NCBI GenBank assembly: GCA_022826045.1
Contig: JAJDVQ010000009.1
Coordinates: 1-64,000 of the forward strand
Origin: Acidimicrobiia bacterium
Lineage (GTDB): Bacteria > Actinomycetota > Acidimicrobiia > Acidimicrobiales > Poriferisodalaceae
Direction of reading: 5' to 3'
DNA: 64,000 nucleotides
The notes under the pieces: generated by a model
Seen by the model: the letters and a program-made list of their open reading frames with translations, nothing else
Database searches by the model: none
What the model was told of the DNA's origin: nothing
In this document: positions 1 to 64,000 of the stretch, piece after piece
Layout: each line of letters opens with the position of its first letter
Position numbering within the stretch: the stretch's first letter is position 1
Position numbers and translations under genes: made by a program

Positions 1-1
1 C

Positions 2-361
2 CCGCCGCCTCCGGTGGTGAACGCGACGCCGTCGCTGTCGATCAGCGACGCGACAGCAGGCGAGGGCGGCACGCTCACGTTCACCGTGACGCTCAGCCCC
101 GCCAGCAGCCGCTACGCATGGGTGAACTACTACGCGCGGCCAGCGTACGGCGCTGCGCTGTCCGCGACCTACGCCGACTTCGCGCAGGCCTACGGGATGC
201 TCACCTTCAAGCCCGGCGAGACAACCAAGACCGTCACCGTGGAAGCAGTCGACGACAGCAGCCCCGAAGACGACGAGACATTCACAGTCGTGCTGTACTC
301 CGCAGTCCAAGCAGCAATCACCGACCGCGAAGCAACCGGCACCATCACCGACAACGACTAG
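2..361 (+). CDS. Calx-beta domain protein, C-terminal fragment
   Basis: The reading frame is open from the left edge of the window, so only the last ~120 residues are present and the true start lies outside. The visible part is one Calx-beta-like beta-sandwich: it opens with SLSISDATAGEGGTLTFTVTLS, split here as SLSISDATAGEGG then TLTFTVTLS, and closes with DDETFTVVLYSA and GTITDND, typical of this fold. Such domains bind Ca2+ and occur as repeats in large secreted or surface adhesion proteins. A Pro-rich linker (PPPPVV) at the edge suggests a preceding domain. No sorting signal or membrane anchor follows the domain before the TAG stop. The domain call is good; the function of the whole protein cannot be judged. 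Confidence 0.8.
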   Translation, partial: PPPPVVNATPSLSISDATAGEGGTLTFTVTLSPASSRYAWVNYYARPAYGAALSATYADFAQAYGMLTFKPGETTKTVTVEAVDDSSPEDDETFTVVLYSAVQAAITDREATGTITDND

Positions 362-573
362 CCGGAGCAGTCGAGCTCCTCGCGGGCACAAAGGAGACGG
401 CCGCATGTGGACTCGGCGGCCAGACGAGCGGCAGACCCGAGCCGAGTTCGGTCCACTGGGCATCATCGGGCACCTGCCAGACCTCGCCGGTGTCGGTGGC
501 GACCAGCGCCCCGCCCACGTTGTTAGCCCCCTGCGCCGAGCAGGGCATGGCTTCAAGCCGTAGCTTTGGCGCC

Positions 574-1719
574 ATGGCTGATTCCGACATCAAGGCGCTG
601 ACGGGCGGTCTCGAACTGCCCGACTTCGAGTCGACCGCGTTCACCACGCCCCCACCCCTGGCCGAAGCCAAGGTCGCCATCGTGACCTCGGCATCGCTTC
701 ACCACCCCGACCAGGACGACTTCTCGCCGATGGACACCGGCTACCGGGTGCTCGACGGCGGCCGGCGCGACTACATGTGCGGCCACTGGAGCCCCAACTT
801 CGATGCCACGGGCATCGCGCTCGACCTCAACACCGTGTTCCCCATCGACCGACTCGACGAGCTCGCCGCCGACGGCACCATCGGCAGTGTCTCCGACATC
901 CACCTGTCCTATGCCGGCAACCAGTTCGACCTGTCCGCCGTGCGGATGGACTCCGGGCCGGCGGGTGCGAAGTTCCTGCGTGACCACGAGGTCGACGTCG
1001 CGCTGTTCACGCCCGTCTGACCGCTGTGCACGCGCACCGTGAGTGTGCTCGCTCATGTCTTCGAGGAAGCCGGGATCGCGACGGTGGCACTGGGTTCGAT
1101 CGGCGCCCACATCCAGGGGACCGCCCCGCCCCGAGGTCTCTGGTGCGATTTCCCGCTGGGACGCCCGCTCGGCAAGCCCAACGACCCGGAATTCCAGCAC
1201 CGGGTGCTGGCACACGCCCTCGGGCTGCTCGGCTCGTCCGAGCCTGTCGTGGAGAAGTTCGCGGATGCGATCACCGACGACGGCACCGACACGATGGTGT
1301 GCGAGCTGCCGCCTCGCCACGACCCCAGCCTTCATCCCGCGGTAGACGAGGCCAACGGCCTGCGCCCGGCCTACGACCGGGCGGTGGCCAAGCTCGGGAA
1401 CCGCACCGGCGCCGGCCGGACCGTGGCCGCCGACGACATCGGCGCCGCCGTGCTGGCCTTCACCAAGATCGCCGAGGGCACGCCGTGGAAGGAAGCCGGC
1501 ATTCCGGGCATCCCCGCACGGGTGGCCCAGGACATCCGCGGCTACTACGAGACCGCTGCGCTGGCGCTGGCCGAGCACGCTCCCGCCGCATGGGCAGGTG
1601 CGCGCTGGTTCTTCACCTCGACCGAGGCAGGGCGTGCCATCGTCGATGCCCGCCAAGCCATGGCCGACGTCGGCGAGAAGCACCCGATCTGGTTCTACAT
1701 CATCCCTGGCGACATGTAG
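574..1719 (+). CDS. GrdB-like glycine/betaine/D-proline reductase selenoprotein B family protein, predicted selenoprotein (Sec149)
   Basis: An in-frame TGA at 1018-1020 separates two halves in the same frame that together make one ~381-aa protein of the GrdB/PrdB selenoprotein B family. The first half ends VDVALFTPV; the second begins PLCTRTVSVLAHVFEEAGI, so decoding TGA as selenocysteine gives the redox motif U-P-L-C, the place where family members carry Cys or Sec. The second half keeps the family's GSIGAHIQGTAPPR segment. Family members reduce C-N bonds in glycine, betaine or proline in anaerobes; the role of the aerobic/marine homologues is not established. ATG 574 is chosen because homology starts near MADSDIK; ATG 547 is also in frame. 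The gene stands alone, followed by a hairpin and then an MFS gene. If Sec is not inserted, the product is a truncated 148-aa protein. The existence of a second Sec candidate at 40.7 kb supports readthrough. Confidence 0.85.
1032..1048 (+). promoter_or_regulatory. SECIS-like hairpin downstream of the in-frame UGA
   Basis: GCGCAC (1032-1037) pairs with GTGTGC (1043-1048) with one G-U wobble, leaving the 5-nt loop CGTGA. The loop begins 18 nt after the UGA at 1018-1020 and has G then U at its second and third positions. Known bacterial SECIS elements sit just 3' of the UGA and carry a G in the first two loop bases, where SelB binds. Geometry nearly matches the hairpin after the UGSC-gene UGA. 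Folding was done by eye. Confidence 0.6.
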
Positions 1720-1727
1720 CGAGATGA

Positions 1728-1746
1728 CCGCAGCCGGCTGCTGCGG
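1728..1746 (+). terminator. Hairpin after the GrdB-like gene
   Basis: A perfect 7-bp stem CCGCAGC/GCTGCGG with loop CGGCT lies 9 bases after the stop codon at 1717-1719. No T-tract follows, so it may be a transcript-end stabiliser or a Rho-independent-like site typical of GC-rich actinobacteria rather than a classical terminator. The rest of the gap to the MFS gene (to 1878) shows nothing recognisable. Confidence 0.4.
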
Positions 1747-1878
1747 CCCGAGTGTCAATCCAGAGCCTTCCCCCGTGACGATGCCCGTCGGACCGCCGTC
1801 TGGCAGTGCAGCATGCGTGATGCGCGGCTGCCGCACAACCGGCGGAGCGTGCAGAGTGATTCATCCGGCGGCTGACTC

Positions 1879-3180
1879 GTGCTGATCGGCCGGCCCTTCC
1901 ATGGCTGGCGCGTGGCGTGGGCCGGCTTCTGGGTGCTGTTCATCGTGTACGGCCTGCAATTCAGCTACGGCACCTTCGAGGGCGCCATCAGCGCAGACAC
2001 CGGCTGGTCGACCAACTGGCTGCAGCTCGCGTACGCGCTGTACATCCTCAGCTACAGCGCCATCAGCGTCTGGAGCGGGCAGCTCACCGACCGGATCGGC
2101 CCCCGTCAGGTCATCGCCGTAGGCGCCCTGCTGCTGGCTGCCGGCTACCTGGTGCTGTCGTCGGCGCCGAGCTTGGCGTTGGTCTTCATCGGGCTGGCGG
2201 TGATCGCGCCGCTCGGCATGTCGTCGTCGTGGGTGCCCGCGAATGCCACCGTCGTGCGCTGGTTCACCGCTCGGCGCGGCTTGGCGACGGGGATCGTGGG
2301 CTCGGGCGGCAGCGCCGGCGGGATCGTGGCACCGCCGATCGCTGCGTGGCTCGTCTCGCAGTTCGGCTGGCGCACGGCGATCGCCGTGATGGCCGTTGTG
2401 GGCGGCGTATTCATGGCGGCCACCGCCATGCTGTTCGTGCGCGATCCCGAGTCGATCGGCCAGTATCCCGACGGTCGCACACCCGATCGCGCTGACCGCC
2501 CGCTGGCTCGTTCGCGGGTCGTGTCGAGGCCGGCGGGCTTCGTCGTGGAAGCCACCTGCAGCAGCGCCCCCGACGCCGAGAATCCCCGCACCGCGTGGAC
2601 TGCCTCTGCCGCATGGCGCACCTCGGTGTTCTGGCGCATCTTCGGCATGTTCGCCCTGACATTCGTCGTGGTGTTCGTGCCGTTCGCGCACGGCGTGCAG
2701 TACGCCCGCAGCCTCGGCGTCTCGTTGCAATGGGCGTCAGGCGTCATCAGCTCGGTCGGCCTCGGCGGTCTCGTGGGGCGCATCGTGACCGGCCCGCTGT
2801 CGGACCGCATCGACCGCCGCCGAGCCGTGGGGCTGGCGCTGGCGGTCGAGACACTGTCGTTCGTCGGCTTTGCCGTGGCCGACAACCTGGTGCTGTTGTA
2901 CGCCTCGGCGATCGCGTTCGGGCTGTCCTACGGCGGGAGCGTGGCGGTCTTCCCGGCGCTGGTCGCCGACTACTTCGGCCGTACCCATGCCGGTGCGATC
3001 GTCGGCCGCTTCTTCGCGACTGCAGGGTCGTGTGCCGCGATCGGGCCGTACGTGGCGCAGCTGCTGCTGAATGCAACGGGGGGCTATGGCTGGACGTTCT
3101 CGATGGCGGCGATCGCCAACGCCTGCGCACTGGGGCTCGCATTCACGCTGCCCCGCCCCGGTCTGCTGCCCAAGCGCTGA
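1879..3180 (+). CDS. MFS transporter
   Basis: A 433-aa major facilitator protein of the inner membrane with about twelve hydrophobic segments in two halves split by a hydrophilic loop (about residues 195-250). The inter-helix motif LTDRIGPRQV after TM2, and its echo LSDRIDRRRAV in the second half, are the MFS A-motif. The overall pattern (GRPFHGWRVAW start, GTFEGAISADTGWS) resembles the oxalate/formate antiporter and monocarboxylate-type branch, so an organic acid substrate is plausible but not shown. GTG 1879 is taken as the start because it directly precedes the first membrane segment. No clear partner gene; it lies between the selenoprotein gene and the indolepyruvate oxidoreductase gene on the same strand. 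Confidence 0.8.
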   Translation: MLIGRPFHGWRVAWAGFWVLFIVYGLQFSYGTFEGAISADTGWSTNWLQLAYALYILSYSAISVWSGQLTDRIGPRQVIAVGALLLAAGYLVLSSAPSLALVFIGLAVIAPLGMSSSWVPANATVVRWFTARRGLATGIVGSGGSAGGIVAPPIAAWLVSQFGWRTAIAVMAVVGGVFMAATAMLFVRDPESIGQYPDGRTPDRADRPLARSRVVSRPAGFVVEATCSSAPDAENPRTAWTASAAWRTSVFWRIFGMFALTFVVVFVPFAHGVQYARSLGVSLQWASGVISSVGLGGLVGRIVTGPLSDRIDRRRAVGLALAVETLSFVGFAVADNLVLLYASAIAFGLSYGGSVAVFPALVADYFGRTHAGAIVGRFFATAGSCAAIGPYVAQLLLNATGGYGWTFSMAAIANACALGLAFTLPRPGLLPKR

Positions 3181-3311
3181 ACCGCAAGGTCGCGCCGCGC
3201 AGCGAGCCGGCCAAATGTGAGCGCGCTCGCTTCATCGGCGGCAATTCGGGCTGACGGGTAGCCTCGCAGGTGGCCGCCGCACCCGCCGCCGCGGCGCATG
3301 AGGGGGATTCG

Positions 3312-6300
3312 ATGGCTCTCGCAGACTTCAAGCTCGAAGATCGCTTCGACCGTGCCGAAGGCGATGTCGCGATGTCGGGCGTGCAGGCGCTGCTGCGCGT
3401 GCTGCTCGATCAGCTCCGCGCTGACCGCCGTGACGGGCTGAACAACGCTGCCATGGTGTCGGGGTACCGCGGATCGCCGCTGGGCGGCATCGACTCGCTC
3501 ATGCTCGGCAACGCCGAGGAGCTGCAGCAGAACAACATCATGTTCGAGCCCGGTCTCAACGAGGACTTGGGCGCCACGATCGTGTGGGGCAGCCAGCTCG
3601 CCAACCGCAACTTCGAGGGCCGTTACGACGGCGTGCTGGGCATGTGGTACGGCAAGGCCCCCGGCGTGGACCGCTCCGGCGATGCGATCAAGCACGCCAA
3701 CGTCTGCGGCGTCGACCCCAAGGGCGGCGTGCTGCTGGTAGCCGGCGATGACCCGGCGTCGAAATCCTCCACGCTGGCGTCTGAGTCCGAGCCGGTGCTG
3801 ATCCACTACCAGACGCCGATCCTGTATCCCGGCTCGGTGCAGGAGGTCATCGACTACGGGCGCTGGGGCTTCGAGCTGTCCCGCTACAGCGGGTTCTGGT
3901 CGGCGCTCAAGATCGTCACCAACGTGGCCGACGGCTACGCAACCGTGCAGGTCGGCCCCGGCCGTGTGTCGGTCACCCGTCCCGAATTCGAGTGGGAGGG
4001 CAAGCCTTGGGCGCACACCCAGCAGGACGCCCTGTTCGGCCCCAACGCGGTGCGCATGGAGCTCGAGATCCACGAGGGCCGCATGGTCGCAGTCGACGAG
4101 TTCGTGGCGGCCAACCAGCTCAACCGCCAGACGCTTCCCACCCGCGATGCCCGGATCGGGCTCGTCGCCGCGGGCAAGACCTACTACGACCTGCGCGAAG
4201 CGCTCGACCGGATGGGGCTCGACGACATCGAACTGGAGCGCCGCGGCGTCCGCATCTGGAAGCCGGCCGTGGTGTGGCCGCTCGAGCCCGCCAGCCTTCG
4301 CGAATTCGCCGACGGGCTCGACGTGATCGTCGCCGTGGAGGAGAAGCGCTCGATCATCGAGGCGCTCATGAAGGAGAACCTCTACGGCGTGGCCGACGCA
4401 CCCGTCGTGCTCGGCAAGCGCGATCAGCAGGGAGGCTTCTGGTTCCCCGGCCACGGCGAGATGGACGCCGATCTCATCGCTCGCAAGATCCGGCCGTTCC
4501 TGGTGGGCCGGCTCGGTCCCGAAGGCATCGGGCCCGCTGTGCCCGAGCGCATCACGATCCCGCTCGCCGTCACCACCTCCAAGGGCACCAAGGCCGCCGG
4601 CCGCACGCCGGGGTTCTGCTCGGGCTGCCCGCACAACCGCTCGACCTGGGTGCCCGAGGGCTCCGAGGCAGGCGGCGGCATCGGCTGTCACGGTATGGCT
4701 GCCATGACGCCCACCCGCAACGTACGCGGCACCACCCAGATGGGCGGCGAGGGCTGCCAGTGGGTCGGCGCTGCGCCGTTCGTGACCATGGAGCACCGGT
4801 TCCAGAACATCGGCGACGGCACCTACCACCACTCCGGTTCGCTGGCATTGCGCCAGGCGGTGGCTGCGGGGACCAACGTCACCTACAAGATCCTCTACAA
4901 CGGCGCTGTTGCCATGACCGGCGGCCAGGACGTGGACGGCGGTATGGCCGTACCCGAGCTCACCCGCTCGGTGCACGCCGAGGGCGTCGCCAAAGTGATG
5001 GTGGTCACCGACGACCCCAAGAAGTACCCCGCCGACGCGGAGTTCGCTCCCGACACCGAGATCTGGCATCGCGATCGCATGGACGAGGCACAGCGTGTGC
5101 TGCGTGAGGTTGAGGGCTGCACGGTGCTGATCTACGACCAGGCGTGTGCAGCCGAGCTGCGGCGCGACCGCAAGCGCGGCAAGGTGGCCGAGCCCACGAT
5201 GCGGGTCTTCATCAACGAGGCGGTCTGCGAGGGCTGCGGCGACTGCGGCGAGAAGTCGAGCTGCCTGAGCGTCCAGCCTGTCGAGACCGAGTTCGGCCGC
5301 AAGACCCAGATCCACCAGTCGTCGTGCAACAAGGACTTCACCTGCCTCGACGGCGACTGCCCGGCGTTCATCGAGGTGATCCCGGCAGGCGAAGTGCCTG
5401 CCAAGGCCACCGTGGCCACCGAGCACATCGGCGACGACCTGCCAGAGCCCGACCGGATCGACGAGGGCAACATCTTGATGATGGGCATCGGCGGCACCGG
5501 TGTGGTCACGGTGAACCAGATGCTGGCCACGGCCGCCCTGCTCGACGGCAAGACGGCCAACGGCCTCGACCAGACCGGTCTCGCCCAGAAGGGCGGCCCG
5601 GTGCTGTCGAATCTCAAGGTCCGGAAAATGGGCGCCAACGGCGGCGACGCCCCGGCGGCGGATCACGACGGAGGCGACGAGGCCAACAAGGTCGGCATCG
5701 GCGAGGCCGACGCGTACATCGTGTTCGACCTGCTGACCGGCACCAACCCGGCCAACCTCGACAAAGCGCTGGCCGGCAAGACCGTTGCCGTTGTGTCGTC
5801 GTCGAAGGTGCCCACCACCTCGATGGTGCGTGACACCGCCGCCGAGTTTCCCGAGTGGACCGCCTTCCAGCGGGTCATCGACGAGTCGACCAGCCCCGAG
5901 CGCAACGTGTACTTCGATGCGGGCACGCTGTCGGACAGCCTGTTCCGCTCGCACATGCCGGCCAACGTGTTGGTGGTGGGCGCTGCCTATCAGGCGGGCG
6001 TGGTGCCGATCAGCGCTTCGGCCATTGAGCGGGCCATCGAGCTGAACGGCGTTGCAGTGGAGATGAACACCCAGGCGTTCCGCATCGGCCGCAAGATCGT
6101 GCTCGACCCCGATTTCCTGGGAACGCTCGAAGTCGAGCGGGTCGGCAAGGTCAAGCGTGAGGTCGGACCGTCGAAGCGTGAGCAGGATCTCATCGACACG
6201 GTGCCCGACCAGTCCGAGGAGCTGGCACGGCTGATTCGCATTCGCGTGCCCGACCTGGTTGCCTACCAGAATCACGCATATGCAGCGGCGTACGCGTCCT

Positions 6301-6833
6301 TCATCGCCAAGGTGCGTGAGGCCGAAGCTGCGGCGGGCAGCGAGACGGCGCTCAGCGAGGCCGTAGCCACGTACCTGTACAAGCTGATGGCCTACAAGGA
6401 CGAGTACGAGGTGGCCCGGCTGCACCGCTCGGGGGCGTTCCAGCAGGCCGTGCGCGACCAGTTCGGCGACAAGAGCGAAGTCACCTACAAGCTGCACCCG
6501 CCGATCATGCGGCGCATGGGTGTGGAGAAGAAGATCGGCCTCGGCCGGTCGGGCGACATGGCGTTCGCGCTGCTGGCGCGGATGAAGGGCCTGCGCGGCG
6601 GCGCGCTGGACATCTTCGGCAGGACCGCTCACCGGAAGATGGAGCGGGAGCTGATCGACGAGTACCGCGGGATGATCGAGCGGGCACTCGACACGCTGAG
6701 CGCAGGCGACGATGCCGCCTACGCCCGAGCCGTCGAGATCGCCCGCCTCCCCGACATGATCCGCGGCTACGAGGAAATCAAGGAGAACAACGTCGAGCTG
6801 TTCCGAGCCCGCGCCGCCGAACTCAACGCCTGA
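3312..6833 (+). CDS. Indolepyruvate ferredoxin oxidoreductase family protein (fused IorA/IorB type)
   Basis: A 1173-aa cytoplasmic, thiamine-diphosphate and iron-sulfur dependent enzyme that would oxidatively decarboxylate aryl- or branched 2-oxoacids (from amino acid transamination) to acyl-CoA with ferredoxin as electron acceptor. Visible order: N-terminal TPP-type pyrimidine domain (GYRGSPLGGIDSLM near residue 45), the TPP-binding domain with GDGTYHHSGSLA (~500), a Cys-rich region CEGCGDCGEKSSC and later CNKDFTCLDGDC (~640-690) able to hold Fe-S clusters, a gamma domain starting MMGIGGTGVVTV (~725), and a C-terminal extension. Length fits the fused actinobacterial/proteobacterial form. ATG 3312 is preferred over the upstream GTG 3270 because AGGGGGA lies just 5' of it. 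Single-gene unit. The exact 2-oxoacid is not predictable from sequence alone. Confidence 0.9.
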   Translation: MALADFKLEDRFDRAEGDVAMSGVQALLRVLLDQLRADRRDGLNNAAMVSGYRGSPLGGIDSLMLGNAEELQQNNIMFEPGLNEDLGATIVWGSQLANRNFEGRYDGVLGMWYGKAPGVDRSGDAIKHANVCGVDPKGGVLLVAGDDPASKSSTLASESEPVLIHYQTPILYPGSVQEVIDYGRWGFELSRYSGFWSALKIVTNVADGYATVQVGPGRVSVTRPEFEWEGKPWAHTQQDALFGPNAVRMELEIHEGRMVAVDEFVAANQLNRQTLPTRDARIGLVAAGKTYYDLREALDRMGLDDIELERRGVRIWKPAVVWPLEPASLREFADGLDVIVAVEEKRSIIEALMKENLYGVADAPVVLGKRDQQGGFWFPGHGEMDADLIARKIRPFLVGRLGPEGIGPAVPERITIPLAVTTSKGTKAAGRTPGFCSGCPHNRSTWVPEGSEAGGGIGCHGMAAMTPTRNVRGTTQMGGEGCQWVGAAPFVTMEHRFQNIGDGTYHHSGSLALRQAVAAGTNVTYKILYNGAVAMTGGQDVDGGMAVPELTRSVHAEGVAKVMVVTDDPKKYPADAEFAPDTEIWHRDRMDEAQRVLREVEGCTVLIYDQACAAELRRDRKRGKVAEPTMRVFINEAVCEGCGDCGEKSSCLSVQPVETEFGRKTQIHQSSCNKDFTCLDGDCPAFIEVIPAGEVPAKATVATEHIGDDLPEPDRIDEGNILMMGIGGTGVVTVNQMLATAALLDGKTANGLDQTGLAQKGGPVLSNLKVRKMGANGGDAPAADHDGGDEANKVGIGEADAYIVFDLLTGTNPANLDKALAGKTVAVVSSSKVPTTSMVRDTAAEFPEWTAFQRVIDESTSPERNVYFDAGTLSDSLFRSHMPANVLVVGAAYQAGVVPISASAIERAIELNGVAVEMNTQAFRIGRKIVLDPDFLGTLEVERVGKVKREVGPSKREQDLIDTVPDQSEELARLIRIRVPDLVAYQNHAYAAAYASFIAKVREAEAAAGSETALSEAVATYLYKLMAYKDEYEVARLHRSGAFQQAVRDQFGDKSEVTYKLHPPIMRRMGVEKKIGLGRSGDMAFALLARMKGLRGGALDIFGRTAHRKMERELIDEYRGMIERALDTLSAGDDAAYARAVEIARLPDMIRGYEEIKENNVELFRARAAELNA

Positions 6834-6930
6834 GCGGCGCCACAACGGGAGCGTGGTCAATCCTCAGTCAGCCGCTGGCCGCTGGGTATGGTCGCCAGTA
6901 CCGGATGCGGCATAGATCGGGAGGCTCTAG

Positions 6931-7179
6931 ATGACCCGTGAAGAGGCGATGGCGAACTACAGAGCATTCACGGCGCTCCTCGAAGCTGAACCAGGAGCGG
7001 CGCGCGTCGGTGAAGTCGCGTTGATCTGCGACCGAGAGATCACCGCCTTCTTCCCGGACGTGGGGACAGCGTTCGAAACCGGGCTGTCGATGCACGGTGC
7101 AGGCCGGTTCACGATCCAAGAGGTCCGGGACACGCCGCTGTTCTTCGGCGGGATTCCCATCATGCACAGCGTCAACTGA
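6931..7179 (+). CDS. Small hypothetical protein upstream of a retropepsin-like gene
   Basis: An 82-aa soluble protein without membrane segments. It starts MTREEAMANYRAF at an ATG preceded by GGGAGG at a good distance. Its middle (GEVALICDREITAFFPDVGTAF) followed by FTIQEV looks like the small alpha/beta proteins often encoded beside clan AA aspartic protease genes. The protease gene follows about 120 bp downstream on the same strand, which agrees with this pairing. No catalytic motif is visible. Whether it is substrate, inhibitor or chaperone of the protease is unknown. The coding call rests on RBS, frame and neighbour. Confidence 0.6.
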   Translation: MTREEAMANYRAFTALLEAEPGAARVGEVALICDREITAFFPDVGTAFETGLSMHGAGRFTIQEVRDTPLFFGGIPIMHSVN

Positions 7180-7300
7180 GTCGCAACGACCGTAGACCGC
7201 TCCTCCGTATCGGGTCGGCCCAAGGCAACTTGGCTAATGCTGGATGTAATGTCATAGCATCTCAAGTCAACTCGATGGTAACCATCAAGCAGTCGTCGCC

Positions 7301-7684
7301 TTGCCGATCAGTTCTCCGACGACTGGTGCGATGCAGCTTTTTCGTGTGCTCCTGGATACGGGTGCCAACGCATCAGGAATTTCGCAGCACGTCGTTGACA
7401 CCCTCGGCTTGGGCGATGACGAGGCGCAGTCGGTGATGTTGAACGTACGCACTGTGATGGGGCAGGTGGCGGCGGATGGGTTCGTAGTCCACATGCACCC
7501 TCCGGTACGAGACGATCAGCTGACGACACAGCCGGCGCCCGGCATCAGTGCCTTGGTTTCCGTGCTGGAGATACCTGTCGCGGGTTGTGACGCACTCATG
7601 GGGACTCAGGTCCTGCGTCACATGGCTCGACAGGTCCTGTTCGACTTCGAGACCGGTGGATTTGAGATCGTCTGGAGCGACTGA
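7301..7684 (+). CDS. Retropepsin-like (clan AA) aspartic protease
   Basis: A 127-aa protein carrying the single-domain retropepsin signature LLDTGANASGIS near residue 17, containing the catalytic DTG triad, and a second hydrophobic half ending CDALMGTQVLRHMARQVLFDF, where the GxDxLxG-like turn of this clan occurs. Such proteins act as homodimers, each subunit giving one catalytic Asp. Length matches bacterial single-domain retropepsins. The start is uncertain: TTG 7301 keeps the first beta strand (PISSP), ATG 7331 would cut just before the active site. No signal peptide, so cytoplasmic. It follows the 82-aa gene, with which it probably works. Confidence 0.75.
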   Translation: MPISSPTTGAMQLFRVLLDTGANASGISQHVVDTLGLGDDEAQSVMLNVRTVMGQVAADGFVVHMHPPVRDDQLTTQPAPGISALVSVLEIPVAGCDALMGTQVLRHMARQVLFDFETGGFEIVWSD

Positions 7685-7759
7685 GCTATGTCGCCGTACG
7701 ATCCACAGCAGGAGTCCGCGGCAGCGCAGAGCGGCGGGTGAACTGCGGGAGGAGTGTCT

Positions 7760-8689
7760 ATGGCTGCCAATCGGCCCGAGGGGCATACGCCCAGCGCACC
7801 GGCGTGGTGCGTGGTCGACTTTCCCGAGCTGACCGCCTATTCGATGGTCTTCTCGAAGGGGCCTGACAACGCCGACACGCTGGCGGAGCTGCAGGCGGCG
7901 TTGACCGGCGGCGAGCACCGGCCCGACCACGTCGAGCGGGCCCGGGTGGTCAACTTCACCGACGCGGGGGACGACGCAGCAGAGGCCGAGGGCGCCGTCG
8001 AAACCGTGTTCATGGCGTACTGGGTCGACCCGGCGGTCTACGAGCGGTGGCGCGACGGCTGCGATGTGCTCGAACGGGACGGGGTCTATTGCGAGACAGC
8101 CGTCATTCCGGCGGAGCGCTGGGAGACGATTGCGGGGACCAAGCGACCGCTGCCGGGCGTGCGCAACCTGACCTCGGTGGACCTCACCGAGCTGCACGAC
8201 TACTGGGGCGCTGCGCGTGACCGCATGGCCGCCAGCGCGGACGACCCGTTCGAGGCGGCGCCGGGTTCGCCGCTGCCCGCCAACCTGTGCCTCATCCGCT
8301 CAGGCCAGAAGTGGGACGAGTGCCTCGACGACGAGCGCGAGATGTACTTCACCGACATCGAGCCGAAGCTGCGGGCCGGCATCGAGTTCCTGGCCCGCAA
8401 CCCCGATAGCGGCTGCATCTCCAGCCGGTTCCTGCGCGAGCAGACCATCGACGGCGACGACCTCGAGTCCACCAGCTTCGTGGGCTGGTTCGACGACCTG
8501 GCCTCGCTGGAAGCGTGGTCCCGGTCGCATTCCACGCACCTGGCGATCTTCCACTCGTTCCTGTCGACAGTGCAGATACTCGGACGGCCGCCCAAGCTGC
8601 GACTGTGGCACGAAGTCTCGGTGCTGCCCGAAGACGGCGTGGAGCTGGTGAACGCCGAGCTGTCCCCGCTGGCCGAGCTGCTCGCCTGA
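7760..8689 (+). CDS. Phenylacetaldoxime dehydratase (heme-containing dehydratase) family protein
   Basis: A 309-aa protein resembling heme-containing aldoxime dehydratases, which convert R-CH=N-OH to nitriles in aldoxime-nitrile metabolism. Family-like segments include YWGAARDRMAASADDPF, a Cys/Arg region around MYFTDIEPKLRAGIEFLARNP, and FVGWFDDLASLEAWSRSHSTHLAIFHSF near residues 245-265; HSTHLAIF holds the histidine expected as the proximal heme ligand. It is shorter than the usual ~350 aa, mostly at the N-terminus. ATG 7760 is favoured over GTG 7754 because GGAGGAG lies six bases upstream. No nitrilase, nitrile hydratase or amidase gene is nearby, so the pathway context is missing. Confidence 0.7.
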   Translation: MAANRPEGHTPSAPAWCVVDFPELTAYSMVFSKGPDNADTLAELQAALTGGEHRPDHVERARVVNFTDAGDDAAEAEGAVETVFMAYWVDPAVYERWRDGCDVLERDGVYCETAVIPAERWETIAGTKRPLPGVRNLTSVDLTELHDYWGAARDRMAASADDPFEAAPGSPLPANLCLIRSGQKWDECLDDEREMYFTDIEPKLRAGIEFLARNPDSGCISSRFLREQTIDGDDLESTSFVGWFDDLASLEAWSRSHSTHLAIFHSFLSTVQILGRPPKLRLWHEVSVLPEDGVELVNAELSPLAELLA

Positions 8690-8696
8690 GCACGGG

Positions 8697-9056
8697 TCAG
8701 CTCAGCCACCAGATCCACGAGTCGCCGTCGTAGGGCGGCGCAGCGAGGAAGCTGCGCAGCGCCTCGACCAAGCTGTTCGGATACGAGATCGATCCGCGCC
8801 GGAATCGTGCAGCGCTGGTGATGATGATGCCGCAGTGAGCCTTGCCTTCTGCGCGGCTGAGGTGGGCGAGTCTGAGGAAATCGCCGCCGTCCTCGGTGAC
8901 GATCGTTTGGCCGGCTTCGGTGGCCAACTCGAACAGCCTGGCGTCTGGGCTGCCACGAAGCGTGCCGTCCTCCGCGACGGCGACGGCATCCCGGCCTTCG
9001 GCGCGCAGTGCCTCGGCGACCCGCGGCGAGTGCATCTCGTCGATGAGCAGGCGCAC
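8697..9056 (-). CDS. DUF5615-type PIN-like toxin
   Basis: A 119-aa protein beginning MRLLIDEMHSPRVAEALRAEG, the typical opening of DUF5615 PIN-like proteins with the first acidic metal ligand in LLIDE. Further acidic patches TIVTEDGGDFLRLA contain the conserved ED..DF. PIN-like proteins are Mg2+-dependent RNases in toxin-antitoxin modules. The GTG start lies 43 bases after the stop of the upstream antitoxin gene, so both are read from one promoter. It converges with the aldoxime dehydratase gene. RNase activity is inferred from the fold only. Confidence 0.8.
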   Translation of the reverse strand: MRLLIDEMHSPRVAEALRAEGRDAVAVAEDGTLRGSPDARLFELATEAGQTIVTEDGGDFLRLAHLSRAEGKAHCGIIITSAARFRRGSISYPNSLVEALRSFLAAPPYDGDSWIWWLS

Positions 9057-9099
9057 GTCGCTCAGTGTCCGGTGGCAATCGGAACCGGCCGCGTGCTGG

Positions 9100-9522
9100 T
9101 CAGGTCGCGAGCAACTCTTGCTCGCGACGCCATGCCGCTTCCATCTCTGCGGAGGTCCGTTGCCGTTCGGCGATGTCCTCGTCGATCTCGTCGGTGAATT
9201 CGGCGTAGTAGGCGAGCGCAGCGTCGACCTGCGCCAGACTCAGGTTCATCAGATCGGCCGTCCGCGCGCGGCGTTGCTCGGTCGGCACGTCCCCGCCGAT
9301 CAGCATGTCGATGACCCAGACGACCAGTGGACCGCCCACGAGTGCCGGATAGCGCCCCGTGGTCTGCTGTCGGAAGTGGATGAGCGGATGTGCGTCCATG
9401 CGCAGCCCTTCGTCGATCAAACGCTGCGCGAGCGTAGAGATCGAGACGCCGCGCCGGCGAGCGATTTTCTTGAGCCGCTCGTGGAGAAGCGTATCGGTCA
9501 ATCTGATCGAGACGACCGGCAT
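9100..9522 (-). CDS. Ribbon-helix-helix antitoxin partner of the DUF5615 toxin
   Basis: A 140-aa protein with an N-terminal ribbon-helix-helix segment (MPVVSIRLTDTLLHERLKKI, then RRGVSISTLAQRLIDEGLR) that would bind operator DNA as a dimer. The C-terminal part (TADLMNLSLAQVDAALAYYAEF and DEIDEDIAER) resembles the DUF433-like helical tail seen in antitoxins of DUF5615 toxins, probably the toxin-neutralising part. It is the first gene of the pair. An inverted repeat immediately upstream of its ATG is a likely autoregulatory operator. Confidence 0.8.
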   Translation of the reverse strand: MPVVSIRLTDTLLHERLKKIARRRGVSISTLAQRLIDEGLRMDAHPLIHFRQQTTGRYPALVGGPLVVWVIDMLIGGDVPTEQRRARTADLMNLSLAQVDAALAYYAEFTDEIDEDIAERQRTSAEMEAAWRREQELLAT

Positions 9523-9523
9523 G

Positions 9524-9546
9524 GCGACAGCGTAGTCATCTGTCGC
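9524..9546 (-). promoter_or_regulatory. Probable operator of the DUF5615 toxin/antitoxin pair
   Basis: GCGACAG and CTGTCGC form a perfect 7-bp inverted repeat around 9 bases, beginning two bases upstream of the antitoxin ATG (9522). This is where RHH antitoxins usually bind to repress their own operon. The remaining gap to the CBS start (9697) would also carry the divergent CBS promoter, but no confident -35/-10 boxes are seen. Confidence 0.45.
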
Positions 9547-9696
9547 CGCACAGCGATCTCTCATCCGGCTGAAACCCGCGCCGCCGAACTCCGAGCCCGA
9601 CTCGCGCCTCGTGGCCGCCGCTCGGCCGGGCTGCTCGCCTGGCACTCGCACAGTGGCTTCGGCACGGCCCGCACGGCGTTCGTAGGCTGGGATGCC

Positions 9697-11094
9697 GTGA
9701 CTGACCCCGAGCCGTTGCCCATGCCCGAGGCCCTGAAGGGCTTGGACATCGCGCCGTCGGTGCTGGACCTTGTGGGTCGCACGCCGATGGTTCGGCTGAG
9801 GAAGGTGGAGCCGCACATCGCAACGCCGGTCGTCGCCAAGCTGGAGACCACCAACCCCGGCGGCTCGGTGAAGGACCGCGCCGCAGTGGCGATGATCGAC
9901 GCCGCCGAGGCTGACGGCTTGCTCCAGCCGGGCGGCGTGATCGTGGAGCCCACTTCGGGCAACACCGGTGTGGGCCTCGCCGTGGTCGCTGCGCAGCGCG
10001 GCTACCGGTGCATCTTCGTATGCACCGACAAGGTGGCGCCCGAGAAGGTGGCGCTGCTGCGGGCCTACGGTGCCGAGGTGGTGGTCTGCCCCGTGGCGGT
10101 TGCACCCGACGATCCACGCTCGTACTACTCGACCGCGGAGCGACTGAGGAGCGAGACGCCGGGGGCCTACTCGCCGAACCAGTACGGCAACCCGAGAAAC
10201 CCCCAGGCGCACTACGAGTCCACCGGACCGGAGATCTGGGCACAGACCGAGGGCCGCATCACCCACTTCGTGGCGGGTGCAGGCACAGGCGGCACCGTCA
10301 CCGGCGTAGGTCGCTACCTCAAGGAACAAGATCCCGATATACAGGTCGTGATCGCTGACCCGCCGGAGTCGGTGTATGTCGGCGGGGACGGGCGGCCCTA
10401 CTTGGTGGAAGGCATCGGCGAGGACTTCTGGCCGTCCACCTACGATCCCGGCGTCGTCGACCGCGGGATTCCCGTGACCGATGCCGAGTCGTTCGCGATG
10501 GCACGTCGGGTTGCCCAGCGCGAGGGCCTGCTGATCGGCGGTTCCGGCGGTACGGCCGTGACGGGCGCATTCGCCGTTGCCGCGGAACTCGATGCCGTCG
10601 GCCGCTCGGAGGAGTCGTTAGTGGTCACGCTCATTCCGGACTCGGGCCGTGGCTACCTCAGCCGGGTGTTCGACGACGAGTGGATGGCACAGATGGGATT
10701 CCTGCCGCAGGTGCCTGGGCCCGGAACGGTGAGCAGCCTCGTCCACGGCGAGTTCGTGTTCGTACGGCCCGACGACACCGTGGCCGCTGCGCGGCAATGC
10801 ATGGATCGGGCGGGATTGCGTGCCGTTCCGGTATGCAAGGGAGAGATGCCCCTGGCCGCTGCTCAGGTGGTGGGCTCGGTGGCCCAAGACGGGCTGCTGG
10901 CAGTGGAGGGCAGCGCAAAGGTGTCTGCGGCGATCGAACCGCCTCTGCCTGCCGTCGGCATCGGAGAGCCAGTCGGTCGAATCGCCGAGCTGCTGGCCCG
11001 CGCCGACATGCTCGCAGGACCCGAGGCGGTCGTGGTCTATGACCGGGGCAGGCCCGTCGCGACGCTCGGCGCGGACGCTATCGGAGGCAGCTGA
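9697..11094 (+). CDS. cbs: Cystathionine beta-synthase
   Basis: A 465-aa PLP enzyme condensing homocysteine with serine to cystathionine, first step of reverse transsulfuration. The N-terminal fold-type II domain shows LVGRTPMVRL, the PLP-lysine motif GGSVKDRAA (~residue 62), EPTSGNTGVGLA for phosphate binding and GAGTGGTVTGVGRYL. The C-terminal ~120 residues (PDDTVAAARQCMDRAGLRAVPV onward) form a CBS-domain pair as in actinobacterial enzymes. GTG 9697 is taken since homology begins just after it; upstream codons in frame are low-complexity and unlikely to be translated. The gene overlaps the next one (TGATG), giving a two-gene transsulfuration operon. Confidence 0.92.
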   Translation: MTDPEPLPMPEALKGLDIAPSVLDLVGRTPMVRLRKVEPHIATPVVAKLETTNPGGSVKDRAAVAMIDAAEADGLLQPGGVIVEPTSGNTGVGLAVVAAQRGYRCIFVCTDKVAPEKVALLRAYGAEVVVCPVAVAPDDPRSYYSTAERLRSETPGAYSPNQYGNPRNPQAHYESTGPEIWAQTEGRITHFVAGAGTGGTVTGVGRYLKEQDPDIQVVIADPPESVYVGGDGRPYLVEGIGEDFWPSTYDPGVVDRGIPVTDAESFAMARRVAQREGLLIGGSGGTAVTGAFAVAAELDAVGRSEESLVVTLIPDSGRGYLSRVFDDEWMAQMGFLPQVPGPGTVSSLVHGEFVFVRPDDTVAAARQCMDRAGLRAVPVCKGEMPLAAAQVVGSVAQDGLLAVEGSAKVSAAIEPPLPAVGIGEPVGRIAELLARADMLAGPEAVVVYDRGRPVATLGADAIGGS

Positions 11095-12278
11095 TGCTGG
11101 GCGGCGACCCGCAGGTGTCGGGCTTCGAGGACCCTGACGAGTTCGGTTTCGAGACGCGGGCGATCCGGGCAGGCCAGCCCCATGACCCCTACACCGGCGC
11201 GGTGGTCACGCCCATCTCGCTGGCCACCACCTTCGCCCAGGAAGCCGTCGGCCAGCCCCGGCACGGCTACGAGTACGGCCGAACGGGAAACCCGACCCGT
11301 CACGCCTACCAGGTCTGCGTGGCTTCGCTGGAGGGCGCCCGTCACGGGTTCGCATTCGCCAGCGGGCTGGCCGCGTCGGACGCGCTGCTGCGGGTGCTGC
11401 GCCCCGGCGACAGCTTGCTGCTCGGCGATGACGCCTACGGCGGAACGTTCCGCCTGATCGACAAGGTGTTCGGCAACGCGGGCGTGGGGCTCGCTGCGGC
11501 AGATCTCACCGCCCCCGACAAGATTCGCGACGCTTGGACGCCGAGCACCCGCATGGTGTGGCTGGAGACGCCCACCAACCCGCTGCTCACCGTGTTCGAC
11601 ATCGAAGCCATCTGCGCCGTCACCCACGAGCTGGGTGGCATCGTGGTGGTGGATAACACGTTTGCAACGCCCTACCTGCAGCAGCCGTTGGCGCTCGGCG
11701 CCGATGCGGTGGTGCACTCGGCCACCAAGTACCTCGGCGGCCACAGCGACGTGGTGGGCGGCTTCGTGGCCACCAACGACGACGAGCTGGCCGACCACCT
11801 CGTGTACACGCAGAACGCCGTGGGCGCCGTGCCGAGCCCGTTCGACTGCTACCTGACGCTGCGGGGCATCAAGACGCTCGGCGTGCGCATGGACCGCCAC
11901 GGCGCCAGCGCGCAGGCGATCGTCGAGCTGCTCGACGCGCACCCGGCCGTGCGCTCGGTGCTGTACCCCGGTCTTCCCGAACACCTCGGGCACGACATCG
12001 CCTGCCGCCAGATGAGCGGCTTCGGCGGCATGGTGTCGTTCCGGCTGCACGGCGGGCGCGCCGCTGCCGAGCAGGTCGCGGCGTCCACCAAGGTCTTCAC
12101 CCTCGCAGAGTCGCTGGGTGCAGTCGAATCGCTGATCGAGCATCCCGGCGCGATGACCCATGCATCGGCTGCCGGATCGGCCTTGGAGGTGCCAGACGAT
12201 CTCGTGCGCCTGTCGGTAGGCCTCGAGTCCGTCTCCGATTTGCTGGACGATCTCGGCGCCGCCCTCGACACTGCATGA
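11094..12278 (+). CDS. Cystathionine gamma-synthase/gamma-lyase (Cys/Met metabolism PLP enzyme)
   Basis: A 394-aa fold-type I PLP enzyme. Family motifs are ATTFAQ, YEYGRTGNPTR, FASGLAASDALL, VVVDNTFATPYLQQPLALGAD and the PLP-lysine segment SATKYLGGHSDVVGG near residue 210, then GCYLTLRGIKTL-like FDCYLTLRGIKTLGVRM. The start overlaps the cbs stop (TGATG), so translation is coupled. In this pairing the enzyme most likely cleaves cystathionine to cysteine, completing reverse transsulfuration, but synthase activity with O-acylhomoserine cannot be excluded by sequence. Confidence 0.9.
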   Translation: MLGGDPQVSGFEDPDEFGFETRAIRAGQPHDPYTGAVVTPISLATTFAQEAVGQPRHGYEYGRTGNPTRHAYQVCVASLEGARHGFAFASGLAASDALLRVLRPGDSLLLGDDAYGGTFRLIDKVFGNAGVGLAAADLTAPDKIRDAWTPSTRMVWLETPTNPLLTVFDIEAICAVTHELGGIVVVDNTFATPYLQQPLALGADAVVHSATKYLGGHSDVVGGFVATNDDELADHLVYTQNAVGAVPSPFDCYLTLRGIKTLGVRMDRHGASAQAIVELLDAHPAVRSVLYPGLPEHLGHDIACRQMSGFGGMVSFRLHGGRAAAEQVAASTKVFTLAESLGAVESLIEHPGAMTHASAAGSALEVPDDLVRLSVGLESVSDLLDDLGAALDTA

Positions 12279-12370
12279 AACACGGCTCATAAGCGACCGG
12301 CCTGCAATGATGTGCGGATCAGCCGCCGTATTGCCCGCTGGCGCGCACGCGCGCGACGAGGAGAGAAGCG

Positions 12371-13582
12371 ATGGAAGGCAACATTGCCTGGATACTGACC
12401 TCAGCGGCCTTGGTGCTGTTCATGGTGCCGGGCCTCGCGCTGTTCTACGGCGGCATGGTGCGCGCCAAGAACGCGCTGAACATGCTCAACATGAACATTT
12501 GGTGCCTCGGCATCGTGCCGGTGATCTGGGTGCTGGTCGGCTACAGCCTCGCAGCGGGCGAAAGCGGCCTGCCGATCATCGGCGATTTCTCGCTGATGGG
12601 CATGGCCGGCATTCACGACGCCGAGAGCCTGGCCACGTTCGCCTTCCTGATGACGTTCGCGGCAATCACGCCGGCGCTCATCTCGGGCGCTGTCGCCGAC
12701 CGCATGAAGTTCTCCGCCTGGATGGTGTTCGTGCCCCTGTGGTCGCTCTTGGTGTACGCGCCGGTCGTGTACTGGGTGTACGGCGCTGACGGCTGGATTC
12801 TCAACCTGCCCGCCCACGACTTCGCTGGCGGCACCGCCATCCACGTGAACGCCGGCGCCGCCGCCATGGCGCTGGCGCTGGTCGTCGGCCGCCGCTCCGG
12901 CTGGCCCGACAACCGGCCGGTTCCCCACAACGTGCCGTTCGTGATGCTGGGTGCGGGCATCCTGTGGTTCGGCTGGTTCGGCTTCAACGCCGGCTCGGCC
13001 TTGGCAGCCGACGGCGCGGCGGCGCAGGCCTTCGTCAACACGTTCATCGCGGCCGCGGCCGGCATGGTGGGCTGGGCGTTTGCCGAGTACGCACGGCACC
13101 AGCGGGTGTCCACCATCGGCATCGCGTCGGGCGTCGTGGCAGCGCTGGTGGCCATCACGCCGGCGGCGGGCTTTGTGGGCTCGATGCACTCGCTGGCGTT
13201 CGGCGCGATCGCCGGGGTCGTGTGCTTCTTCGCCATCGAGGCCAAGTTCCGGGTGGGTTTCGACGACAGCCTCGACGTGGTCGGCATCCACTGGGTGGGC
13301 GGCGTCGTGGGCGGCATCCTGCTCGGCTTCTTCGCCGATTCGTCTGCGGTGCCCGCCCCTCCCGGAGAGACACTGGACTTCATCGACGGCGTGTTCTTCG
13401 GCGGCGGTGTGCTGCTGTGGAACCAGGTGCTGTCGATCGCCGTGGTCACCGCATACTCGTTCACCGTCACATGGATCATCGCCACGGTGATCAAGTCGAC
13501 CATGGGCATTCGCGTCTCGGCCAGCGTCGAGATGGCCGGCATCGACGTCAGCGACCACGGCGAGGCCGCCTACCAGCTCTAG
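12371..13582 (+). CDS. amt: Ammonium transporter
   Basis: A 403-aa inner-membrane Amt/Mep/Rh channel with about eleven membrane helices. The signature HDFAGGTAIHVNAGAAA near residue 152 holds the first pore histidine, and DVVGIHWVGGVVGG near residue 303 holds the second. N-terminal WILTSAALVLFMVPGLALFYGGMV is the usual first helix. GAGGAGAG precedes the ATG. No glnB/glnK follows, unlike many actinobacterial amt operons, so PII control would have to come from elsewhere. Monocistronic; the next gene starts 118 bases downstream. Confidence 0.93.
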   Translation: MEGNIAWILTSAALVLFMVPGLALFYGGMVRAKNALNMLNMNIWCLGIVPVIWVLVGYSLAAGESGLPIIGDFSLMGMAGIHDAESLATFAFLMTFAAITPALISGAVADRMKFSAWMVFVPLWSLLVYAPVVYWVYGADGWILNLPAHDFAGGTAIHVNAGAAAMALALVVGRRSGWPDNRPVPHNVPFVMLGAGILWFGWFGFNAGSALAADGAAAQAFVNTFIAAAAGMVGWAFAEYARHQRVSTIGIASGVVAALVAITPAAGFVGSMHSLAFGAIAGVVCFFAIEAKFRVGFDDSLDVVGIHWVGGVVGGILLGFFADSSAVPAPPGETLDFIDGVFFGGGVLLWNQVLSIAVVTAYSFTVTWIIATVIKSTMGIRVSASVEMAGIDVSDHGEAAYQL

Positions 13583-13700
13583 CAGGATGCTGAAATTTGG
13601 GGGTGTAGGCGTGCCGTCCGACGCGGCTCATCCCCACTCAAAACGGTGTGCGAGGGCACGGACGACGGGCGACGATGGACGAGTCGCTAGGTTGCCCGCC

Positions 13701-14450
13701 GTGACCCAACCTGACCCGACGCCACGCACAGCAGCACCATCGACGCGCGACAACGACGTGGCCGCCTCCGATACCGAGGTGCGCCAGTTCGAGCAGCAGC
13801 GGTGGATCCGGCCGCCGGGCGCCACCGAGGTGCTGCTGGTGCGCCACGGTGCGTCCCAAGCCTTCATCCCCGGCGAGCCGTTCCCCATGCTCGGCGGCCA
13901 AGGCGACCCGGCGCTGGCCCCGAAGGGGCACGAGCAGGCTGCGGCGATGGCCGACCGACTGGCGCACGAGCCGATCGACGCGCTGTACGTGTCGTCGCTG
14001 CAGCGCACCCAGCAGACGTTCGCGCCCCTTGCCGAACGGCTGGGCATGACCCCGACGATCGAGCACGATCTGCGCGAGGTGGCCCTGGGCGAGTGGGACG
14101 GGGGGCGGATCCGCCAGTTCGCCGCCGACAATCATCCGCTGTACGAGCGCCTGCACGTCGAGCGGCGCTGGGATGTCATTCCCGGTGCCGAGTCGAACGA
14201 GCAGCTCGTCGGCCGGTGCATGGCCGCCCTCGGGCGCATCGCTGACGCGCACCCCGATCAGCTCGTGGCAGCATGCGTTCACGGCGGGGTGATCGGCGCC
14301 GTGCTGGCGCACATCACCGAGTCCACACCGTTCTCCTTCGGTGGCTCCGAGAATTGCTCGATCACCCAGGTCGTTCGGTGCGACGGCGATTGGGTGCTGC
14401 GCCGTTTCAACGACTGCTCACACCTCGACAGCCACCTGCACCACGGCTGA
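13701..14450 (+). CDS. Histidine phosphatase family protein
   Basis: A 249-aa soluble protein of the phosphoglycerate-mutase-like superfamily. The catalytic motif LLVRHGASQ sits at about residues 51-59 with the nucleophile His, followed by LYVSSLQRTQQTFAPLA, the acid/base region LREVALGEWDGG and the second catalytic histidine in ACVHGGVIGAVLAH. The ~45-residue N-terminal stretch is Thr/Pro-rich and probably disordered. GTG 13701 is the first plausible start. Substrate is unknown; such enzymes act on phosphosugars, nucleotides or small phosphoesters. No operon partner. Confidence 0.8.
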   Translation: MTQPDPTPRTAAPSTRDNDVAASDTEVRQFEQQRWIRPPGATEVLLVRHGASQAFIPGEPFPMLGGQGDPALAPKGHEQAAAMADRLAHEPIDALYVSSLQRTQQTFAPLAERLGMTPTIEHDLREVALGEWDGGRIRQFAADNHPLYERLHVERRWDVIPGAESNEQLVGRCMAALGRIADAHPDQLVAACVHGGVIGAVLAHITESTPFSFGGSENCSITQVVRCDGDWVLRRFNDCSHLDSHLHHG

Positions 14451-14460
14451 GCGCGGCCGA

Positions 14461-15828
14461 CTAGCCGACTGCGAGGAAGGCGCCGAGTGCGGCCGTGAGC
14501 ATGGCGGGGTCATCGCTGCCGCCGAGTTCACGGGCCGAGTGCATCGAGAGCTGGGGCGAACCCACGTCGACGACGCTCATGCCCAGCCGCGAAGCTGTGA
14601 TCGGCCCGATGGTCGAGCCGCACGGCAGATCGCCCCGGTGCGAATAGATCTGGTAGGGCACACCCGCCGCGGCGCAGGCCGCTATGAAACGGGCGTGGGT
14701 GTGCGCATCGGTGGCGTAGCGCACGTTGACGTTTGTCTTGACGACCGGGCCGCCGTTCAGCAGCGGCAGGTGCTGCGGTTCGTGGCGCTCGGGATAGTTC
14801 GGATGCACCGCATGGGCCCCGTCGGCTGAGACGCACAGCGAACGAGCCACCGCCCGCAGGTACTGCTCGCGGCTGGCGCCGAGCGCGGCCGCAATGCGCT
14901 CGAGGGCATCGGCGAGGATCGGGCTGCCGGCGCCGGTGGCGGAATCGCTGCCGATCTCCTCGTGATCGAACAGCACGATGACTGCCGCCGTGTCGTCGGG
15001 CACGGCATCCAGCGCGGCCAGCGCTTCGACGGCCGCATGGCACGAGGCGAGGTTGTCGATGCGACCGGCTGCGTACATCTCCCCGTCACGTCCCAGCCGG
15101 GCCGGCGGCGTGAGGTCGTGCGCCATGACATCCCATGCCAGCACGGCGTCGGGCTCGACGGCGAGTTCCGCCGCCAGGAATTCACGGAATCCGTCGGAGC
15201 TCGGCTCGCCCAGCCCCCACACCGGGGTCATGTGCTGCTGGCGGTTCAGCTTCAGCCCGTCGTTCACCTCCCGGTCGAGATGAATGGCGAGCTGCGGCAC
15301 GCGCAGCAGCGCCCGGTCGCACCGCCACAGCACCGTCGCCGGACTGCCGTCCGGCTCGTTCCCGGACGGCAGATGCGCCGTCGGTTCGACCAGCGCATCA
15401 GCCGGACCGGCGGAGGCATCGGCCACTGCCTCCGTGGCCTCGCTCGCAACCGTGACGCGACCCGACAGGCCGAGGTCGCGGTCGAGCCACGAGTTCAGCA
15501 GCACGCCGCCGTACACCTCCACGCCGAGTTGGCGATAGCCGAGCGTGCTGGTGTCAGGCTGCGGGCGGAGACGCAGGTTGGGGCTGTCGGTGTGCGCGCC
15601 GATCACGCTGAAGCGCAGCCGTTCCGGATCGACCGCAGTGCCGGCCCGCACGGCCGCCATGGTGCCGCCGTCGCGCACCACGAACCCCTGTGCAATGTCG
15701 AGTTCGCTCCATGAATCGCTGCGGCCGGTCTCGGCACAGCCGGTCGTCGCCAGCCGGTCGGCCGCCGCCGCGGCCGCGTGGTACGGCGACGGCGACGCCT
15801 CGATGAATCCGAACAGCGAGTCGAGCAT
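14461..15828 (-). CDS. M18 family aminopeptidase
   Basis: A 455-aa zinc aminopeptidase related to PepC/ApeB-type enzymes that remove N-terminal, often acidic, residues from peptides in the cytoplasm. Zn ligands and catalytic residues are seen in VIGAHTDSPNLRLRP (His, Asp), GRIDNLASCHAAVEAL, VLFDHEEIGSDSATGAGSP (Asp, Glu-Glu) and GPITASRLGMSVVDVGSPQLSMHS (last His). MLDSLFGFIEASPSPYHA is the usual N-terminus, fixing ATG 15828. The F420-type oxidoreductase gene lies 7 bases upstream on the same strand, so the two may be co-transcribed. Confidence 0.9.
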   Translation of the reverse strand: MLDSLFGFIEASPSPYHAAAAAADRLATTGCAETGRSDSWSELDIAQGFVVRDGGTMAAVRAGTAVDPERLRFSVIGAHTDSPNLRLRPQPDTSTLGYRQLGVEVYGGVLLNSWLDRDLGLSGRVTVASEATEAVADASAGPADALVEPTAHLPSGNEPDGSPATVLWRCDRALLRVPQLAIHLDREVNDGLKLNRQQHMTPVWGLGEPSSDGFREFLAAELAVEPDAVLAWDVMAHDLTPPARLGRDGEMYAAGRIDNLASCHAAVEALAALDAVPDDTAAVIVLFDHEEIGSDSATGAGSPILADALERIAAALGASREQYLRAVARSLCVSADGAHAVHPNYPERHEPQHLPLLNGGPVVKTNVNVRYATDAHTHARFIAACAAAGVPYQIYSHRGDLPCGSTIGPITASRLGMSVVDVGSPQLSMHSARELGGSDDPAMLTAALGAFLAVG

Positions 15829-15835
15829 TCGGCTC

Positions 15836-16684
15836 CTAGGCGTCGGCGTACGCGGTGATGATGTCCCGGCTGAAGTCATCGAAGCGGGAACGCGACATCG
15901 GATTGGTGACGAGCCGGGTGACGCCGATAGCTGCGTACTTCTCCACCCACTCGGGAGCAGCCGTGCCAATCGTCATGAAATCGAGCTTGTAGGGGTCGCG
16001 CCCCGCCCGCTCCGCGCAGCGCTTCGCATGGTCGAAGAGCATCGCCATCTCGTCGAGATCACCCGACACCGGGAAGAAGCCGTCGCCGAATTCGCCCGCC
16101 CGCCGCGCCGCGCGCTTGCTGTCGCCGCCGACGATGATCGGAATGTCGCCTTTCGGCTGGGGCCGGCTGTACACGCGATCGAACGAGATGTGCTCGCCTT
16201 CGAACGAGCAGATGTCCTGCTGCCAGAGCGCGCGGTACGCGCCGAGATGCTCGTCGGTGATGTAGCCGCGGTCCTCGAACGGCACGCCGAGCGCGTCGAA
16301 TTCCTCTTTCAGCCACCCAGCGCCGATGCCGAGCAGCACCCTGCCGCCGGACAGCCGATCAAGCGTCGCTACGGCCTTTGCGGTGACGGCGAAGTTGCGC
16401 TGCGGCACGATGAGGATGCCGGTGCCCAGCTTGATCTCCGAGGTGACCGAAGCCACGAAAGCCATCCACATCAGCGGGTCGGGTATGTCGATGTCGTCGC
16501 GCTTGCCGGGCATCTTGCCGTCTTCGGAGTACGGGTACGGCGTCTGGTAGCCCTCGGGTACCACGACGTGCTCGACCGTCCACAGTGACTCGAAGCCGGC
16601 TGCCTCTGCCGCTTGCGCGTACGCAATAGCCGATTCGCCCTCGACGTTGGGACCCGTGTTGGCGAGCGTCATTCCGAATTTCAC
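15836..16684 (-). CDS. LLM class F420-dependent oxidoreductase
   Basis: A 282-aa luciferase-like TIM-barrel protein. N-terminal MKFGMTLANTG, ESLWTVEHVVVPEGY, a LGTGILIVPQRNF strand and the LDRLSGGRVLLGIGAGWLKEEFDALG segment match the F420-dependent TIGR03619-like branch. It would reduce or oxidise small molecules using F420H2 rather than FMN. First gene of a probable two-gene unit with the M18 aminopeptidase. Substrate unknown. Confidence 0.85.
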   Translation of the reverse strand: MKFGMTLANTGPNVEGESAIAYAQAAEAAGFESLWTVEHVVVPEGYQTPYPYSEDGKMPGKRDDIDIPDPLMWMAFVASVTSEIKLGTGILIVPQRNFAVTAKAVATLDRLSGGRVLLGIGAGWLKEEFDALGVPFEDRGYITDEHLGAYRALWQQDICSFEGEHISFDRVYSRPQPKGDIPIIVGGDSKRAARRAGEFGDGFFPVSGDLDEMAMLFDHAKRCAERAGRDPYKLDFMTIGTAAPEWVEKYAAIGVTRLVTNPMSRSRFDDFSRDIITAYADA

Positions 16685-16728
16685 AGCGAACCTCTTTCGG
16701 CTGTCGCGGGAGGTTCTAGTCTGCCCGT

Positions 16729-17517
16729 ATGCGACGTGTATCTGCTCTGTTCATGGTGCTTGCCCTCTCAGCCGCTGCGTGCGGCGGCGACGACGATTCG
16801 CCTCCCGCCACCGAGGCAGCTGCGCCCACCACGGTCGCGACCACTGAGGCATCGCCGCCCACCACCACCGAAGCACCGCCGCCCCCGACCACCGAGGCGC
16901 CGCCGCCAACCACTGAGGCGCCGTCGCCAACCACTGAGGCCTCACCGCCCACCACCACTGAGGCGCCGCCGCCCACCACCACCGAAGCCGCCGCGGAGGC
17001 CAACGCGTTGCCGCCGGCGGTGGAAGGCGCTCTGCTGGAAGGTCGGACACCGGAGAGCTTCGACACCCTGCAGGCCGCCACCAACAGTCCTCGGGCCGAG
17101 ACCTGCCCCGGCACTCCGGCCTATGGCGGGATCGTCCCGGTGGCGTACTCCGAGTCGATCTGGGCGGCGGATCCGCTCACGGGCCCGTTCCTCGATGTCT
17201 CCATCTCCCGGTTCGAGTCGCCCGACGTGGCTTCGCAAGCCATCAACAACTACATCGAAGAGGTTGTCGCCTGCGGTGAATTCCCCGAGCCGTCGACTGG
17301 CGCAGTGGGTGCGTTCGTCGAAGGCGAAGATCCCGGGCTGGGCGACGAGTCGTTCGGCACCGACTACACGGCCACCTTCCAGGGGCTTCCCGTCAACCGC
17401 TATGGCGTCCTCGTACGCATCGGCGACTCGATCTACAGCTCGGGCGCGACTTACGTCTTCGTGGATCCCGACAAGGCAACCATCCTCGCGGCGTTGAACA
17501 CGTTCCTCGGGCAGTAG
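16729..17517 (+). CDS. Lipoprotein with Pro/Thr/Glu-repeat linker
   Basis: A 262-aa exported lipoprotein. The signal peptide MRRVSALFMVLALSAAAC ends in a lipobox with Cys18. Residues ~25-90 are a low-complexity linker of repeated TTEAPPP/TTTEA units, likely an extended spacer away from the membrane. The C-terminal ~170 residues form a soluble domain with two cysteines (ETCPGTPAYGG and VVACGEFPEP) that could form a disulfide. No family recognised for this domain. The gene is divergent from the F420-type oxidoreductase gene and 29 bases upstream of the SulP transporter. Confidence 0.75.
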   Translation: MRRVSALFMVLALSAAACGGDDDSPPATEAAAPTTVATTEASPPTTTEAPPPPTTEAPPPTTEAPSPTTEASPPTTTEAPPPTTTEAAAEANALPPAVEGALLEGRTPESFDTLQAATNSPRAETCPGTPAYGGIVPVAYSESIWAADPLTGPFLDVSISRFESPDVASQAINNYIEEVVACGEFPEPSTGAVGAFVEGEDPGLGDESFGTDYTATFQGLPVNRYGVLVRIGDSIYSSGATYVFVDPDKATILAALNTFLGQ

Positions 17518-17546
17518 CCGATCCGTCGGCCTGACTCGGCGTTGAG

Positions 17547-19253
17547 ATGCCAACGCTGAAAGCGCCGGCGCTGAACTACAGCGCAGAGCAGCTGCGCGGC
17601 GACGTCTTCGGAGGTCTCACCGCGGCGGTGGTCATGCTGCCGCTCTCGCTGGCGTTCGGCGTGGCCTCGGGTCTCGGCGCCATCGCCGGCCTCTACGGCG
17701 CCGTCGCCGTCGGGTTGCTGGCGGCGATCTTCGGCGGCACCCGGACGCAGATCTCCGGTCCCACTGCGCCGCTGTCGGTGGCGATGTCGGTGGTGGTGAT
17801 CGACTACGCGGGCGGGGACATCGAAAAAGCCTTGGCGATCGTGGTGCTCGCGGGGATCGTGCAGGTGCTGCTGAGCGCGCTGCGCCTCGGCAGCTATGTT
17901 TCGTACACGCCCTACCCGGTGGTCTCGGGGTTCACTTCCGCCGTCGGGCTGATCATCATCGTGGTGCAGCTGATCCCGTTGCTGGGGCACGAGGTTGCGC
18001 TCGGCGGGGTGTCGGCATCCATACGAGCGCTCCCCGATGCCGTGGGCAACGTCGACGTCGGCGCTCTCGCGCTCGGCGTGCTCAGCATCGCCGTCTGCCT
18101 GCTCTGGCCGCGTCGCCTGCGTCGGGCCTTGCCGTCGTCGGTCGCGGCGCTGCTCGTCTGCACGTTGCTCAGCGTGCTGTGGATCAGCGACGTGGCGGTC
18201 GTCGGCGATGTGCCGTCAGGGCTGCCCGAGGTGCGGATGCCGTCATTCGGCTGGAGTGACATCGGCGGGGCTATAGCGCCTGCGGTCACCCTCGCATTGC
18301 TCGGCTCGGTCAACAGCCTGCTCACTGCGATGGTCGCCGATTCGATGACTCGCGATCAGCATCACCCCAATCGTGAGCTGCTCGGCGTCGGTGCCGCCAA
18401 CGTGCTCATCGCGTTCATCGGTGCGGTGCCCGGCGCGGGTGCGACATCGGCGACCGTGGCCAATGTCAAGGCAGGCGGCCGCACGCGGGTGTCCGGGGTG
18501 CTCTGCGCGGTGGTGCTGGGTGCGCTGGTGCTCGGATTGGGACGGCTCGCCGAAGTCATCCCGCATGCGGTGCTCGCCGGCATTCTCATCAAGATCGGCT
18601 TCGACATCGTCGACTGGGACTACATCGCTCGGGTGCGGCGCACCCGGCTCGACCAGTACGGCGTGATGGCGCTCACGCTGACCCTGTCGATCGTGGCGGA
18701 TCTCGTGGTGGCCGTCGGTGCGGGTCTGATTGCCGCAGCGATGACCGGCGCCCGGCAGTTCGAGCGCCTCGAACTCGACGAGGGCGTGGTGTCGACCCCG
18801 TTGCTGGACATGACGTTCCTGTATGCCCCCGGCAGCGACGACGCTGAGGGCGACGAGCCCGGCGGCATCAGCCTGGCGAGCCTCGATCTCGACGGCCCCG
18901 ACCCGTTCGCGGCGCGCACTGGCCTGCTGTCGCTGCGCGGTTCCTACACGGCGTCGTCGTCGATCAGGCTGTTCAACTCGGTCAACCACGATGTGGAAGA
19001 GCACGAGGTGGTGATCTTCGACTTCAGCGAGACCCGGCACATGGACGACAGCGCCGCGTACATGATGGGCCAGCTCATCGACGTGGCGCTGGACTCGGGC
19101 GCCAAGTGCATCGTGATGGGGCTCGAGGAATCGCAGGCGACGAGCGTCAAGGAGCTCAACGTTCTGCGCAGCGTCCCCGAGGAGAACTTCGTCGACGACC
19201 TCGACGGCGCTCGGCTGGTGGCCCGCCGGCTCCTCGACGGCGGCGAGAACTAG
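17547..19253 (+). CDS. SulP family anion transporter with STAS domain
   Basis: A 568-aa inner-membrane transporter of the SLC26/SulP family. About twelve to fourteen helices precede a cytoplasmic STAS domain from ~residue 440 (LLSLRGSYTASSSIRLFNSV, then VVIFDFSETRHMDDSAAYMMGQLI). Near the N-terminus are LPLSLAFGVASGLGAIAGLYGA and GGTRTQISGPTAPLSVAMS, characteristic of the family. Substrates in bacteria include sulfate, bicarbonate or dicarboxylates; the sequence does not decide. The stop overlaps that of the convergent DNA-alkylation repair gene by a few bases. Confidence 0.9.
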   Translation: MPTLKAPALNYSAEQLRGDVFGGLTAAVVMLPLSLAFGVASGLGAIAGLYGAVAVGLLAAIFGGTRTQISGPTAPLSVAMSVVVIDYAGGDIEKALAIVVLAGIVQVLLSALRLGSYVSYTPYPVVSGFTSAVGLIIIVVQLIPLLGHEVALGGVSASIRALPDAVGNVDVGALALGVLSIAVCLLWPRRLRRALPSSVAALLVCTLLSVLWISDVAVVGDVPSGLPEVRMPSFGWSDIGGAIAPAVTLALLGSVNSLLTAMVADSMTRDQHHPNRELLGVGAANVLIAFIGAVPGAGATSATVANVKAGGRTRVSGVLCAVVLGALVLGLGRLAEVIPHAVLAGILIKIGFDIVDWDYIARVRRTRLDQYGVMALTLTLSIVADLVVAVGAGLIAAAMTGARQFERLELDEGVVSTPLLDMTFLYAPGSDDAEGDEPGGISLASLDLDGPDPFAARTGLLSLRGSYTASSSIRLFNSVNHDVEEHEVVIFDFSETRHMDDSAAYMMGQLIDVALDSGAKCIVMGLEESQATSVKELNVLRSVPEENFVDDLDGARLVARRLLDGGEN

Positions 19254-19981
19254 GCGCCGGCTTTGGCCGCAGCCCTTGACGCGGCCTTGGCGGCTCGGCG
19301 TGCTGCCATCTTTTCCCGGTGCGCGAGCGTGCGGTGGATATAGGGAGCGATGTCGGGCGTCTTGCAGCCGGTCTCGCCATGGTCGACATGGGTCGGGCCG
19401 AGACGCCCGGCAGCATCGAGCACCATGCGGCGCACACTCTCGTCTCGCAGCCCGATTGCGATGAGCACGCCGTTCATCTCGTGACGTACCCGGTTGGGCC
19501 GTTCGGCGATCTCGGCTTCGATCTGCGTCACCAGCGCGCGCAGATCGTCCGCGGACCAGATGTCGGTCTGCTCGGCAGAGCAGGCCACGATGAACCATCC
19601 CACCGATGCCGGCCACTCCGCGGGCGAGTCACGCCACTCGTCGCTGAACTCTCGTGCCAGCGGTGACTGGGCCAGCAGCCCGCCCAGACCCTCAGCCAGA
19701 ATGTAGTTGTCGACGGCGCGAAGCCACCGACGGGCTCGCGTCTTGGTCATCGCCGACGCATCGGCGACGCGCAAGGCGAGCACCCGGGCGTCGTGATTGC
19801 CGGATTCCCACAGTTCCGCAGCGAGCGCATGATCGGTCTTCAGCCGCTTGGCGATGATGCCGAGGTCCCTGTAGCTGACACCGAACATGGGCTCGGCGGC
19901 CCCGTGGCGGGCGTACACCTTGCGGTTCTGCGCGGTGCCGACAAGTTGCAGCTGAGCCAGGATTTCCTGCATGTTCGACAT
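19250..19981 (-). CDS. DNA alkylation repair (AlkD-like) protein
   Basis: A 243-aa all-helical HEAT-like repeat protein. Segments GVSYRDLGIIAKRLKTDHALAAELWESGNHDARVLALRVAD and RRWLRAVDNYILAEGLGGLL follow AlkD-type DNA glycosylases, which excise N3/N7-alkylated purines without base flipping. The C-terminus (CKTPDIAPYIHRTLAHREKMAARRAA) is Lys/Arg/Ala-rich as in actinobacterial relatives. ATG 19981 is preferred over upstream in-frame codons that would add a non-homologous tail; ATG 19972 is also possible. Divergent from the rhomboid gene. Confidence 0.8.
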   Translation of the reverse strand: MSNMQEILAQLQLVGTAQNRKVYARHGAAEPMFGVSYRDLGIIAKRLKTDHALAAELWESGNHDARVLALRVADASAMTKTRARRWLRAVDNYILAEGLGGLLAQSPLAREFSDEWRDSPAEWPASVGWFIVACSAEQTDIWSADDLRALVTQIEAEIAERPNRVRHEMNGVLIAIGLRDESVRRMVLDAAGRLGPTHVDHGETGCKTPDIAPYIHRTLAHREKMAARRAAKAASRAAAKAGA

Positions 19982-20040
19982 ATCGGCTGGCACCCCGCCG
20001 ACTGCATCACAGTTCGTGACAACCCGCAAGCTACTGCTGC

Positions 20041-20838
20041 GTGCGCCTGCCCGCACCGGCGCAACTCCTAGGGTTCAGGCTCGTGCGCAGCCTTGGACTC
20101 CGACGCGGAGGTCAGCCGGCGGCCACAGTCGTGCTGGGCGGCATCTCGGTGGCGGTCTTCTTTCTGACCCACGAGATCTCACGCATCCTGCGATTCGCTG
20201 GATGGTCGCTGCGCGACTCCTCCTTCGGGGACTACGCCACCTACGGGCCCTTCATCGCCGAGTGGGGGGAGTGGTGGCGCATCGTGACCGGCACGTTCCT
20301 GCACGCCGATCTGCGTCACTTGATCTTCAACATGCTGATCCTGTACCTGCTCGGTCGCAGGCTGGAGCACACGGCCGGTCCCGCCCTGCTGGCGGGTACC
20401 TATGTCGTTTCCCTGCTGGGCGGTTCGGCAGGTGCGCTGCTGCACCGCCCTGACGTGGCGGCCGTCGGGGCGTCAGGGGCGGTGTACGGCGTCATGGGCG
20501 CGGCCTATGTCGTGGAGTACCTGCGGGGCGGCAATCCGTGGCGGGATGGGCTGGGCAGTCTGATCATCATCAACGTCATCATCTCGTTCCTGATTCCGGG
20601 CATCTCGATCGGCGGACATCTGGGAGGACTGGTCACAGGCGCGGCAGTCGGCTTTGCGATCGGCGACACCAGCCGGCGGCAGCCGCCGACGCTGGCAGAG
20701 CGACTGTCGAACGAACCCATCGACGCGCGGATGCGCCGCTCGCCCGTCGTGGTCTGGACCTTGGTGGCGCTCATCGGAGCAGCGGCGTTCGCCGGCGCAT
20801 TGGCGGCGGCGACCACCTGGCGCAGCCCGCTCTTCTAG
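20041..20838 (+). CDS. Rhomboid family intramembrane serine protease
   Basis: A 265-aa membrane protein with six core helices plus a C-terminal one. Rhomboid hallmarks: WWRIVTGTFLHADLRHLIFNMLILYLLG (loop-1 and HxxxN), the catalytic serine in VGASGAVYGVMG (~residue 143) and the catalytic histidine in ISIGGHLGGLVTGAAVG. It would cleave membrane-embedded segments of other proteins. Start uncertain: GTG 20041 or GTG 20083, the latter just before the hydrophobic region. Substrates unknown. Confidence 0.87.
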   Translation: MRLPAPAQLLGFRLVRSLGLRRGGQPAATVVLGGISVAVFFLTHEISRILRFAGWSLRDSSFGDYATYGPFIAEWGEWWRIVTGTFLHADLRHLIFNMLILYLLGRRLEHTAGPALLAGTYVVSLLGGSAGALLHRPDVAAVGASGAVYGVMGAAYVVEYLRGGNPWRDGLGSLIIINVIISFLIPGISIGGHLGGLVTGAAVGFAIGDTSRRQPPTLAERLSNEPIDARMRRSPVVVWTLVALIGAAAFAGALAAATTWRSPLF

Positions 20839-20863
20839 CGACGGGGGGTCGGCGTCGAGCCGC

Positions 20864-21781
20864 TCAGGGGACGACGTCGCTCGGTGCCGGGTCCGACTCC
20901 CGGTTGATCACGATTGCCGCAATCACCGCCACGATGCCCACCGCCTCACGCGCATTCGGGACCTGCGACAGCCACACCAGCCCGATCAGCGTCGCGGTGA
21001 CCGGCAGCAGCGCCTGCAGCAGGGCGAATCTCGCCCGTGCGAGCCGCTGCATCACGAGCTGATCGATGCCGTAGGGGATGACGTTGGACAGCACGCCCGC
21101 GGCCACGCCGCCTGCAAGCAGCAGCGGCGCGCTCACCGCGACCCCCAGCCCGCCGTCGCCGCCGACGAATCCCACCGGGCTGATCATCAGGGCGCCGATG
21201 AGCATGCCCACGCCAAGCCCGTCCACTGCCATCCCGGCCCTCGCCACCCGGTGCCCCAGCACGATGTACCCCGCCCACAGCGCACCGGCGATCAGCGAGA
21301 ACAGTGCCCCGAGCTGGGCCTCTGGCGGCGCGAATCCCGCCAAAGCCACCACCCCGCCGACGGCGAGCGCCAGCGCCCCGCCCGAGCGCAGCGTCCGGGT
21401 GCCGAATGCCGCCACGGCGATCGGCCCGATGAACTCGATCGCCACCGAGTTGCCGAGCGGCACCCGCTCGATGGCCAGGTAGAAGAACAGGTTCATCGAC
21501 GCCAGCGCCGCCCCGAAGGCCGCCGTCCAGGCCAGTTCGCTGCGTGACCAGCTCCGTCGCCACGACCGGCGCAGCACCACGACCACAGCGCCGGCGCCGG
21601 CAACCCTGAGCAGGGCGACGGTTCCCGGCCTCAGTTCTGCGAACAGTTCGACAGCCGTGGCAGCGCCCAAGTACTGTGAAATGGCGCCGACGGTGAACAG
21701 CGCCTCGGGCGAGACGCGTCCCGCTCCCCAACCTCGTACGACAGATGCGCTCAATAGGTACCTTCCTGTGACAGTGGTCAT
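20864..21781 (-). CDS. EamA/RhtA-like drug-metabolite transporter
   Basis: A 305-aa inner-membrane protein with ten predicted helices in two EamA repeats. LASMNLFFYLAIERVPLGNSVAIEFIGP and GALWAGYIVLGHRV resemble the threonine/homoserine exporter RhtA branch, so amino acid export is plausible. GTG/ATG start choice near the N-terminus is uncertain; the first ~20 residues may not be translated. Convergent with the rhomboid gene. Confidence 0.82.
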   Translation of the reverse strand: MTTVTGRYLLSASVVRGWGAGRVSPEALFTVGAISQYLGAATAVELFAELRPGTVALLRVAGAGAVVVVLRRSWRRSWSRSELAWTAAFGAALASMNLFFYLAIERVPLGNSVAIEFIGPIAVAAFGTRTLRSGGALALAVGGVVALAGFAPPEAQLGALFSLIAGALWAGYIVLGHRVARAGMAVDGLGVGMLIGALMISPVGFVGGDGGLGVAVSAPLLLAGGVAAGVLSNVIPYGIDQLVMQRLARARFALLQALLPVTATLIGLVWLSQVPNAREAVGIVAVIAAIVINRESDPAPSDVVP

Positions 21782-21918
21782 CTAGGGTCGGAGGCGGACG
21801 TATTCAGCTTGGCGAACCATGTCGATGCTCATGCATGATGCGCGTGGCTGAGGCCGCGAGTGTCAACTGCACGGGGCCGACCGCTGAGGTTCGTCGGGCT
21901 GACTCAACGGGGAGGAAC

Positions 21919-23268
21919 ATGCACATGAAACGGAAACTACTGACGCTCCTGGCAGCGCTCTTTGCGTTGACGCTCTTTGCGGCGGCATGCGGTGACAACG
22001 GCGACGACGCCACCGATACTGCCACCGCACCGGCAGCGACGGAAGCTCCCGAGGAGGAGATGGACGAGCCTGAAGAAGAGATGATGGATCATCTCGGCGA
22101 CGGTTCGCTCGGCGTGGCGGAAGTCGACGAGGGCGAGGAGATCCAGATCCGTTCGCTCAACGCCATCACCGGAGATGTGGCTTTTCTGGGGCTGCCCAAT
22201 CAGCGTGGCGTCGAGCTGGCCATCGAGCACTTCGGCCCGATTCACGGTTTCGGAGTTGACATAGGAACCGGCCTCGACGACTTGTGTTCGGCCGACGGCG
22301 GTCAGGCGGCGGCGCAGGCGATTGTGGCCGATGACAGCGTCGTGGGAGTCATTGGGACATCTTGCTCGGGAGCGGCGGTCGCAGCGGCACCGCTCATCAC
22401 CAATGCGGGCATGGTGATGATCTCGCCGTCGAATACGTCACCTGCTCTGACGTCTGACTTGGCAGGCACAGCAGGCGAGAACTACAGCGTCGGCTACTAC
22501 CGGACGGCTCACAACGATCTCTACCAAGGCGCCGCCATGGCCGAGTTTGTTTACGAGGACCTCGGCTTGACCAACGCTGCGGCCATCCACGACGGCGATC
22601 CCTACACACAGGGCCTCGCCCAGGCGTTCGCAGATGCTTACGAGGAGCTCGGAGGCACCGTCACCGGGTTCACAGGTGTCAACAAGGAGGACACCGACAT
22701 GGTGCCCGTGCTGACCGAGATAGCCGCCGGCGGGCCGGACGCGCTGTTCTTCCCGATTTTCCAGCCCGCAGGCGATCACATTGCCGCGCAGGCCTCGGGC
22801 GTCGCCGGGCTTGAGAACGTGGTGCTGCTTGCAGCTGACGGCCTGCTTACGGACGGTTTCTTGGAGCTGTCGCAGACAGCAGGGATGTACTTCTCTGGTC
22901 CTGATGTGCGATTCGGCGATAACACCAACGAGAGCACCGGCCGCACAGCGGACGACTTCTTGTCCGAGTACGAGACCCTGTACGGCGGGGCGCCCGAAGC
23001 TGCCTTCTGGGCACATTCCTACGATGCCACGACGTTGCTGCTCGAGGCCGTCGAGGCGGCCTCCTACGTGGACGGTGACACGCTGGTCATCGACCGCCAG
23101 GGCGTTCGGGACTATCTCAACGGCGTCAGCGATTACAGCGGCTTGATCGGCTCCATCAGCTGCGACGAATTCGGTGACTGCGGCGCTCAGCGGATCACCG
23201 TCATCCACCACGAGGATCCGAACGACATCGCGACGAGCAAGGCAAACGTGGTCTTCGAGTACCCCTGA
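21919..23268 (+). CDS. livK: Branched-chain amino acid-type ABC transporter substrate-binding lipoprotein
   Basis: A ~449-aa periplasmic-binding-type lipoprotein anchored outside the membrane. The signal peptide ends in a lipobox FAAAC (Cys24), then an acidic linker rich in Glu and Asp (residues ~30-60). The body has type I periplasmic-binding motifs: ITGDVAFLGLPNQRGVELAIEHF, VVGVIGTSCSGAAVAAAPLI and MVMISPSNTSPALT. GGGGAGG precedes two possible ATGs, 21919 and 21925; the second has better spacing. It is followed by hairpins and then the livHMGF genes, forming a full importer for branched-chain amino acids or a related small molecule. The ligand is not certain. Confidence 0.9.
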   Translation: MHMKRKLLTLLAALFALTLFAAACGDNGDDATDTATAPAATEAPEEEMDEPEEEMMDHLGDGSLGVAEVDEGEEIQIRSLNAITGDVAFLGLPNQRGVELAIEHFGPIHGFGVDIGTGLDDLCSADGGQAAAQAIVADDSVVGVIGTSCSGAAVAAAPLITNAGMVMISPSNTSPALTSDLAGTAGENYSVGYYRTAHNDLYQGAAMAEFVYEDLGLTNAAAIHDGDPYTQGLAQAFADAYEELGGTVTGFTGVNKEDTDMVPVLTEIAAGGPDALFFPIFQPAGDHIAAQASGVAGLENVVLLAADGLLTDGFLELSQTAGMYFSGPDVRFGDNTNESTGRTADDFLSEYETLYGGAPEAAFWAHSYDATTLLLEAVEAASYVDGDTLVIDRQGVRDYLNGVSDYSGLIGSISCDEFGDCGAQRITVIHHEDPNDIATSKANVVFEYP

Positions 23269-23303
23269 TCGTGTCGCGCAGTGACGCTCAGATGCCCTCG
23301 GCG

Positions 23304-23345
23304 CGGCCCGATCGGGCCGTGTCCGGGTGCGCTGCGCCAGCGCAG
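23304..23345 (+). promoter_or_regulatory. Two stem-loops between livK and livH
   Basis: Hairpin 1: CGGCCC (23304-23309) pairs with GGGCCG around GATC, part of the palindrome GGCCCGATCGGGCC. Hairpin 2: CTGCG (23332-23336) pairs with CGCAG (23341-23345) around CCAG. Stem-loops after a binding-protein gene commonly stabilise or attenuate the transcript so that the binding protein is made in excess over the membrane parts. Folding by eye; no T-tract. Confidence 0.45.
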
Positions 23346-23368
23346 GGCCGTGCCGTACCCGGGTCCAG

Positions 23369-24514
23369 ATGAACGGGTCTGACGTCGGTGCCTCGCGCGT
23401 GGCACCCACCGGCCGCCGACGCCGTCGACGCACACGAGTCGACTGGTTCCTCACCGCCCTGCGGGTGTCGATGATCGCCTTGGTCGCGGTTGGCCTGCTG
23501 GCCTTCATCGCTCAGGAGATCAACCCCGACAACCCGTTCGCCCGCTGGGCCAATCCCGATGCCACCGGGCTGACCGGGGCGCAGTTCCGCGGGCTGGTGA
23601 TCTCGGGCATCGCCCAGGGCTCGATGTACGGGCTGATCGCGCTCGGCTACTCGATGGTCTACGGCGTGCTGGGGTTCATCAACTTCGCCCACGGCGAAGT
23701 GTTCATGGTGGGCGCCATGACCGGCATGATCACCTCCAACAAGCTGGCCGACGCCGGTCTGTGGGAGTCGAACTTCATCGGCTCGCTGGTGTTCATCGTG
23801 GTGGTGTCGATCATCGTGTCGTCGCTGACGGCGGTGGTCATGGAACGGGTGGCGTATCGGCCGCTGCGGGGGGCGCCGCGGCTGATCCCGCTGATCACCT
23901 CCATCGGCGTGTCGTTCTTCCTGCAGAACGCGTCGGTGGTGCTGCTGGGGCCGGCCAGCAAGTCCTACCCCGACGTGCCGGACTGGGTGAAGGCCAAGCA
24001 CACGTTCCTGCAGATCGAGGGCGCCAAGATCCTGGTGATCGTCGTGGCGGCGCTCTCGATGGCGGCGCTGTGGTACTACGTCGACCGCACCAAGACCGGC
24101 AAGGCGATGCGGGCCGTGGCCGAGGACGCGGAGATAGCGTCGCTCATGGGCATCGACGTCAACCGCACCATCGTGAAGGTGTTCGCGGTGGGCGGTGCGA
24201 TGGCGGGCATGGCCGGGATCCTGTGGGGAATCCTGTTCCGCAGCGTCATCCACACCACCGGTTTCCTGCCGGGCATCAAGGCGTTCAGCGCGGCGGTGGT
24301 AGGCGGCATCGGCCACCTGGGCGGTGCAATGGCCGGCGGGCTGTCGATCGGGGTGGCCGAGTCGGTCGGGCCGCTGCTGATCCTGGAGCCGCTGGGGGTG
24401 AGCGGCGTGTCGCAGCTGCGCGACGCCGTGGCATTCTCGATGCTGATCATCGTGCTGCTGGTGCGGCCCGCCGGCCTGTTCGGCGAGCGGCTGCCCGCGG
24501 AGGATCGGGCATGA
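23369..24514 (+). CDS. livH: Branched-chain amino acid-type ABC transporter permease, LivH family
   Basis: A 381-aa inner-membrane permease. After a basic N-terminus (GRRRRRRTRVDW) come about eight to nine helices. Family motifs: IAQGSMYGLIALGYSMVYGVLGFINFAHGEVFMVGA near residue 75 and FAVGGAMAGMAGILWG plus AVVGGIGHLGGAMAGGLSIG near the C-terminus, where the ATPases dock. ATG 23369 is the natural start after livK. Its stop region is part of a 68-bp tandem duplication leading into livM. Confidence 0.9.
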   Translation: MNGSDVGASRVAPTGRRRRRRTRVDWFLTALRVSMIALVAVGLLAFIAQEINPDNPFARWANPDATGLTGAQFRGLVISGIAQGSMYGLIALGYSMVYGVLGFINFAHGEVFMVGAMTGMITSNKLADAGLWESNFIGSLVFIVVVSIIVSSLTAVVMERVAYRPLRGAPRLIPLITSIGVSFFLQNASVVLLGPASKSYPDVPDWVKAKHTFLQIEGAKILVIVVAALSMAALWYYVDRTKTGKAMRAVAEDAEIASLMGIDVNRTIVKVFAVGGAMAGMAGILWGILFRSVIHTTGFLPGIKAFSAAVVGGIGHLGGAMAGGLSIGVAESVGPLLILEPLGVSGVSQLRDAVAFSMLIIVLLVRPAGLFGERLPAEDRA

Positions 24515-24598
24515 GCTCGGCTGAGCTGTGGCTGCGGGCTGGCTTGTTCGGCGGGCGGCTGCGGGCGGAGGACCGGGTATGAGCCTGGCTGAGCTGTC
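24473..24598 (+). repeat. 68-bp imperfect tandem duplication at the livH/livM junction
   Basis: Copy 1 (24473-24540) begins GGCCTGTTCGGCGAGCGG and copy 2 (from 24541) begins GGCTTGTTCGGCGGGCGG; the period is 68 bp and similarity holds to about 24590. Each copy carries the end of LivH, the sequence GAGGAYCGGGYATGAGC and the start of a reading frame with an overlapping stop/start. Copy 1 gives the real livH stop; copy 2 gives the real livM start. Copy-to-copy drift shows the duplication is not very recent. Confidence 0.85.
24511..24582 (+). CDS. 23-codon mini-ORF created by the livH/livM junction duplication
   Basis: It starts at the ATG overlapping the livH stop (ATGA, 24511-24514) and ends at the TGA overlapping the livM ATG (ATGA, 24579-24582). 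Its first residues MSSAELW mimic the LivM start (MSLAELS) and its last residues GLFGGRLRAEDRV mimic the LivH end (GLFGERLPAEDRA). It is a hybrid of duplicated ends and probably has no function as a peptide, but keeps ribosomes moving from livH to livM by termination-reinitiation. Confidence 0.5.
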   Translation: MSSAELWLRAGLFGGRLRAEDRV

Positions 24599-26459
24599 GG
24601 CCGCGCACGGGCCGAGCCCCACCGCCAGTTCCAGCGGTGACGGCACCAGCGACGATGCGCCGCCGCGCCCGCCGTTCGCGCAGGACTGGCATCGCATCGC
24701 CCGCATGGGAGCCATCGGCGCCATCGGGCAGATCTTCATCTCGCTGTCCAACATGCCGGTCAAGCTCGACGGCAGGGCGATCATCGAGGGCGTCCTCAGC
24801 CTCGGCTACCTCTCGCTGGTGGTGCTGCCGCTGGCGGCGGGCAGCCGCGTCGGGCACCAGCTCCGGCGCGAGGGCGTGCCGTTCCACCGCCCCGGCGCCC
24901 ACGAAGTCATCGGCGGGGCCGCATGCGGCGCGCTCGTCGGCGGGGGACTGTCGCTGCTGGCGATGCTCATCGCCAACTTCGACCTGCGCGAACCGCTGGT
25001 GAACTGGAGCCCGATCCTGGCCGACCTGTTGGCGTTCAACTGCGGCACGGCGTTCGCGGTGATCATCTGGCTTGCCATCGGCGCAGCCGTGGGCGCTGCG
25101 GGCGGCCTGCTGCGAGTGGTGCCGCCGCTGGCACGGCGCGTGCTGTGGACCATGGTGCTCACCCTGTTCGGCTCGGCGGTGCTCGAATCGCTGACCACCG
25201 ACCTGGCCGAGGGCATGGGCATCGAGGGGCTGATCGACTGGTTCTATGCCCCCCGGGGCGGGCTCACCATCACCGGTGCCATCGCCCTCGCCGCCGGATC
25301 GGGAGTGCTGGCGTTCGTGGCCCGGGGCCGCATCAAGGGGGCTAAGGCCCGCATCGACGCGCTCGAAGGCCCCGCCCGCAACCGGGCCCACCTCGGCCTG
25401 ATCCTGGCCACCGCCGCAGTGCTCGTCATTTTGCCGATGTTCGCCGGCAAGCTCACCAACGAGCTGCTCGCCAACGTCGGCCTGTTCGTGCTGCTGGCGC
25501 TGGGGCTGAACATCGTGGTCGGCCTCGCCGGCATCCTCGACTTGGGTTACGTGGCGTTCTTCGCCGTGGGCAGCTACAGCGCAGCGGTGCTCACCGCTGC
25601 CACATCGCCGAAGATCCACCCGGAGCTGCCATGGTTTGTGGCGCTCATCGGCGTTGTGCTCCTGACCGGGCTGGTGGGGCTGTTCATCGGCGCCCCAGTC
25701 ATCCGCATGCGTGGCGACTACCTCGCCATCGTCACGCTCGGCTTCGGCGAGATCATCCGCCTGCTGTTCCTGTCGGACTGGCTGTCGGGATGGTTCGGCG
25801 GCTCCCAGGGAATCACCAACATTCCGGGTGCGGAGATCTTCGGCCTGGCCGAGGTGGCCGGCACCGATCCGCGCAGCGTTTTCTACTTGGTGCTCGCGTT
25901 CTGCGCGATCGCCATCTACGTCTCGTGGCGGTTGGAGCGGTCGCGCATCGGCCGTGCGTGGATGGCGGTGCGCGAGGACGAGACCGTGGCTGAGGCCATG
26001 GGCATCAACACGGTCAACGTCAAGCTGCTGGCCTTCGTGGTGGGAGCCGTGCTGGGGTCGTTCAGCGGAGCGATCTTCTCGGCGAAGGTCGGCTCGGTGT
26101 TCCCCGCCAGCTTCCTGATCCTGGTGTCGATCGTCATCCTGGTGGTCGTCATCTTCGGCGGCATGGGCAGCATCGTCGGCGTCATCGCCGGCTCGGCGGT
26201 GCTGATCGGCGTGCTCGGCGGCCCCAAGCAGCCGGGCCTGCTGGCGGAGTTCTCCGAGTTCAAGCTGCTCATCTACGGGGCGCTGCTGGTGTGGATGATG
26301 CTGGCCCGGCCCGAAGGCCTGATCCCGAGCGTGCGCCGCACCCGCGAGCTGCACCAGGAAGAGCTCGCCCAGGACGCCTGGCTGCGCGGCCAGACCGAGG
26401 ACGAGCACGAGGGCAACGGCGAGAGCAGTGCTCGCCAGCCGTCGGGAGAGATGTCATGA
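24579..26459 (+). CDS. livM: Branched-chain amino acid-type ABC transporter permease, LivM family, with N-terminal membrane extension
   Basis: A 626-aa protein, roughly twice a usual LivM. Residues ~1-270 form an extra, mostly hydrophobic region with several helices not found in standard LivM. The LivM core follows from ~290: VGLFVLLALGLNIVVGLAGILDLGYVAFFAVGSYSAA and RMRGDYLAIVTLGFGEIIRLLF, ending VVVIFGGMGSIVGVIAGS. The soluble tail after the core is acidic. ATG 24579 overlaps the mini-ORF stop, and the stop overlaps livG (ATGA). Extended LivM proteins occur in Actinomycetota; the role of the added region is unknown. Confidence 0.88.
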   Translation: MSLAELSAAHGPSPTASSSGDGTSDDAPPRPPFAQDWHRIARMGAIGAIGQIFISLSNMPVKLDGRAIIEGVLSLGYLSLVVLPLAAGSRVGHQLRREGVPFHRPGAHEVIGGAACGALVGGGLSLLAMLIANFDLREPLVNWSPILADLLAFNCGTAFAVIIWLAIGAAVGAAGGLLRVVPPLARRVLWTMVLTLFGSAVLESLTTDLAEGMGIEGLIDWFYAPRGGLTITGAIALAAGSGVLAFVARGRIKGAKARIDALEGPARNRAHLGLILATAAVLVILPMFAGKLTNELLANVGLFVLLALGLNIVVGLAGILDLGYVAFFAVGSYSAAVLTAATSPKIHPELPWFVALIGVVLLTGLVGLFIGAPVIRMRGDYLAIVTLGFGEIIRLLFLSDWLSGWFGGSQGITNIPGAEIFGLAEVAGTDPRSVFYLVLAFCAIAIYVSWRLERSRIGRAWMAVREDETVAEAMGINTVNVKLLAFVVGAVLGSFSGAIFSAKVGSVFPASFLILVSIVILVVVIFGGMGSIVGVIAGSAVLIGVLGGPKQPGLLAEFSEFKLLIYGALLVWMMLARPEGLIPSVRRTRELHQEELAQDAWLRGQTEDEHEGNGESSARQPSGEMS

Positions 26460-27292
26460 GCGTCACGACGCCGTCCGGCGCTGCGCAGGAGGCCGCCGAG
26501 TCTTCGGCCACGCAGCCGATTCTGGAAACTCGTGTTCTCAGCGTGGACTTCGGCGGGCTGAAGGCCCTCGACGGGTTGGACCTGTCGGTCTGCCCCGGCG
26601 AGATCGTCTCGGTCATCGGCCCCAACGGCGCTGGCAAGACCACCCTGTTCAACGCCATCACCGCCACCGTGGCCGCCAGTGAGGGCGACATCCTCTTCGA
26701 AGGCAAATCGCTGATCGGCCTCGACCCCAACCGCGTCACCTCCCGGGGCATCGCCCGAACCTTCCAGAACGTCCGCCTGTTCGCCAACATGACCGTCCTC
26801 GAGAACGTGATGGTTTCCCAGCACTGCCGCACCCGCCAGAGCGTGTTCGGTGCGCTGCTGTACACCAAGGCGTTCCGCGACGAAGAAGCCGAGATCACCG
26901 AGCGGGGCAAGGAAGTGCTGTCGTTCTTCGGTCACCGGCTGACGGGCTACCGCTTCGACCAGCCCGCCTACACCCTGTCGTACGCCAACCGGCGCCGGCT
27001 GGAGATCGCCCGGGCCATGGCCACCCAGCCCAAGCTGATCCTGCTCGACGAGCCGGTTGCCGGCATGAATCCCACCGAGTCGGCGGAGCTGACGGGTCTG
27101 ATCGGCCGGCTGCGCGACGAGTGGGGCTTCGCCATCGTGGTCATCGAGCACGACATGGAGGTGGTGCGCGAGGTCTCCGACCGGGTGGTGGTGCTGGACC
27201 ACGGCGTGAAGATCGCCGAGGGCGACTATGCCGACGTGTCGACCGATCCGCAGGTCATCGAGGCGTACCTGGGCCACGGGGCGGCGTCGTGA
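26456..27292 (+). CDS. livG: Branched-chain amino acid-type ABC transporter ATPase, LivG family
   Basis: A 278-aa cytoplasmic ATPase. Walker A GPNGAGKTT (~residue 60), the family-typical GIARTFQNVRLFANMTVLENVM, a signature-loop variant LSYANRRRLEIARAMA (no canonical LSGGQ, which is usual for LivG) and Walker B LILLDEPVAGMNP. The switch histidine is in VIEHDMEVV. ATG overlaps the livM stop and its own stop overlaps livF (GTGA). Powers import together with LivF. Confidence 0.93.
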   Translation: MSVTTPSGAAQEAAESSATQPILETRVLSVDFGGLKALDGLDLSVCPGEIVSVIGPNGAGKTTLFNAITATVAASEGDILFEGKSLIGLDPNRVTSRGIARTFQNVRLFANMTVLENVMVSQHCRTRQSVFGALLYTKAFRDEEAEITERGKEVLSFFGHRLTGYRFDQPAYTLSYANRRRLEIARAMATQPKLILLDEPVAGMNPTESAELTGLIGRLRDEWGFAIVVIEHDMEVVREVSDRVVVLDHGVKIAEGDYADVSTDPQVIEAYLGHGAAS

Positions 27293-28086
27293 GCAGCGCC
27301 GACAGCGGCACGGCGAGCAGTGCCGAGCGGGTGCCGCTGCTGGAGATGCGCAAGGTGAACGCGCACTACGGGGCGGTGCATGCCCTGCGCGACGTCGACC
27401 TGTCGATCTATGAGGGCGAGCTGGTGTGCCTGCTCGGCGGCAACGCCAGCGGCAAGTCGACGACGCTCAAGACACTGCTGGGCATGCTGAAGCCCACCTC
27501 CGGCGAGGTGGTGCTCGACGGCGAGGTGGTGAACGACCGACCGACCAGCTACCGGGTGGCCCGGGGCATCACGATGGTTCCCGAGAACCGGCGCCTGTTC
27601 AAGCGGCTCACCGTGCGCGAGAACCTCCAGCTCGGCGCCTACCTCCGCAAGGACAGCGACGCCATCGCCGCCGACATGGAGCGTGTCTACGAGCTGTTTC
27701 CCCGCGTCAAGGAGCGGTTGGCTCAGAAGGCGGGCACGCTGTCGGGCGGCGAGCAGCAGATGGTGGCGATCGGCCGGGCGCTCATGTCCCAGCCGCGGGT
27801 GCTGCTGATGGACGAGCCGTCGATGGGCTTGGCGCCGGCGCTGGTGCAGCAGAACTTCGAGCTGATCAGCCAGATTCACGAGGCCGGCATGACGGTGTTC
27901 ATGGTGGAGCAGAACGCCAACATGGCGCTCGGCATCGCCGACCGGGGATGGGTGCTGCAGACGGGACGTGTGGTTCTGGACGACACCGCCGAGGCCTTGC
28001 TGGCAAATCCGGCGTTGCGCACGTCCTACCTGGGCGGCGGCAAGGGCAACGACGAGGGCGAAACTGCCGCCGACGACGCTGGCTGA
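27289..28086 (+). CDS. livF: Branched-chain amino acid-type ABC transporter ATPase, LivF family
   Basis: A 265-aa ATPase pairing with LivG. Walker A is GGNASGKST, a common LivF variant; the LivF hallmark GITMVPENRRLFKRLTVRENL, signature LSGGEQQMVAIGRALM, Walker B VLLMDEPSMGLAP and VEQNANMAL follow. Start is GTG 27289, overlapping the livG stop, since homology begins soon after. Last gene of the livKHMGF operon; the next gene is convergent. The C-terminal ~15 residues are acidic and probably disordered. Confidence 0.93.
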   Translation: MSSADSGTASSAERVPLLEMRKVNAHYGAVHALRDVDLSIYEGELVCLLGGNASGKSTTLKTLLGMLKPTSGEVVLDGEVVNDRPTSYRVARGITMVPENRRLFKRLTVRENLQLGAYLRKDSDAIAADMERVYELFPRVKERLAQKAGTLSGGEQQMVAIGRALMSQPRVLLMDEPSMGLAPALVQQNFELISQIHEAGMTVFMVEQNANMALGIADRGWVLQTGRVVLDDTAEALLANPALRTSYLGGGKGNDEGETAADDAG

Positions 28087-28104
28087 CGCCAAACGGCCCA
28101 GCCC

Positions 28105-29001
28105 TTAGTTCTGCAGTGGCAGGACTGCGTCGGCGACGCCCTCAAGTTCAGCGAACCAATCGTCGGGTTCGCCCACCAGCACAGGCACGAACTTCGACGC
28201 ACCCACCTCGATGAACCGCTGGATCTGGTCGCGCAAGCCGTTCCAGCCAGTCGGGATGATGTCGCCCGGATCGGCATCGGGCGCCCGCCGTTCGAGGATG
28301 GCCTTGTAGCCGGGGCTGATCTCGCCGTGGGTGTAGGGGATGAGCACGCCGAAGTGTTCGGGATCCATCCAGCGCTCATGCTCGTCGGCGGCCTCGTTCA
28401 CGATCTTCCAGCCGGCCGCAGCGATGTCGGGGGTGCAAAACGACGGCAGCCACCCGTCGCCGAAGCGCCCGCAGCGACGCAGTTCCACCTCCGCGGCCCC
28501 GCCCAGCCAGATGTCCATCGGCTTCTGGGCCGGCTTCGGCAGCAGCGACACCTCGTCGTAGCGGTACCACTCGCCGTGGTGGGTGACGGGCTCGTCCTCC
28601 CAGAAGCGCTTCAGCAGCGGCAGGGCCTCGTTGAACATCTTCGCCCGCTCGCGGCGCTCGACGCCGAAGGCTGCCTGCTCGTGCACATCGGCGACACCCA
28701 GCCCGAACGCCGGCAGCAGCCGGCCGTCGGACAGGCGGTCGAGGCTGGCCAGTTCCTTGGCGAGCACGGCGAGGTTGCGGCCGGGCAGCACCAGCACCGA
28801 CATGCCGAACTTCATGCGCTTGGTGCGACCGGCGGCGTAGGCCAGGCCCACGATCGGGTCGGGGCATTCGCCGCCGAGCCGTTCGCTCAGCCACAGCGAG
28901 TCGAAGCAGTTGTCCTCCAGCGCGTCCACGAACGGGTCGAACGTGGCGTGGTCGTTGGTGAAGCTGCGCGTGCCCAGCCCGAAGCCGATCCGGATCTTCA
29001 T
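28105..29001 (-). CDS. LLM class flavin/F420-dependent oxidoreductase
   Basis: A 298-aa luciferase-like TIM-barrel. MKIRIGFGLGTRSF opens the protein; DSLWLSERLGGECPDP, MKFGMSVLVLPGRNLAVLAKELASLDRLSDGR and PMDIWLGGAAEVELRRCGRFGDGWLPSF follow the family. It differs clearly from the two other LLM proteins here (15.8 and 47.1 kb), so it is a separate subfamily. ATG 29001 fixes the start. Convergent with the liv operon; no partner gene. Substrate unknown. Confidence 0.83.
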   Translation of the reverse strand: MKIRIGFGLGTRSFTNDHATFDPFVDALEDNCFDSLWLSERLGGECPDPIVGLAYAAGRTKRMKFGMSVLVLPGRNLAVLAKELASLDRLSDGRLLPAFGLGVADVHEQAAFGVERRERAKMFNEALPLLKRFWEDEPVTHHGEWYRYDEVSLLPKPAQKPMDIWLGGAAEVELRRCGRFGDGWLPSFCTPDIAAAGWKIVNEAADEHERWMDPEHFGVLIPYTHGEISPGYKAILERRAPDADPGDIIPTGWNGLRDQIQRFIEVGASKFVPVLVGEPDDWFAELEGVADAVLPLQN

Positions 29002-29186
29002 AAGGCCCACGCTAGGACACCGCAGCCGGCTCCACCCAGGCCGTCCTCGAGCCCGCGGCCCGCACGAAGCGCGCCGGTGCGGGGTCGGCACTGCTCGGCG
29101 ACCGGCCCCTTCGCCTGAACGGCGCTGCTCCGCGCCGTACCCTCGTGCACTGACGGGCGAACGCCGACCGTGATGAAGGACTGTCG

Positions 29187-29981
29187 ATGGGTGAGACCGC
29201 AGCGAACGGGACGATCGACCTGACCTCGCCATTCCGGCTCGACGGGCAGGTGTGCTTGGTGACCGGTGCATCGAGCGGCCTCGGCGTCCGCTTCGCCCGG
29301 GTGTTCGCAGCGGCCGGCGCCAAGGTGGCCGTGGCCGCCCGACGGGCCGACCGGCTGGAGGCGCTGGCTGCCGACCTGCCCGATGCGCTCGCCGTGCCGT
29401 GCGATGTAGGCGACGACGACGCCTGCCGAGACCTGGTGGCGCAGGTGGTGGACTGCTACGGCAAGGTCGACGTGCTGGTCAACAACGCCGGCGTGAGCGA
29501 CGCCATCAACCCCGGCGAGCAGGCCGACGTGGAGAGCTTCCGGCAGGTGGTCGACATCAACTTGAACGCATGCTTCCTGCTGGCTGGGCTCGTCGCCGCC
29601 GACATCATCGGTCGGGAGGCCACGGGCAGCATCATCAACGTGGCCTCGGTGCACGGGCATGTGGCCTCGGCGCCCAACCTGCAGCCTGCGTACGCGGCGT
29701 CCAAGGCGGGACTGGTGAACCTCACCCGTGACCTCGCCGTGCAGTGGGCCACCCGGGGCGTGCGGGTCAATGCACTGTGCCCCGGCTATTTCGAGACTGA
29801 GCTGACGGTGCCGATGTTCGACGACGATCGCTCGATGGCGTGGATCAGCCGGAACGCCCCGATGCGGCGCCCCGGGCACGAGCATGAGCTCGACGGGGCG
29901 CTGCTGTTCTTGGCCAGCGACGCCAGCAGCTACGTAACCGGCAGCTCGCTCATGGTGGACGGGGGCTGGACCGCCCGATGA
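29187..29981 (+). CDS. SDR family oxidoreductase
   Basis: A 264-aa classical short-chain dehydrogenase. Cofactor motif VTGASSGLGVRFA (TGxxxGxG), NNAGVSD, catalytic Asn in DINLNACF, Ser in INVASVHGH, and YAASKAGLVNLT with the catalytic Tyr and Lys, then ALCPGYFETEL. AARRADR after the second strand suggests NADP(H). Probably acts on a secondary alcohol or ketone of lipid or polyketide type; substrate not predictable. GGDEF gene follows on the same strand. Confidence 0.88.
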   Translation: MGETAANGTIDLTSPFRLDGQVCLVTGASSGLGVRFARVFAAAGAKVAVAARRADRLEALAADLPDALAVPCDVGDDDACRDLVAQVVDCYGKVDVLVNNAGVSDAINPGEQADVESFRQVVDINLNACFLLAGLVAADIIGREATGSIINVASVHGHVASAPNLQPAYAASKAGLVNLTRDLAVQWATRGVRVNALCPGYFETELTVPMFDDDRSMAWISRNAPMRRPGHEHELDGALLFLASDASSYVTGSSLMVDGGWTAR

Positions 29982-30027
29982 GTGCTGCCCGCCGCTTCGA
30001 TCCGATTGTGCCTTGCGGGGGAGATTG

Positions 30028-30615
30028 GTGAGCCGGCCGGTCGCATCCGGGCTGCGAGTGGGCGCGGCCGCACTGGCAGCAGCGCTCGGCGGCGGCTGGT
30101 GGCTGGCTTCGGGCCGCTGGCGGCGCACATGGCGCGCCGACTCGCTGACCGGTGTCGCCACCCGGGACGGCGCACTGCGCCACCTGCATGCCGAGCTGAT
30201 GCGCTCGACACGCACCGGCCGGATGGTGGGCGTGGCGTTCTGCGACGTCGATGCTTTCAAGCAGGTCAACGATCAGCACGGCCACTTGGCCGGCGACCTG
30301 GTGCTCGTCACCGTGGCACAGTGCCTGCGCGACGCGGTGCGGCCATCCGACGTGGTGGCCCGTGTGGGTGGCGACGAGTTCGTGGTGGTGTGCGGCGGGC
30401 TGCGCAGCGCAGCCGACATGGAGATCATCACCGAGCGTCTGCATGCATCGCTCACCCAAGCGCCTGCGCACAACGAAGCCGGCGACCCCTTGGCCGAGAT
30501 GGGCGTCACCGTCAGCATCGGCAGCGCCACCGGACGCGGCGGCGAGGTCTCACCCGGCACACTGCTCCACGCCGCCGACCGCTCGATGTACCAGCAGAAG
30601 GGCTGGCGGTCCTAA
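30028..30615 (+). CDS. GGDEF domain diguanylate cyclase
   Basis: A 195-aa protein with one N-terminal membrane segment (GLRVGAAALAAALGGGWWLA) followed by a GGDEF domain. Active-site motif RVGGDEFVVV is intact, with DSLTGVATRDGALRHL and FCDVDAFKQVNDQHGHLAGD typical of active cyclases making c-di-GMP from two GTP. An RxxD inhibitory site upstream is RPSD, four residues before RVGGDEF, which has the right form. No sensor domain is seen. GTG 30028 is preceded by GGGGGAGA. Confidence 0.85.
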   Translation: MSRPVASGLRVGAAALAAALGGGWWLASGRWRRTWRADSLTGVATRDGALRHLHAELMRSTRTGRMVGVAFCDVDAFKQVNDQHGHLAGDLVLVTVAQCLRDAVRPSDVVARVGGDEFVVVCGGLRSAADMEIITERLHASLTQAPAHNEAGDPLAEMGVTVSIGSATGRGGEVSPGTLLHAADRSMYQQKGWRS

Positions 30616-30713
30616 AGCGGTCGGTTCCCTGCCAGACAACGAGGAATGTGTCGGCCGAGGCCACTCGACCTCGGTCACCGTTGGTGTCGCAGCCAGGTGA
30701 CACACTCACAGCC

Positions 30714-33700
30714 GTGGCCGGGACGACCGAACTGAGCGCCGACGACCCTCGCTTCGTCGACTTGGCTCGTGAGCTGCTCCATTGGCACGGCAGCAGTGCC
30801 CACGAGGACAACGTCAGGTCTGCCGTCCGTAACTTCCTCATTGGCACCGAGCTGACAGAGTTCTACGAGATCGAATCGGAAGCCAGCCCCAATCCTCAGC
30901 GCATCAAGCGAAGCCGCGTCGATCTCGTTTTGTCTGATGCGTTCATCGAGGTCAAGACGCGAATCGGGGTCGCCGCAGACGCGGCGACCCCCGCCCCCGA
31001 TCATGTGGCACAACTTGATGGGTACCTCGATTCATCGCCGGATGTGAACCTTGGGGTACTCACCGACGGGCGTCATTGGCTCCGCAGGACCACGGGCCAG
31101 ACGCAGGTGCCGACGGCGTATCCATGGGCGTTCGTCTTGAACGAGCCAGACGACGCGGTGGAGCTCTATCGCTGGCTCAACGAATACATCTTCAGCGGTT
31201 TACGAGCAAAGCCGATTGACGCGAACACGATCGGCACTGAGTTCGGCCCCGCCAGTCCGGTGTACGCGACCCACATTGAGCTCATACGCCGGCTGTTCGA
31301 GCGGCACCGCGACGACCGCACGGTCGCAATCAAATACGACCTCTGGCAGGAACTGCTGGAAGTTGCTCTAGGAGAAGTCGTCGGCACCGAGGCGACCGAG
31401 TCTCTGCACAGCCTGTTCGTCCGTCACACGTACTTGGTGACCATGATCGGCATGGTGACTCAAGCGACGTATGGCGTGGATATCGAGCATCTGTCCGCTC
31501 AGGATCCGATGGACCTGCTCGTCGGGCGTCTATTCGCGGCCGACACGGGCCTCGTAGGCGTCATCGAGACGGACTTCTTCACATGGCTGGGCGAAGTCGA
31601 TGGCGGTGTTGATGTCATTCGGGAGATGGCCGCGTGGACAGCCTCGTATGACTGGTCGACTGCCGAGCTGGGAATGGCGTCGACGCTGTATCAGAGCGTC
31701 ATCCCCCCAGCCGAGCGCGAACAACTCGGCGAGTACTACACGCCTGACTGGCTCGCTGAAGCCATGGTTATGGAGGCAGTGACAGACCCACTCGCACAGC
31801 GAGTGCTGGACCCAGCGTGCGGCTCGGGGAGCTTTCTTGTCGCTGCGATCCGACACCTGCTGGTGGCAGCGCACGAGGGGGAACTGACGCCAGCCGAGAC
31901 CCTTGCCACGCTGCGCGGCAATGTCATAGGTGTGGATGTACATCCGGTCGCTGTCCACCTCGCACGGTCCGAATGGGTACTCGCAGCGCGTGATGCCATA
32001 GCAACTGTTGACGGGCGGCCTGACTTCACGCCGCCCGTTTACCTAGGGGATTCGCTGCAGTTGTTGACGACTTCGGATCAGCTGTTGGGCCGTGCCGAGG
32101 TCGCTATCCCGGTCACAGGCGACCCGCTGCGTCGCGAGTTGCGCTTTCCCCGATCGTTGATCGAGCGTCCGGAAGTGTTCGATTCGGTCATGGAGCAGGT
32201 GGCGTCGCAAGTACGCGTAGGAGGCGACCCCCGCCAGGCCCTCGAAGACTCAGGGATTTCTGATGCGGAGCGCGCCGCTTTGGCTCCTGCGCTCGATCTC
32301 CTGGAAGCACTGCACACAGAAGGTCGCGACCACATCTGGAGCTACTACACGCGCAACGTTGTGCGGCCTCTGGTGTTGGCCGAAGAGACCGTTGACGTCA
32401 TCATTGGAAACCCACCATGGATCACCTATAACCAGACCGTCGACCGTCTCCGCGAACGACTCAGGGAGCTCAGCGCCGGGTATGGCATTTGGAAGGGCGC
32501 TCAGTTCGCGACCAACGCCGATCTGGCTGCGCTGTTCTTCACCCGATGCGCTGACCTCTATCTCGCTCCCGGCGGTGTCTGCGCCATGGTCATGCCGCAC
32601 TCTGCCTTAGCCCAGGGCCACTACTCGAAGTGGCGGACCGGGCGGTGGAACAAGCCCGATGCTCCGCTCAACATGAATCTGGCGCATTCGCTTCCGTGGG
32701 ACTTGGAGACGCTCGACCCGAATGACTTCTTTCCGGTTCCCGCCTGCGTGGTGTATGGCAGCCGGTCGGAGTCCGGCAGCGAGCTACCCACCGAGGTCGA
32801 GCGGTGGCGAGGTACACCAGGCGCTAGCGATGTTGAGCGAGTCGTGTCTCCGCTCGTGCATGGTGAGGAATTTCGATCGCCCTACGCGGACCGCGCGCGC
32901 AACGGGGCGACGATCTTCCCGCGGCGACTCTTCTTCGTTGTCGAAGATCCATTAAAGGGGCCGGTGGTGGCGGCCAACTCGATTCGCACCAATCCGCGAC
33001 GTGGGGCACACGACAAGGAACCGTGGCGTTCCGTGGATCTTCAGGCGATCCATCAACGGACAGTCGAGCGGACGCACTTGTTCAATGTCGCACTTGGTGA
33101 AAGCGTTGCGCCCTACTTCATGCTCGACACGCTTCCAGCCCTGCTGCCAATCAGCGACGAGGGAACGATTGAGCGGCTTGCCGGCGATCAGAGCCGGATC
33201 GATCCGGCGTCGCTGCGGTGGCGTATGCGGGAGCGTTGGAATTTGGTCTCGGACGTGTGGGAGCAGCGACGCTCGACGACGCTGGCGGATCAGCTGGACC
33301 ACATGGGCAAGCTCTCGGCTCAACTCACTTGGCGTTCGTCAGGCGCAGCCGACGATGCGGGACCGCGGGTGCTCTACGCCGCCTCCGGGCATCCTACGGC
33401 GGCGATCTGCCCCGACTCGGAGGTCATTGTCGAAAACTCCCTCTACTGGTTGCCGACCGAGTCGCACGACGAGGCTCTCTACTTGTGCGGAATTCTGAAC
33501 TCGCTGACTCTGCGGACTCTTGTCGAGCCACATGTGCCGAAGGGACAATGGGGTCCGCGTCATGTGCACACGCATGTGTGGAAGCTGTGGATACCGCCAT
33601 ATGACGCCGCGGAGCAGACGCACTCGGCAATAGTCGAAGCAGCCAGCGCTGTTGCGAACGGAGTCGCCGATCTGCTCAGTCGGGAACGACAGCAGCGTTC

Positions 33701-33815
33701 AGCGGGCGGTCTCGATACGAGGCGAGCGAGGCAGCTGGCGCGCGCATGGCTCGCGGAGTCCGATTCTGGAGCGGCTGTGGAGCGACACGTCAGCAAGTTA
33801 CTTGAATCAATGTGA
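30714..33815 (+). CDS. Type IIG-like restriction enzyme / adenine DNA methyltransferase
   Basis: A ~1033-aa protein joining nuclease and methylase parts. The N-terminus has a PD-(D/E)XK-like motif SRVDLVLSDAFIEVK near residues 65-80. A helical region follows, then an N6-adenine methyltransferase with the SAM motif DPACGSGSFLVAA (~residue 365), VIGVDVHPVAVHLAR and catalytic NPPWITYN (~564). The C-terminal third (GILNSLTLRTLVEPHVPKGQWGPRH) resembles target-recognition regions. It would defend against unmodified DNA and methylate self-DNA with one polypeptide. Start uncertain; GTG 30714 is chosen because upstream codons look non-coding. No separate S or R gene is nearby. Codon use is less GC-biased than neighbours, suggesting transfer. 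Confidence 0.85.
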   Translation: MAGTTELSADDPRFVDLARELLHWHGSSAHEDNVRSAVRNFLIGTELTEFYEIESEASPNPQRIKRSRVDLVLSDAFIEVKTRIGVAADAATPAPDHVAQLDGYLDSSPDVNLGVLTDGRHWLRRTTGQTQVPTAYPWAFVLNEPDDAVELYRWLNEYIFSGLRAKPIDANTIGTEFGPASPVYATHIELIRRLFERHRDDRTVAIKYDLWQELLEVALGEVVGTEATESLHSLFVRHTYLVTMIGMVTQATYGVDIEHLSAQDPMDLLVGRLFAADTGLVGVIETDFFTWLGEVDGGVDVIREMAAWTASYDWSTAELGMASTLYQSVIPPAEREQLGEYYTPDWLAEAMVMEAVTDPLAQRVLDPACGSGSFLVAAIRHLLVAAHEGELTPAETLATLRGNVIGVDVHPVAVHLARSEWVLAARDAIATVDGRPDFTPPVYLGDSLQLLTTSDQLLGRAEVAIPVTGDPLRRELRFPRSLIERPEVFDSVMEQVASQVRVGGDPRQALEDSGISDAERAALAPALDLLEALHTEGRDHIWSYYTRNVVRPLVLAEETVDVIIGNPPWITYNQTVDRLRERLRELSAGYGIWKGAQFATNADLAALFFTRCADLYLAPGGVCAMVMPHSALAQGHYSKWRTGRWNKPDAPLNMNLAHSLPWDLETLDPNDFFPVPACVVYGSRSESGSELPTEVERWRGTPGASDVERVVSPLVHGEEFRSPYADRARNGATIFPRRLFFVVEDPLKGPVVAANSIRTNPRRGAHDKEPWRSVDLQAIHQRTVERTHLFNVALGESVAPYFMLDTLPALLPISDEGTIERLAGDQSRIDPASLRWRMRERWNLVSDVWEQRRSTTLADQLDHMGKLSAQLTWRSSGAADDAGPRVLYAASGHPTAAICPDSEVIVENSLYWLPTESHDEALYLCGILNSLTLRTLVEPHVPKGQWGPRHVHTHVWKLWIPPYDAAEQTHSAIVEAASAVANGVADLLSRERQQRSAGGLDTRRARQLARAWLAESDSGAAVERHVSKLLESM

Positions 33816-33975
33816 TTCGCTGATTGCGGTGTCTTCTCCGAATTGTCTGTACATCCTCGATGTCCGACAGTCACTGGGGATAAGTGGCTCGTGCTGATTG
33901 TAGGTTCCCTCGTCAGGACTCATCAGGTCAGTATCTGGATATGGAAGCCGTTAACGATGACAGCGCCGGAGATGT

Positions 33976-34620
33976 TCACCAGATTGCAAACGCCAGAGCC
34001 ATCATCACTAAGACTAAAGCTCTCGTAGCATCATCCAAGGCAGATTGAGTAAAGTTACTGCGATTGAGGCTCTCGGCCCGATTTTGTCGTGTATATCGCG
34101 TCAGCAGTCTGGCGGAGGTCGTTATTGGCAGGATGTCACTTGCGTCCAACGTATACCTGACGCCGGGACGTGCAACCATGAGCGTGGCGACTAGCGCGGA
34201 CAATAGATATAACAGTGAAACTATCGTAAGGAACAGAGCATAAGCATTATCCACATTGCCATTCGATAATGTGAGTGTCAAAGCCGCAAGGTTGCCTGCA
34301 AATACGAGGCCAAGAAGCTGTAGTACAGCTAACGCCTTAGCCTCCAGGCCACGAATTCGCGCTTGATCTGCCTCATGAAATGCGAGCAGCATACTCACTG
34401 AATGATGGCGCCCTTCACTAGAGAGGAGGTATAAGCCGCCTTCGAGCGAGACCTCACTTTGGTCGAGTTCGCCATCCTTAAGTTGTTGTACAAGTTCGTC
34501 AATCTTGGGTTTTGCCTTCAGGGCGCTCGGTAAACTAGGCAGCACCCATCTACCGAAGCGCTTGAGGCCATTTGCGACGGTCACAGCTGCCTTGGCAACA
34601 ATGTTGATGAGACGACTCAT
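33976..34620 (-). CDS. Membrane protein of unknown function in low-GC island
   Basis: A 214-aa protein with a cytoplasmic-looking N-terminal half (~105 residues) followed by helices at about 106-125 (LAVLQLLGLVFAGNLAALTL) and 133-155, and a last hydrophobic segment at the C-terminus (LVLVMMALAFAIW). The helical hairpin after EADQARIRGLEAKA is reminiscent of two-TM effectors linked to nucleotide-signalling defence, but this is weak. It is the last gene of a minus-strand group with the ATP-grasp gene (45-base gap), so it may serve export, immunity or effector function there. Family not recognised. Base composition is clearly less GC-rich than the rest of the window. Confidence 0.65.
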   Translation of the reverse strand: MSRLINIVAKAAVTVANGLKRFGRWVLPSLPSALKAKPKIDELVQQLKDGELDQSEVSLEGGLYLLSSEGRHHSVSMLLAFHEADQARIRGLEAKALAVLQLLGLVFAGNLAALTLTLSNGNVDNAYALFLTIVSLLYLLSALVATLMVARPGVRYTLDASDILPITTSARLLTRYTRQNRAESLNRSNFTQSALDDATRALVLVMMALAFAIW

Positions 34621-34665
34621 TAGTCTAGCTTCGGCTCTGGTCTCGTAGGAGTCCTGTAGACGCAG

Positions 34666-35610
34666 TCACCGTTGATCGAGAGCAAATTCGACCAGCAATT
34701 TACCAAGCAGACTCGAAGGTCTGTTATCCAAGAGGTCGTCTAGGAAGCTGAATTCTCCCGCCGGATTACATTCCAAGAATACCGGTTCTGAGTACTCAAT
34801 CTGGTCCAAGATGAAATCAAACGCGCCATACTGCAGCGAGAACTGATGCATGAAGGAGTGACATTGATCGACAAGCATCGGCTGCGGCTCCCAAGGTGCC
34901 CACGGTATCGAGGGATCCGTGCGCCAGTCCAGAGAACTCCTAGGCCTACATGCTCCTAGGGCTTGAGTACCGATCATGAGCATGCGCGCTTCATGCGTCC
35001 CGTTGATCCGTTCTTGAACGAATACAGGTTGCTCGGACCATTCGGAAGAACCTAATGCGAGTGCTTGGTCCGCAGCAGTCGTAAAGACGAATGACTGATC
35101 CGAAAACTCCCAGAATGCCGTAGCGATTGATTTGACGACGCAAGGCCCAATACGAGTGTTGAATGACTGTGCTTGAGTACGACTGTTAGTAATGAGCGTT
35201 TGAGGTACAGCGATGCCACATTTTGTTGCAACGGCAAGCTGTTGGACTTTGGATTCAGCTGCTAGAGTATCCACTGGATCATTGAGCTAACGTACTCCCA
35301 TACTCCTCAAGAGCTGTGACCATGCAAGCCATTGCCGCCGCTGCACAAGAATGTCGTCTATCTGCTTAGCAGAAGGTACGGGACCGTGGGGGTCTCGTTC
35401 TGGCAGCAGTTGGCGCATCCATGCAACACGAGGTAAGTCATCGACACGCCATCCATTCTCTCCGAGTATCGCCGAGAATCTGCCAAGTAGATCAAGCCGT
35501 TCTCGGTTGGCACGCACCACGTCAAGTTCTGGCGCTTCTCGGTGAAGCCACGATATGACTCGATCGAGCGCGAAGTCTGATTCGTGAGCTAGGAGGAGGA
35601 CGTCCGTCAC
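34666..35610 (-). pseudogene. ATP-grasp RiPP-maturase-like gene interrupted by in-frame TAG
   Basis: Two pieces in the same frame make one ATP-grasp protein of the MvdD/graspetide-maturase type. The upstream piece (35287-35610, 107 aa) is the N-terminal domain (TDVLLLAHESDFALDRVISWL). The downstream piece (34666-35274) holds the ATP-grasp fold: AAESKVQQLAVATKCGIAVPQTLITN, VVKSIATAF, VFVQERI, and the metal site YGAFDFILDQ with FLECNPAGEF. The TAG at 35287-35289 is followed by LNDP; family members usually have Trp-hydrophobic-Asn there, so one TGG to TAG change explains the stop. Such enzymes make ester or amide crosslinks in peptides. Reinitiation at GTG 35274 could give a separate C-terminal domain, but a nonsense-mutated gene is simplest. 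GTG 35610 overlaps the upstream 61-aa ORF. Confidence 0.8.
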
Positions 35611-35792
35611 GTGCCCTTCTGATCTTCGCCTGTTTCTACATCACCCTTCTTGGTCATGAGGCCGTTCCGGGCCAACCAAGAATCGACCCAAACACCGTTT
35701 TCCCACACTTGGGCCGTTTGCGTATCTGTCCGGTAGCGGGTCACCGGTGGATCTGTCAACTGGCGTTGCGCGCGCAAGTGTGCCAAGAGCAT
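35607..35792 (-). CDS. 61-aa ORF coupled to the ATP-grasp gene, candidate RiPP precursor
   Basis: A short hydrophilic ORF whose TGA overlaps the GTG start of the ATP-grasp gene (GTGA). Position directly upstream and coupling are typical of precursor peptides modified by ATP-grasp ligases. The central TRYRTDTQTAQVWENGVWV followed by DSWLARNG resembles actinobacterial ATP-grasp target peptides with a Tyr/Asp/Gln and a Gly-centred turn; the C-terminal tail is rich in Thr, Lys, Asp and Glu (TKKGDVETGEDQKGT), side chains such enzymes join. No leader motif or cleavage site can be proven. ATG 35792 is the only good start. Confidence 0.5.
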   Translation of the reverse strand: MLLAHLRAQRQLTDPPVTRYRTDTQTAQVWENGVWVDSWLARNGLMTKKGDVETGEDQKGT

Positions 35793-35867
35793 GACTGAGT
35801 GCCTTCCGTCACAAGGCGAGACACAGCTCTGGCAGTGCTACCGGCTGGCTCGACTGCATTAATCAAT

Positions 35868-36395
35868 CTAGCCGAGGGCTGGCGTGCCCTCGAAGTTGCC
35901 GGGGTCGTCGGCCGTGGGCAGCATCGGGCGCGCCCGCCAGTCCATGGCCTCCTCGACGCCGTCGATCACCTCGGACCACTCCTCGGCATTCCAGCCCTGG
36001 GCCGAACCGAGCACGCTGGCGTCCTGGGCGAGGTGCACGAGGGCGGGCAGCCGTTCCAGGCCCAGCGATCGAACGAACTCGCGATCGGGATCGAGCAGCA
36101 CGAAATGCTCGTCGGCGAAGCGGCCCAGGAAGCTGCGGGCGCCCTGCGCATCGCTGCACACCACGAACGCGCAGCGCACGTCGGCCTCCTCGTACACCAG
36201 GAACAGCCGCGATGCCGTGGGCAGGATCCAGCCGCTCTGGTGCGTGTAGGGGTCGATGACGACGCCCATGAGGTTGAACACCACCAGCCATTCGGCCAGC
36301 GTGTGGGTGTGGCCGGTGAGCGTCTCGAGCTTGATGTCGGTGGACGGCGCGTCAAGCACGGCAGGCAAACTAGCGCTCCCGGTGGGCGCGGCCAC
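35868..36395 (-). CDS. Thioredoxin-fold (peroxiredoxin-like) protein
   Basis: A 175-aa soluble protein. LETLTGHTHTLAEWLVVFNLMGVVIDPYT and FVVCSDAQGARSFLGRF, then FVLLDPDREFVRSLGLERLPALVHL follow a thioredoxin/AhpC-like fold, with a cis-Pro at LPALV. The usual CxxC or peroxidatic Cys is not in place; the only cysteines are in VRCAFVVCS. So a redox role is doubtful and a binding or structural role is possible. GTG 36395 starts 25 bases after the stop of the upstream eIF2B-like gene; both likely form an operon. Normal high GC marks the end of the island. Confidence 0.65.
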   Translation of the reverse strand: MAAPTGSASLPAVLDAPSTDIKLETLTGHTHTLAEWLVVFNLMGVVIDPYTHQSGWILPTASRLFLVYEEADVRCAFVVCSDAQGARSFLGRFADEHFVLLDPDREFVRSLGLERLPALVHLAQDASVLGSAQGWNAEEWSEVIDGVEEAMDWRARPMLPTADDPGNFEGTPALG

Positions 36396-36420
36396 GGTTC
36401 ATGCGCCGATGTGCCGGTGA

Positions 36421-37212
36421 TCAGATCGGCGGACGCAGCAGCTCGGCGGCCAGGGGGCAGTCGGCCCGCTGCCAGCCGGCAGCCGGCTCGATGCCGCCCG
36501 GACCCACGACATGGCTGAACAGACCAATCGGCACGATCTCCTCGTCGTGTTCCCACGGCTCGTCGGCCACGGAGCCCGCAGCGGCCTCGAAGAGCGGCTG
36601 CGGCAGTGCCCGCCCCTGCCCGACGATGCACCACACCTCCACCCCTGACACATACCCGACCGCCGCAGCGGCATGCGAGCCGCCGGCCGCGATCACCGCC
36701 TCGGGCCCGGCCGCAGCAGCCTCCACCAGGATCACCTCGGCGGTCGAGCACGCAGCCGCCAAGCCGGCGAGCGGCACGTCGGTCACCTCACAGCCCTCGC
36801 CCGCGAGCCGTCGAGCCAGGCCGGCGCCCTCGCCGTAGGCGTCGATGATGCGCAGCTCGATGTCGGCGCGCCGCCCCAGTCCCTCAGCGGCCAGGTCGGG
36901 CCAGCCCAGCAGGCACACCGCGGCACCCTCGGGCAGCGCATCGGCGGCGTGGTCGGCAGTGGCATCGGCGCGCAGCTCGGCCGCGAACTCGCGCGCATCC
37001 CGGTACGGCTGCGACGAGGCGCACACCCGGGCCGCCATCGACCACAGCGCGCCGGCGACCGGGTACTTGTCGAGGATGCGGCGGCACACCGTGACCAGCT
37101 CCAGCGGGTCCGAGGCGAGCGCGCCCAATGCCGATGCAGCCTCGCGCACCAGCACGTCCTGGGACAGGTCGCCCGCACGTGCCACATAGCGCAGGTGCTC
37201 CATCGGGTGCAC
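36421..37212 (-). CDS. eIF2B/MtnA-like protein
   Basis: A 263-aa soluble protein. The C-terminal half VILVEAAAAGPEAVIAAGGSHAAAAVGYVSGVEVWCIVGQGRALP follows the initiation factor 2B alpha/beta/delta-like fold (NAD/sugar-phosphate isomerase-like Rossmann domain), but key MtnA catalytic residues were not identified. Bacterial members of this fold include methylthioribose-1-phosphate and ribose-1,5-bisphosphate isomerases. No methionine salvage genes are near. Start GTG 37212 or ATG 37203. Upstream partner of the thioredoxin-fold gene. Confidence 0.55.
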   Translation of the reverse strand: MHPMEHLRYVARAGDLSQDVLVREAASALGALASDPLELVTVCRRILDKYPVAGALWSMAARVCASSQPYRDAREFAAELRADATADHAADALPEGAAVCLLGWPDLAAEGLGRRADIELRIIDAYGEGAGLARRLAGEGCEVTDVPLAGLAAACSTAEVILVEAAAAGPEAVIAAGGSHAAAAVGYVSGVEVWCIVGQGRALPQPLFEAAAGSVADEPWEHDEEIVPIGLFSHVVGPGGIEPAAGWQRADCPLAAELLRPPI

Positions 37213-37323
37213 GCGCCGAAGCTATCCCGTGCCCGATCGTGTCTTCCCGCGTCGAGCCGTTTCGTCGGCGCTTCCGCGCACAGGATGAATCCGACGTCGC
37301 TAGCGCCGGCTCGTCAGAGTGCT

Positions 37324-38922
37324 TCAGGTGCTCTGGGTCTGCAGCCGGCGCGCGATCACCTTGAGGCACAGCGTCTCGTCGGCGCCTTCGAAGATCGACA
37401 GCACCCGGGCGTCCACGAACAGCCGGCTCACCGTGTATTCCTCGGCGAAGCCGAACCCGCCGTGGAGCTGTTGCGCCTCGCGCGTCACCCACTCGGCGGC
37501 CTTGCACACATACGCCTTGATCATCGACGCCTCGAGCGCACCGCCGCCCCGAGCCATCATGCGGGCCACCTCGTAGCTGTACTGGCGGGCCGCGGCGATG
37601 ATCGCCGCCATGCGGCCCAGCTTCGCCTGCGTCAGCTGGTACTCGGCGATCGGCTGGCCGAACACCTTGCGCTCGTCGGCATAGGTGCGGGCCTCGTCGT
37701 AGGCCGCCTGCATGACGCCCACCGCCCGGGCCGCCGTCTGCAGCCGCCCGTTCTCGAAACCGGCCATCTGCAGGTAGAAGCCCTGCCCGATCCCGTCGTC
37801 GCCTCCGATGAGGTTCTCCGCGGGCACGAACCAGTCGTCGAAGGCGATCTCGAAGCTGTGCATGCCCCGGTAGCCCAGCGTGGCGATGGCCCGCCCCTCG
37901 ATGGTGCCGCCCCGCTCGTCGGTGAACTGGAAGTCGTGGCCTTCCGACTGGGGCTTCGGCACGATGAACAGGCTGAGGCCGCGGTGGGCCTTGCGCCGGT
38001 CGGGATCGGTGCGGGCCAGCAGCATCAGCACGTCGGCCCGGCCGGCGAAGGTGCACCAGGTCTTGGTGCCCGAGATCAGCCAGCCGCCCTCGGCGGGCGA
38101 CGCCGACACGACCAGGTTGGCCACGTCGCTGCCGTAGTCGGGCTCGGTGACGGCAACGGCCACCATGGTCTCGCCGGTGGCGATTTGGGGGAACCAGTGC
38201 TTCTTCTGCTCCTCGGTGCCGCCCCGCTCCAGCGCCCGGGTGAGGATCTCGGGCCGGGTGATGAGCGAGCCGCCCGCGCCCAGCGATGCCCGCGACAGCT
38301 CCTCTGTGGCGATGACCATGCCGAGGTAGTCGCTCTCGGAGCCCGAGGCGAATCCGCCGTATTCCTCGGGCACCGACAGGCCGAAGCAGCCCAGCTCAGC
38401 CAGCCCGCCGATGATGTCTTCGGGGATGTCGGTATCGCCCCGGTGGATGTGCTCGGCGGCGGGGGCGATCTTGTCCTCGCCGAAACGGCGGAAGGTCTCC
38501 GCCACGAGCTCGAAGTCCTCGTCGAGGTGGCTGGGTGCGTCGAGGCCGGCCAGCGTGGCGACGTAGGCGGGGTTGCGGTAGGCGGCCACGAAGTCGCGGG
38601 CGCCGTCGAGGGCGCCGGGCTCGAGGCCCCACTGGGCCTCGCGGGCGAACAGCCGGGCGTGGAACTCGCCGAGGGCGTCGGCGATGAACCCGCAGGCGAG
38701 ACGGGCCTCGGCGTCGCCCAGCGCCCCCCACGCGACCAGCGAGTCGCAGATGCGCAGCGCCGAGGCGGTGTGCGCCAAGTCGTACAGGAAGCACTGGTGG
38801 TCGTCGCCCATGCCGACCGCATGACTGCACGCACGGCTCAACGCGGCGTTGCCCACGGCCAACGCATCGGCCGCCGCCTGCATATCCGGCTCGGTCACAG
38901 CAAGGCCAGCGTCGGCAGTCAT
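37324..38922 (-). CDS. Acyl-CoA dehydrogenase with N-terminal extension
   Basis: A 532-aa FAD enzyme. The first ~130 residues are an Ala-rich helical extension (AcdA-like) before the normal fold. The ACAD core shows GCFGLSVPEEYGG, VAVTEPDYGSDVANL for FAD/substrate binding, ISGTKTWCTFAGRADVLMLLART, GYRGMHSFEIAFDDWFVPAENLIG, ERKVFGQPIAEYQLTQAKL and QLHGGFGFAEEYTVSRLFVDARVLSIFEGADE. It would introduce an alpha,beta double bond in an acyl-CoA. Divergent from the MaoC dehydratase gene, which could hydrate such a product; this pairing suggests one pathway. Confidence 0.9.
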   Translation of the reverse strand: MTADAGLAVTEPDMQAAADALAVGNAALSRACSHAVGMGDDHQCFLYDLAHTASALRICDSLVAWGALGDAEARLACGFIADALGEFHARLFAREAQWGLEPGALDGARDFVAAYRNPAYVATLAGLDAPSHLDEDFELVAETFRRFGEDKIAPAAEHIHRGDTDIPEDIIGGLAELGCFGLSVPEEYGGFASGSESDYLGMVIATEELSRASLGAGGSLITRPEILTRALERGGTEEQKKHWFPQIATGETMVAVAVTEPDYGSDVANLVVSASPAEGGWLISGTKTWCTFAGRADVLMLLARTDPDRRKAHRGLSLFIVPKPQSEGHDFQFTDERGGTIEGRAIATLGYRGMHSFEIAFDDWFVPAENLIGGDDGIGQGFYLQMAGFENGRLQTAARAVGVMQAAYDEARTYADERKVFGQPIAEYQLTQAKLGRMAAIIAAARQYSYEVARMMARGGGALEASMIKAYVCKAAEWVTREAQQLHGGFGFAEEYTVSRLFVDARVLSIFEGADETLCLKVIARRLQTQST

Positions 38923-39082
38923 TTCGTCCCCGTCGTCGTCACAGCCGCACAGGCTAAAGCCCGCTCCTGCGCGCGGCCCGGGCAGTGGCGGTGCTGGATC
39001 CGGTCAGCGAGGATGCTGCGCCGTACGATGACTCGGTCCACGCTTCAGCACCACTGCTCCTGACCATCGCAGGGAGGTTCCT

Positions 39083-39604
39083 GTGACCGTCTATGACCGC
39101 CCGTTCGGGCGCTACTTCGAGGATTTCGAGATCGGCGACGTGTACCGGCACTGGCCGGGCAAGACCATCACCGAGGCCGACGATCACCTGTTCTGCATGA
39201 TCACGATGAACCACCACCCGCTGCACACCAACGAGTGGTTCGCCCAGCACGAGACCGTGCACGGCAAGAACGTGGTGGTGGGCAATCTCGTGTATTCGCT
39301 GGTGCTGGGCATGAGCGTGCCCGACGTGAGCGGCGCGGCCATTGCCAACCTCGAAGTCGAGACGCTGACCCACTCGCGCCCGACGTTTCACGGCGACACG
39401 ATCTACGCGGTCACCAAGGTGCTCGACAAGCGTGAGTCTGGCTCGCGGCCCGACCGGGGCGTGGTGACCGTGGAGACCCGGGCGTTCAACCAGCGCTCCG
39501 AAGAGGTGTGCTACTTCCGCCGCAAGGTCATGATCTGGAAGCGGGATGCTGCGCCCGAGCGCCGCTTCCCTTTCAGCGACGAGGCAGCCGTCAGCGAGGG
39601 CTGA
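39083..39604 (+). CDS. MaoC family dehydratase
   Basis: A 173-aa hot-dog fold protein. FGRYFEDFEIGDVYRHWPGKTITEADDHLFCMITMNHHPLHTNE contains the R-hydratase-like Asp/His region, and NLVYSLVLGMSV with ANLEVETLTHSRPTFHGDTIYAVTKV the rest of the fold. Similar to mesaconyl-CoA hydratase/MaoC proteins of Actinomycetota. AGGGAGG precedes the GTG start. It is divergent from the acyl-CoA dehydrogenase gene. Note that CoA-ester lyases of the malyl/citramalyl type lie at 52-54 kb, which could act in the same C4/C5 acyl-CoA pathway (inference). Confidence 0.88.
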   Translation: MTVYDRPFGRYFEDFEIGDVYRHWPGKTITEADDHLFCMITMNHHPLHTNEWFAQHETVHGKNVVVGNLVYSLVLGMSVPDVSGAAIANLEVETLTHSRPTFHGDTIYAVTKVLDKRESGSRPDRGVVTVETRAFNQRSEEVCYFRRKVMIWKRDAAPERRFPFSDEAAVSEG

Positions 39605-39639
39605 TCGCTTGCGCCAGCGACTGCGCCTGGCGATTGCGG

Positions 39640-40596
39640 ATGAGCGTGCCCACTGCCGAGCCGGATTCGCATGGAGCGCTGCTTGCGCGACTTGATGAAC
39701 GTGACGGGCTCCATGCGCGCCTGAGCCAGTGGTGGGAGGCCGAGCGGCGAGATCTGCCGTGGCGGCGTACCCGAGACCCGTGGCTGGTGCTGGTTTCGGA
39801 GGTCATGCTGCAGCAGACCCAGGTGGATCGGGTGCTGCCGTACTTCGAGTCGTTTGCCGAGCGCTGGCCTACGCCAGAGCAGTGCGCGGCAGCGGAGCTG
39901 GCCGACGTGCTGGCTGTGTGGCAGGGACTGGGTTATCCCCGGCGCGCTCGCAATCTCTGGCGGACGGCGACAATCATCAGCGAGCGCCACGGCGGCCGGG
40001 TGCCCGCCGATCTCGAGGGCCTGCTGGCGCTGCCGGGCGTGGGGCCGTACACCGCTCGGGCAGTCCAGGCGTTCGCCTTCGGCATCGACACAGGCGTGGT
40101 GGATACCAACGTGGGCTGCATCCTGGCCCGCTGGACAGGTCGCCGGCTGGCTCCGGCAGAAGCCCAGCGGATTGCGGACGAACTGGTACCCGCGGGGGAG
40201 AGCTGGGCATGGAACCAGGCGATGATGGACCTCGGCGCCCAGGTCTGCACCAAGCGAGACCCAAGCTGCGGCCAGTGCCCGGCTCAGCAGTGGTGTGCGT
40301 GGGCGGGCGAGGTCCTGGGTTCGAAGCCTTCGGGCCAGCCAGATCCGGCCGACCGCACCGCCGGGGTCAGTGCGCGGCAGGCGCCGTTCGAAGGCAGCGA
40401 CCGCCAGGCCCGTGGCCGCCTGCTCGCAGCACTGTCAGATGGCCAGCTTCCGACGGAACAGGCTGTCGCAGTGATGAGGCTCGAACATGACGCATCCCGC
40501 GCTCAACGGCTTGTCGCCGAGTTGACCGCCGAGGGCCTGATCAGTGCAGCGGGCGACCATCTTTGCTTGGGCGCAGCGCGTCAGCGAGCGGGCTGA
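39640..40596 (+). CDS. mutY: A/G-specific adenine glycosylase (MutY-like)
   Basis: A 318-aa DNA repair protein removing adenine opposite 8-oxoguanine. EVMLQQTQVDRVLPYFESFAERWPT holds the catalytic Glu, LLALPGVGPYTARAVQAFAFG the helix-hairpin-helix and VVDTNV the catalytic Asp. The 4Fe-4S site C-x6-C-x2-C-x5-C is complete (CTKRDPSCGQCPAQQWC). The usual C-terminal NUDIX-like 8-oxoG domain is missing; instead there is a short helix-turn-helix-like tail, as in several actinobacterial MutY. ATG 39640 is chosen; upstream in-frame codons overlap the MaoC gene. Confidence 0.85.
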   Translation: MSVPTAEPDSHGALLARLDERDGLHARLSQWWEAERRDLPWRRTRDPWLVLVSEVMLQQTQVDRVLPYFESFAERWPTPEQCAAAELADVLAVWQGLGYPRRARNLWRTATIISERHGGRVPADLEGLLALPGVGPYTARAVQAFAFGIDTGVVDTNVGCILARWTGRRLAPAEAQRIADELVPAGESWAWNQAMMDLGAQVCTKRDPSCGQCPAQQWCAWAGEVLGSKPSGQPDPADRTAGVSARQAPFEGSDRQARGRLLAALSDGQLPTEQAVAVMRLEHDASRAQRLVAELTAEGLISAAGDHLCLGAARQRAG

Positions 40597-40705
40597 CGGA
40601 TAATCGTCTCGGAGCCAGCAGTGAACTCTGAGAAGCGGGTACGGCTGGGAGCGCCGACTGGAAGCCCCTGCTGCCTCGCAGCGAATTCAGTTGTCCCGGT
40701 CGGCG

Positions 40706-41224
40706 CTAAGCAGCCACGAGCTGTTCGATCAGCTCGTCGAAGGCCTTGTCGGCGATGGCGACCATCTCGTCGTCGGTGCGGTCCTGGATGGGATGCTCCA
40801 CCCACACGGCCGCCGGGTCGAAGCCGAGCGCCTTGCCCTGCACCTCGGCCCCGTCGACGAACTGGACGGTGGCGACGAACACCGACGGGATGCCGCGGCG
40901 TTCCAGATCAGCGATGTCGTGCACACTGCACGACGTGCAGCTGCCTCAATCGGCTAGCGCTTCGATCACCACGTCGCACTTGGTGGCGATCTCGTGGCGC
41001 AGGTCGACTGGGGCCGGCTTGGTGAACGTGGGCTTGGAGTAGCGCTCGACGCGCAGGCCCCGCTCGGTCAGCCGTTCCTCGAGCCGGTTCAGGAAGCGGT
41101 CGCCGCGGGGCTTGCTGATGTCCAGCAGGCCCACGGTGAGGCCGTCCAGCGAATCGGGCCGGGTGACCCGTTCACGATGGGCGGGTGCCGCTTCGTTCGT
41201 CGGGTCCAAGACGACAGTGCTCAT
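40706..41224 (-). CDS. UGSC family selenoprotein (Sec93)
   Basis: Two pieces in one frame, separated only by TGA at 40946-40948, make a 172-aa protein of the UGSC family. The first piece ends DVVIEALAD and the second begins GSCTSCSVHDIADLERRGIPSV, so decoding TGA as selenocysteine yields the family's name-giving U-G-S-C motif, followed by a second TSC. Homologues have Cys or Sec at this place. The fold looks like an alpha/beta protein (TVGLLDISKPRGDRFLNRLEERL). Role of the family is unknown; a thiol/selenol redox function is likely. ATG 41224. The gene follows a thioredoxin-fusion gene on the same strand with 118 bases between. Without Sec insertion the product is a 92-aa stump. Confidence 0.9.
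40916..40934 (-). promoter_or_regulatory. SECIS hairpin of the UGSC gene
   Basis: On the transcript, GTCGTGC and GCACGAC form a perfect 7-bp stem with loop AGTGT. The loop begins 19 nt after the UGA and has G then U at positions two and three. This is the size and distance of proven bacterial SECIS elements and is very close to the hairpin of the GrdB-like gene (loop CGTGA, 18 nt after UGA). Confidence 0.75.
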
Positions 41225-41288
41225 GTGGTCCCCCCTGTGTTGGATCCGGTGGGCACGTCCTGATCGACTGTAGCCGCCCCGGGGCTTA

Positions 41289-41319
41289 AGCGGCCCGTGA
41301 GCGGAGCGAACAAGAGCGG
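41289..41319 (+). repeat. Partial copy of the dispersed 64-bp repeat
   Basis: 31 bp matching 54879-54909 with one mismatch (core CGGCCCGTGAGCG, then GAACAAGAGCGG). It sits in the gap between the thioredoxin-fusion gene and the UGSC gene. The other half of the repeat is absent here. Confidence 0.75.
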
Positions 41320-41342
41320 CAAGCGAGGACGAGATGATCCTG

Positions 41343-42854
41343 CTAGCGCCAAGGGTCGATCTCGACGCAGACGGGCTGAGCGCCGACCTCGCCGTTCACC
41401 CAGCCGCCGATGACCGCCGAGAACAGCCCTGCGCCGCCGCCGCAGTGCACCAGGTGCAGGCCTCCCTCACGGAATTTCGGCAGGTCGGCTTCAGCTAGGA
41501 ACTCGGGGACCCCTTCGGCGATGCCGCCAGCGCCGCGCGCCAGCTCCGAGCCGGGGCGAGTCGTCAGCTCGTTGATGCGCTCGGCGGTCTGATCGCGGGT
41601 CCAGCCGCTGTCGATGAAGACACGGGAATGATCGGGCGCCACCGCCAAGATCGCGTCGAAGCCCAGCACCAGCTTCGGATGGTGGATCGCATTCAGCGCC
41701 GCCGCCATGGTGCGGGCCAGCGACTCGGGATCGCGAGAGAGCTGGTCGACCACCGAGCGAGGCGCCTCGCCAGGGAAGGCGGTCACAGTGTTGGTGCCGG
41801 ACTCGAAGCCGAAGTCAGTGCACAGCGGATCCCAGCTGGCGCCATCTGATCCTTCAGCGCCGTCGTCGGCAGCGCCTTCGATCTCAGCGAAGCAGAAGCC
41901 CACCTTGCCGGGCTGGCCGAGCGCCGCTCGGTCCACCTCGCCAGGCCGCCCCCCGCCCACATTGCGAACGATGAGCTGCACCGCCCGCCCGATCGTGCTG
42001 TTGGCCCGGTTGCCCTGGCCGAACACGTTGATCCCGTTGTTCATGCCGATCTGGCGGGCGATCGGCCCGTTCACGATGAACACCGGCCCGACCGGCATCG
42101 TGGTGGCCAGCATCCCGTGCATGTTGAAGGTGTCATTGCACACGGCGGTCAGCGCAGCCAGCACCACTGGGAAGTACTCGAGCCGGCAGCCGGCCATGAC
42201 GGCGTTCACCGCGGCCTTCTCGACGGTGCAGTCAGCGAGATCGGGAGCGACGTTGGCCACTATCTCGTCGGGGGCACGCGACGTTCCTGCCAGCATCGCG
42301 GCCACGCGCTCAGCTGTGGGTGGAACCAGCGGCAAACCGTCCGACCAGCCCCGGTCGAACATCGCCTCGTGGGCGTCTTCCTGACTGCCGAGTTCGACGC
42401 GACGAGCGCTCAGGCCCGAGCTGCCGAAGCGAGCCTCCAAGGCGTCGACGTGAGCCGGATCGACCGAGAGCGAACCGCAGCCGGGCCGGTGCTCGGGCAG
42501 GCTGGCGCCCAAGCTGTCGAGTCCGGTGAACGATTCCCATTCGGGTCGCGACCACCCCACGATGCGGCCGGCCTCGCCGCCGTCAGCGAACCTCATCAGC
42601 GTCGGCACCGTCTCGATGTCGTGATGCCACGAGAAGCCAAGGTCGTCGTCGTGCAACCGGGCTGAGACCGCCTCGGGGAAGGCGGGGTCATCCTGGGTGA
42701 ACACGGTCAGCGAGCCCCGGGCCTCGATGTCCGCCAGCACCGGCTCGATCAGCTCGCATGTCGGACAGTCCCGTTTCACCACGGCCACCAAGCCGTTCCG
42801 CGGCACGCTCGCCGCCGCGTCGTCGGCCGTGTTCCCGTCAGCGCTCGAAGCCAT
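41343..42854 (-). CDS. Thioredoxin-fold fusion protein, partner of the UGSC selenoprotein
   Basis: A 503-aa soluble protein. The first ~110 residues look like a thioredoxin fold with CPTC at residues 30-33 (VVKRDCPTCELIEPVLADI) and VPTLMRF as the cis-Pro loop. The larger C-terminal part begins FDRGWSDGLPLVPPTAERVAAML and includes EKAAVNAVMAGCRLEYFPVVLAAL, FNMHGMLATTMPVGPVFIVNGPIA and GWTRDQTAERINEL. It is a conserved but uncharacterised domain. It is the first gene of a probable operon with the UGSC selenoprotein, so CPTC may exchange electrons with the U-G-S-C site (inference). The dispersed repeat lies between them. Confidence 0.75.
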   Translation of the reverse strand: MASSADGNTADDAAASVPRNGLVAVVKRDCPTCELIEPVLADIEARGSLTVFTQDDPAFPEAVSARLHDDDLGFSWHHDIETVPTLMRFADGGEAGRIVGWSRPEWESFTGLDSLGASLPEHRPGCGSLSVDPAHVDALEARFGSSGLSARRVELGSQEDAHEAMFDRGWSDGLPLVPPTAERVAAMLAGTSRAPDEIVANVAPDLADCTVEKAAVNAVMAGCRLEYFPVVLAALTAVCNDTFNMHGMLATTMPVGPVFIVNGPIARQIGMNNGINVFGQGNRANSTIGRAVQLIVRNVGGGRPGEVDRAALGQPGKVGFCFAEIEGAADDGAEGSDGASWDPLCTDFGFESGTNTVTAFPGEAPRSVVDQLSRDPESLARTMAAALNAIHHPKLVLGFDAILAVAPDHSRVFIDSGWTRDQTAERINELTTRPGSELARGAGGIAEGVPEFLAEADLPKFREGGLHLVHCGGGAGLFSAVIGGWVNGEVGAQPVCVEIDPWR

Positions 42855-42921
42855 GGCCGGAGGCTATATGTGGCTCGCCGGGGGCGGCCCGGGCGAGGTT
42901 CGGCTGTCTAGGGTTGGCGCC

Positions 42922-43416
42922 GTGACTGACTCGAGCGACCAGCCCTCCATCGACAGCCGGCTTTTTCGGGATGTGCTGGGGCACTTCCCGACGGGCGTCA
43001 CCGCCGTCACCGCCGTGAACGACGGCCGGCCGGTCGGCATGGCCATCGGCTCGTTCACCTCGGTGTCGCTCGACCCGCCGCTTGTGGCGTTCCTGCCCAC
43101 CAAGGACTCGTCGACGTGGAGCGACATCCGTGCTGCGGGCAGCTTCTGCGTGAACATCATGGCCCAGGACCAGATGGCCACTTGCGGGGTGATGGCCAGC
43201 AAGGCCGACGACAAGTTCGCCGATGTGGAGTGGCGGCCGGGGCCTACCGGCGCCCCGATCATCGAGGGCTCGATTGGCTACATTGACTGCACGATCGAAG
43301 CCGTGCATGACGGCGGCGATCACGACATCGTCGTGGGGCGGGTGGTCGAGCTCGAGGTGCTCGACGCGAAGGATCCGCTGCTGTTCTGGAAGGGTGGCTA
43401 CGGCACCTTTGCGTGA
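42922..43416 (+). CDS. Flavin reductase family protein
   Basis: A 164-aa split-barrel FMN-binding protein. LFRDVLGHFPTGVTAVTAVNDGRPVGMAIGSFTSVSLDPPLVAFLPTKDSSTW is the family opening with the Ser-rich flavin-binding region, and GSFCVNIMAQDQ follows. It would supply reduced flavin to a monooxygenase or act itself on a small substrate. GTG 42922 is the start before MTDSS-like residues. Divergent from the thioredoxin-fusion gene; the MauE-like gene follows 24 bases later, so these two are likely an operon. Confidence 0.88.
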   Translation: MTDSSDQPSIDSRLFRDVLGHFPTGVTAVTAVNDGRPVGMAIGSFTSVSLDPPLVAFLPTKDSSTWSDIRAAGSFCVNIMAQDQMATCGVMASKADDKFADVEWRPGPTGAPIIEGSIGYIDCTIEAVHDGGDHDIVVGRVVELEVLDAKDPLLFWKGGYGTFA

Positions 43417-43440
43417 CGGCCGGCTGATGGACGGGCAGCG

Positions 43441-43815
43441 GTGATCGGCACCGTCGCCCGCATTGTGCTGGGTGCGCTGTTTCTGGCATCGGGGGCGCTG
43501 AAGCTGCGCGACCAGTCATGGCCCGGCGCTGCCCGTGCGATGGGTGCGCCCCGTTGGACAGTGCCCCTCATCGCGCCGGCAGAGATCGCGCTGGGGGCGG
43601 CCCTGGCGGCAGGCGTCGCCGTGCCATGGCCGGCGTGGCTGGCGCTCGGGCTGCTCGCCGTGCTCAGCGCGGCGCTGGTGCGCGTGTTGCGGCGCCCGCA
43701 CGACGAGCGCCCCGCCTGCGCCTGCTTCGGCCGCTGGTCTGCGAAGCCGGTTGGCGCCGGTTCGCTTCTTCGCAACGGCGCGCTGGCCGCACTTGCCGTG
43801 CTGGCGCTCTTCTAG
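43441..43815 (+). CDS. MauE/DoxX-like membrane protein
   Basis: A 124-aa membrane protein with four helices, starting at GTG with ARIVLGALFLASGALKLRD, the DoxX/MauE opening. A soluble loop carries PACACFGRW, a CxC followed by Phe-Gly as in MauE-like proteins, where MauE assists disulfide formation in partner proteins. Its proximity to the thioredoxin-fold/UGSC pair suggests a link to thiol redox, but it is transcribed away from them with a flavin reductase. No target protein is evident. Confidence 0.75.
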   Translation: MIGTVARIVLGALFLASGALKLRDQSWPGAARAMGAPRWTVPLIAPAEIALGAALAAGVAVPWPAWLALGLLAVLSAALVRVLRRPHDERPACACFGRWSAKPVGAGSLLRNGALAALAVLALF

Positions 43816-43849
43816 GCCGCTTGCGCCGCCCGTGCTGTCTGCGCGTGGC

Positions 43850-46093
43850 TCACGCCACGCCGAGCACGTCGCAGATGAACGCCAGGATGAACGCCTCATC
43901 GCGCCAGGCGTCGTAGCGGCCTGAGGGGCCGCCGTGGCCGGCGCCCATCTCGGTGCGCAGCAGGATCGGCTTGGTCGAGGTGGTGGTCGCACGCAACTTG
44001 GCCACCCACTTGGCGGGCTCCCAGTACTGCACCCGCGGGTCGGTCAGCCCGGCAGTGACCAGCAGGGCAGGGTGGTCGGCCGCCTCGACGTTCTCATACG
44101 GCGCGTACGACCGGATCGTCTCGAACGCTGCCGGGTCGTTCGGGTCGCCCCACTCGTCGTACTCGGTGACTGTCAGGGGGATGGCCGGGTCGAGCATCGT
44201 GTTCAGCACGTCCACGAAGGGCACTTCGGCCACCACGGCGCAGAAGAGCTCTGGGTGGCGGTTCACCATCGCCCCCATCAGCAAGCCGCCGGCGCTGCCG
44301 CCCCGGGCGCAGATCCGGCGCGGATCGGCCCATCTCTCCGACGCCAGATGGCCAGCGCAGGCGGCGAAGTCGTCAAACGTGTTGTGCTTGCTGGCCAGCT
44401 TGCCGCCTTCGTACCAGGCTCGCCCCAGCTCGCCGCCGCCGCGGACGTGAGCGATGGCAAACAGCACTCCGCGGTCCAGCAGCGACAGCCGGACCGTCGA
44501 GAACGACGCCGACATGCCGATCTCGTAGGCCCCGTAGCCGTACAGCAGGCACGGCGCCGGCCAGCTGACTGCGCTCGGCTTCCACACCAGGCTGATCGGC
44601 ACCGCCGTGCCGTCGGGTGCCGTGGCGGTGATGCGCTCGGTCGTGTAGGCACTCAGGTCGACATCGCCCAGCACGGGAAGCTGGTCGAGCAGCTCCCGCT
44701 CGCCGCTGTCGACGTCCAGCTCGAAGATCGACGGCGGCGTCACCATCGAGGTGTATCCGAAGCGGTAGCGGCGGGTGTCGAACTCGGCATTCGCCCCGCC
44801 GCCTGCCTCATAGACCGGCTCGGGCATCTCGATCTCGAACGCAGGGCCGAGCCCTCCCACGCCCTCATCGCCGTGGTCTGTAGTGCTGGTACTCGAATCG
44901 CCGGTATCTGCGCCGCCCGGGACCGCTCCGCTCGCTTGGACATCGCGAGTGTCGTGAACCCGCAACCGGACCAGACCGTCTTGGCGCTCGTGAACAACTA
45001 CGAAGTCCTTGAAACAGTCCATGCCGTCGATGCGGATGCCTTCGCGAGCGCCGATCAGCTCGCGCCAGGTGCTTCCCTGCCCCGAGGCAGCCTCCGAAGC
45101 TGGTGTGTCGCCTGCCGGCGCGGAGCTGCCTTCGCCCGCGGCATCGCTGCTTCCCCGCGTCTCGCCTGCACTCAGCACGGGTGCCTCCACGAGCCGGAAG
45201 TCCAGCGCTCCGTCGTTGGTCACGATGAGCAGCCGGTCGCTTTGGTGATCGACGCCGTACTCGATGCCTGGCTGCCGTTCGCGTACGAGCAATGGCTCGG
45301 AAGCGGGCCGGTCGGCGTCGATGAGCCATTGCTCGGACGTGATCTTCGACTGCGAGCCGATCACGACGAACCGCTCGCTGCTGGTCGCGCCCACACCCAC
45401 CCAGAACCGCTCGTCATCTTCGCGGCACGCCTCGACGTCGCCGACGGGGTCGGTGCCGACGACGTGGCGGATCACCCGGTTGGGCCGCTGGGCGTCGTCG
45501 GTGCGAACGGCGAACAGCGTCGAGTTGTCGTTTGCCCACACCAGCCCGTAGCTGAGCTCGCTCAGCCCGCACCCCGGCGCGGGCACGTCGTGGCCGTCCA
45601 GCACCTCACCGGTCGCGAGGTCGACCACTGTCAGCGTGTACTGCTCGTCGCCGTCGGTGTCGACGGTGTAGGCGAGCAGGCGGTGATCGGGGCTGACAGC
45701 CAGGTCGCCGACGGCGAAGTACTCGTGGCCTTCGGCCAGTTCGTTCTCGTCGAGCAGCACGGTCTCGTCATCGTCGGCGCTGCCCCGGGGGCGCCGCACG
45801 TGGATGACGTACTGCAGCCCCTCCACCGTGCGGGCCCGGTACTCCCAGTCATCCTTCGGCGTCGGAAGCGACTGGTGGGTCTCCTTGGTGCGGGCCTTGA
45901 TCTCGCCGAAGATCTGCTCGCGCAGATCGGCCAAGTGGCCTGTCGAGGCTTCCGCATAGGCGTTCTCGGCCTCGAGATACTCCCGCACCGCGGGGTCGTC
46001 CCGATCACGCAGCCAGTGCCAGGGGTCGTCGGTCTCAGTGCCGTGAATGCGCCGCACGTGCAGCCGCTGTGGTGCCACCGGAGCTTGCGTCAT
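43850..46093 (-). CDS. ptrB: S9 family peptidase (oligopeptidase B)
   Basis: A 747-aa prolyl-oligopeptidase-type serine peptidase. The N-terminus VRRIHGTETDDPWHWLRDRDDPAVREYLEAENAYA is typical of oligopeptidase B, cleaving peptides after basic residues. The beta-propeller spans the middle, with a low-complexity acidic/Ser-rich insertion (about residues 300-410) not usual in the family. The catalytic domain has RGGSAGGLLMGAMVNRHPELF (Ser), LTDPRVQYWEPAKW (Asp) and MGAGHGGPSGRYD (His). No signal peptide, so cytoplasmic. Divergent from the gamma-carbonic anhydrase gene. Confidence 0.9.
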   Translation of the reverse strand: MTQAPVAPQRLHVRRIHGTETDDPWHWLRDRDDPAVREYLEAENAYAEASTGHLADLREQIFGEIKARTKETHQSLPTPKDDWEYRARTVEGLQYVIHVRRPRGSADDDETVLLDENELAEGHEYFAVGDLAVSPDHRLLAYTVDTDGDEQYTLTVVDLATGEVLDGHDVPAPGCGLSELSYGLVWANDNSTLFAVRTDDAQRPNRVIRHVVGTDPVGDVEACREDDERFWVGVGATSSERFVVIGSQSKITSEQWLIDADRPASEPLLVRERQPGIEYGVDHQSDRLLIVTNDGALDFRLVEAPVLSAGETRGSSDAAGEGSSAPAGDTPASEAASGQGSTWRELIGAREGIRIDGMDCFKDFVVVHERQDGLVRLRVHDTRDVQASGAVPGGADTGDSSTSTTDHGDEGVGGLGPAFEIEMPEPVYEAGGGANAEFDTRRYRFGYTSMVTPPSIFELDVDSGERELLDQLPVLGDVDLSAYTTERITATAPDGTAVPISLVWKPSAVSWPAPCLLYGYGAYEIGMSASFSTVRLSLLDRGVLFAIAHVRGGGELGRAWYEGGKLASKHNTFDDFAACAGHLASERWADPRRICARGGSAGGLLMGAMVNRHPELFCAVVAEVPFVDVLNTMLDPAIPLTVTEYDEWGDPNDPAAFETIRSYAPYENVEAADHPALLVTAGLTDPRVQYWEPAKWVAKLRATTTSTKPILLRTEMGAGHGGPSGRYDAWRDEAFILAFICDVLGVA

Positions 46094-46167
46094 GGAGCCC
46101 GCACCGTACCGCCCGAGTTGCGTCGGGCCATGTGTGGCGACCTGCGGCGACCGCGTAGCGTGGCAGC

Positions 46168-46686
46168 GTGCCGATTTATGCGCTTGGCGACCATGTGCCC
46201 GACATCCACCCCGATGCCTTCGTGATGCCCGAGGCGGTCATCATCGGGCGGGTGACGATCGGCCCGGAGGCGTCGATCTGGTCGGGCGCAGTGCTGCGCG
46301 GCGACGACAACGACATCGTCGTGGGGGCCGGCAGCTCAGTGCAGGACAACGCCGTGCTTCATGTGACCGAGGAATGGTCGACCACCGTGGGGGAGCGCTG
46401 CACCATCGGCCACCTGGCGCACATCGAGGGCGGTGTGGTGCACGACGAGGCCCTGGTGGGCACCGGCGCAATCGTGCTGCACGGCGCCGAGATCGGCGAG
46501 CGAGCGCTGGTCGGCGCCGGGGCCGTGGTGCCAGGCGGCATGAAGGTGCCACCGGGCACCATCGCAGTGGGCACGCCCGCCAAGATCCGCGAAGGCGTCG
46601 ACACCGCCCCGCTCATCCTGCCCGGCGTGCAGAACTATCTCGACCGCCGCGTCCGCTACATGGGCGAACTCCGCCGCCTCGACTAA
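46168..46686 (+). CDS. Gamma carbonic anhydrase family protein
   Basis: A 172-aa left-handed beta-helix protein made of hexapeptide repeats (VIIGRVTIGPEASIWSGAVLRGD and the GTGAIVLHGAEIGERALVGAGAVV region). Metal-ligand histidines are in AVLHV and IGHLAHIEGGVVHD. Trimeric; may hydrate CO2 or be an inactive relative (YrdA/PaaY-like). GTG 46168 is the start before PIYALGDHVPDIHPDAF. Stands alone. Confidence 0.88.
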   Translation: MPIYALGDHVPDIHPDAFVMPEAVIIGRVTIGPEASIWSGAVLRGDDNDIVVGAGSSVQDNAVLHVTEEWSTTVGERCTIGHLAHIEGGVVHDEALVGTGAIVLHGAEIGERALVGAGAVVPGGMKVPPGTIAVGTPAKIREGVDTAPLILPGVQNYLDRRVRYMGELRRLD

Positions 46687-46738
46687 TCGGCGCTCAGCCG
46701 GGTCGACTGGACCAGCTCGGCCAGCGGTCAGGTACGCC

Positions 46739-46990
46739 TCAGTCGGCCGTTGCGAGCCCGGCGCCGGGCGCTGCGGCAGCGGCCTCAGCGGGCATCCCGA
46801 TGCCGAGGAAGCCCTCGATGCGTGCGAGCCGTTCTTTGACGTCGGTCACGTCGGCGCGCAGCTCGGCGATCTCTCCCTTGAGCTCCTTGCGCAGGTTGTT
46901 GATGGAGCGTTGCTGGTGCCAGATGAGTGCCACGATGCCGACGACCAATGTGACGAATTGTGCAATGTCCATCGCACTCACGCTCCCCAC
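46739..46990 (-). CDS. Small membrane-anchored coiled-coil protein
   Basis: An 83-aa (or 77-aa from ATG 46972) protein with an N-terminal membrane helix (AQFVTLVVGIVALIW) followed by a coiled coil (NNLRKELKGEIAELRADVTDVKERLARIEGF) and an Ala-rich tail. Such proteins often resemble hemolysin XhlA-like or phage-linked accessory proteins, but no phage genes are nearby. The gap upstream (to 47145) is AT-richer than its surroundings and probably holds promoters of this gene and the next LLM gene. Function unknown. Confidence 0.6.
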   Translation of the reverse strand: MGSVSAMDIAQFVTLVVGIVALIWHQQRSINNLRKELKGEIAELRADVTDVKERLARIEGFLGIGMPAEAAAAAPGAGLATAD

Positions 46991-47145
46991 GTCCTAGAAG
47001 TTACCACGGCACCATATTCGGCATTGCCGGAAGAAGCACGAGAATTAATAGAACATACTGAAATCTCTAACACCCCAGAGTCGAGTGCTCGCATCCCACG
47101 GCTGCCCTCGGCGCTGCCAATCCGGCGGCGGTAGCGTTACGGCCC

Positions 47146-48051
47146 ATGAGCATGGGAAGCATCGACTTGGGACGTATCGGCATCTGGACGGGGGTGCTCG
47201 ACGCGCTGCCGTCTGCGCAGGGCGTGGAGTTCGTGGCCGAAGCCGAGGAACTCGGCTACGGGGCGTTCTGGATCCCCGAGGCCGTCGGGCGTGATCCGTT
47301 CGTGGCCGCCGCCCGCCTGCTGGAAGGCACCAGCACCATCAAGATCGCCACAGGCATCGCCAACATCTACGCCCGCGACCCCATGACCATGGCCAACACC
47401 CTGCGCACCATCGACGAAGCCCACCCGGGACGCTTCCTGCTGGGCCTCGGCGTCAGCCACCACCACCTCGTGGAGTACATCCGCAAGCACGACTACTCCA
47501 AGCCGCTCAGCTACATGCGCGAGTACCTCGAGCGCATGGGCAAGGCCCGATTCATGGCCCACGGTCCCCAGGATCTGCCCGAGATCGTGCTGGCGGCGCT
47601 CGGCCCGAAGATGCTCGAGCTGTCAGCCGCCGCAACCGCCGGCGCCCACCCGTACTTCGTGCCGCCCGAGCACACGGCGGTGGCCCGCGACACCATGGGC
47701 CCCGACGCAGCGCTGTACCCCGAGCAGATGGCCATTCTCGACACGAATGCCGACTCGGCCCGTGCGCTGGCCCGCAAGAACATGGCGATCTACCTGGGCC
47801 TGCCGAACTACGCCAACAACCTGCTGCGGCTGGGCTTCACCCAGGCCGACATCGACGGCGGCCCCGACGGGGGACCGTCCGACAAGCTGGTCGATGCCAT
47901 CGTGGCCTGGGGCACCGAAGACGACGTCAAGGCCCGTGTCGACGCCCACTTCGACGCCGGCGCCGACCACGTCTGCGTGCAGGTCCTCGCCGACGACCCC
48001 CCAGCAGCATTCGACGGCTGGCGCCGCCTCGCCCCCGCCCTGCTCAGCTGA
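47146..48051 (+). CDS. LLM class F420-dependent oxidoreductase
   Basis: A 301-aa luciferase-like TIM-barrel of the TIGR03620-like F420 branch: LGRIGIWTGVLDALPSAQGVEFVAEAEELGYGAFWIPEAVGRDPFVAAARLLEGTSTIKIATGIANIYARDP and MANTLRTIDEAHPGRFLLGLGVSHHHLVE. ATG 47146. Third LLM protein of this window. Substrate unknown. The region after its stop is a decayed zone. Confidence 0.87.
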   Translation: MSMGSIDLGRIGIWTGVLDALPSAQGVEFVAEAEELGYGAFWIPEAVGRDPFVAAARLLEGTSTIKIATGIANIYARDPMTMANTLRTIDEAHPGRFLLGLGVSHHHLVEYIRKHDYSKPLSYMREYLERMGKARFMAHGPQDLPEIVLAALGPKMLELSAAATAGAHPYFVPPEHTAVARDTMGPDAALYPEQMAILDTNADSARALARKNMAIYLGLPNYANNLLRLGFTQADIDGGPDGGPSDKLVDAIVAWGTEDDVKARVDAHFDAGADHVCVQVLADDPPAAFDGWRRLAPALLS

Positions 48052-48117
48052 CAGCGCCGCTCCTGTCAGCAGCCGACGGCGTCGCGTGGGCGGCGGCATG
48101 CTTGTTCCATGCGGCCT

Positions 48118-48538
48118 CCGCCGAGCAGAGCCCATCCTGCTGGACGAATGGCAGGAGGTGCCCCAAGTGCTCGGCGCGTTCAAGCGGGCGTGCGACCGTG
48201 ATTCCCGCGCGGGACGCTTCATCCTGACCGGATCGGTGCGAGCCGAGACCGATCACCGCACATGGCCCGGCACCGGCCGGGTGACCCGAGTGCAGATGTA
48301 CCCGCTGACCGTCGGCGAACTGCCAGCATGGTCATCGAACTTGACACCGGACACATCATCGGCATCGAAATCAAATCCGCCGCCGCCCCGACCCACGACG
48401 ACGCCCGACACCTCGCCTGGCCCCGAAACGAAGAACACGACCGGTCCCTCGCCGACATCGTCCTGCACACCGGCCCAGGCATCCTCCCCCTCAGCGACCG
48501 CCTCTGGGCAGCGCCCATCAGCACACTCTGGTCCCCAC
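48118..48538 (+). pseudogene. Remnant of an AAA/DUF4143 ATPase gene
   Basis: One frame encodes EPILLDEWQEVPQVLGAFKR, DSRAGRFILTGSVRAE and RVTRVQMYPLTVGEL, which is the Walker B and sensor region of AAA_14/DUF4143 ATPases. Near 48325 the reading shifts into another frame encoding VIELDTGHIIGIEIKSAAAPTHDDARHLAW and PISTLWSP, the extreme C-terminus of the same family. The Walker A part and the whole middle are missing, so this is an internally deleted relic. These proteins are often found in mobile gene pools. Confidence 0.75.
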
Positions 48539-48682
48539 CCCGCCCAACTGAGGACAGCACGCTCGCCAGTGAATCCCACTGCGCGGGGCGATGCCGGATC
48601 TTGCGTTGCTGTTCTCGTTCGTCCATCAGATGTTCCTCTCACGAGAAACCCCGACTGTCGACAACCTCCGTCAGTTTCAGAT

Positions 48683-49105
48683 CTAGCGGTGGATGGCGAA
48701 TGCCCTTTGGCGGTTGCGCCCGTATCGATAGACGGCGAAATCGGTGTCGAACGAGATGGCCTCTTCGATGCCGTGACGTTCCATGACAGCCCAGCTGGTG
48801 CGGTCGACGAGCGAGAAGTCCTGGTCGCTGAACTCGTTGCCGATGCGCAGCGCTGCACTGATGTCGTGTGGCGTGGCAGCCAGGACCTCAGCGAGTCGGC
48901 CTTCCACAATGTTGCTTACGAGCAAGTCGGCCGCATGACGATTGGTGCGGACGCGAGCGAGGGACCATGTCTCGACGAGGACGTGGTCGGTGGTCGTCAA
49001 CCGGCCGGCATGGATGTCGAGCAGCTCATCCGCCCGCCCATGCCAGACGTCGGCGTCGGACCCGATCGCGAACCAGGCGCTGGTGTCGACAAAGACCGGT
49101 GTCAT
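48683..49105 (-). CDS. vapC: VapC-like PIN domain toxin
   Basis: A 140-aa PIN domain RNase. VFVDTSAWFAIGSDADVWH carries the first Asp, TTDHVLVETWSL the Glu, and DFSLVDRTSWAVMERHGIEEAISFDTDFAVYRYGR the later Asp residues. All four acidic positions appear present, so it should be active. It starts 7 bases after the antitoxin stop and is co-transcribed with it. ATG 49105. Confidence 0.88.
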   Translation of the reverse strand: MTPVFVDTSAWFAIGSDADVWHGRADELLDIHAGRLTTTDHVLVETWSLARVRTNRHAADLLVSNIVEGRLAEVLAATPHDISAALRIGNEFSDQDFSLVDRTSWAVMERHGIEEAISFDTDFAVYRYGRNRQRAFAIHR

Positions 49106-49112
49106 GCGGCGT

Positions 49113-49394
49113 TCAGTCGAGGGCGTTGCGTGCCTTGACCCGCTCGTCGTGCAGAGCTGACATGGCTTCGCCGATCAGGCGGTGCTTGTCGCGGGCCATA
49201 TCGGTCGGTCCGCCGCCGTCGCTCAGAATGCCGGAGATCGACGAGATGTCGACGTCCGGCGCCCTCGAGCGTGCATCGTCTTCGCGGATCAGGTCACGTA
49301 TGTACGCAGACACGCTGATGCCCCGCTCGCTGGCGCGACGCTTGGCGGCTGCGCGCAGTCCAGGATCCAGCACAATGTTCGTCGGTCGCGCCAT
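49113..49394 (-). CDS. vapB: VapB-like ribbon-helix-helix antitoxin
   Basis: A 93-aa protein with an RHH-like N-terminus (MARPTNIVLDPGLRAAAKRRASERGISVSAYIRDLIRED) and an acidic, flexible tail that would wrap the VapC toxin. First gene of the vapBC pair; a palindrome 19 bases upstream of its ATG is the likely autoregulatory site. Confidence 0.82.
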   Translation of the reverse strand: MARPTNIVLDPGLRAAAKRRASERGISVSAYIRDLIREDDARSRAPDVDISSISGILSDGGGPTDMARDKHRLIGEAMSALHDERVKARNALD

Positions 49395-49412
49395 AACCTC
49401 AGCCTAGACCGG

Positions 49413-49433
49413 TGTTGCGCATATTGCGCAACA
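49413..49433 (-). promoter_or_regulatory. Palindromic operator of vapBC
   Basis: TGTTGCGCA and TGCGCAACA make a perfect 9-bp inverted repeat around TAT, 19-39 bases upstream of the vapB ATG. Such a near-perfect palindrome in front of an RHH antitoxin gene is the expected binding site of the toxin-antitoxin complex. Confidence 0.65.
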
Positions 49434-49705
49434 CTATGCACGCAATTGTTCTTCGCCGGTGTCGGCGCTGTTATGCGAGACGAAGTAACAGGTCCCCGTC
49501 AGCGGCAGATGCCCAGTATTCCGCCGGTGGACCATTCGGTCGCGCACAGCCATTCAGTTCGAGCCCTGCGCCAACTTCCGGCGGTGTCGCCCTTGGCCAT
49601 GGAGATCATGGGGCCGAAGTCGATAAGCGGCGTCGTATCACCCGGTCGGATGCTTGCGAGCCACATGCCCCCGTCCTTTCTGGGAACGATGCCTCTGTGC
49701 CACCA
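49434..49705. other. Decayed stretch without intact gene
   Basis: No complete gene is seen. On the minus strand one frame reads DGWWHRGIVPRKDGGMWLAS and later DTTPLIDFGPMISMAKGD, which looks like coding sequence, but it has no start and is joined upstream to transposase-like sequence. It may be the end of an older disrupted gene. Nothing else recognisable. Confidence 0.35.
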
Positions 49706-49820
49706 GCCGTCGTAGACGAGCAGCAGTGCGGGCGTCGGCGACGAAGCCTGTGGTGTCGTAGGCCGTGTTGGCGCCCACGGTGCGGCGCCGTTTGCGCGCA
49801 GGCGCGCGCCGCAGCATCAC
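49706..49820 (-). mobile_element. Transposase remnant (IS5-like)
   Basis: About 38 residues, KRRRTVGANTAYDTTGFVADAR and flanks, match the central part of IS5/IS1182-type DDE transposases, which read TVGADKAYDT...FV in intact copies. No further DDE motifs, terminal inverted repeats or full-length ORF surround it, so only a scrap survives. Confidence 0.6.
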
Positions 49821-49859
49821 AGCGGCAGTATCGCGCTCCGCGTAGTTGATCCATGTCAG

Positions 49860-50807
49860 CTAGAGGCCGAGCGGGTGCGGGCACGAGAGAACGCCCGGGT
49901 AATCGTCAGCCGTCGGCAGCACGAGTGGTCCTGCTGATTGGGTGTCGGGGGCGATGAACTTGGTAGCGGCCGTGTCGGTGCCGCAAGCGAGCATCTCACC
50001 GGTCGCGGCAGCACTCAACCACGTCACTCCCGAGAAGCACGGATGATTGGAGGGATGAACAGTCACGACGAAGACATCCGGTGTCGCTGCGGTCCCGTCC
50101 AGCGAGGCGGGTGACCGAGATGTCGGCGGCTTCAATCGTGTGACGCACGGCCGTTGCGATTGCGGCGGTGCCGCCGACCAGCACCACGTGGGCGACTTCA
50201 TGCTCGGCGAGGTACGCCGTGATGCGTGGGTCGAGCGCGTCTGGGGCGCTGAGCAACAACGGGAACGGCCCCGCAGCCGCCAAGGGCCCGACCGCAACAG
50301 CATCAGCAACGCTTTGGTCGCTGGCGATGATCACGGTGCGGCCCTGTTGCCCCATTTCCGACGGAGCGCCCAGCCGCTCGGCTATCGCAATGGCCGTCCC
50401 CACCGGGTCGTCGCCGATTGCAAGCCACCGGGCGGAACCAGCAGCACCGGTGCGCCCAGCGACGCCGCCAGCGGTCCAGCGGCCGCAGCTTCTGCCCGGC
50501 TCTCACCCGACGCAAGCACCACCCACTCCGAAGTGCCACCCCGAGCTTCTACCAACGCGTCGGCCACCTCGATCGACATCGCATAGGGGTCCGAACTGCT
50601 GTACCGCATGATCTCCGCACCTGGCACGGCCTCGTCCGGGTCGGCTTCGGCGGGCTGCGGCCCAAGTGCTGGCGCATCTCCGGTCTGGACCGTCGCCGCT
50701 GGCTGGTTCACGCTGTGGAGTGCCGATTGGGCACCAGCCGGAACGCCGAGCAGCAATACCGCCAAGACCACGGCCGCCCACAGCGCCAGCCGGCCCCCAA
50801 TCGGCAT
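49860..50807 (-). pseudogene. Exported cell-wall-binding repeat 2 (CWB2) protein, two frameshifts
   Basis: The gene starts at ATG 50807 with a signal peptide (GRLALWAAVVLAVLLLGVPAGAQ), then a first CWB2-like unit (SSDPYAMSIEVADALVEARGG, EWVVLASGESRAEAAAAGPLAA, APVLLVPPGG). Near 50425 the coding frame changes; the next unit reads DDPVGTAIAIAERLGAP and HEVAHVVLVGGTAAIATAV with VTRLAG. Near 50105 it changes back to the first frame and ends PDVFVVTVHPSNHPCFSGVT and LACGTDTAATKF. CWB2 repeats bind wall polymers on the cell surface. Two compensating shifts mean either a decaying gene or two local sequence errors. The second is possible because all parts look well conserved. Confidence 0.7.
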
Positions 50808-50920
50808 GTGGCGGACGCTAGTTGAGACGAGGCATTCCCCATCCGCGCGAGCGCTTTCGCGGCCTAGCCGGTCGCTGAACTGCCTATCGACAGTCACGGC
50901 GGCGGCGTTAGGCTGAACTC

Positions 50921-52333
50921 ATGACCGACATCGCCGAGCCAACCGTCGGAATCGACCTCGGCAAGTACAAGCTGGGGTGGAGCGACGAGGAGGACTACGT
51001 CTTCAAGCCGCGCAAGGGCTTGGACGAAGAGATCATCCGCGAGATGTCGAGCCTCAAGAACGAGCCGCAGTGGATGCTCGACCTCCGCCTGCGGGCCTAC
51101 AAGACCTTCCTGCGCAAGCCGATGCCCAACTGGGGCGGCGACATGTCGGAGATCTACTTCGACGACATCTACTACTACATCAAGCCCACCGAGGGCCAGG
51201 TCGACGCTTGGGAAGAACTGCCCGACTCGGTCAAGGACACCTACGAGAAGCTGGGCATCCCCGAGGCCGAGCGCAAGTACCTCGCCGGGGTCACCGCCCA
51301 GTACGAGTCCGAAGTGGTGTACCACCGCAACCGGGAAGACCTCGAAGCCCAAGGCGTGCTGTTCAGCGACATGGACTCCGCCGTCAAGGAATACCCCGAC
51401 ATCGTGCAGCGCTACTTCGGCACGATCATTCCCCCGGGCGACAACAAGTTCGCAGCGCTGAACTCGGCCGTGTGGTCGGGCGGGTCGTTCATCTACGTGC
51501 CTCCCGGCGTCGAGGTGGAGATGCCGCTGCAGGCTTACTTCCGCATCAACGCCGAGAACATGGGCCAGTTCGAGCGGACGCTGATCATCGCCGACGAAGG
51601 CGCCACGGTGCACTACATCGAAGGCTGCTCAGCGCCGGTGTACACCACCGACTCGCTGCACTCGGCCGTCGTCGAGCTGGTGGCGCTGCCCGGCGGGCGC
51701 ATCACCTACACCACCATCCAGAACTGGTCGAACAACGTGTTCAACCTGGTCACCAAGCGGGCCGCCGCCTACGACGAGGCCCACGTGGAATGGATCGACG
51801 GCAACATCGGATCTAGGCTTACGATGAAGTACCCGGCCGTGTACCTGATGGGGCACAAGGCCTCGGGCGAGGTGCTGTCGGTGGCCTACGCCGGCAACGG
51901 CCAGCACCAGGACGCCGGGGCCAAGATGGTGCACGCAGCGCCCGAGACCACCTCGAAGATCGTGTCGAAGTCGATTTCGAAGGACGGCGGGCGCACCACC
52001 TACCGCGGCCTTGTGCGGGTGGAAGACGGCATGAGCGGCTGCCGCAGCCATGTGCAGTGCGATGCGCTGCTGCTCGACCAGGACAGCCGCTCGGACACCT
52101 ACCCGTACCAGGAGATCGGCTCACGTGACGCCGAGATCGGCCACGAGGCCACCGTGTCGAAGGTGGCCGACGAGCAGCTCTTCTACCTGATGAGCCGCGG
52201 CCTGTCGGCCGAGCAGGCCATGGGCATGGTGGTGAACGGCTTCATCGAGCCCGTGACGCGCACGCTGCCGATGGAGTACGCCGTCGAATGGAGCCGGCTG
52301 ATCGAGCTTCAGATGGAGGGATCGATCGGCTGA
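50921..52333 (+). CDS. sufB: Fe-S cluster assembly protein SufB
   Basis: A 470-aa SUF scaffold component. Conserved SufB segments: [92 protein letters not shown] with the Cys used in cluster assembly, and [22 protein letters not shown]. Together with SufC and SufD it forms the SufBC2D complex that builds Fe-S clusters. First gene of the plus-strand suf operon. TGATG overlap couples it to the CoA-ester lyase gene downstream. No SufR-type regulator gene precedes it. Confidence 0.95.
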
Positions 52334-53406
52334 TGCGCAGTCCAAAAGACTTCTTCGCCCCGCTGGCGCTCGGGGCGCCTGCTCCGCTGCGCGAGATCCC
52401 CTTCCGGCCGTCTCGCATGATCCACTTCTTCGACCCGTCGAATGAGCGGATGCGGGCCAAGGTGCCCGACATCGCCCCCACGGTCGATGTGCTGCTCGGC
52501 AACCTCGAAGACGCCGTGTCGGCCGACAGCAAGGACGCCGCCCGGGCCGGGCTGATCGAGGTGGGCAAGGCGTGGGAGCCGGGCCACACCCAGCTGTGGA
52601 CCCGGGTGAACAGCCTCGACTCGCCGTGGTTCCTCGACGATGTCTGGGCGCTGTGCCACGAGATCGGCGACAAGCTCGACGTGATCATGGTGCCGAAGGT
52701 GGAAGGCCCCGAAGACATCCACTACGTGGACCGGCTGCTGGCCCAGCTTGAGGCTCGGGTGGGCATCGAGCAGCCGCTGCTGGTGCATGCGATCCTCGAG
52801 ACCGCCCGCGGCGTGGCCAACGTGGAGTCGATCTGCCTGGCCAGCCCTCGCATGCAGGGCCTGTCGCTCGGGCCTGCCGACCTGGCGGCCGACCGCCGCA
52901 TGAAGACCACCCGGGTGGGCGGCGGGCACCCCGGCTACCTGGTGCGCACCGACCCGGTGCCCGAGAGCGACGGCGACGACGCGGGTGACGATGCGCGCAC
53001 TGCCTTCCAGCAGGACCTGTGGCATTACACGCTGGCTCGCATGGTGGACGCCTGCGGCACTGCCGGAATCCTCCCGTACTACGGGCCGTTCGGCGACATC
53101 GCCGACCCCGTCGGCTGCGAGGACCAGTTCCGCAACGCCTACCTGCTGGGCTGCGTGGGGGCGTGGAGCCTGCATCCCAGCCAGATCGCCATCGCCAAGC
53201 GAGTGTTCAGCCCCGAACCTGCCGAGGTGGCGTGGGCGCAACGGGTGGTGACCGAGATGGGCGACGGCACCGGCGCCGTGATGATCGACGGCAAGATGCA
53301 GGACGACGCCACGGTGAAGCAGTGCCGGGTGGTGCTGCAGCTCGCTCGTGACCTGTCGGCGGCCGACCCTGAACTGGCCGCCGCCTACGGGCTCGAGACG
53401 GCTTGA
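52333..53406 (+). CDS. HpcH/HpaI-CitE family CoA-ester lyase (malyl-CoA lyase-like)
   Basis: A 357-aa TIM-barrel aldolase/lyase. [40 protein letters not shown] is the N-terminal barrel with the metal/CoA site, [39 protein letters not shown] and [14 protein letters not shown] follow, and [19 protein letters not shown] closes the active site. It resembles L-malyl-CoA/beta-methylmalyl-CoA lyases, which split or form acyl-CoA and glyoxylate. Its ATG overlaps the sufB stop, an unusual partner for a SUF gene. A second, shorter CitE-like gene follows. Confidence 0.85.
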
Positions 53407-53454
53407 GAGGAAGCGCGGACTGGTGAACCTTCCCGTTGCGTTGCCTGTCGCTTC

Positions 53455-53518
53455 CCGCTCTTGTTCGCTGCGCTCACGGGCCGCTCGGGCCACGGCTTCG
53501 CCATCCGGCTCAGCCTCT
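53455..53518 (-). repeat. 64-bp dispersed repeat, copy 1 (inverted)
   Basis: The reverse complement of 53455-53518 equals 54846-54909 with one mismatch (63/64). It lies in the 132-base gap before the second CoA-ester lyase gene. It contains small self-complementary parts (GGCGAAGCC; GGCC-n-GGCC) and so may fold. Confidence 0.9.
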
Positions 53519-53538
53519 GAGAACGCCTTGGACTCCAT

Positions 53539-54414
53539 ATGAGCGCAGCCGCCGCCAGCCCCCGCCCGCGTCGATCGGTGCTCTACATGCCAGCGGCGAA
53601 CGCCCGGGCGCTGGAGAAGGCCAAGACCATCGGCGCAGACGCGCTCATCTTCGATCTCGAGGATGCGGTCGCGCCCGACGCCAAGGAGGCCGCCCGTGAG
53701 GGCGCCTGTGCCGCGGTGGCCTCGGGGGAGTACGGCTACCGCGAGCTGACCATCCGCTGCAACGGTCTCGACACCCCGTGGGGTCGCGACGACATCAGGG
53801 CCGCGGGTGCAGCAGCTCCCTCCGCCATCGTCATTCCCAAGGTGTCGAGCGCCGCACATCTCGCTGCCGTGTCCGACCTGCTCGACACCGCGGGCGCTCC
53901 CGACTCGGTGCGCATCTGGGCGATGATCGAGACACCGGCGGGCATCGCTCACGCCCGTGAGATCGCCGGCTTCGAGCGAACCGAAGCGGTAGTCATGGGC
54001 ACCAACGACATGGCCAAGGAACTGCACGCCGCCATCACGCCCGACCGGGCTGCGCTGGTGCCGCACCTCGCAACCTGCTTGGTGGCCGCCCGGGAGGCCG
54101 GCGTCACCGCCCTCGACGGTGTCTACAACGACATCCGCGATGCCGACGGGTTCGCGGCCGTGTGCCGCCAAGGCGCCGACCTGGGCTTCGACGGCAAGAC
54201 GCTGATCCACCCCAGCCAGGTCGACCCTGTCAACGAGGCTTTTGCGCCAAGCCTTGACGAACTCGATTTCCACCGCCAGGTCATCGAGGCATTCGAGGCG
54301 GCGGTGGCAGATGGCCGTGGGGTGGTGACCGTAGACGGCAAGATGGTCGAGAATCTCCATGTTGACGAGGCTCGGCGGGCCATAGCGCTGGCCGAGGCGA
54401 TTTCGCAGCGCTGA
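53539..54414 (+). CDS. CitE-like CoA-ester lyase
   Basis: A 291-aa HpcH/HpaI/CitE family lyase. RRSVLYMPAANARALEKAKTIGADALIFDLEDAVAPDAKEAAREGA is the standard CitE opening, TIRCNGLDTPWGRDD the substrate-arginine region, IWAMIETPAGIAHAREIAG the metal-binding Glu, and GFDGKTLIHPSQVDPVNEAFAP the C-terminal part. It lacks citrate-lyase partners CitD/CitF, so it is an autonomous enzyme acting for example on citramalyl- or malyl-CoA. It differs in length and sequence from the lyase upstream. It and the next gene are flanked by the inverted 64-bp repeats. Confidence 0.87.
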   Translation: MSAAAASPRPRRSVLYMPAANARALEKAKTIGADALIFDLEDAVAPDAKEAAREGACAAVASGEYGYRELTIRCNGLDTPWGRDDIRAAGAAAPSAIVIPKVSSAAHLAAVSDLLDTAGAPDSVRIWAMIETPAGIAHAREIAGFERTEAVVMGTNDMAKELHAAITPDRAALVPHLATCLVAAREAGVTALDGVYNDIRDADGFAAVCRQGADLGFDGKTLIHPSQVDPVNEAFAPSLDELDFHRQVIEAFEAAVADGRGVVTVDGKMVENLHVDEARRAIALAEAISQR

Positions 54415-54428
54415 AGGAGGCGACTGCC

Positions 54429-54842
54429 ATGCCGATGCGGACCAACTGTCGCCACTACGAGAGCCGGACGTACCCGAACGGCGACACGGTGCGCAAGTGC
54501 AATCTCGACCTCGCTCCCGAGGCCCCGTGGCGCTGCCCCGAAGACTGTCCGTCGTATTCGCCTCGACGGCTTGACGCCGGCTGGCAGCACGGCTCGCTGG
54601 GTGTGCGCAACTTCGCCACCGAGCCCGAGAGCATCGGAGAGGACGACTCCATCGCCGCCTTGCTCGACGCCGCCGAGGACATCGTGAATGAGGCAGGGCC
54701 ACGCATCCTCGAAGAGGTCGCCGCCGAGCGTGCTCGGCCGAAGGGCCTTCGGGCGAAGGCACGCAAGCGCAAGGCCACCAAGAAGGCCCGGCGTGCCCAG
54801 CGCCGCCGCGACCGCGACGACCGCAAAGACGGCGAGGTTTGA
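54429..54842 (+). CDS. Small protein with Cys cluster and basic tail
   Basis: A 137-aa soluble protein. The N-terminal ~45 residues carry four cysteines (TNCRHYES, RKCNLDL, WRCPEDCPSY), spaced like a zinc or Fe-S site, followed by a middle helix (DSIAALLDAAEDIVNEAG). The last ~35 residues are strongly basic (KGLRAKARKRKATKKARRAQRRRDRDDRK), suggesting nucleic-acid contact. The gene begins 14 bases after the CitE-like stop, with GGAGG before the ATG. It lies inside the suf operon, so the Cys set might hold a cluster (inference). Family not named with confidence. Confidence 0.7.
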   Translation: MPMRTNCRHYESRTYPNGDTVRKCNLDLAPEAPWRCPEDCPSYSPRRLDAGWQHGSLGVRNFATEPESIGEDDSIAALLDAAEDIVNEAGPRILEEVAAERARPKGLRAKARKRKATKKARRAQRRRDRDDRKDGEV

Positions 54843-54845
54843 TCA

Positions 54846-54909
54846 AGAGGCTGAGCCGAATGGCGAAGCCGTGGCCCGAGCGGCCCGTGAGCGCAGCGAA
54901 CAAGAGCGG
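54846..54909 (+). repeat. 64-bp dispersed repeat, copy 2
   Basis: 63 of 64 bases equal the reverse complement of 53455-53518, so the two copies form an inverted pair about 1.3 kb apart enclosing the CitE-like and Cys-cluster genes. Half of it (54879-54909) recurs at 41289-41319. It starts 4 bases after the stop of the Cys-cluster gene. Confidence 0.9.
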
Positions 54910-55021
54910 AGAGTGATGACAACTCGACGAGAAGGTGCGGCCATCCGCGCACGCTCGGTCGTCCGCAGCGGGCTGCTCCGGCCCGCTAGGCCTTGACGGG
55001 CGCGCCGGTAGCCTCAGCAGC

Positions 55022-56272
55022 GTGTTCAGCCCCGACCTCGTCGACGCGCTCGACGGTTCCGACGCGTTGGCCAAGCGGCGCCGCGCCGCAGCGGATCGGG
55101 CAGCTGCGGCGGGCCAGCCGTCGTTCACCGAAGAGGTGTGGCGCTACACACCGATCGACGATCTCGACCCGGCGCAATATGGGTTCGCGGCGCCGGGCGG
55201 CACTGCGGGGCCGGTTGGCCTACTGAGCGGCGTCGATGACGGTGCTGCAGCGGTCGTCCACATCGCCAACGGTGAAGTCCTCGACGTGTCGGTGCGAGCC
55301 GACGGCGTGCGCGTGGACACGCTCGGCAGCGGAGCCGAGGACCTGATCGGGACAGTGGTGCCCGAGGGCCCCGATGTCTTCGGCGACTGGAACCTCGCGC
55401 TCGCCTCGGCCCCGGTGGCGGTCAGCATCGATCCGAAGGCCGTGCTGACCGCTCCCGTGGTGGTGCACGTCCACACCGACGTCGAGGGGCTGGCATGGTT
55501 CCCCCGACTCGTCGTGATGGCCGGCCGCACCAGCCAGGCCACGGTGATCGAGCACCACACCGGCGGGAACACACCCGCACTCATCTGCCCGCTCACCGAG
55601 TTGAGCGTGGGCGACGGCGCACATCTCGGCCACGTCACGGTGCAAGAACTGGGCGAGACCGCCTGGCAGATCGCCAACCTCTGTGCAGACGCGGGCCGCG
55701 ACGCCAACCTGAGGATCGGTCACGTGGCGATGGGCGGCGACTACGCACGGGCTCGCATCGGAATCGACATGACCGGCCGCGGCGGCCACAGCGAGATCGA
55801 CGCCGTGTACTTCGGCTGTGGCACCTCCACGCTCGACTTCCGCACGTTCCAGACCCACGTCGCGCCGCACACCACATCTGACCTGCTGTTCAAGGGGGCG
55901 GTCGACGACTACGCCCGGGCCGTCTACACCGGGCTGATCCGCATCGAGGCCGACGCATCGCACGTCCAGGCCGATCAGACCAACCGGAACCTGAAGCTGT
56001 CGCCGAACGCATGGGCCGAGTCGGTGCCGAACCTCGAGATCGAGAACAGCGACGTGCAGTGCAGCCACGCCTCGTCGATCGGCCCGGTCGACGCCGACCA
56101 GCGCTTCTACCTCGAGAGCCGGGGCGTGCCCACCGACGTGGCCGAAGCCCTCGTGGTGCGTGGCTTCTTCGACGAAGTCCTCGATGCGCTGCCCTCTGAG
56201 CAGATCTCGGCATCGGTGCGCCGGCGCATCGACGAGTTGGTGTCGGACGCCGACTTCACGGCGGCACTGTGA
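55022..56272 (+). CDS. sufD: Fe-S cluster assembly protein SufD
   Basis: A 416-aa beta-helix partner of SufB. FTEEVWRYTPIDDLDPAQYGFA is the N-terminal helical part; ATVIEHHTGG, DFRTFQTHVAPHTTSDLLFKGAVDDYARAVYTGLIRIEADASHVQADQTNRNLKLSPNAWAESVPNLEIEN and CSHASSIGPVDADQRFYLESRGV are SufD-like and include the histidine region used in the SufB-D interface. GTG 55022 is the start since homology begins with DLVDALDG. Its end is followed by a tandem repeat with mini-ORFs leading into the Rieske gene. Confidence 0.92.
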   Translation: MFSPDLVDALDGSDALAKRRRAAADRAAAAGQPSFTEEVWRYTPIDDLDPAQYGFAAPGGTAGPVGLLSGVDDGAAAVVHIANGEVLDVSVRADGVRVDTLGSGAEDLIGTVVPEGPDVFGDWNLALASAPVAVSIDPKAVLTAPVVVHVHTDVEGLAWFPRLVVMAGRTSQATVIEHHTGGNTPALICPLTELSVGDGAHLGHVTVQELGETAWQIANLCADAGRDANLRIGHVAMGGDYARARIGIDMTGRGGHSEIDAVYFGCGTSTLDFRTFQTHVAPHTTSDLLFKGAVDDYARAVYTGLIRIEADASHVQADQTNRNLKLSPNAWAESVPNLEIENSDVQCSHASSIGPVDADQRFYLESRGVPTDVAEALVVRGFFDEVLDALPSEQISASVRRRIDELVSDADFTAAL

Positions 56273-56333
56273 TGAGTGCGACCGCCATGGAGGCGGTGCA
56301 ATGAGTTCGACCGCCATGGAGGCGGCACTGTGA
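56272..56333 (+). repeat. 29-bp tandem duplication with two mini-ORFs between sufD and the Rieske gene
   Basis: Two copies of ATGAGTKCGACCGCCATGG plus AGGCGG follow each other with a 29-bp period (ATG at 56272 and 56301). Each copy encodes a ten-residue peptide (MSATAMEAVQ and MSSTAMEAAL). Overlaps run sufD TGA/ATG (56270-56274), ATGA (56301-56304) and GTGA (56330-56333), so ribosomes can step from sufD through both mini-ORFs to the Rieske gene. The end of sufD (GGCGGCACTGTGA) is itself a partial third copy. Confidence 0.85.
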
Positions 56334-56662
56334 GCAACGCCGACGACACCCGCACTGTCGTGCTGTGCCAGCGCGACGACGTGCCCGACGGCGAAGCCCG
56401 CCGCTTCGACGTCGAGGGTCACCGCATCGCGCTCGCACGCATCGGCGACGACTTCTATGCCATCGGCGACCAGTGCAGCCACCAGAACTACTCGCTGGCC
56501 GACGGCTGGGTGTGGCCCGACGAGTGCGCGCTGGAATGCCCCCAGCACTCGTCGAGCTTCGACCTGCGAACGGGCCGGCCGAACTGCTTCCCCGCGACCC
56601 AGCCGGTCCCGGTGTATGAGATTCGCACCGGCGACGACGGCGTAGCGGTGGTGCTGCCATGA
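56330..56662 (+). CDS. Rieske-type [2Fe-2S] ferredoxin
   Basis: A 110-aa soluble Rieske protein of the non-heme ferredoxin type common in SUF operons of Actinomycetota. Cluster ligands are CSH in GDQCSHQNYSLADG and CPQH in CALECPQHSSSFDLRTG, spaced by about 18 residues as usual. It may give electrons for cluster assembly or be a client. GTG 56330 overlaps the mini-ORF stop; its stop overlaps sufC (ATGA). Confidence 0.9.
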   Translation: MSNADDTRTVVLCQRDDVPDGEARRFDVEGHRIALARIGDDFYAIGDQCSHQNYSLADGWVWPDECALECPQHSSSFDLRTGRPNCFPATQPVPVYEIRTGDDGVAVVLP

Positions 56663-57558
56663 GCGCTCCGACCGCCGACGCCGCGCACACGCTTCGCATC
56701 GAGGGACTGCACGCATCGGCGGGCGACACCGAGATCCTCCAAGGCGTGGATCTCGAGGTGTCCTCCGGGCGAGTTCACGCAGTCATGGGGCCGAACGGCT
56801 CGGGCAAGAGCACACTGGCGCACGTCGTGATGGGCCGCCCCGGCTACGAGGTCACTGCCGGATCGGTCACCCTCGACGGCGTCGACGTGCTGAGCCTGGC
56901 GCCGTGGGAGCGGGCGCAGGCCGGGCTGTTCCTGGCCATGCAGCATCCGACCGAGGTGCCGGGTGTCTCGGCCGCCCAAGCACTGGCCGAGGCGCTTGCG
57001 CTGCGGGCCGGCGATGACGGCCCGAGCGATGACCAGCTCGAGCGCACCCGCAGCCTGCTCGAAGCCGAGGCGGCCGCCGTCGGGCTGAAGGCCGAGCTGG
57101 TGGCGCGGCCGCTGAACGCCGACATGTCGGGCGGCGAGAAGAAGCGCAACGAAACCGTCCAGCTCGCCGTGCTGCAGCCTCGCATCGCCATCCTCGACGA
57201 GATTGACAGCGGCCTCGACATCGACGCGCTGCGCGCCTGCGCCAACCGCATCGAGGCGCTCACCGAGGCGGGCCTGGGCGTGCTGGCCATCACGCATTTC
57301 ACCCGGGTGCTGGAGTACCTCCGGCCCGACGAGGTGCACGTGATCGTGGACGGCCGCATCGTGGACTCGGGCGGGCCCGAGCTGGCCGAGGCGCTCGAAG
57401 CCGACGGCTACACGCCCTACCTGCCCGAAGAGCCCGATGCCGGCGTGGCGGTGTCGATCGGCGGGCTTGGCAGCACGCCCGCTGCAGGAACGGGGGCGTC
57501 TGCTCCGGACGATCCATTTGCCGATCCCTGGGCAGACCCGCTCGACGAGTTGGGCTGA
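56659..57558 (+). CDS. sufC: SufC ATPase (operon copy)
   Basis: A 299-aa ABC-type ATPase of the SufBC2D complex. Walker A GPNGSGKST (~residue 44), the SufC-typical GLFLAMQHPTEVPGV, signature MSGGEKKRNETVQLAVL, Walker B IAILDEIDSGLDIDALR and the switch His in LAITHFTRVLEYL. The C-terminus has a ~45-residue Pro/Gly/Asp-rich tail absent in normal SufC. Last gene of the plus-strand suf operon. A second, different SufC is encoded at 62.3-63.1 kb. Confidence 0.92.
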   Translation: MSAPTADAAHTLRIEGLHASAGDTEILQGVDLEVSSGRVHAVMGPNGSGKSTLAHVVMGRPGYEVTAGSVTLDGVDVLSLAPWERAQAGLFLAMQHPTEVPGVSAAQALAEALALRAGDDGPSDDQLERTRSLLEAEAAAVGLKAELVARPLNADMSGGEKKRNETVQLAVLQPRIAILDEIDSGLDIDALRACANRIEALTEAGLGVLAITHFTRVLEYLRPDEVHVIVDGRIVDSGGPELAEALEADGYTPYLPEEPDAGVAVSIGGLGSTPAAGTGASAPDDPFADPWADPLDELG

Positions 57559-57671
57559 GCGCAGCTGAGCATCGCTCGGCGCCTGCCCTCGACGACCGCG
57601 CATATTGAGCTTTCGATGTACGGGCCGGTTGGTGTTGACTGGGCAAGGGGAAACCTGGGGAGGGTGATCCG

Positions 57672-57968
57672 ATGGCACGAGACTTGTTGACGCAGGACGA
57701 ACTGAGCGAACTCGCGGCCGAGCTCGGAGCCTGGGAGGTGTCGGGGCGCGAGCTGCGCCGCACCTTTCGCTTCGGGAACTTCGTGGAGGCGTTCGGCTTC
57801 ATGGCCGCCGCCGCCTTGGTGGCCGAGAAGATGGACCACCACCCCAACTGGTCGAACGTGTACAGCACGGTGGAGGTGGCGCTGAACACGCACGACCGCG
57901 GCGGCGTGACCGAGCTGGACGCGGCGCTGGCTCGTGCGATGGACGGCCTAGCAGGCGCTGCGGGCTGA
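57672..57968 (+). CDS. Pterin-4a-carbinolamine dehydratase-like protein
   Basis: A 98-aa PCD/DCoH-fold protein. The signature [32 protein letters not shown] carries the catalytic histidines (HH and later H). It dehydrates 4a-hydroxytetrahydropterins in pterin recycling, or is linked to molybdopterin or other pterin use. No aromatic amino acid hydroxylase is near. ATG 57672 follows GGGGAGGG at good spacing. The NUDIX gene follows 10 bases later, so these are probably co-transcribed. Confidence 0.88.
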
Positions 57969-57978
57969 CCGCCGCTCG

Positions 57979-58533
57979 ATGCGACTGCCACGCCTCCAGC
58001 GGCGCGCCAGACCGGACCGCTCCGAGCGTCCGGCGCCCGCGCCCGTCGTGGAGGGCACGGTCGAGTCAAAGCCCGGAGTGCGCCGGATGCTGCACCAGCT
58101 CTTCGAGTTCTGGGTGCGGCTGCGGCCTGCGAGGGTCACGCTCGGCGTGCGCGGGCTGGTCGTGGACCACAAGGGCCGCGTCTGCCTGGTGCGGCACACC
58201 TACCGCGACGGCTGGTTCCTGCCCGGCGGCGGCGTCAAGACCCGCGAGGCACTGGTGGAGGCGGTGGCGCGGGAGCTGCGCGAGGAAACCGGCGTCGTCG
58301 TGGCCGAGACGCCCCAGAACGTGCTCGGCGTGTACTCCTCACGTCATGGCAACCGCAGCGACCACATCGTGGTGTTCGTGGTGACCGACTGGCGTGTCGA
58401 GGAATCCGTCTCGCCCGAGATTGCCGAAGTGGCATTCTTCCCGCCCGACGAACTGCCCCCCGGCACCACGCCGGGCACCTCACGCCGCATCTCCGAATGG
58501 ATGACCGGAGTCCCCCCCGGCCACCGCTGGTAA
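57979..58533 (+). CDS. NUDIX hydrolase
   Basis: A 184-aa NUDIX protein. The Nudix box starts GGGVKTREALVEAVARE and ends LREETGVV, keeping G-x5-E-x7-REUxEExGU for Mg2+ binding. The ~50-residue N-terminal region is basic (RLPRLQRRARPDR) with a helix LHQLFEFWVRLR that may contact membrane. Target could be a nucleoside diphosphate derivative or lipid-linked molecule; not predictable. Same strand and close to the PCD gene. Confidence 0.87.
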   Translation: MRLPRLQRRARPDRSERPAPAPVVEGTVESKPGVRRMLHQLFEFWVRLRPARVTLGVRGLVVDHKGRVCLVRHTYRDGWFLPGGGVKTREALVEAVARELREETGVVVAETPQNVLGVYSSRHGNRSDHIVVFVVTDWRVEESVSPEIAEVAFFPPDELPPGTTPGTSRRISEWMTGVPPGHRW

Positions 58534-58549
58534 CTCGCGGAAACCCGAT

Positions 58550-58611
58550 TTGCCAGACACGGGGCATCGCCGCAAAAACTTGGCAATGCAGTGTTTTTTA
58601 CCAAGTAAAAT
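58550..58611 (+). promoter_or_regulatory. Promoter/operator region of the AbrB/PIN-like pair
   Basis: Two inverted-repeat signals overlap here: TTGCCA (58550-58555) with TGGCAA (58581-58586), and ACTTGG (58578-58583) with CCAAGT (58601-58606). A TAAAAT (58606-58611) could be the -10 box. The stretch is AT-richer than its surroundings. An antitoxin would typically bind here to control its own operon. Confidence 0.45.
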
Positions 58612-58617
58612 CCTGTC

Positions 58618-58857
58618 ATGAGCGCCGTGCAGCAGTACAAGGTGTCGTCGTCGGGGCAGATGTCGCTGCCCGCTGGGGTGCGTCACCGCTGGCAACTGGA
58701 CGATGGCGGTCAGGTCGACGTCTTGGATCTGGGATTCTGCGTGCTGACTGTGCCTGCAGGTCAGGCCCGGCGGCTCCTCGGTGATCTGCTGAGTCACGAG
58801 CAGCACGCGGAGTTCGTCCGTTCCCTTGACGACGATCCTGATCTTGCCACCACATGA
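58618..58857 (+). CDS. AbrB/MazE-like antitoxin
   Basis: A 79-aa swapped-hairpin DNA-binding protein: YKVSSSGQMSLPAGVRHRWQLDDGGQVDVLDLGFCVLTVP is the AbrB-like fold, followed by a tail (GDLLSHEQHAEFVRSL) that may bind the toxin. ATG 58618. Its stop overlaps the next gene (ATGA at 58854), so translation is coupled. Likely represses its own operon through the inverted repeats upstream. Confidence 0.82.
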   Translation: MSAVQQYKVSSSGQMSLPAGVRHRWQLDDGGQVDVLDLGFCVLTVPAGQARRLLGDLLSHEQHAEFVRSLDDDPDLATT

Positions 58858-59303
58858 GCCGAGTGATTCTGGACGATCATCTCCTACGCGACCTGCTCGC
58901 AGACGAGGCAGATTCGGCGCTCAGCCGGACGCTCGCCGACAACTCGCCGGCTACCACCAATCTCTATCTGGTGCGGCTGTGTCGTTCGGTTGTCCGATCA
59001 AGCGGTGGGGCGCTCACGGGTGCATGGCCGCTGGCTGCCCAACGCGCTCTCGGCGATCGTCTTGTCGTCCTCGATGAGGATGTCCAGATCGTGCCGATGC
59101 GATCGATCGCGTTTCGCATGGCCGAATTGGCTGCGACATTCGGGCTCTCCAGCCTCGGCGCGGAAGCTGTGGCGGCGGCAGAATTCCTCGCCGCGCCGCT
59201 CTGCGTGTGGTCCGGCGATCACGGGCCGCGTATCGGCGCTGCGATGGTCGGCATCGGCGCGGACTATCGATTGCTCGACAAGCCGGCGCCGGAACGCGGA
59301 TAG
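58854..59303 (+). CDS. PIN-like toxin partner of the AbrB-like antitoxin
   Basis: A 149-aa protein starting MSRVILDDHLLRDLLADEADSAL, with the PIN-style acidic LDD motif, a mid-region MRSIAFRMAELAATFGLSSLGAEAVAAAEFLAAPLCVWSGDHGPRIGAAM and a late VWSGD. It matches PIN-like proteins coupled to AbrB-type antitoxins in actinobacteria. Some acidic positions differ from VapC, so RNase activity is assumed from context rather than proven. Confidence 0.7.
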   Translation: MSRVILDDHLLRDLLADEADSALSRTLADNSPATTNLYLVRLCRSVVRSSGGALTGAWPLAAQRALGDRLVVLDEDVQIVPMRSIAFRMAELAATFGLSSLGAEAVAAAEFLAAPLCVWSGDHGPRIGAAMVGIGADYRLLDKPAPERG

Positions 59304-59421
59304 TCCAAGCTGACGGGTGCTTGGATCGGCCACCGCAGTCGTGGCGGGAGCGGCCCCGGTGTCGGCAACTGCGGTTGCGATGTCTGCACTCGTTGCAGGT
59401 GTCGCTGCGGGCGCACCAGTC

Positions 59422-59700
59422 TCAAGATTCGACGCGCAGGATCTGTTCGTCTTCGAATGGCGGCGGGATCAGGTCTTCGTACATCGCCGGATCAGGCTTG
59501 AAGACGCCCGCTGCTCCGTCGTCACGTCGGTACAGCACCCCCGTGCCGGCCTGGTACGCCACCAGATGGGCCTGCTTGGCCGCGAGCTCCATTGCGTAGG
59601 TGACGAGTTCCACCCAGTCCTCATTGCTGCTTGCGCCGTTGTCGCTGGACCTCAGGCCGTTGCGGGCCAGTTCAGCACCGCGGTGCGGAGCTGGTGCCAT
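59422..59700 (-). CDS. Small hypothetical protein
   Basis: A 92-aa soluble protein with a helical middle (DWVELVTYAMELAAKQAHLVAYQAGTGVLYRR) and an acidic C-terminus. No family recognised. Downstream of its TGA, another frame on the same strand continues as an Ala/Pro/Thr-rich stretch (to about 59310), which may be a former tail lost by a frameshift. It is downstream of the deleted acyl-CoA dehydrogenase remnant. Coding probability is moderate. Confidence 0.45.
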   Translation of the reverse strand: MAPAPHRGAELARNGLRSSDNGASSNEDWVELVTYAMELAAKQAHLVAYQAGTGVLYRRDDGAAGVFKPDPAMYEDLIPPPFEDEQILRVES

Positions 59701-59709
59701 GAAGCGAGG

Positions 59710-60374
59710 CTAGAGGCGGGGGGTGCGAGGGGGGTGGCCCATGAGGATGCGGCCGTAGGCCTCAAGGGCCGGGTCGAGCGCGGTGATGGCGTGCATGTTG
59801 ATGGCCTGCAGGTCGGCTTGGAGGCGGCCGATCCGGTTGGAGTCGCGCACGCCGCGGCCTCCGGTGGCGAGGTAGAGCGTCTGGACGGCTTCGAGGCAGC
59901 GGCGGACGGCGTATGCGCAGTCGAGCCGGACCCTCGCCCGCAGCGACAGCTCCAGGGCCTCATCGTTGCGTGCGGTGTCGATCAGCAGCCCGGCGGTGCG
60001 CCGCATCAGCAGCTCGCCTTGGTCGACGAGTGCGTGGGCTTCGGCGAACTGGCGGTGTGTGAGCGGCCAGTCGGTCTGCAGCACGTCGACGTGGCTGATG
60101 ACCTTGCCGTCGACCTCCTCGGCGAACGCGGCCAACGAGGCGCGTGCAGCGCCCAGGGCCGACGGCACCAGTCGAGTTCCTGGCCGCCGTTGGCGCTCGG
60201 TTGGCCGATCGTCAGCAGCTCGGCGCCGCGCAGCTCGTCGATGACATCGGCTTCGACCCGGCGAGCCCAGGGGTCGGCAGCCGCTCGGGCAGCCAGTTTC
60301 GGCGCGAGCTGCCGTGCTCGCTCGACGAGTTCACCGCGTCGCTCGGCCTCCTCAGCCACGGCAGACCACTGCAA
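59710..60374 (-). pseudogene. Acyl-CoA dehydrogenase/HsaA-like flavoprotein gene with internal deletion
   Basis: The N-terminal part (RARQLAPKLAARAAADPWARR, then VEADVIDELRGAELLTIGQPS) is in one frame to ~60170. The C-terminal part (AEEVDGKVISHVDVLQTDWP and RCLEAVQTLYLATGGRGVRDSNRIGRLQADL with AINMHAI) is in another. The two belong to the acyl-CoA dehydrogenase type 2/flavin-dependent monooxygenase family (~390 aa), whose central ~180 residues, with the flavin and substrate sites, are missing. An internal deletion that shifts the frame explains this. Not functional. Confidence 0.75.
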
Positions 60375-60521
60375 CAGATGTCGCTCGGCTGCGTGTTCGA
60401 GCCATAGGCCATGCCTTCCGTCGCGACCGGATTCGATGTTCGTCTTGGCCTAGCAAGTGTTGCCGATCAGATCGAGCCGATGCAGCGCAGCAGTCAGCGG
60501 ATCAGCCGCAGCTTCCCGATG

Positions 60522-61022
60522 TCAGCCTGCTGCGACTGTCTCGTCGAGGCCAGTGGCAAGCGCGTTCCAGCCGAGGGTGGCGCACTTGATGCGCACGGGG
60601 AACTTGACCACGCCGCGCAGCGCCTCCAGATCGCCCAGTCGCAGCGCCCCGTCATTGGCGCCGGCAGTATCGGTTGCGCCGTCGAGCGCTTCGCTGCCGT
60701 CGCCACCGATCGATTCCTCGTGGATCGACATCATGGCCTTGAAGGCCCGGGTGAGGTCGCGGATCTCGTCGGTTGACTTGCCGATCACCGCTGACGACAT
60801 CATCGACGCCGAGGCCTGGCTGATCGAGCAGCCCTGTCCTCCCACCCGCAGGTCGGTCACGGTGTCGCCGTCCATCTCGAAGGTCAGCACCACTTCGTCC
60901 CCGCAGAGCGGGTTGAATCCCTCGCTGCGGTGCGCCGGCGGGCATTCCAGCTCGCCGCGATTGCGCGGGTTCCGGTAGTGGTCGAGGATGATCTCCCGGT
61001 ACAGGTCTTCGAGCCCAGCCAT
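60522..61022 (-). CDS. sufU: SufU-type Fe-S assembly protein
   Basis: A 166-aa SufU. DLYREIILDHYRNPRNRGELE is the N-terminal hallmark; conserved Zn/sulfur cysteines are in FNPLCGDEVVLTFE, GGQGCSISQASASMM and RIKCATLGWNAL. SufU takes persulfide sulfur from SufS and passes it to SufB. An inserted acidic/Gly-rich loop (GGDGSEALDGATDTAG) is longer than in typical SufU. Last gene of the minus-strand sufC-sufS-sufU operon, 30 bases after sufS. Confidence 0.92.
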   Translation of the reverse strand: MAGLEDLYREIILDHYRNPRNRGELECPPAHRSEGFNPLCGDEVVLTFEMDGDTVTDLRVGGQGCSISQASASMMSSAVIGKSTDEIRDLTRAFKAMMSIHEESIGGDGSEALDGATDTAGANDGALRLGDLEALRGVVKFPVRIKCATLGWNALATGLDETVAAG

Positions 61023-61052
61023 CGGATCCTGCTTCGCCCCGGTCCGTCGCCT

Positions 61053-62300
61053 CTAGCGGCCGAACAGCGCGCCGACCTCGTCGAGCGCCTCGGCCAGCGA
61101 ATCTATGTCGGAAGTGTCGTTGTACACGTACAGCGAGGCCCGCGTCGTGGCGGTGACGCCGAGGCATCGCATGAGCGGCTTGGCGCAGTGGTGGCCGGCA
61201 CGGACGCACACGCCGCTCTGGTCGAGCACTTGGGAGATGTCATGCGGGTGGACGTCGCGGTACACGAACGACAGCACGCCGCCGCGCTGCGCCGGCTCAG
61301 ACGGACCGTGCACGGTGATGTCGTCGCCGTGGCGATCGGTGAGCGTCCGCAAGGCGTAGCCGGTGAGGCTGACCTCGTGGGCTCGCACGGCATCCATGCC
61401 CAGCCCCTCCAGGTATCTCACCGCAGCCCCGAGGCCCACGATCTCGGCGATGGGCGGCGTGCCCGCCTCGAACTTGTGCGGCACCGTGTTGGGCCGGAAC
61501 CCCTCCTTGGTGACATCGAGGATCATCTCGCCGCCGCCCAGAAACGGGGGCATGGCGTCGAGCAGCTCCATGCGGGCCCACAGCACGCCCACACCGGTCG
61601 GGCCGCACATCTTGTGACCGGTGAACACCATGAAGTCGGCGCCCAGCGCCCCCACATCGGTGGGCAGGTGCGGCACGTACTGGCTGGCGTCCACGCTGAG
61701 CAGCGCGCCGGCGTCGTGAGCGGCGGCGGCGAGGCGGGGGATCGGGTTGAGCGTGCCGAGCACGTTGCTCATGGCGGTGACCGACAGCAGCTTGGCCCCG
61801 TCGAGCAGGCGGTCGAGATCGGTGAGGTCCAAGCAGCCGTCGTGGGTGATCGGGATCCAGCGGATCTCAAAACCGCGCTCGGCGGCCAGGATGTGCCACG
61901 GCACGATGTTGGCGTGGTGCTCCATCTCGGTGAGCACGATCGCGTCGGCCGGTCCGAGGTTCGAGCCGCCCCACGAGCGGGCCACCAGGTTCATGGCCTC
62001 GGTGGCGTTCTTGGTGAACACGATCTCATCGGCGCTCGGCGCGGAGATGAACCGGGCAACGTCGGCCCGTGCCTGCTCCATCTGTTCGGTCGCTGCCGCG
62101 GCGATCTCGTACGCGCCGCGGTGAACGTTGGCATTGACCGTGCGGTAGTAGTCGTCCATGGCGTCGAGCACCGCCGCCGGCTTCTGCGACGACGCAGCAG
62201 AGTCCAAGTAGACGATCGGACGGCCGTGGACGCTGCGTTCCAGCAGCGGGAACTGCGCCTTCACTGCCCCGTCGATATCCGGGCCGGCCCCGGCGCTCAT
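61053..62300 (-). CDS. sufS: SufS cysteine desulfurase
   Basis: A 415-aa PLP enzyme releasing sulfur from cysteine. IVYLDSAASSQKPAAVLDAMDDYYRTVNANVHRGAYEIAAAAT is the SufS opening; PLP-lysine in VFTGHKMCGPTGVGVLW; catalytic Cys in GVCVRAGHHCAKPLM. ATG 62300 overlaps the upstream sufC stop (ATGA). Works with SufU to supply sulfur to the SufBCD complex encoded by the plus-strand arm. Confidence 0.94.
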   Translation of the reverse strand: MSAGAGPDIDGAVKAQFPLLERSVHGRPIVYLDSAASSQKPAAVLDAMDDYYRTVNANVHRGAYEIAAAATEQMEQARADVARFISAPSADEIVFTKNATEAMNLVARSWGGSNLGPADAIVLTEMEHHANIVPWHILAAERGFEIRWIPITHDGCLDLTDLDRLLDGAKLLSVTAMSNVLGTLNPIPRLAAAAHDAGALLSVDASQYVPHLPTDVGALGADFMVFTGHKMCGPTGVGVLWARMELLDAMPPFLGGGEMILDVTKEGFRPNTVPHKFEAGTPPIAEIVGLGAAVRYLEGLGMDAVRAHEVSLTGYALRTLTDRHGDDITVHGPSEPAQRGGVLSFVYRDVHPHDISQVLDQSGVCVRAGHHCAKPLMRCLGVTATTRASLYVYNDTSDIDSLAEALDEVGALFGR

Positions 62301-63121
62301 GCCGCTGCCTTCTGCTCGAACGGCTCGTAGCCGTCGCGTTCCAGCTCGGCGGCGAGCTCGGGGCCGCCCGAGGCCACGATCTGCCCGTCGACCAGCACGT
62401 GGACGTAGTCGGGCTCGATCTCGCCCAGCAGGCGCTCGTAGTGGGTGATGAGCACCACGCCCATGTGCGGCCGCTCGGCACGGACCTGCTGCAGGCCGGT
62501 GGCCACCACGCGCAGTGCGTCGATGTCGAGGCCCGAATCGGTCTCGTCGAGCACGGCCACATCGGGCTCGAGCAGGGCGAGCTGCAGGATCTCGTTGCGC
62601 TTGCGCTCGCCGCCGCTGAAGCCCTCGTTGAGGTAGCGGTCCATGAACGACTCGTCCATGCCCAGGCGTGACATCCACTCGCCCATGGCGACGTAGATCT
62701 CGATGGCCGACACGTCCTCGCCGCGCCGTGCCGAGACCGCCTGGCGCAGGAAATTGCGCACCGACACGCCTGGGATGTGCTGCGGGTACTGGAACGCCAG
62801 AAACAGCCCGGCCTTCGAGCGGGCGTCGGGGTCCCACTCGGCGACGTCGTCGCCGCGGTAGCGGATCTCCCCGCCGGTCACCTCGTACTCCGGCGATCCC
62901 AGGATCGTGGTGGCCAGTGTGGACTTGCCCGACCCGTTGGGGCCCATGATGGCGTGGCACTCGCCTGCGTGGACCACCAGATCCACGCCGCGCAGGATCT
63001 GCGGCCCGTCGACTGCTCGGACGCCCAGATCGTCGATCTCGAAGAGAGGTGCAGCGGATGCGGCGTCCGGCACTGTGCTGGCTGTCGCGCCGTGCGGCGC
63101 GGTGTCGCCCTGTGCCATCAA
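62297..63121 (-). CDS. sufC: SufC ATPase (second copy)
   Basis: A 274-aa second SufC. Walker A GPNGSGKST, GLFLAFQYPQHIPGVSVRNFLR, signature FSGGERKRNEILQLALLEPD, Walker B VAVLDETDSGLDIDALR and switch His in LITHYERLL. It is closer to the standard SufC (AFQYP motif, no long tail) than the copy at 56.7 kb. The first ~25 residues are low complexity, and an internal start is possible. First gene of the sufC-sufS-sufU operon. One SufC may serve SufBD and the other a related role, or both may form a mixed dimer. Confidence 0.92.
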   Translation of the reverse strand: MMAQGDTAPHGATASTVPDAASAAPLFEIDDLGVRAVDGPQILRGVDLVVHAGECHAIMGPNGSGKSTLATTILGSPEYEVTGGEIRYRGDDVAEWDPDARSKAGLFLAFQYPQHIPGVSVRNFLRQAVSARRGEDVSAIEIYVAMGEWMSRLGMDESFMDRYLNEGFSGGERKRNEILQLALLEPDVAVLDETDSGLDIDALRVVATGLQQVRAERPHMGVVLITHYERLLGEIEPDYVHVLVDGQIVASGGPELAAELERDGYEPFEQKAAA

Positions 63122-63196
63122 CCGCAGTGTATGGCTGGCCCCAAATGCCTCAACCGGCGCCCCGGATGTGGGTCCGTCAGTCCGGAAGTGCCGCCG

Positions 63197-64000
63197 TCAG
63201 CCCCAGAGGCTGTCGACGACGTCGAGCCACAGCTGGGTGGTGAGCGCCAGCGATTCGATGTCGATGCGCTCGTCGTTCCCGTGGAACCGAGCGCCGTACT
63301 CGCCGCCGTCGAGCTCGGGGCTGAACAGGCCGGCGCCGTATGCGATGGCGCCCATGTCTCGGTACACCCGGGAGTCGGTAAAGCCGATGATGAGCTGCGG
63401 CGTCAGCCGGGCCGTGGGGAAGCGCCGCCCCACCGCTGCCTGCAGCGCATCCCACAGCGGCGTCTCGACCCGGCTCACCGACGCCGGGTCGTTCATGATG
63501 ATCTCCACCTCGACATCGCCGGCCAGGTCGCCGAGCGCCTCGTCGAGATGCGTCTGCACCTCCGCGGCGCCCTCGCCCGGCAGCGTCCGCACGTCCACCT
63601 CGATGTCGACGTGGTCGGGGATGACATTTGTCTTCATGGAGGTGGGCGCGCCGATGACGTTCGGTGAGAACGACGTGTGGGTGCACGAGTACAGGTGCGC
63701 GGCCACTGATGCGCTCGGATGAGCGTCGAGCCAATCCTCGATCAGGGTCTCGTCGAGCATGATCGCCCGGGTCTCGTCGTCGACCCCCAGCGTGTCGACC
63801 TGCTCGCGCCACAGCTCGTGGAACCGCGGCGGCGGCCGGTACTGCGAGATCCGGTGCACCACCGCTGCCGCCTTCACCAGGGCGTTCTCCTGGCGGAACG
63901 GGCGGGAGCCGTGCCCGGGCACGCCTCGCACCCGGAGTCGCCGCCAGGCCACGCCCTTCTCGCCGATGTTCATGCCGATGAACGGCGCATCGGGCGATCC
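63197..64000 (-). CDS. M20 family peptidase, C-terminal part
   Basis: The frame continues past the right edge, so the N-terminus is missing. Visible: GVAWRRLRVRGVPGHGSRPFRQENALVKAA (the dimerisation domain entry of M20 peptidases), TSMKTNVIPDHVDIEVDVRTLPGEG, and FTDSRVYRDMGAIAYGAGLF with FHGNDERIDIESLAL, which holds the last metal-binding His. M20 enzymes remove residues or acyl groups from peptides or amino acids using two zinc ions. The type resembles carboxypeptidase/ArgE-like family members. Substrate unknown. Confidence 0.85.
   Translation of the reverse strand, partial: GSPDAPFIGMNIGEKGVAWRRLRVRGVPGHGSRPFRQENALVKAAAVVHRISQYRPPPRFHELWREQVDTLGVDDETRAIMLDETLIEDWLDAHPSASVAAHLYSCTHTSFSPNVIGAPTSMKTNVIPDHVDIEVDVRTLPGEGAAEVQTHLDEALGDLAGDVEVEIIMNDPASVSRVETPLWDALQAAVGRRFPTARLTPQLIIGFTDSRVYRDMGAIAYGAGLFSPELDGGEYGARFHGNDERIDIESLALTTQLWLDVVDSLWG

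Follow-up and report, generated by a model that had tools for sequence, protein, structure and literature searches.

A very probable UGSC-family selenoprotein gene of an Acidimicrobiia bacterium and its conserved upstream partner gene

The UGSC gene and its in-frame UGA

The window (the whole 64-kb stretch of DNA that was analysed) carries on its minus strand a UGSC-family gene at 40709–41224 which, with its in-frame UGA codon read as selenocysteine (Sec), would yield a selenoprotein of 172 amino acids with Sec at residue 93, the frame ending at a TAG codon (40706–40708, minus strand). The UGA lies at 40946–40948: the plus strand there reads TCA, the minus-strand codon is TGA, and the minus-strand translation around it runs ...VVIEALAD*GSCTSCSVHDIADLE.... 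We observed that the readthrough protein matched PF24696 (“UGSC family”) at 150.9 bits (E = 5.1e-44, cut-off 25 bits) in a single match that extended over residues 5–170 of 172, covering both sides of the TGA, and NF041046 (“UGSC family (seleno)protein”) at 153 bits (cut-off 125). An earlier reading of this DNA (the sequence-only reading) had proposed an in-frame UGA in a UGSC family protein, with Sec as the first residue of the UGSC motif. Both proposals were borne out: the two families scored over their curated cut-offs, and the TGA after ALAD stands at the first column of the motif, a column that is TGA in all 110 matching loci of the comparison that follows.

This conservation was found upon searching 130 loci with tblastn, where 110 gave a UGSC match and all 110 had TGA at the Sec column. 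These 110 comprised 80 named loci (the best among 494 named relatives) plus the 30 best-scoring loci of other relatives, and near relatives are over-represented among them because the best-scoring loci were taken. The named loci are mostly metagenome assemblies of Acidimicrobiia or Acidimicrobiales; one (L123) comes from an Ilumatobacter strain, I. nonamiensis, and a few (L100, L107 and L115) bear the titles of Deltaproteobacteria, Myxococcota or Acidobacteria. As the column is TGA throughout, the in-frame TGA is not due to chance, and it is very probably a genuine selenocysteine codon. The check for Cys or Sec at this column, which had been suggested from the sequence, thus returned TGA in the near relatives and Cys in more distant forms (see below). 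In a 20-row alignment in which TGA was translated as Cys, all four columns of the motif (residues 93–96) were invariant, including Cys96 in 20 of 20 rows, whereas Cys99 was variable; Sec93 and Cys96 are therefore the likely redox pair of the protein.

Within the window, the UGSC TGA had the top crude codon score, in a ranking limited to TGAs that passed an open-flank filter, and Pfam searches of ten other TGA-readthrough frames of the window returned no new Sec family. An intact Cys-containing paralogue, which the sequence-only reading had named, together with decay elsewhere in the gene, as evidence against Sec, was not found in the genome: all four PF24696 matches (on contigs C44, C51, C84 and the window's own C45) carry one TGA each.

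Selenocysteine decoding and a putative SECIS hairpin

The genome of the window (3.64 Mb in 104 contigs, 90.8% complete) contains the genes expected for Sec decoding, each over its cut-off. We located selA at C18:32229–33398 (386 bits), selB on the same contig (two matching stretches within a single open frame of 611 aa; best score 268 bits), selD on contig C90 (352 bits), and a tRNA-Sec with anticodon TCA at C18:20975 (67 bits versus a gathering score of 47). Among 14 control genomes, matches over cut-off numbered 1 for selA, 2 for selB, 2 for selD and 5 for tRNA-Sec; the same models also gave sub-threshold matches in the controls. The claim that this organism very likely decodes Sec is accordingly supported, and the absence of the machinery, which would have spoken against it, was not what we found. 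The SelD gene (L020:7621–8574, minus strand, on C90) likewise contains a TGA in frame, at codon 11 of the match (GAG-U-ACK). A sponge study reported SelA and SelB together in most of its symbiont bins (PMC5649159), and Geodermatophilaceae have been described with a tRNA-Sec of anticodon CUA together with UGSC-motif selenoproteins (PMC5330540).

Across 148 genomes, UGSC matches occurred in 85 and a selA match in 101 (98 over cut-off), and the two were found together: 81 of the 85 genomes with UGSC had a selA match, as compared to 20 of the 63 without (Fisher p = 2.7e-17, a value that overstates the case, the genomes being related). Four genomes with UGSC were exceptions. G091 (98% complete, no selA match) had two UGSC matches (L139 and L142), both reading CGSC, where the alignment row of L142 departs from the family after about residue 117. 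TGA forms with no selA match were seen in G039 (84% complete) and G100 (78% complete), and G056 gave a short UGSC match only and no selA match. Apart from these four, G057 had a Cys form (L138) despite a selA match. The natural Cys forms of G091 and G057 allow a comparison with the Sec forms. A scan of viral contigs gave 44 pattern matches, among which there were no confirmed relatives.

Downstream of the TGA, we found a putative bacterial SECIS hairpin of 8 bp with a 3-nt loop at 40916–40934 (minus strand), i.e., at +14 to +32 when the T of TGA is counted as 0. Upon comparing 92 distinct 54-nt stretches, 97.3% of the pair cells were formed, versus at most 59.5% in controls in which the 3′ side was slid by up to 4. 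The pair 17–29 was GC in 66 sequences, AT in 21 and GU in 5; the pair 20–26 was CG in 85, GC in 4, UG in 2 and other in 1; and the pair 15–31 was open in 15 of the 92. Double (compensatory) changes were present at two pairs. Because GC at the pair 20–26 makes Cys99 a Trp, the RNA pairing and the protein changed jointly there, and, since the hairpin sits in a conserved stretch of the protein, part of its conservation reflects protein constraint. Synonymous-codon variability among the 80 named loci was lowest at the same place: of 167 six-codon windows, the 12 with the lowest values begin at codons 92–103, and these overlap or adjoin the hairpin. The hairpin also forms in the UGSC copies on C44 and C51, in the latter with one more compensated pair, but not in the copy on C84. 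From these patterns in the sequences, the hairpin is a candidate SelB-binding SECIS element.

The upstream partner gene and the UGSC-core fusion

Upstream of the UGSC gene and on the same strand lies a partner gene (41343–42854, minus strand) that encodes a protein of 503 aa with an N-terminal thioredoxin-like (Trx-like) domain containing CPTC (about residues 20–112) and an unannotated core (about residues 150–503). This arrangement was highly conserved. Of the 80 named loci, 79 have the partner upstream of UGSC in the same orientation, and in the 80th (L100) the UGSC match begins at base 21 of the contig. Similarly, 65 of the 67 UGSC copies in 16 genomes were accompanied on the same strand by a partner match no more than 1.2 kb away (ten of these pairings being fusion-type frames), and the two unpaired copies lay less than 500 bases from the end of their contig that faces the expected partner position. 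Conversely, 18 of the 83 partner matches in the 16 genomes were not nearest to any UGSC; some of these are gene pieces or sit at a contig start, and others look like a stand-alone type. One paralogue of this apparent type (L163:1481–3079, plus strand, on C34 of the window's genome) carries the CPTC motif on a contig that lacks a UGSC match.

The association also takes the form of a single gene. In G010, a single reading frame on C31 (L165:1714–3459, minus strand) encodes UGSC (GMGCUGSC) fused to the core and contains a TGA in frame. Each of G001–G009 has a similar long frame with an adjoining core match, and in G001 this frame holds an additional TAG; the window's own genome has no such fusion frame. 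Near the G010 fusion, an ORF at 603–1286 (plus strand) may encode a cytochrome c oxidase subunit III, which would fit an aerobic host. A fusion of UGSC with an “Unknown_1” domain was already part of the 2008 Global Ocean Sampling (GOS) survey (PMC2398784), and the G010-type fusion is probably the same one. Gene order and fusion thus strongly support the view that UGSC and partner act as one functional unit, and we are highly confident, on these comparisons of sequence, that the window gene is a UGSC-family selenoprotein that forms such a unit with the product of the upstream gene.

The Trx-like domain of the partner gave a PDB profile match at 8.7e-5. In a Foldseek search with the partner model, the best rows were thioredoxins and related thiol oxidoreductases (best E = 2.2e-3), and no match reached E = 0.001; a likeness to class-I fumarase, based on two Foldseek rows with a TM score of 0.20, was judged meaningless. 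The window partner itself had no Pfam match; among 56 members, 30 matched TraF weakly and 14 matched Thioredoxin. For the core (~350 residues), our searches yielded no convincing match, and the partner matched none of the Grd/Prd models of NCBIfam. An alignment of 17 partner sequences contained 30 invariant columns, Cys223 and Cys321 among them. The Trx domain occurred in just 4 of these 17, each belonging to the window type, so a built-in reductant is no general feature.

Divergent from the partner gene, a flavin reductase gene (PF01613) lies at 42697–43416 on the plus strand. A divergent flavin reductase was found near the UGSC/partner pair in 59 of the 80 loci, at distances of up to ~3 kb and on the opposite strand in every case. 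A 132-aa minus-strand ORF at 42864–43262, although conserved, was dropped as a third operon gene because several of its homologues hold stops and because it is antisense to the PF01613 gene.

Fold, kinship and possible function

Using AlphaFold2 with 51 sequences and Cys replacing Sec, we obtained a model of the UGSC protein with a pLDDT of 92.2 and a pTM of 0.87. The model displays a five-strand alternating beta-alpha fold in which Sec93 directly precedes the helix 94–109. Among the best 50 of 1796 matches to solved structures (E ≤ 10), the closest were TIR, flavodoxin, B12-binding and similar folds, with TM scores of at most 0.51 by query and up to 0.56 by target, and thioredoxin and peroxiredoxin were absent from these best 50. 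As judged from the model, the protein looks flavodoxin/Rossmann-like rather than thioredoxin-like, which differs from the 2008 survey, where the fold was called likely thioredoxin-like (PMC2398784). A search of PDB sequences with the UGSC profile gave one match, at E = 0.5.

The window protein shares its motif, its Sec position and its family scores over both cut-offs with the UGSC family of the 2008 survey, which was one of the main selenoprotein families there with 255 Sec and 21 Cys forms (PMC2398784). It is thus a further member of a family known since 2008. A 2026 review includes the family and describes the functions of such families as largely uncharacterised. The association with the partner is apparently unreported: the Trx-bearing gene goes without mention in the accessible part of the 2008 survey (PMC2398784), and the hypothesis of partner, fusion and fold was not found in print in the literature on UGSC and on selenoproteins of Acidimicrobiia or Ilumatobacter, with subscription journals outside the scope of that search.

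Comparison with the Sec-bearing subunits of glycine and D-proline reductase (GrdB and PrdB) revealed a shared UxxC motif and, in a stretch of about 85 residues around Sec, a weak similarity that is in register. The window protein matched these subunits weakly (E = 4.1e-5), as did 4 of 5 other stand-alone UGSC proteins (E = 0.0014–0.043), while the C84 copy and the UGSC-core fusion gave no match. Profile comparison with hhalign placed Sec on Sec against PrdB at probabilities of 16% and 44% (E = 1.6e-3 and 2.4e-4, both weak), and with PrdB-like proteins in shallower alignments there was no profile match. UGSC also scored far under the GrdB/PrdB equivalog cut-off (TIGR01917, 22.7 versus 602.2 bits). 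As the similarity is weak, we describe UGSC as working like a GrdB/PrdB subunit rather than as being one.

Taken together, the partner at UGSC copies in 16 genomes, the thioredoxin fusion, the UGSC-core fusion and the fold model lead to a concrete, testable hypothesis of function. The UGA at 40946–40948 is very probably read as Sec by the cell's own SelA, SelB, SelD and tRNA-Sec, with likely help from the downstream hairpin, and readthrough would yield the 172-aa selenoprotein. Sec93, at the N-terminus of a helix in the Rossmann/flavodoxin-like fold, could then serve as a catalytic selenolate: the partner core would bind a substrate, which the selenolate would cleave or reduce, and a Se–S bond would form between Sec93 and Cys96. 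This bond might be reset by the thioredoxin domain of the partner or, in types that lack the domain, by free thioredoxin. Such a selenol reductase mechanism, which would resemble the way in which GrdB and PrdB work, is put forward tentatively, as somewhat short of an even bet. We rate slightly lower the broader proposal that UGSC and core make up an undescribed class of selenol-dependent reductases, remotely akin to glycine and D-proline reductase, which in Acidimicrobiia and relatives would be present as several cassettes per genome, each for its own substrate, with one version carrying its own thioredoxin.

The gene neighbourhoods of the other UGSC copies differ from one another: an amidohydrolase and an AIM24 gene lie near the C44 copy, a homocysteine S-methyltransferase and an enoyl-CoA hydratase near that of C51, and a nitrile hydratase alpha chain, MaoC and acyl-CoA dehydrogenase-like genes near that of C84. 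These catabolic-looking neighbours suggest that the copies may have catabolic roles with differing substrates. A contending explanation is that the pair is no catabolic reductase but a redox-protective or repair system that deals with peroxide, disulfide or the like. A thiol redox cycle would suit the UxxC motif and the Trx-like domain of the partner, and the 2008 survey grouped UGSC with Cys-based redox motif families (PMC2398784), but the lack of thioredoxin and peroxiredoxin among the best 50 of 1796 structure matches argues against it, as do, weakly, the neighbouring genes. We regard a protective role as rather less likely than not.

Two further explanations would deny the Sec codon itself. 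That the UGA is a stop, with the gene a decaying pseudogene or the product of a sequencing error, would fit the formally interrupted ORF, but it is scarcely credible given a TGA kept in all 110 loci with both flanks conserved, a hairpin with compensatory changes and the Sec genes of the genome. Equally negligible is a changed genetic code with UGA as a sense codon throughout the organism, which would account for in-frame TGAs in several genes; two neighbouring genes, the HhH-GPD gene at 39508–40596 and the MaoC-like gene at 39083–39604, both terminate in TGA at the normal end of their families, and the in-frame TGA cases found belong to known Sec families in a genome with tRNA-Sec and selB.

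The selenoprotein reading of UGSC has a companion in the window. A PrdB-like selenoprotein gene at 580–1719 (plus strand), with an in-frame TGA at 1018–1020 that is kept in relatives, is most likely the “first case” to which the sequence-only reading had referred. It matched TIGR04483 at 110 bits (E = 8.4e-32), below the cut-off of 300, and the best match had one in-frame TGA in each of the 43 genomes matched among 61 searched. Its protein (UPLC) shares with UGSC the UxxC motif, the in-frame TGA and the same Sec-decoding genome; it differs in matching TIGR04483 and no Pfam family, whereas the UGSC protein matches PF24696 and NF041046. Its profile gave five matches to PDB sequences, the best at an E of just 0.24. 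Two further PrdB-like genes with TGA are present in the genome, at C84:14878 and C68:7482.
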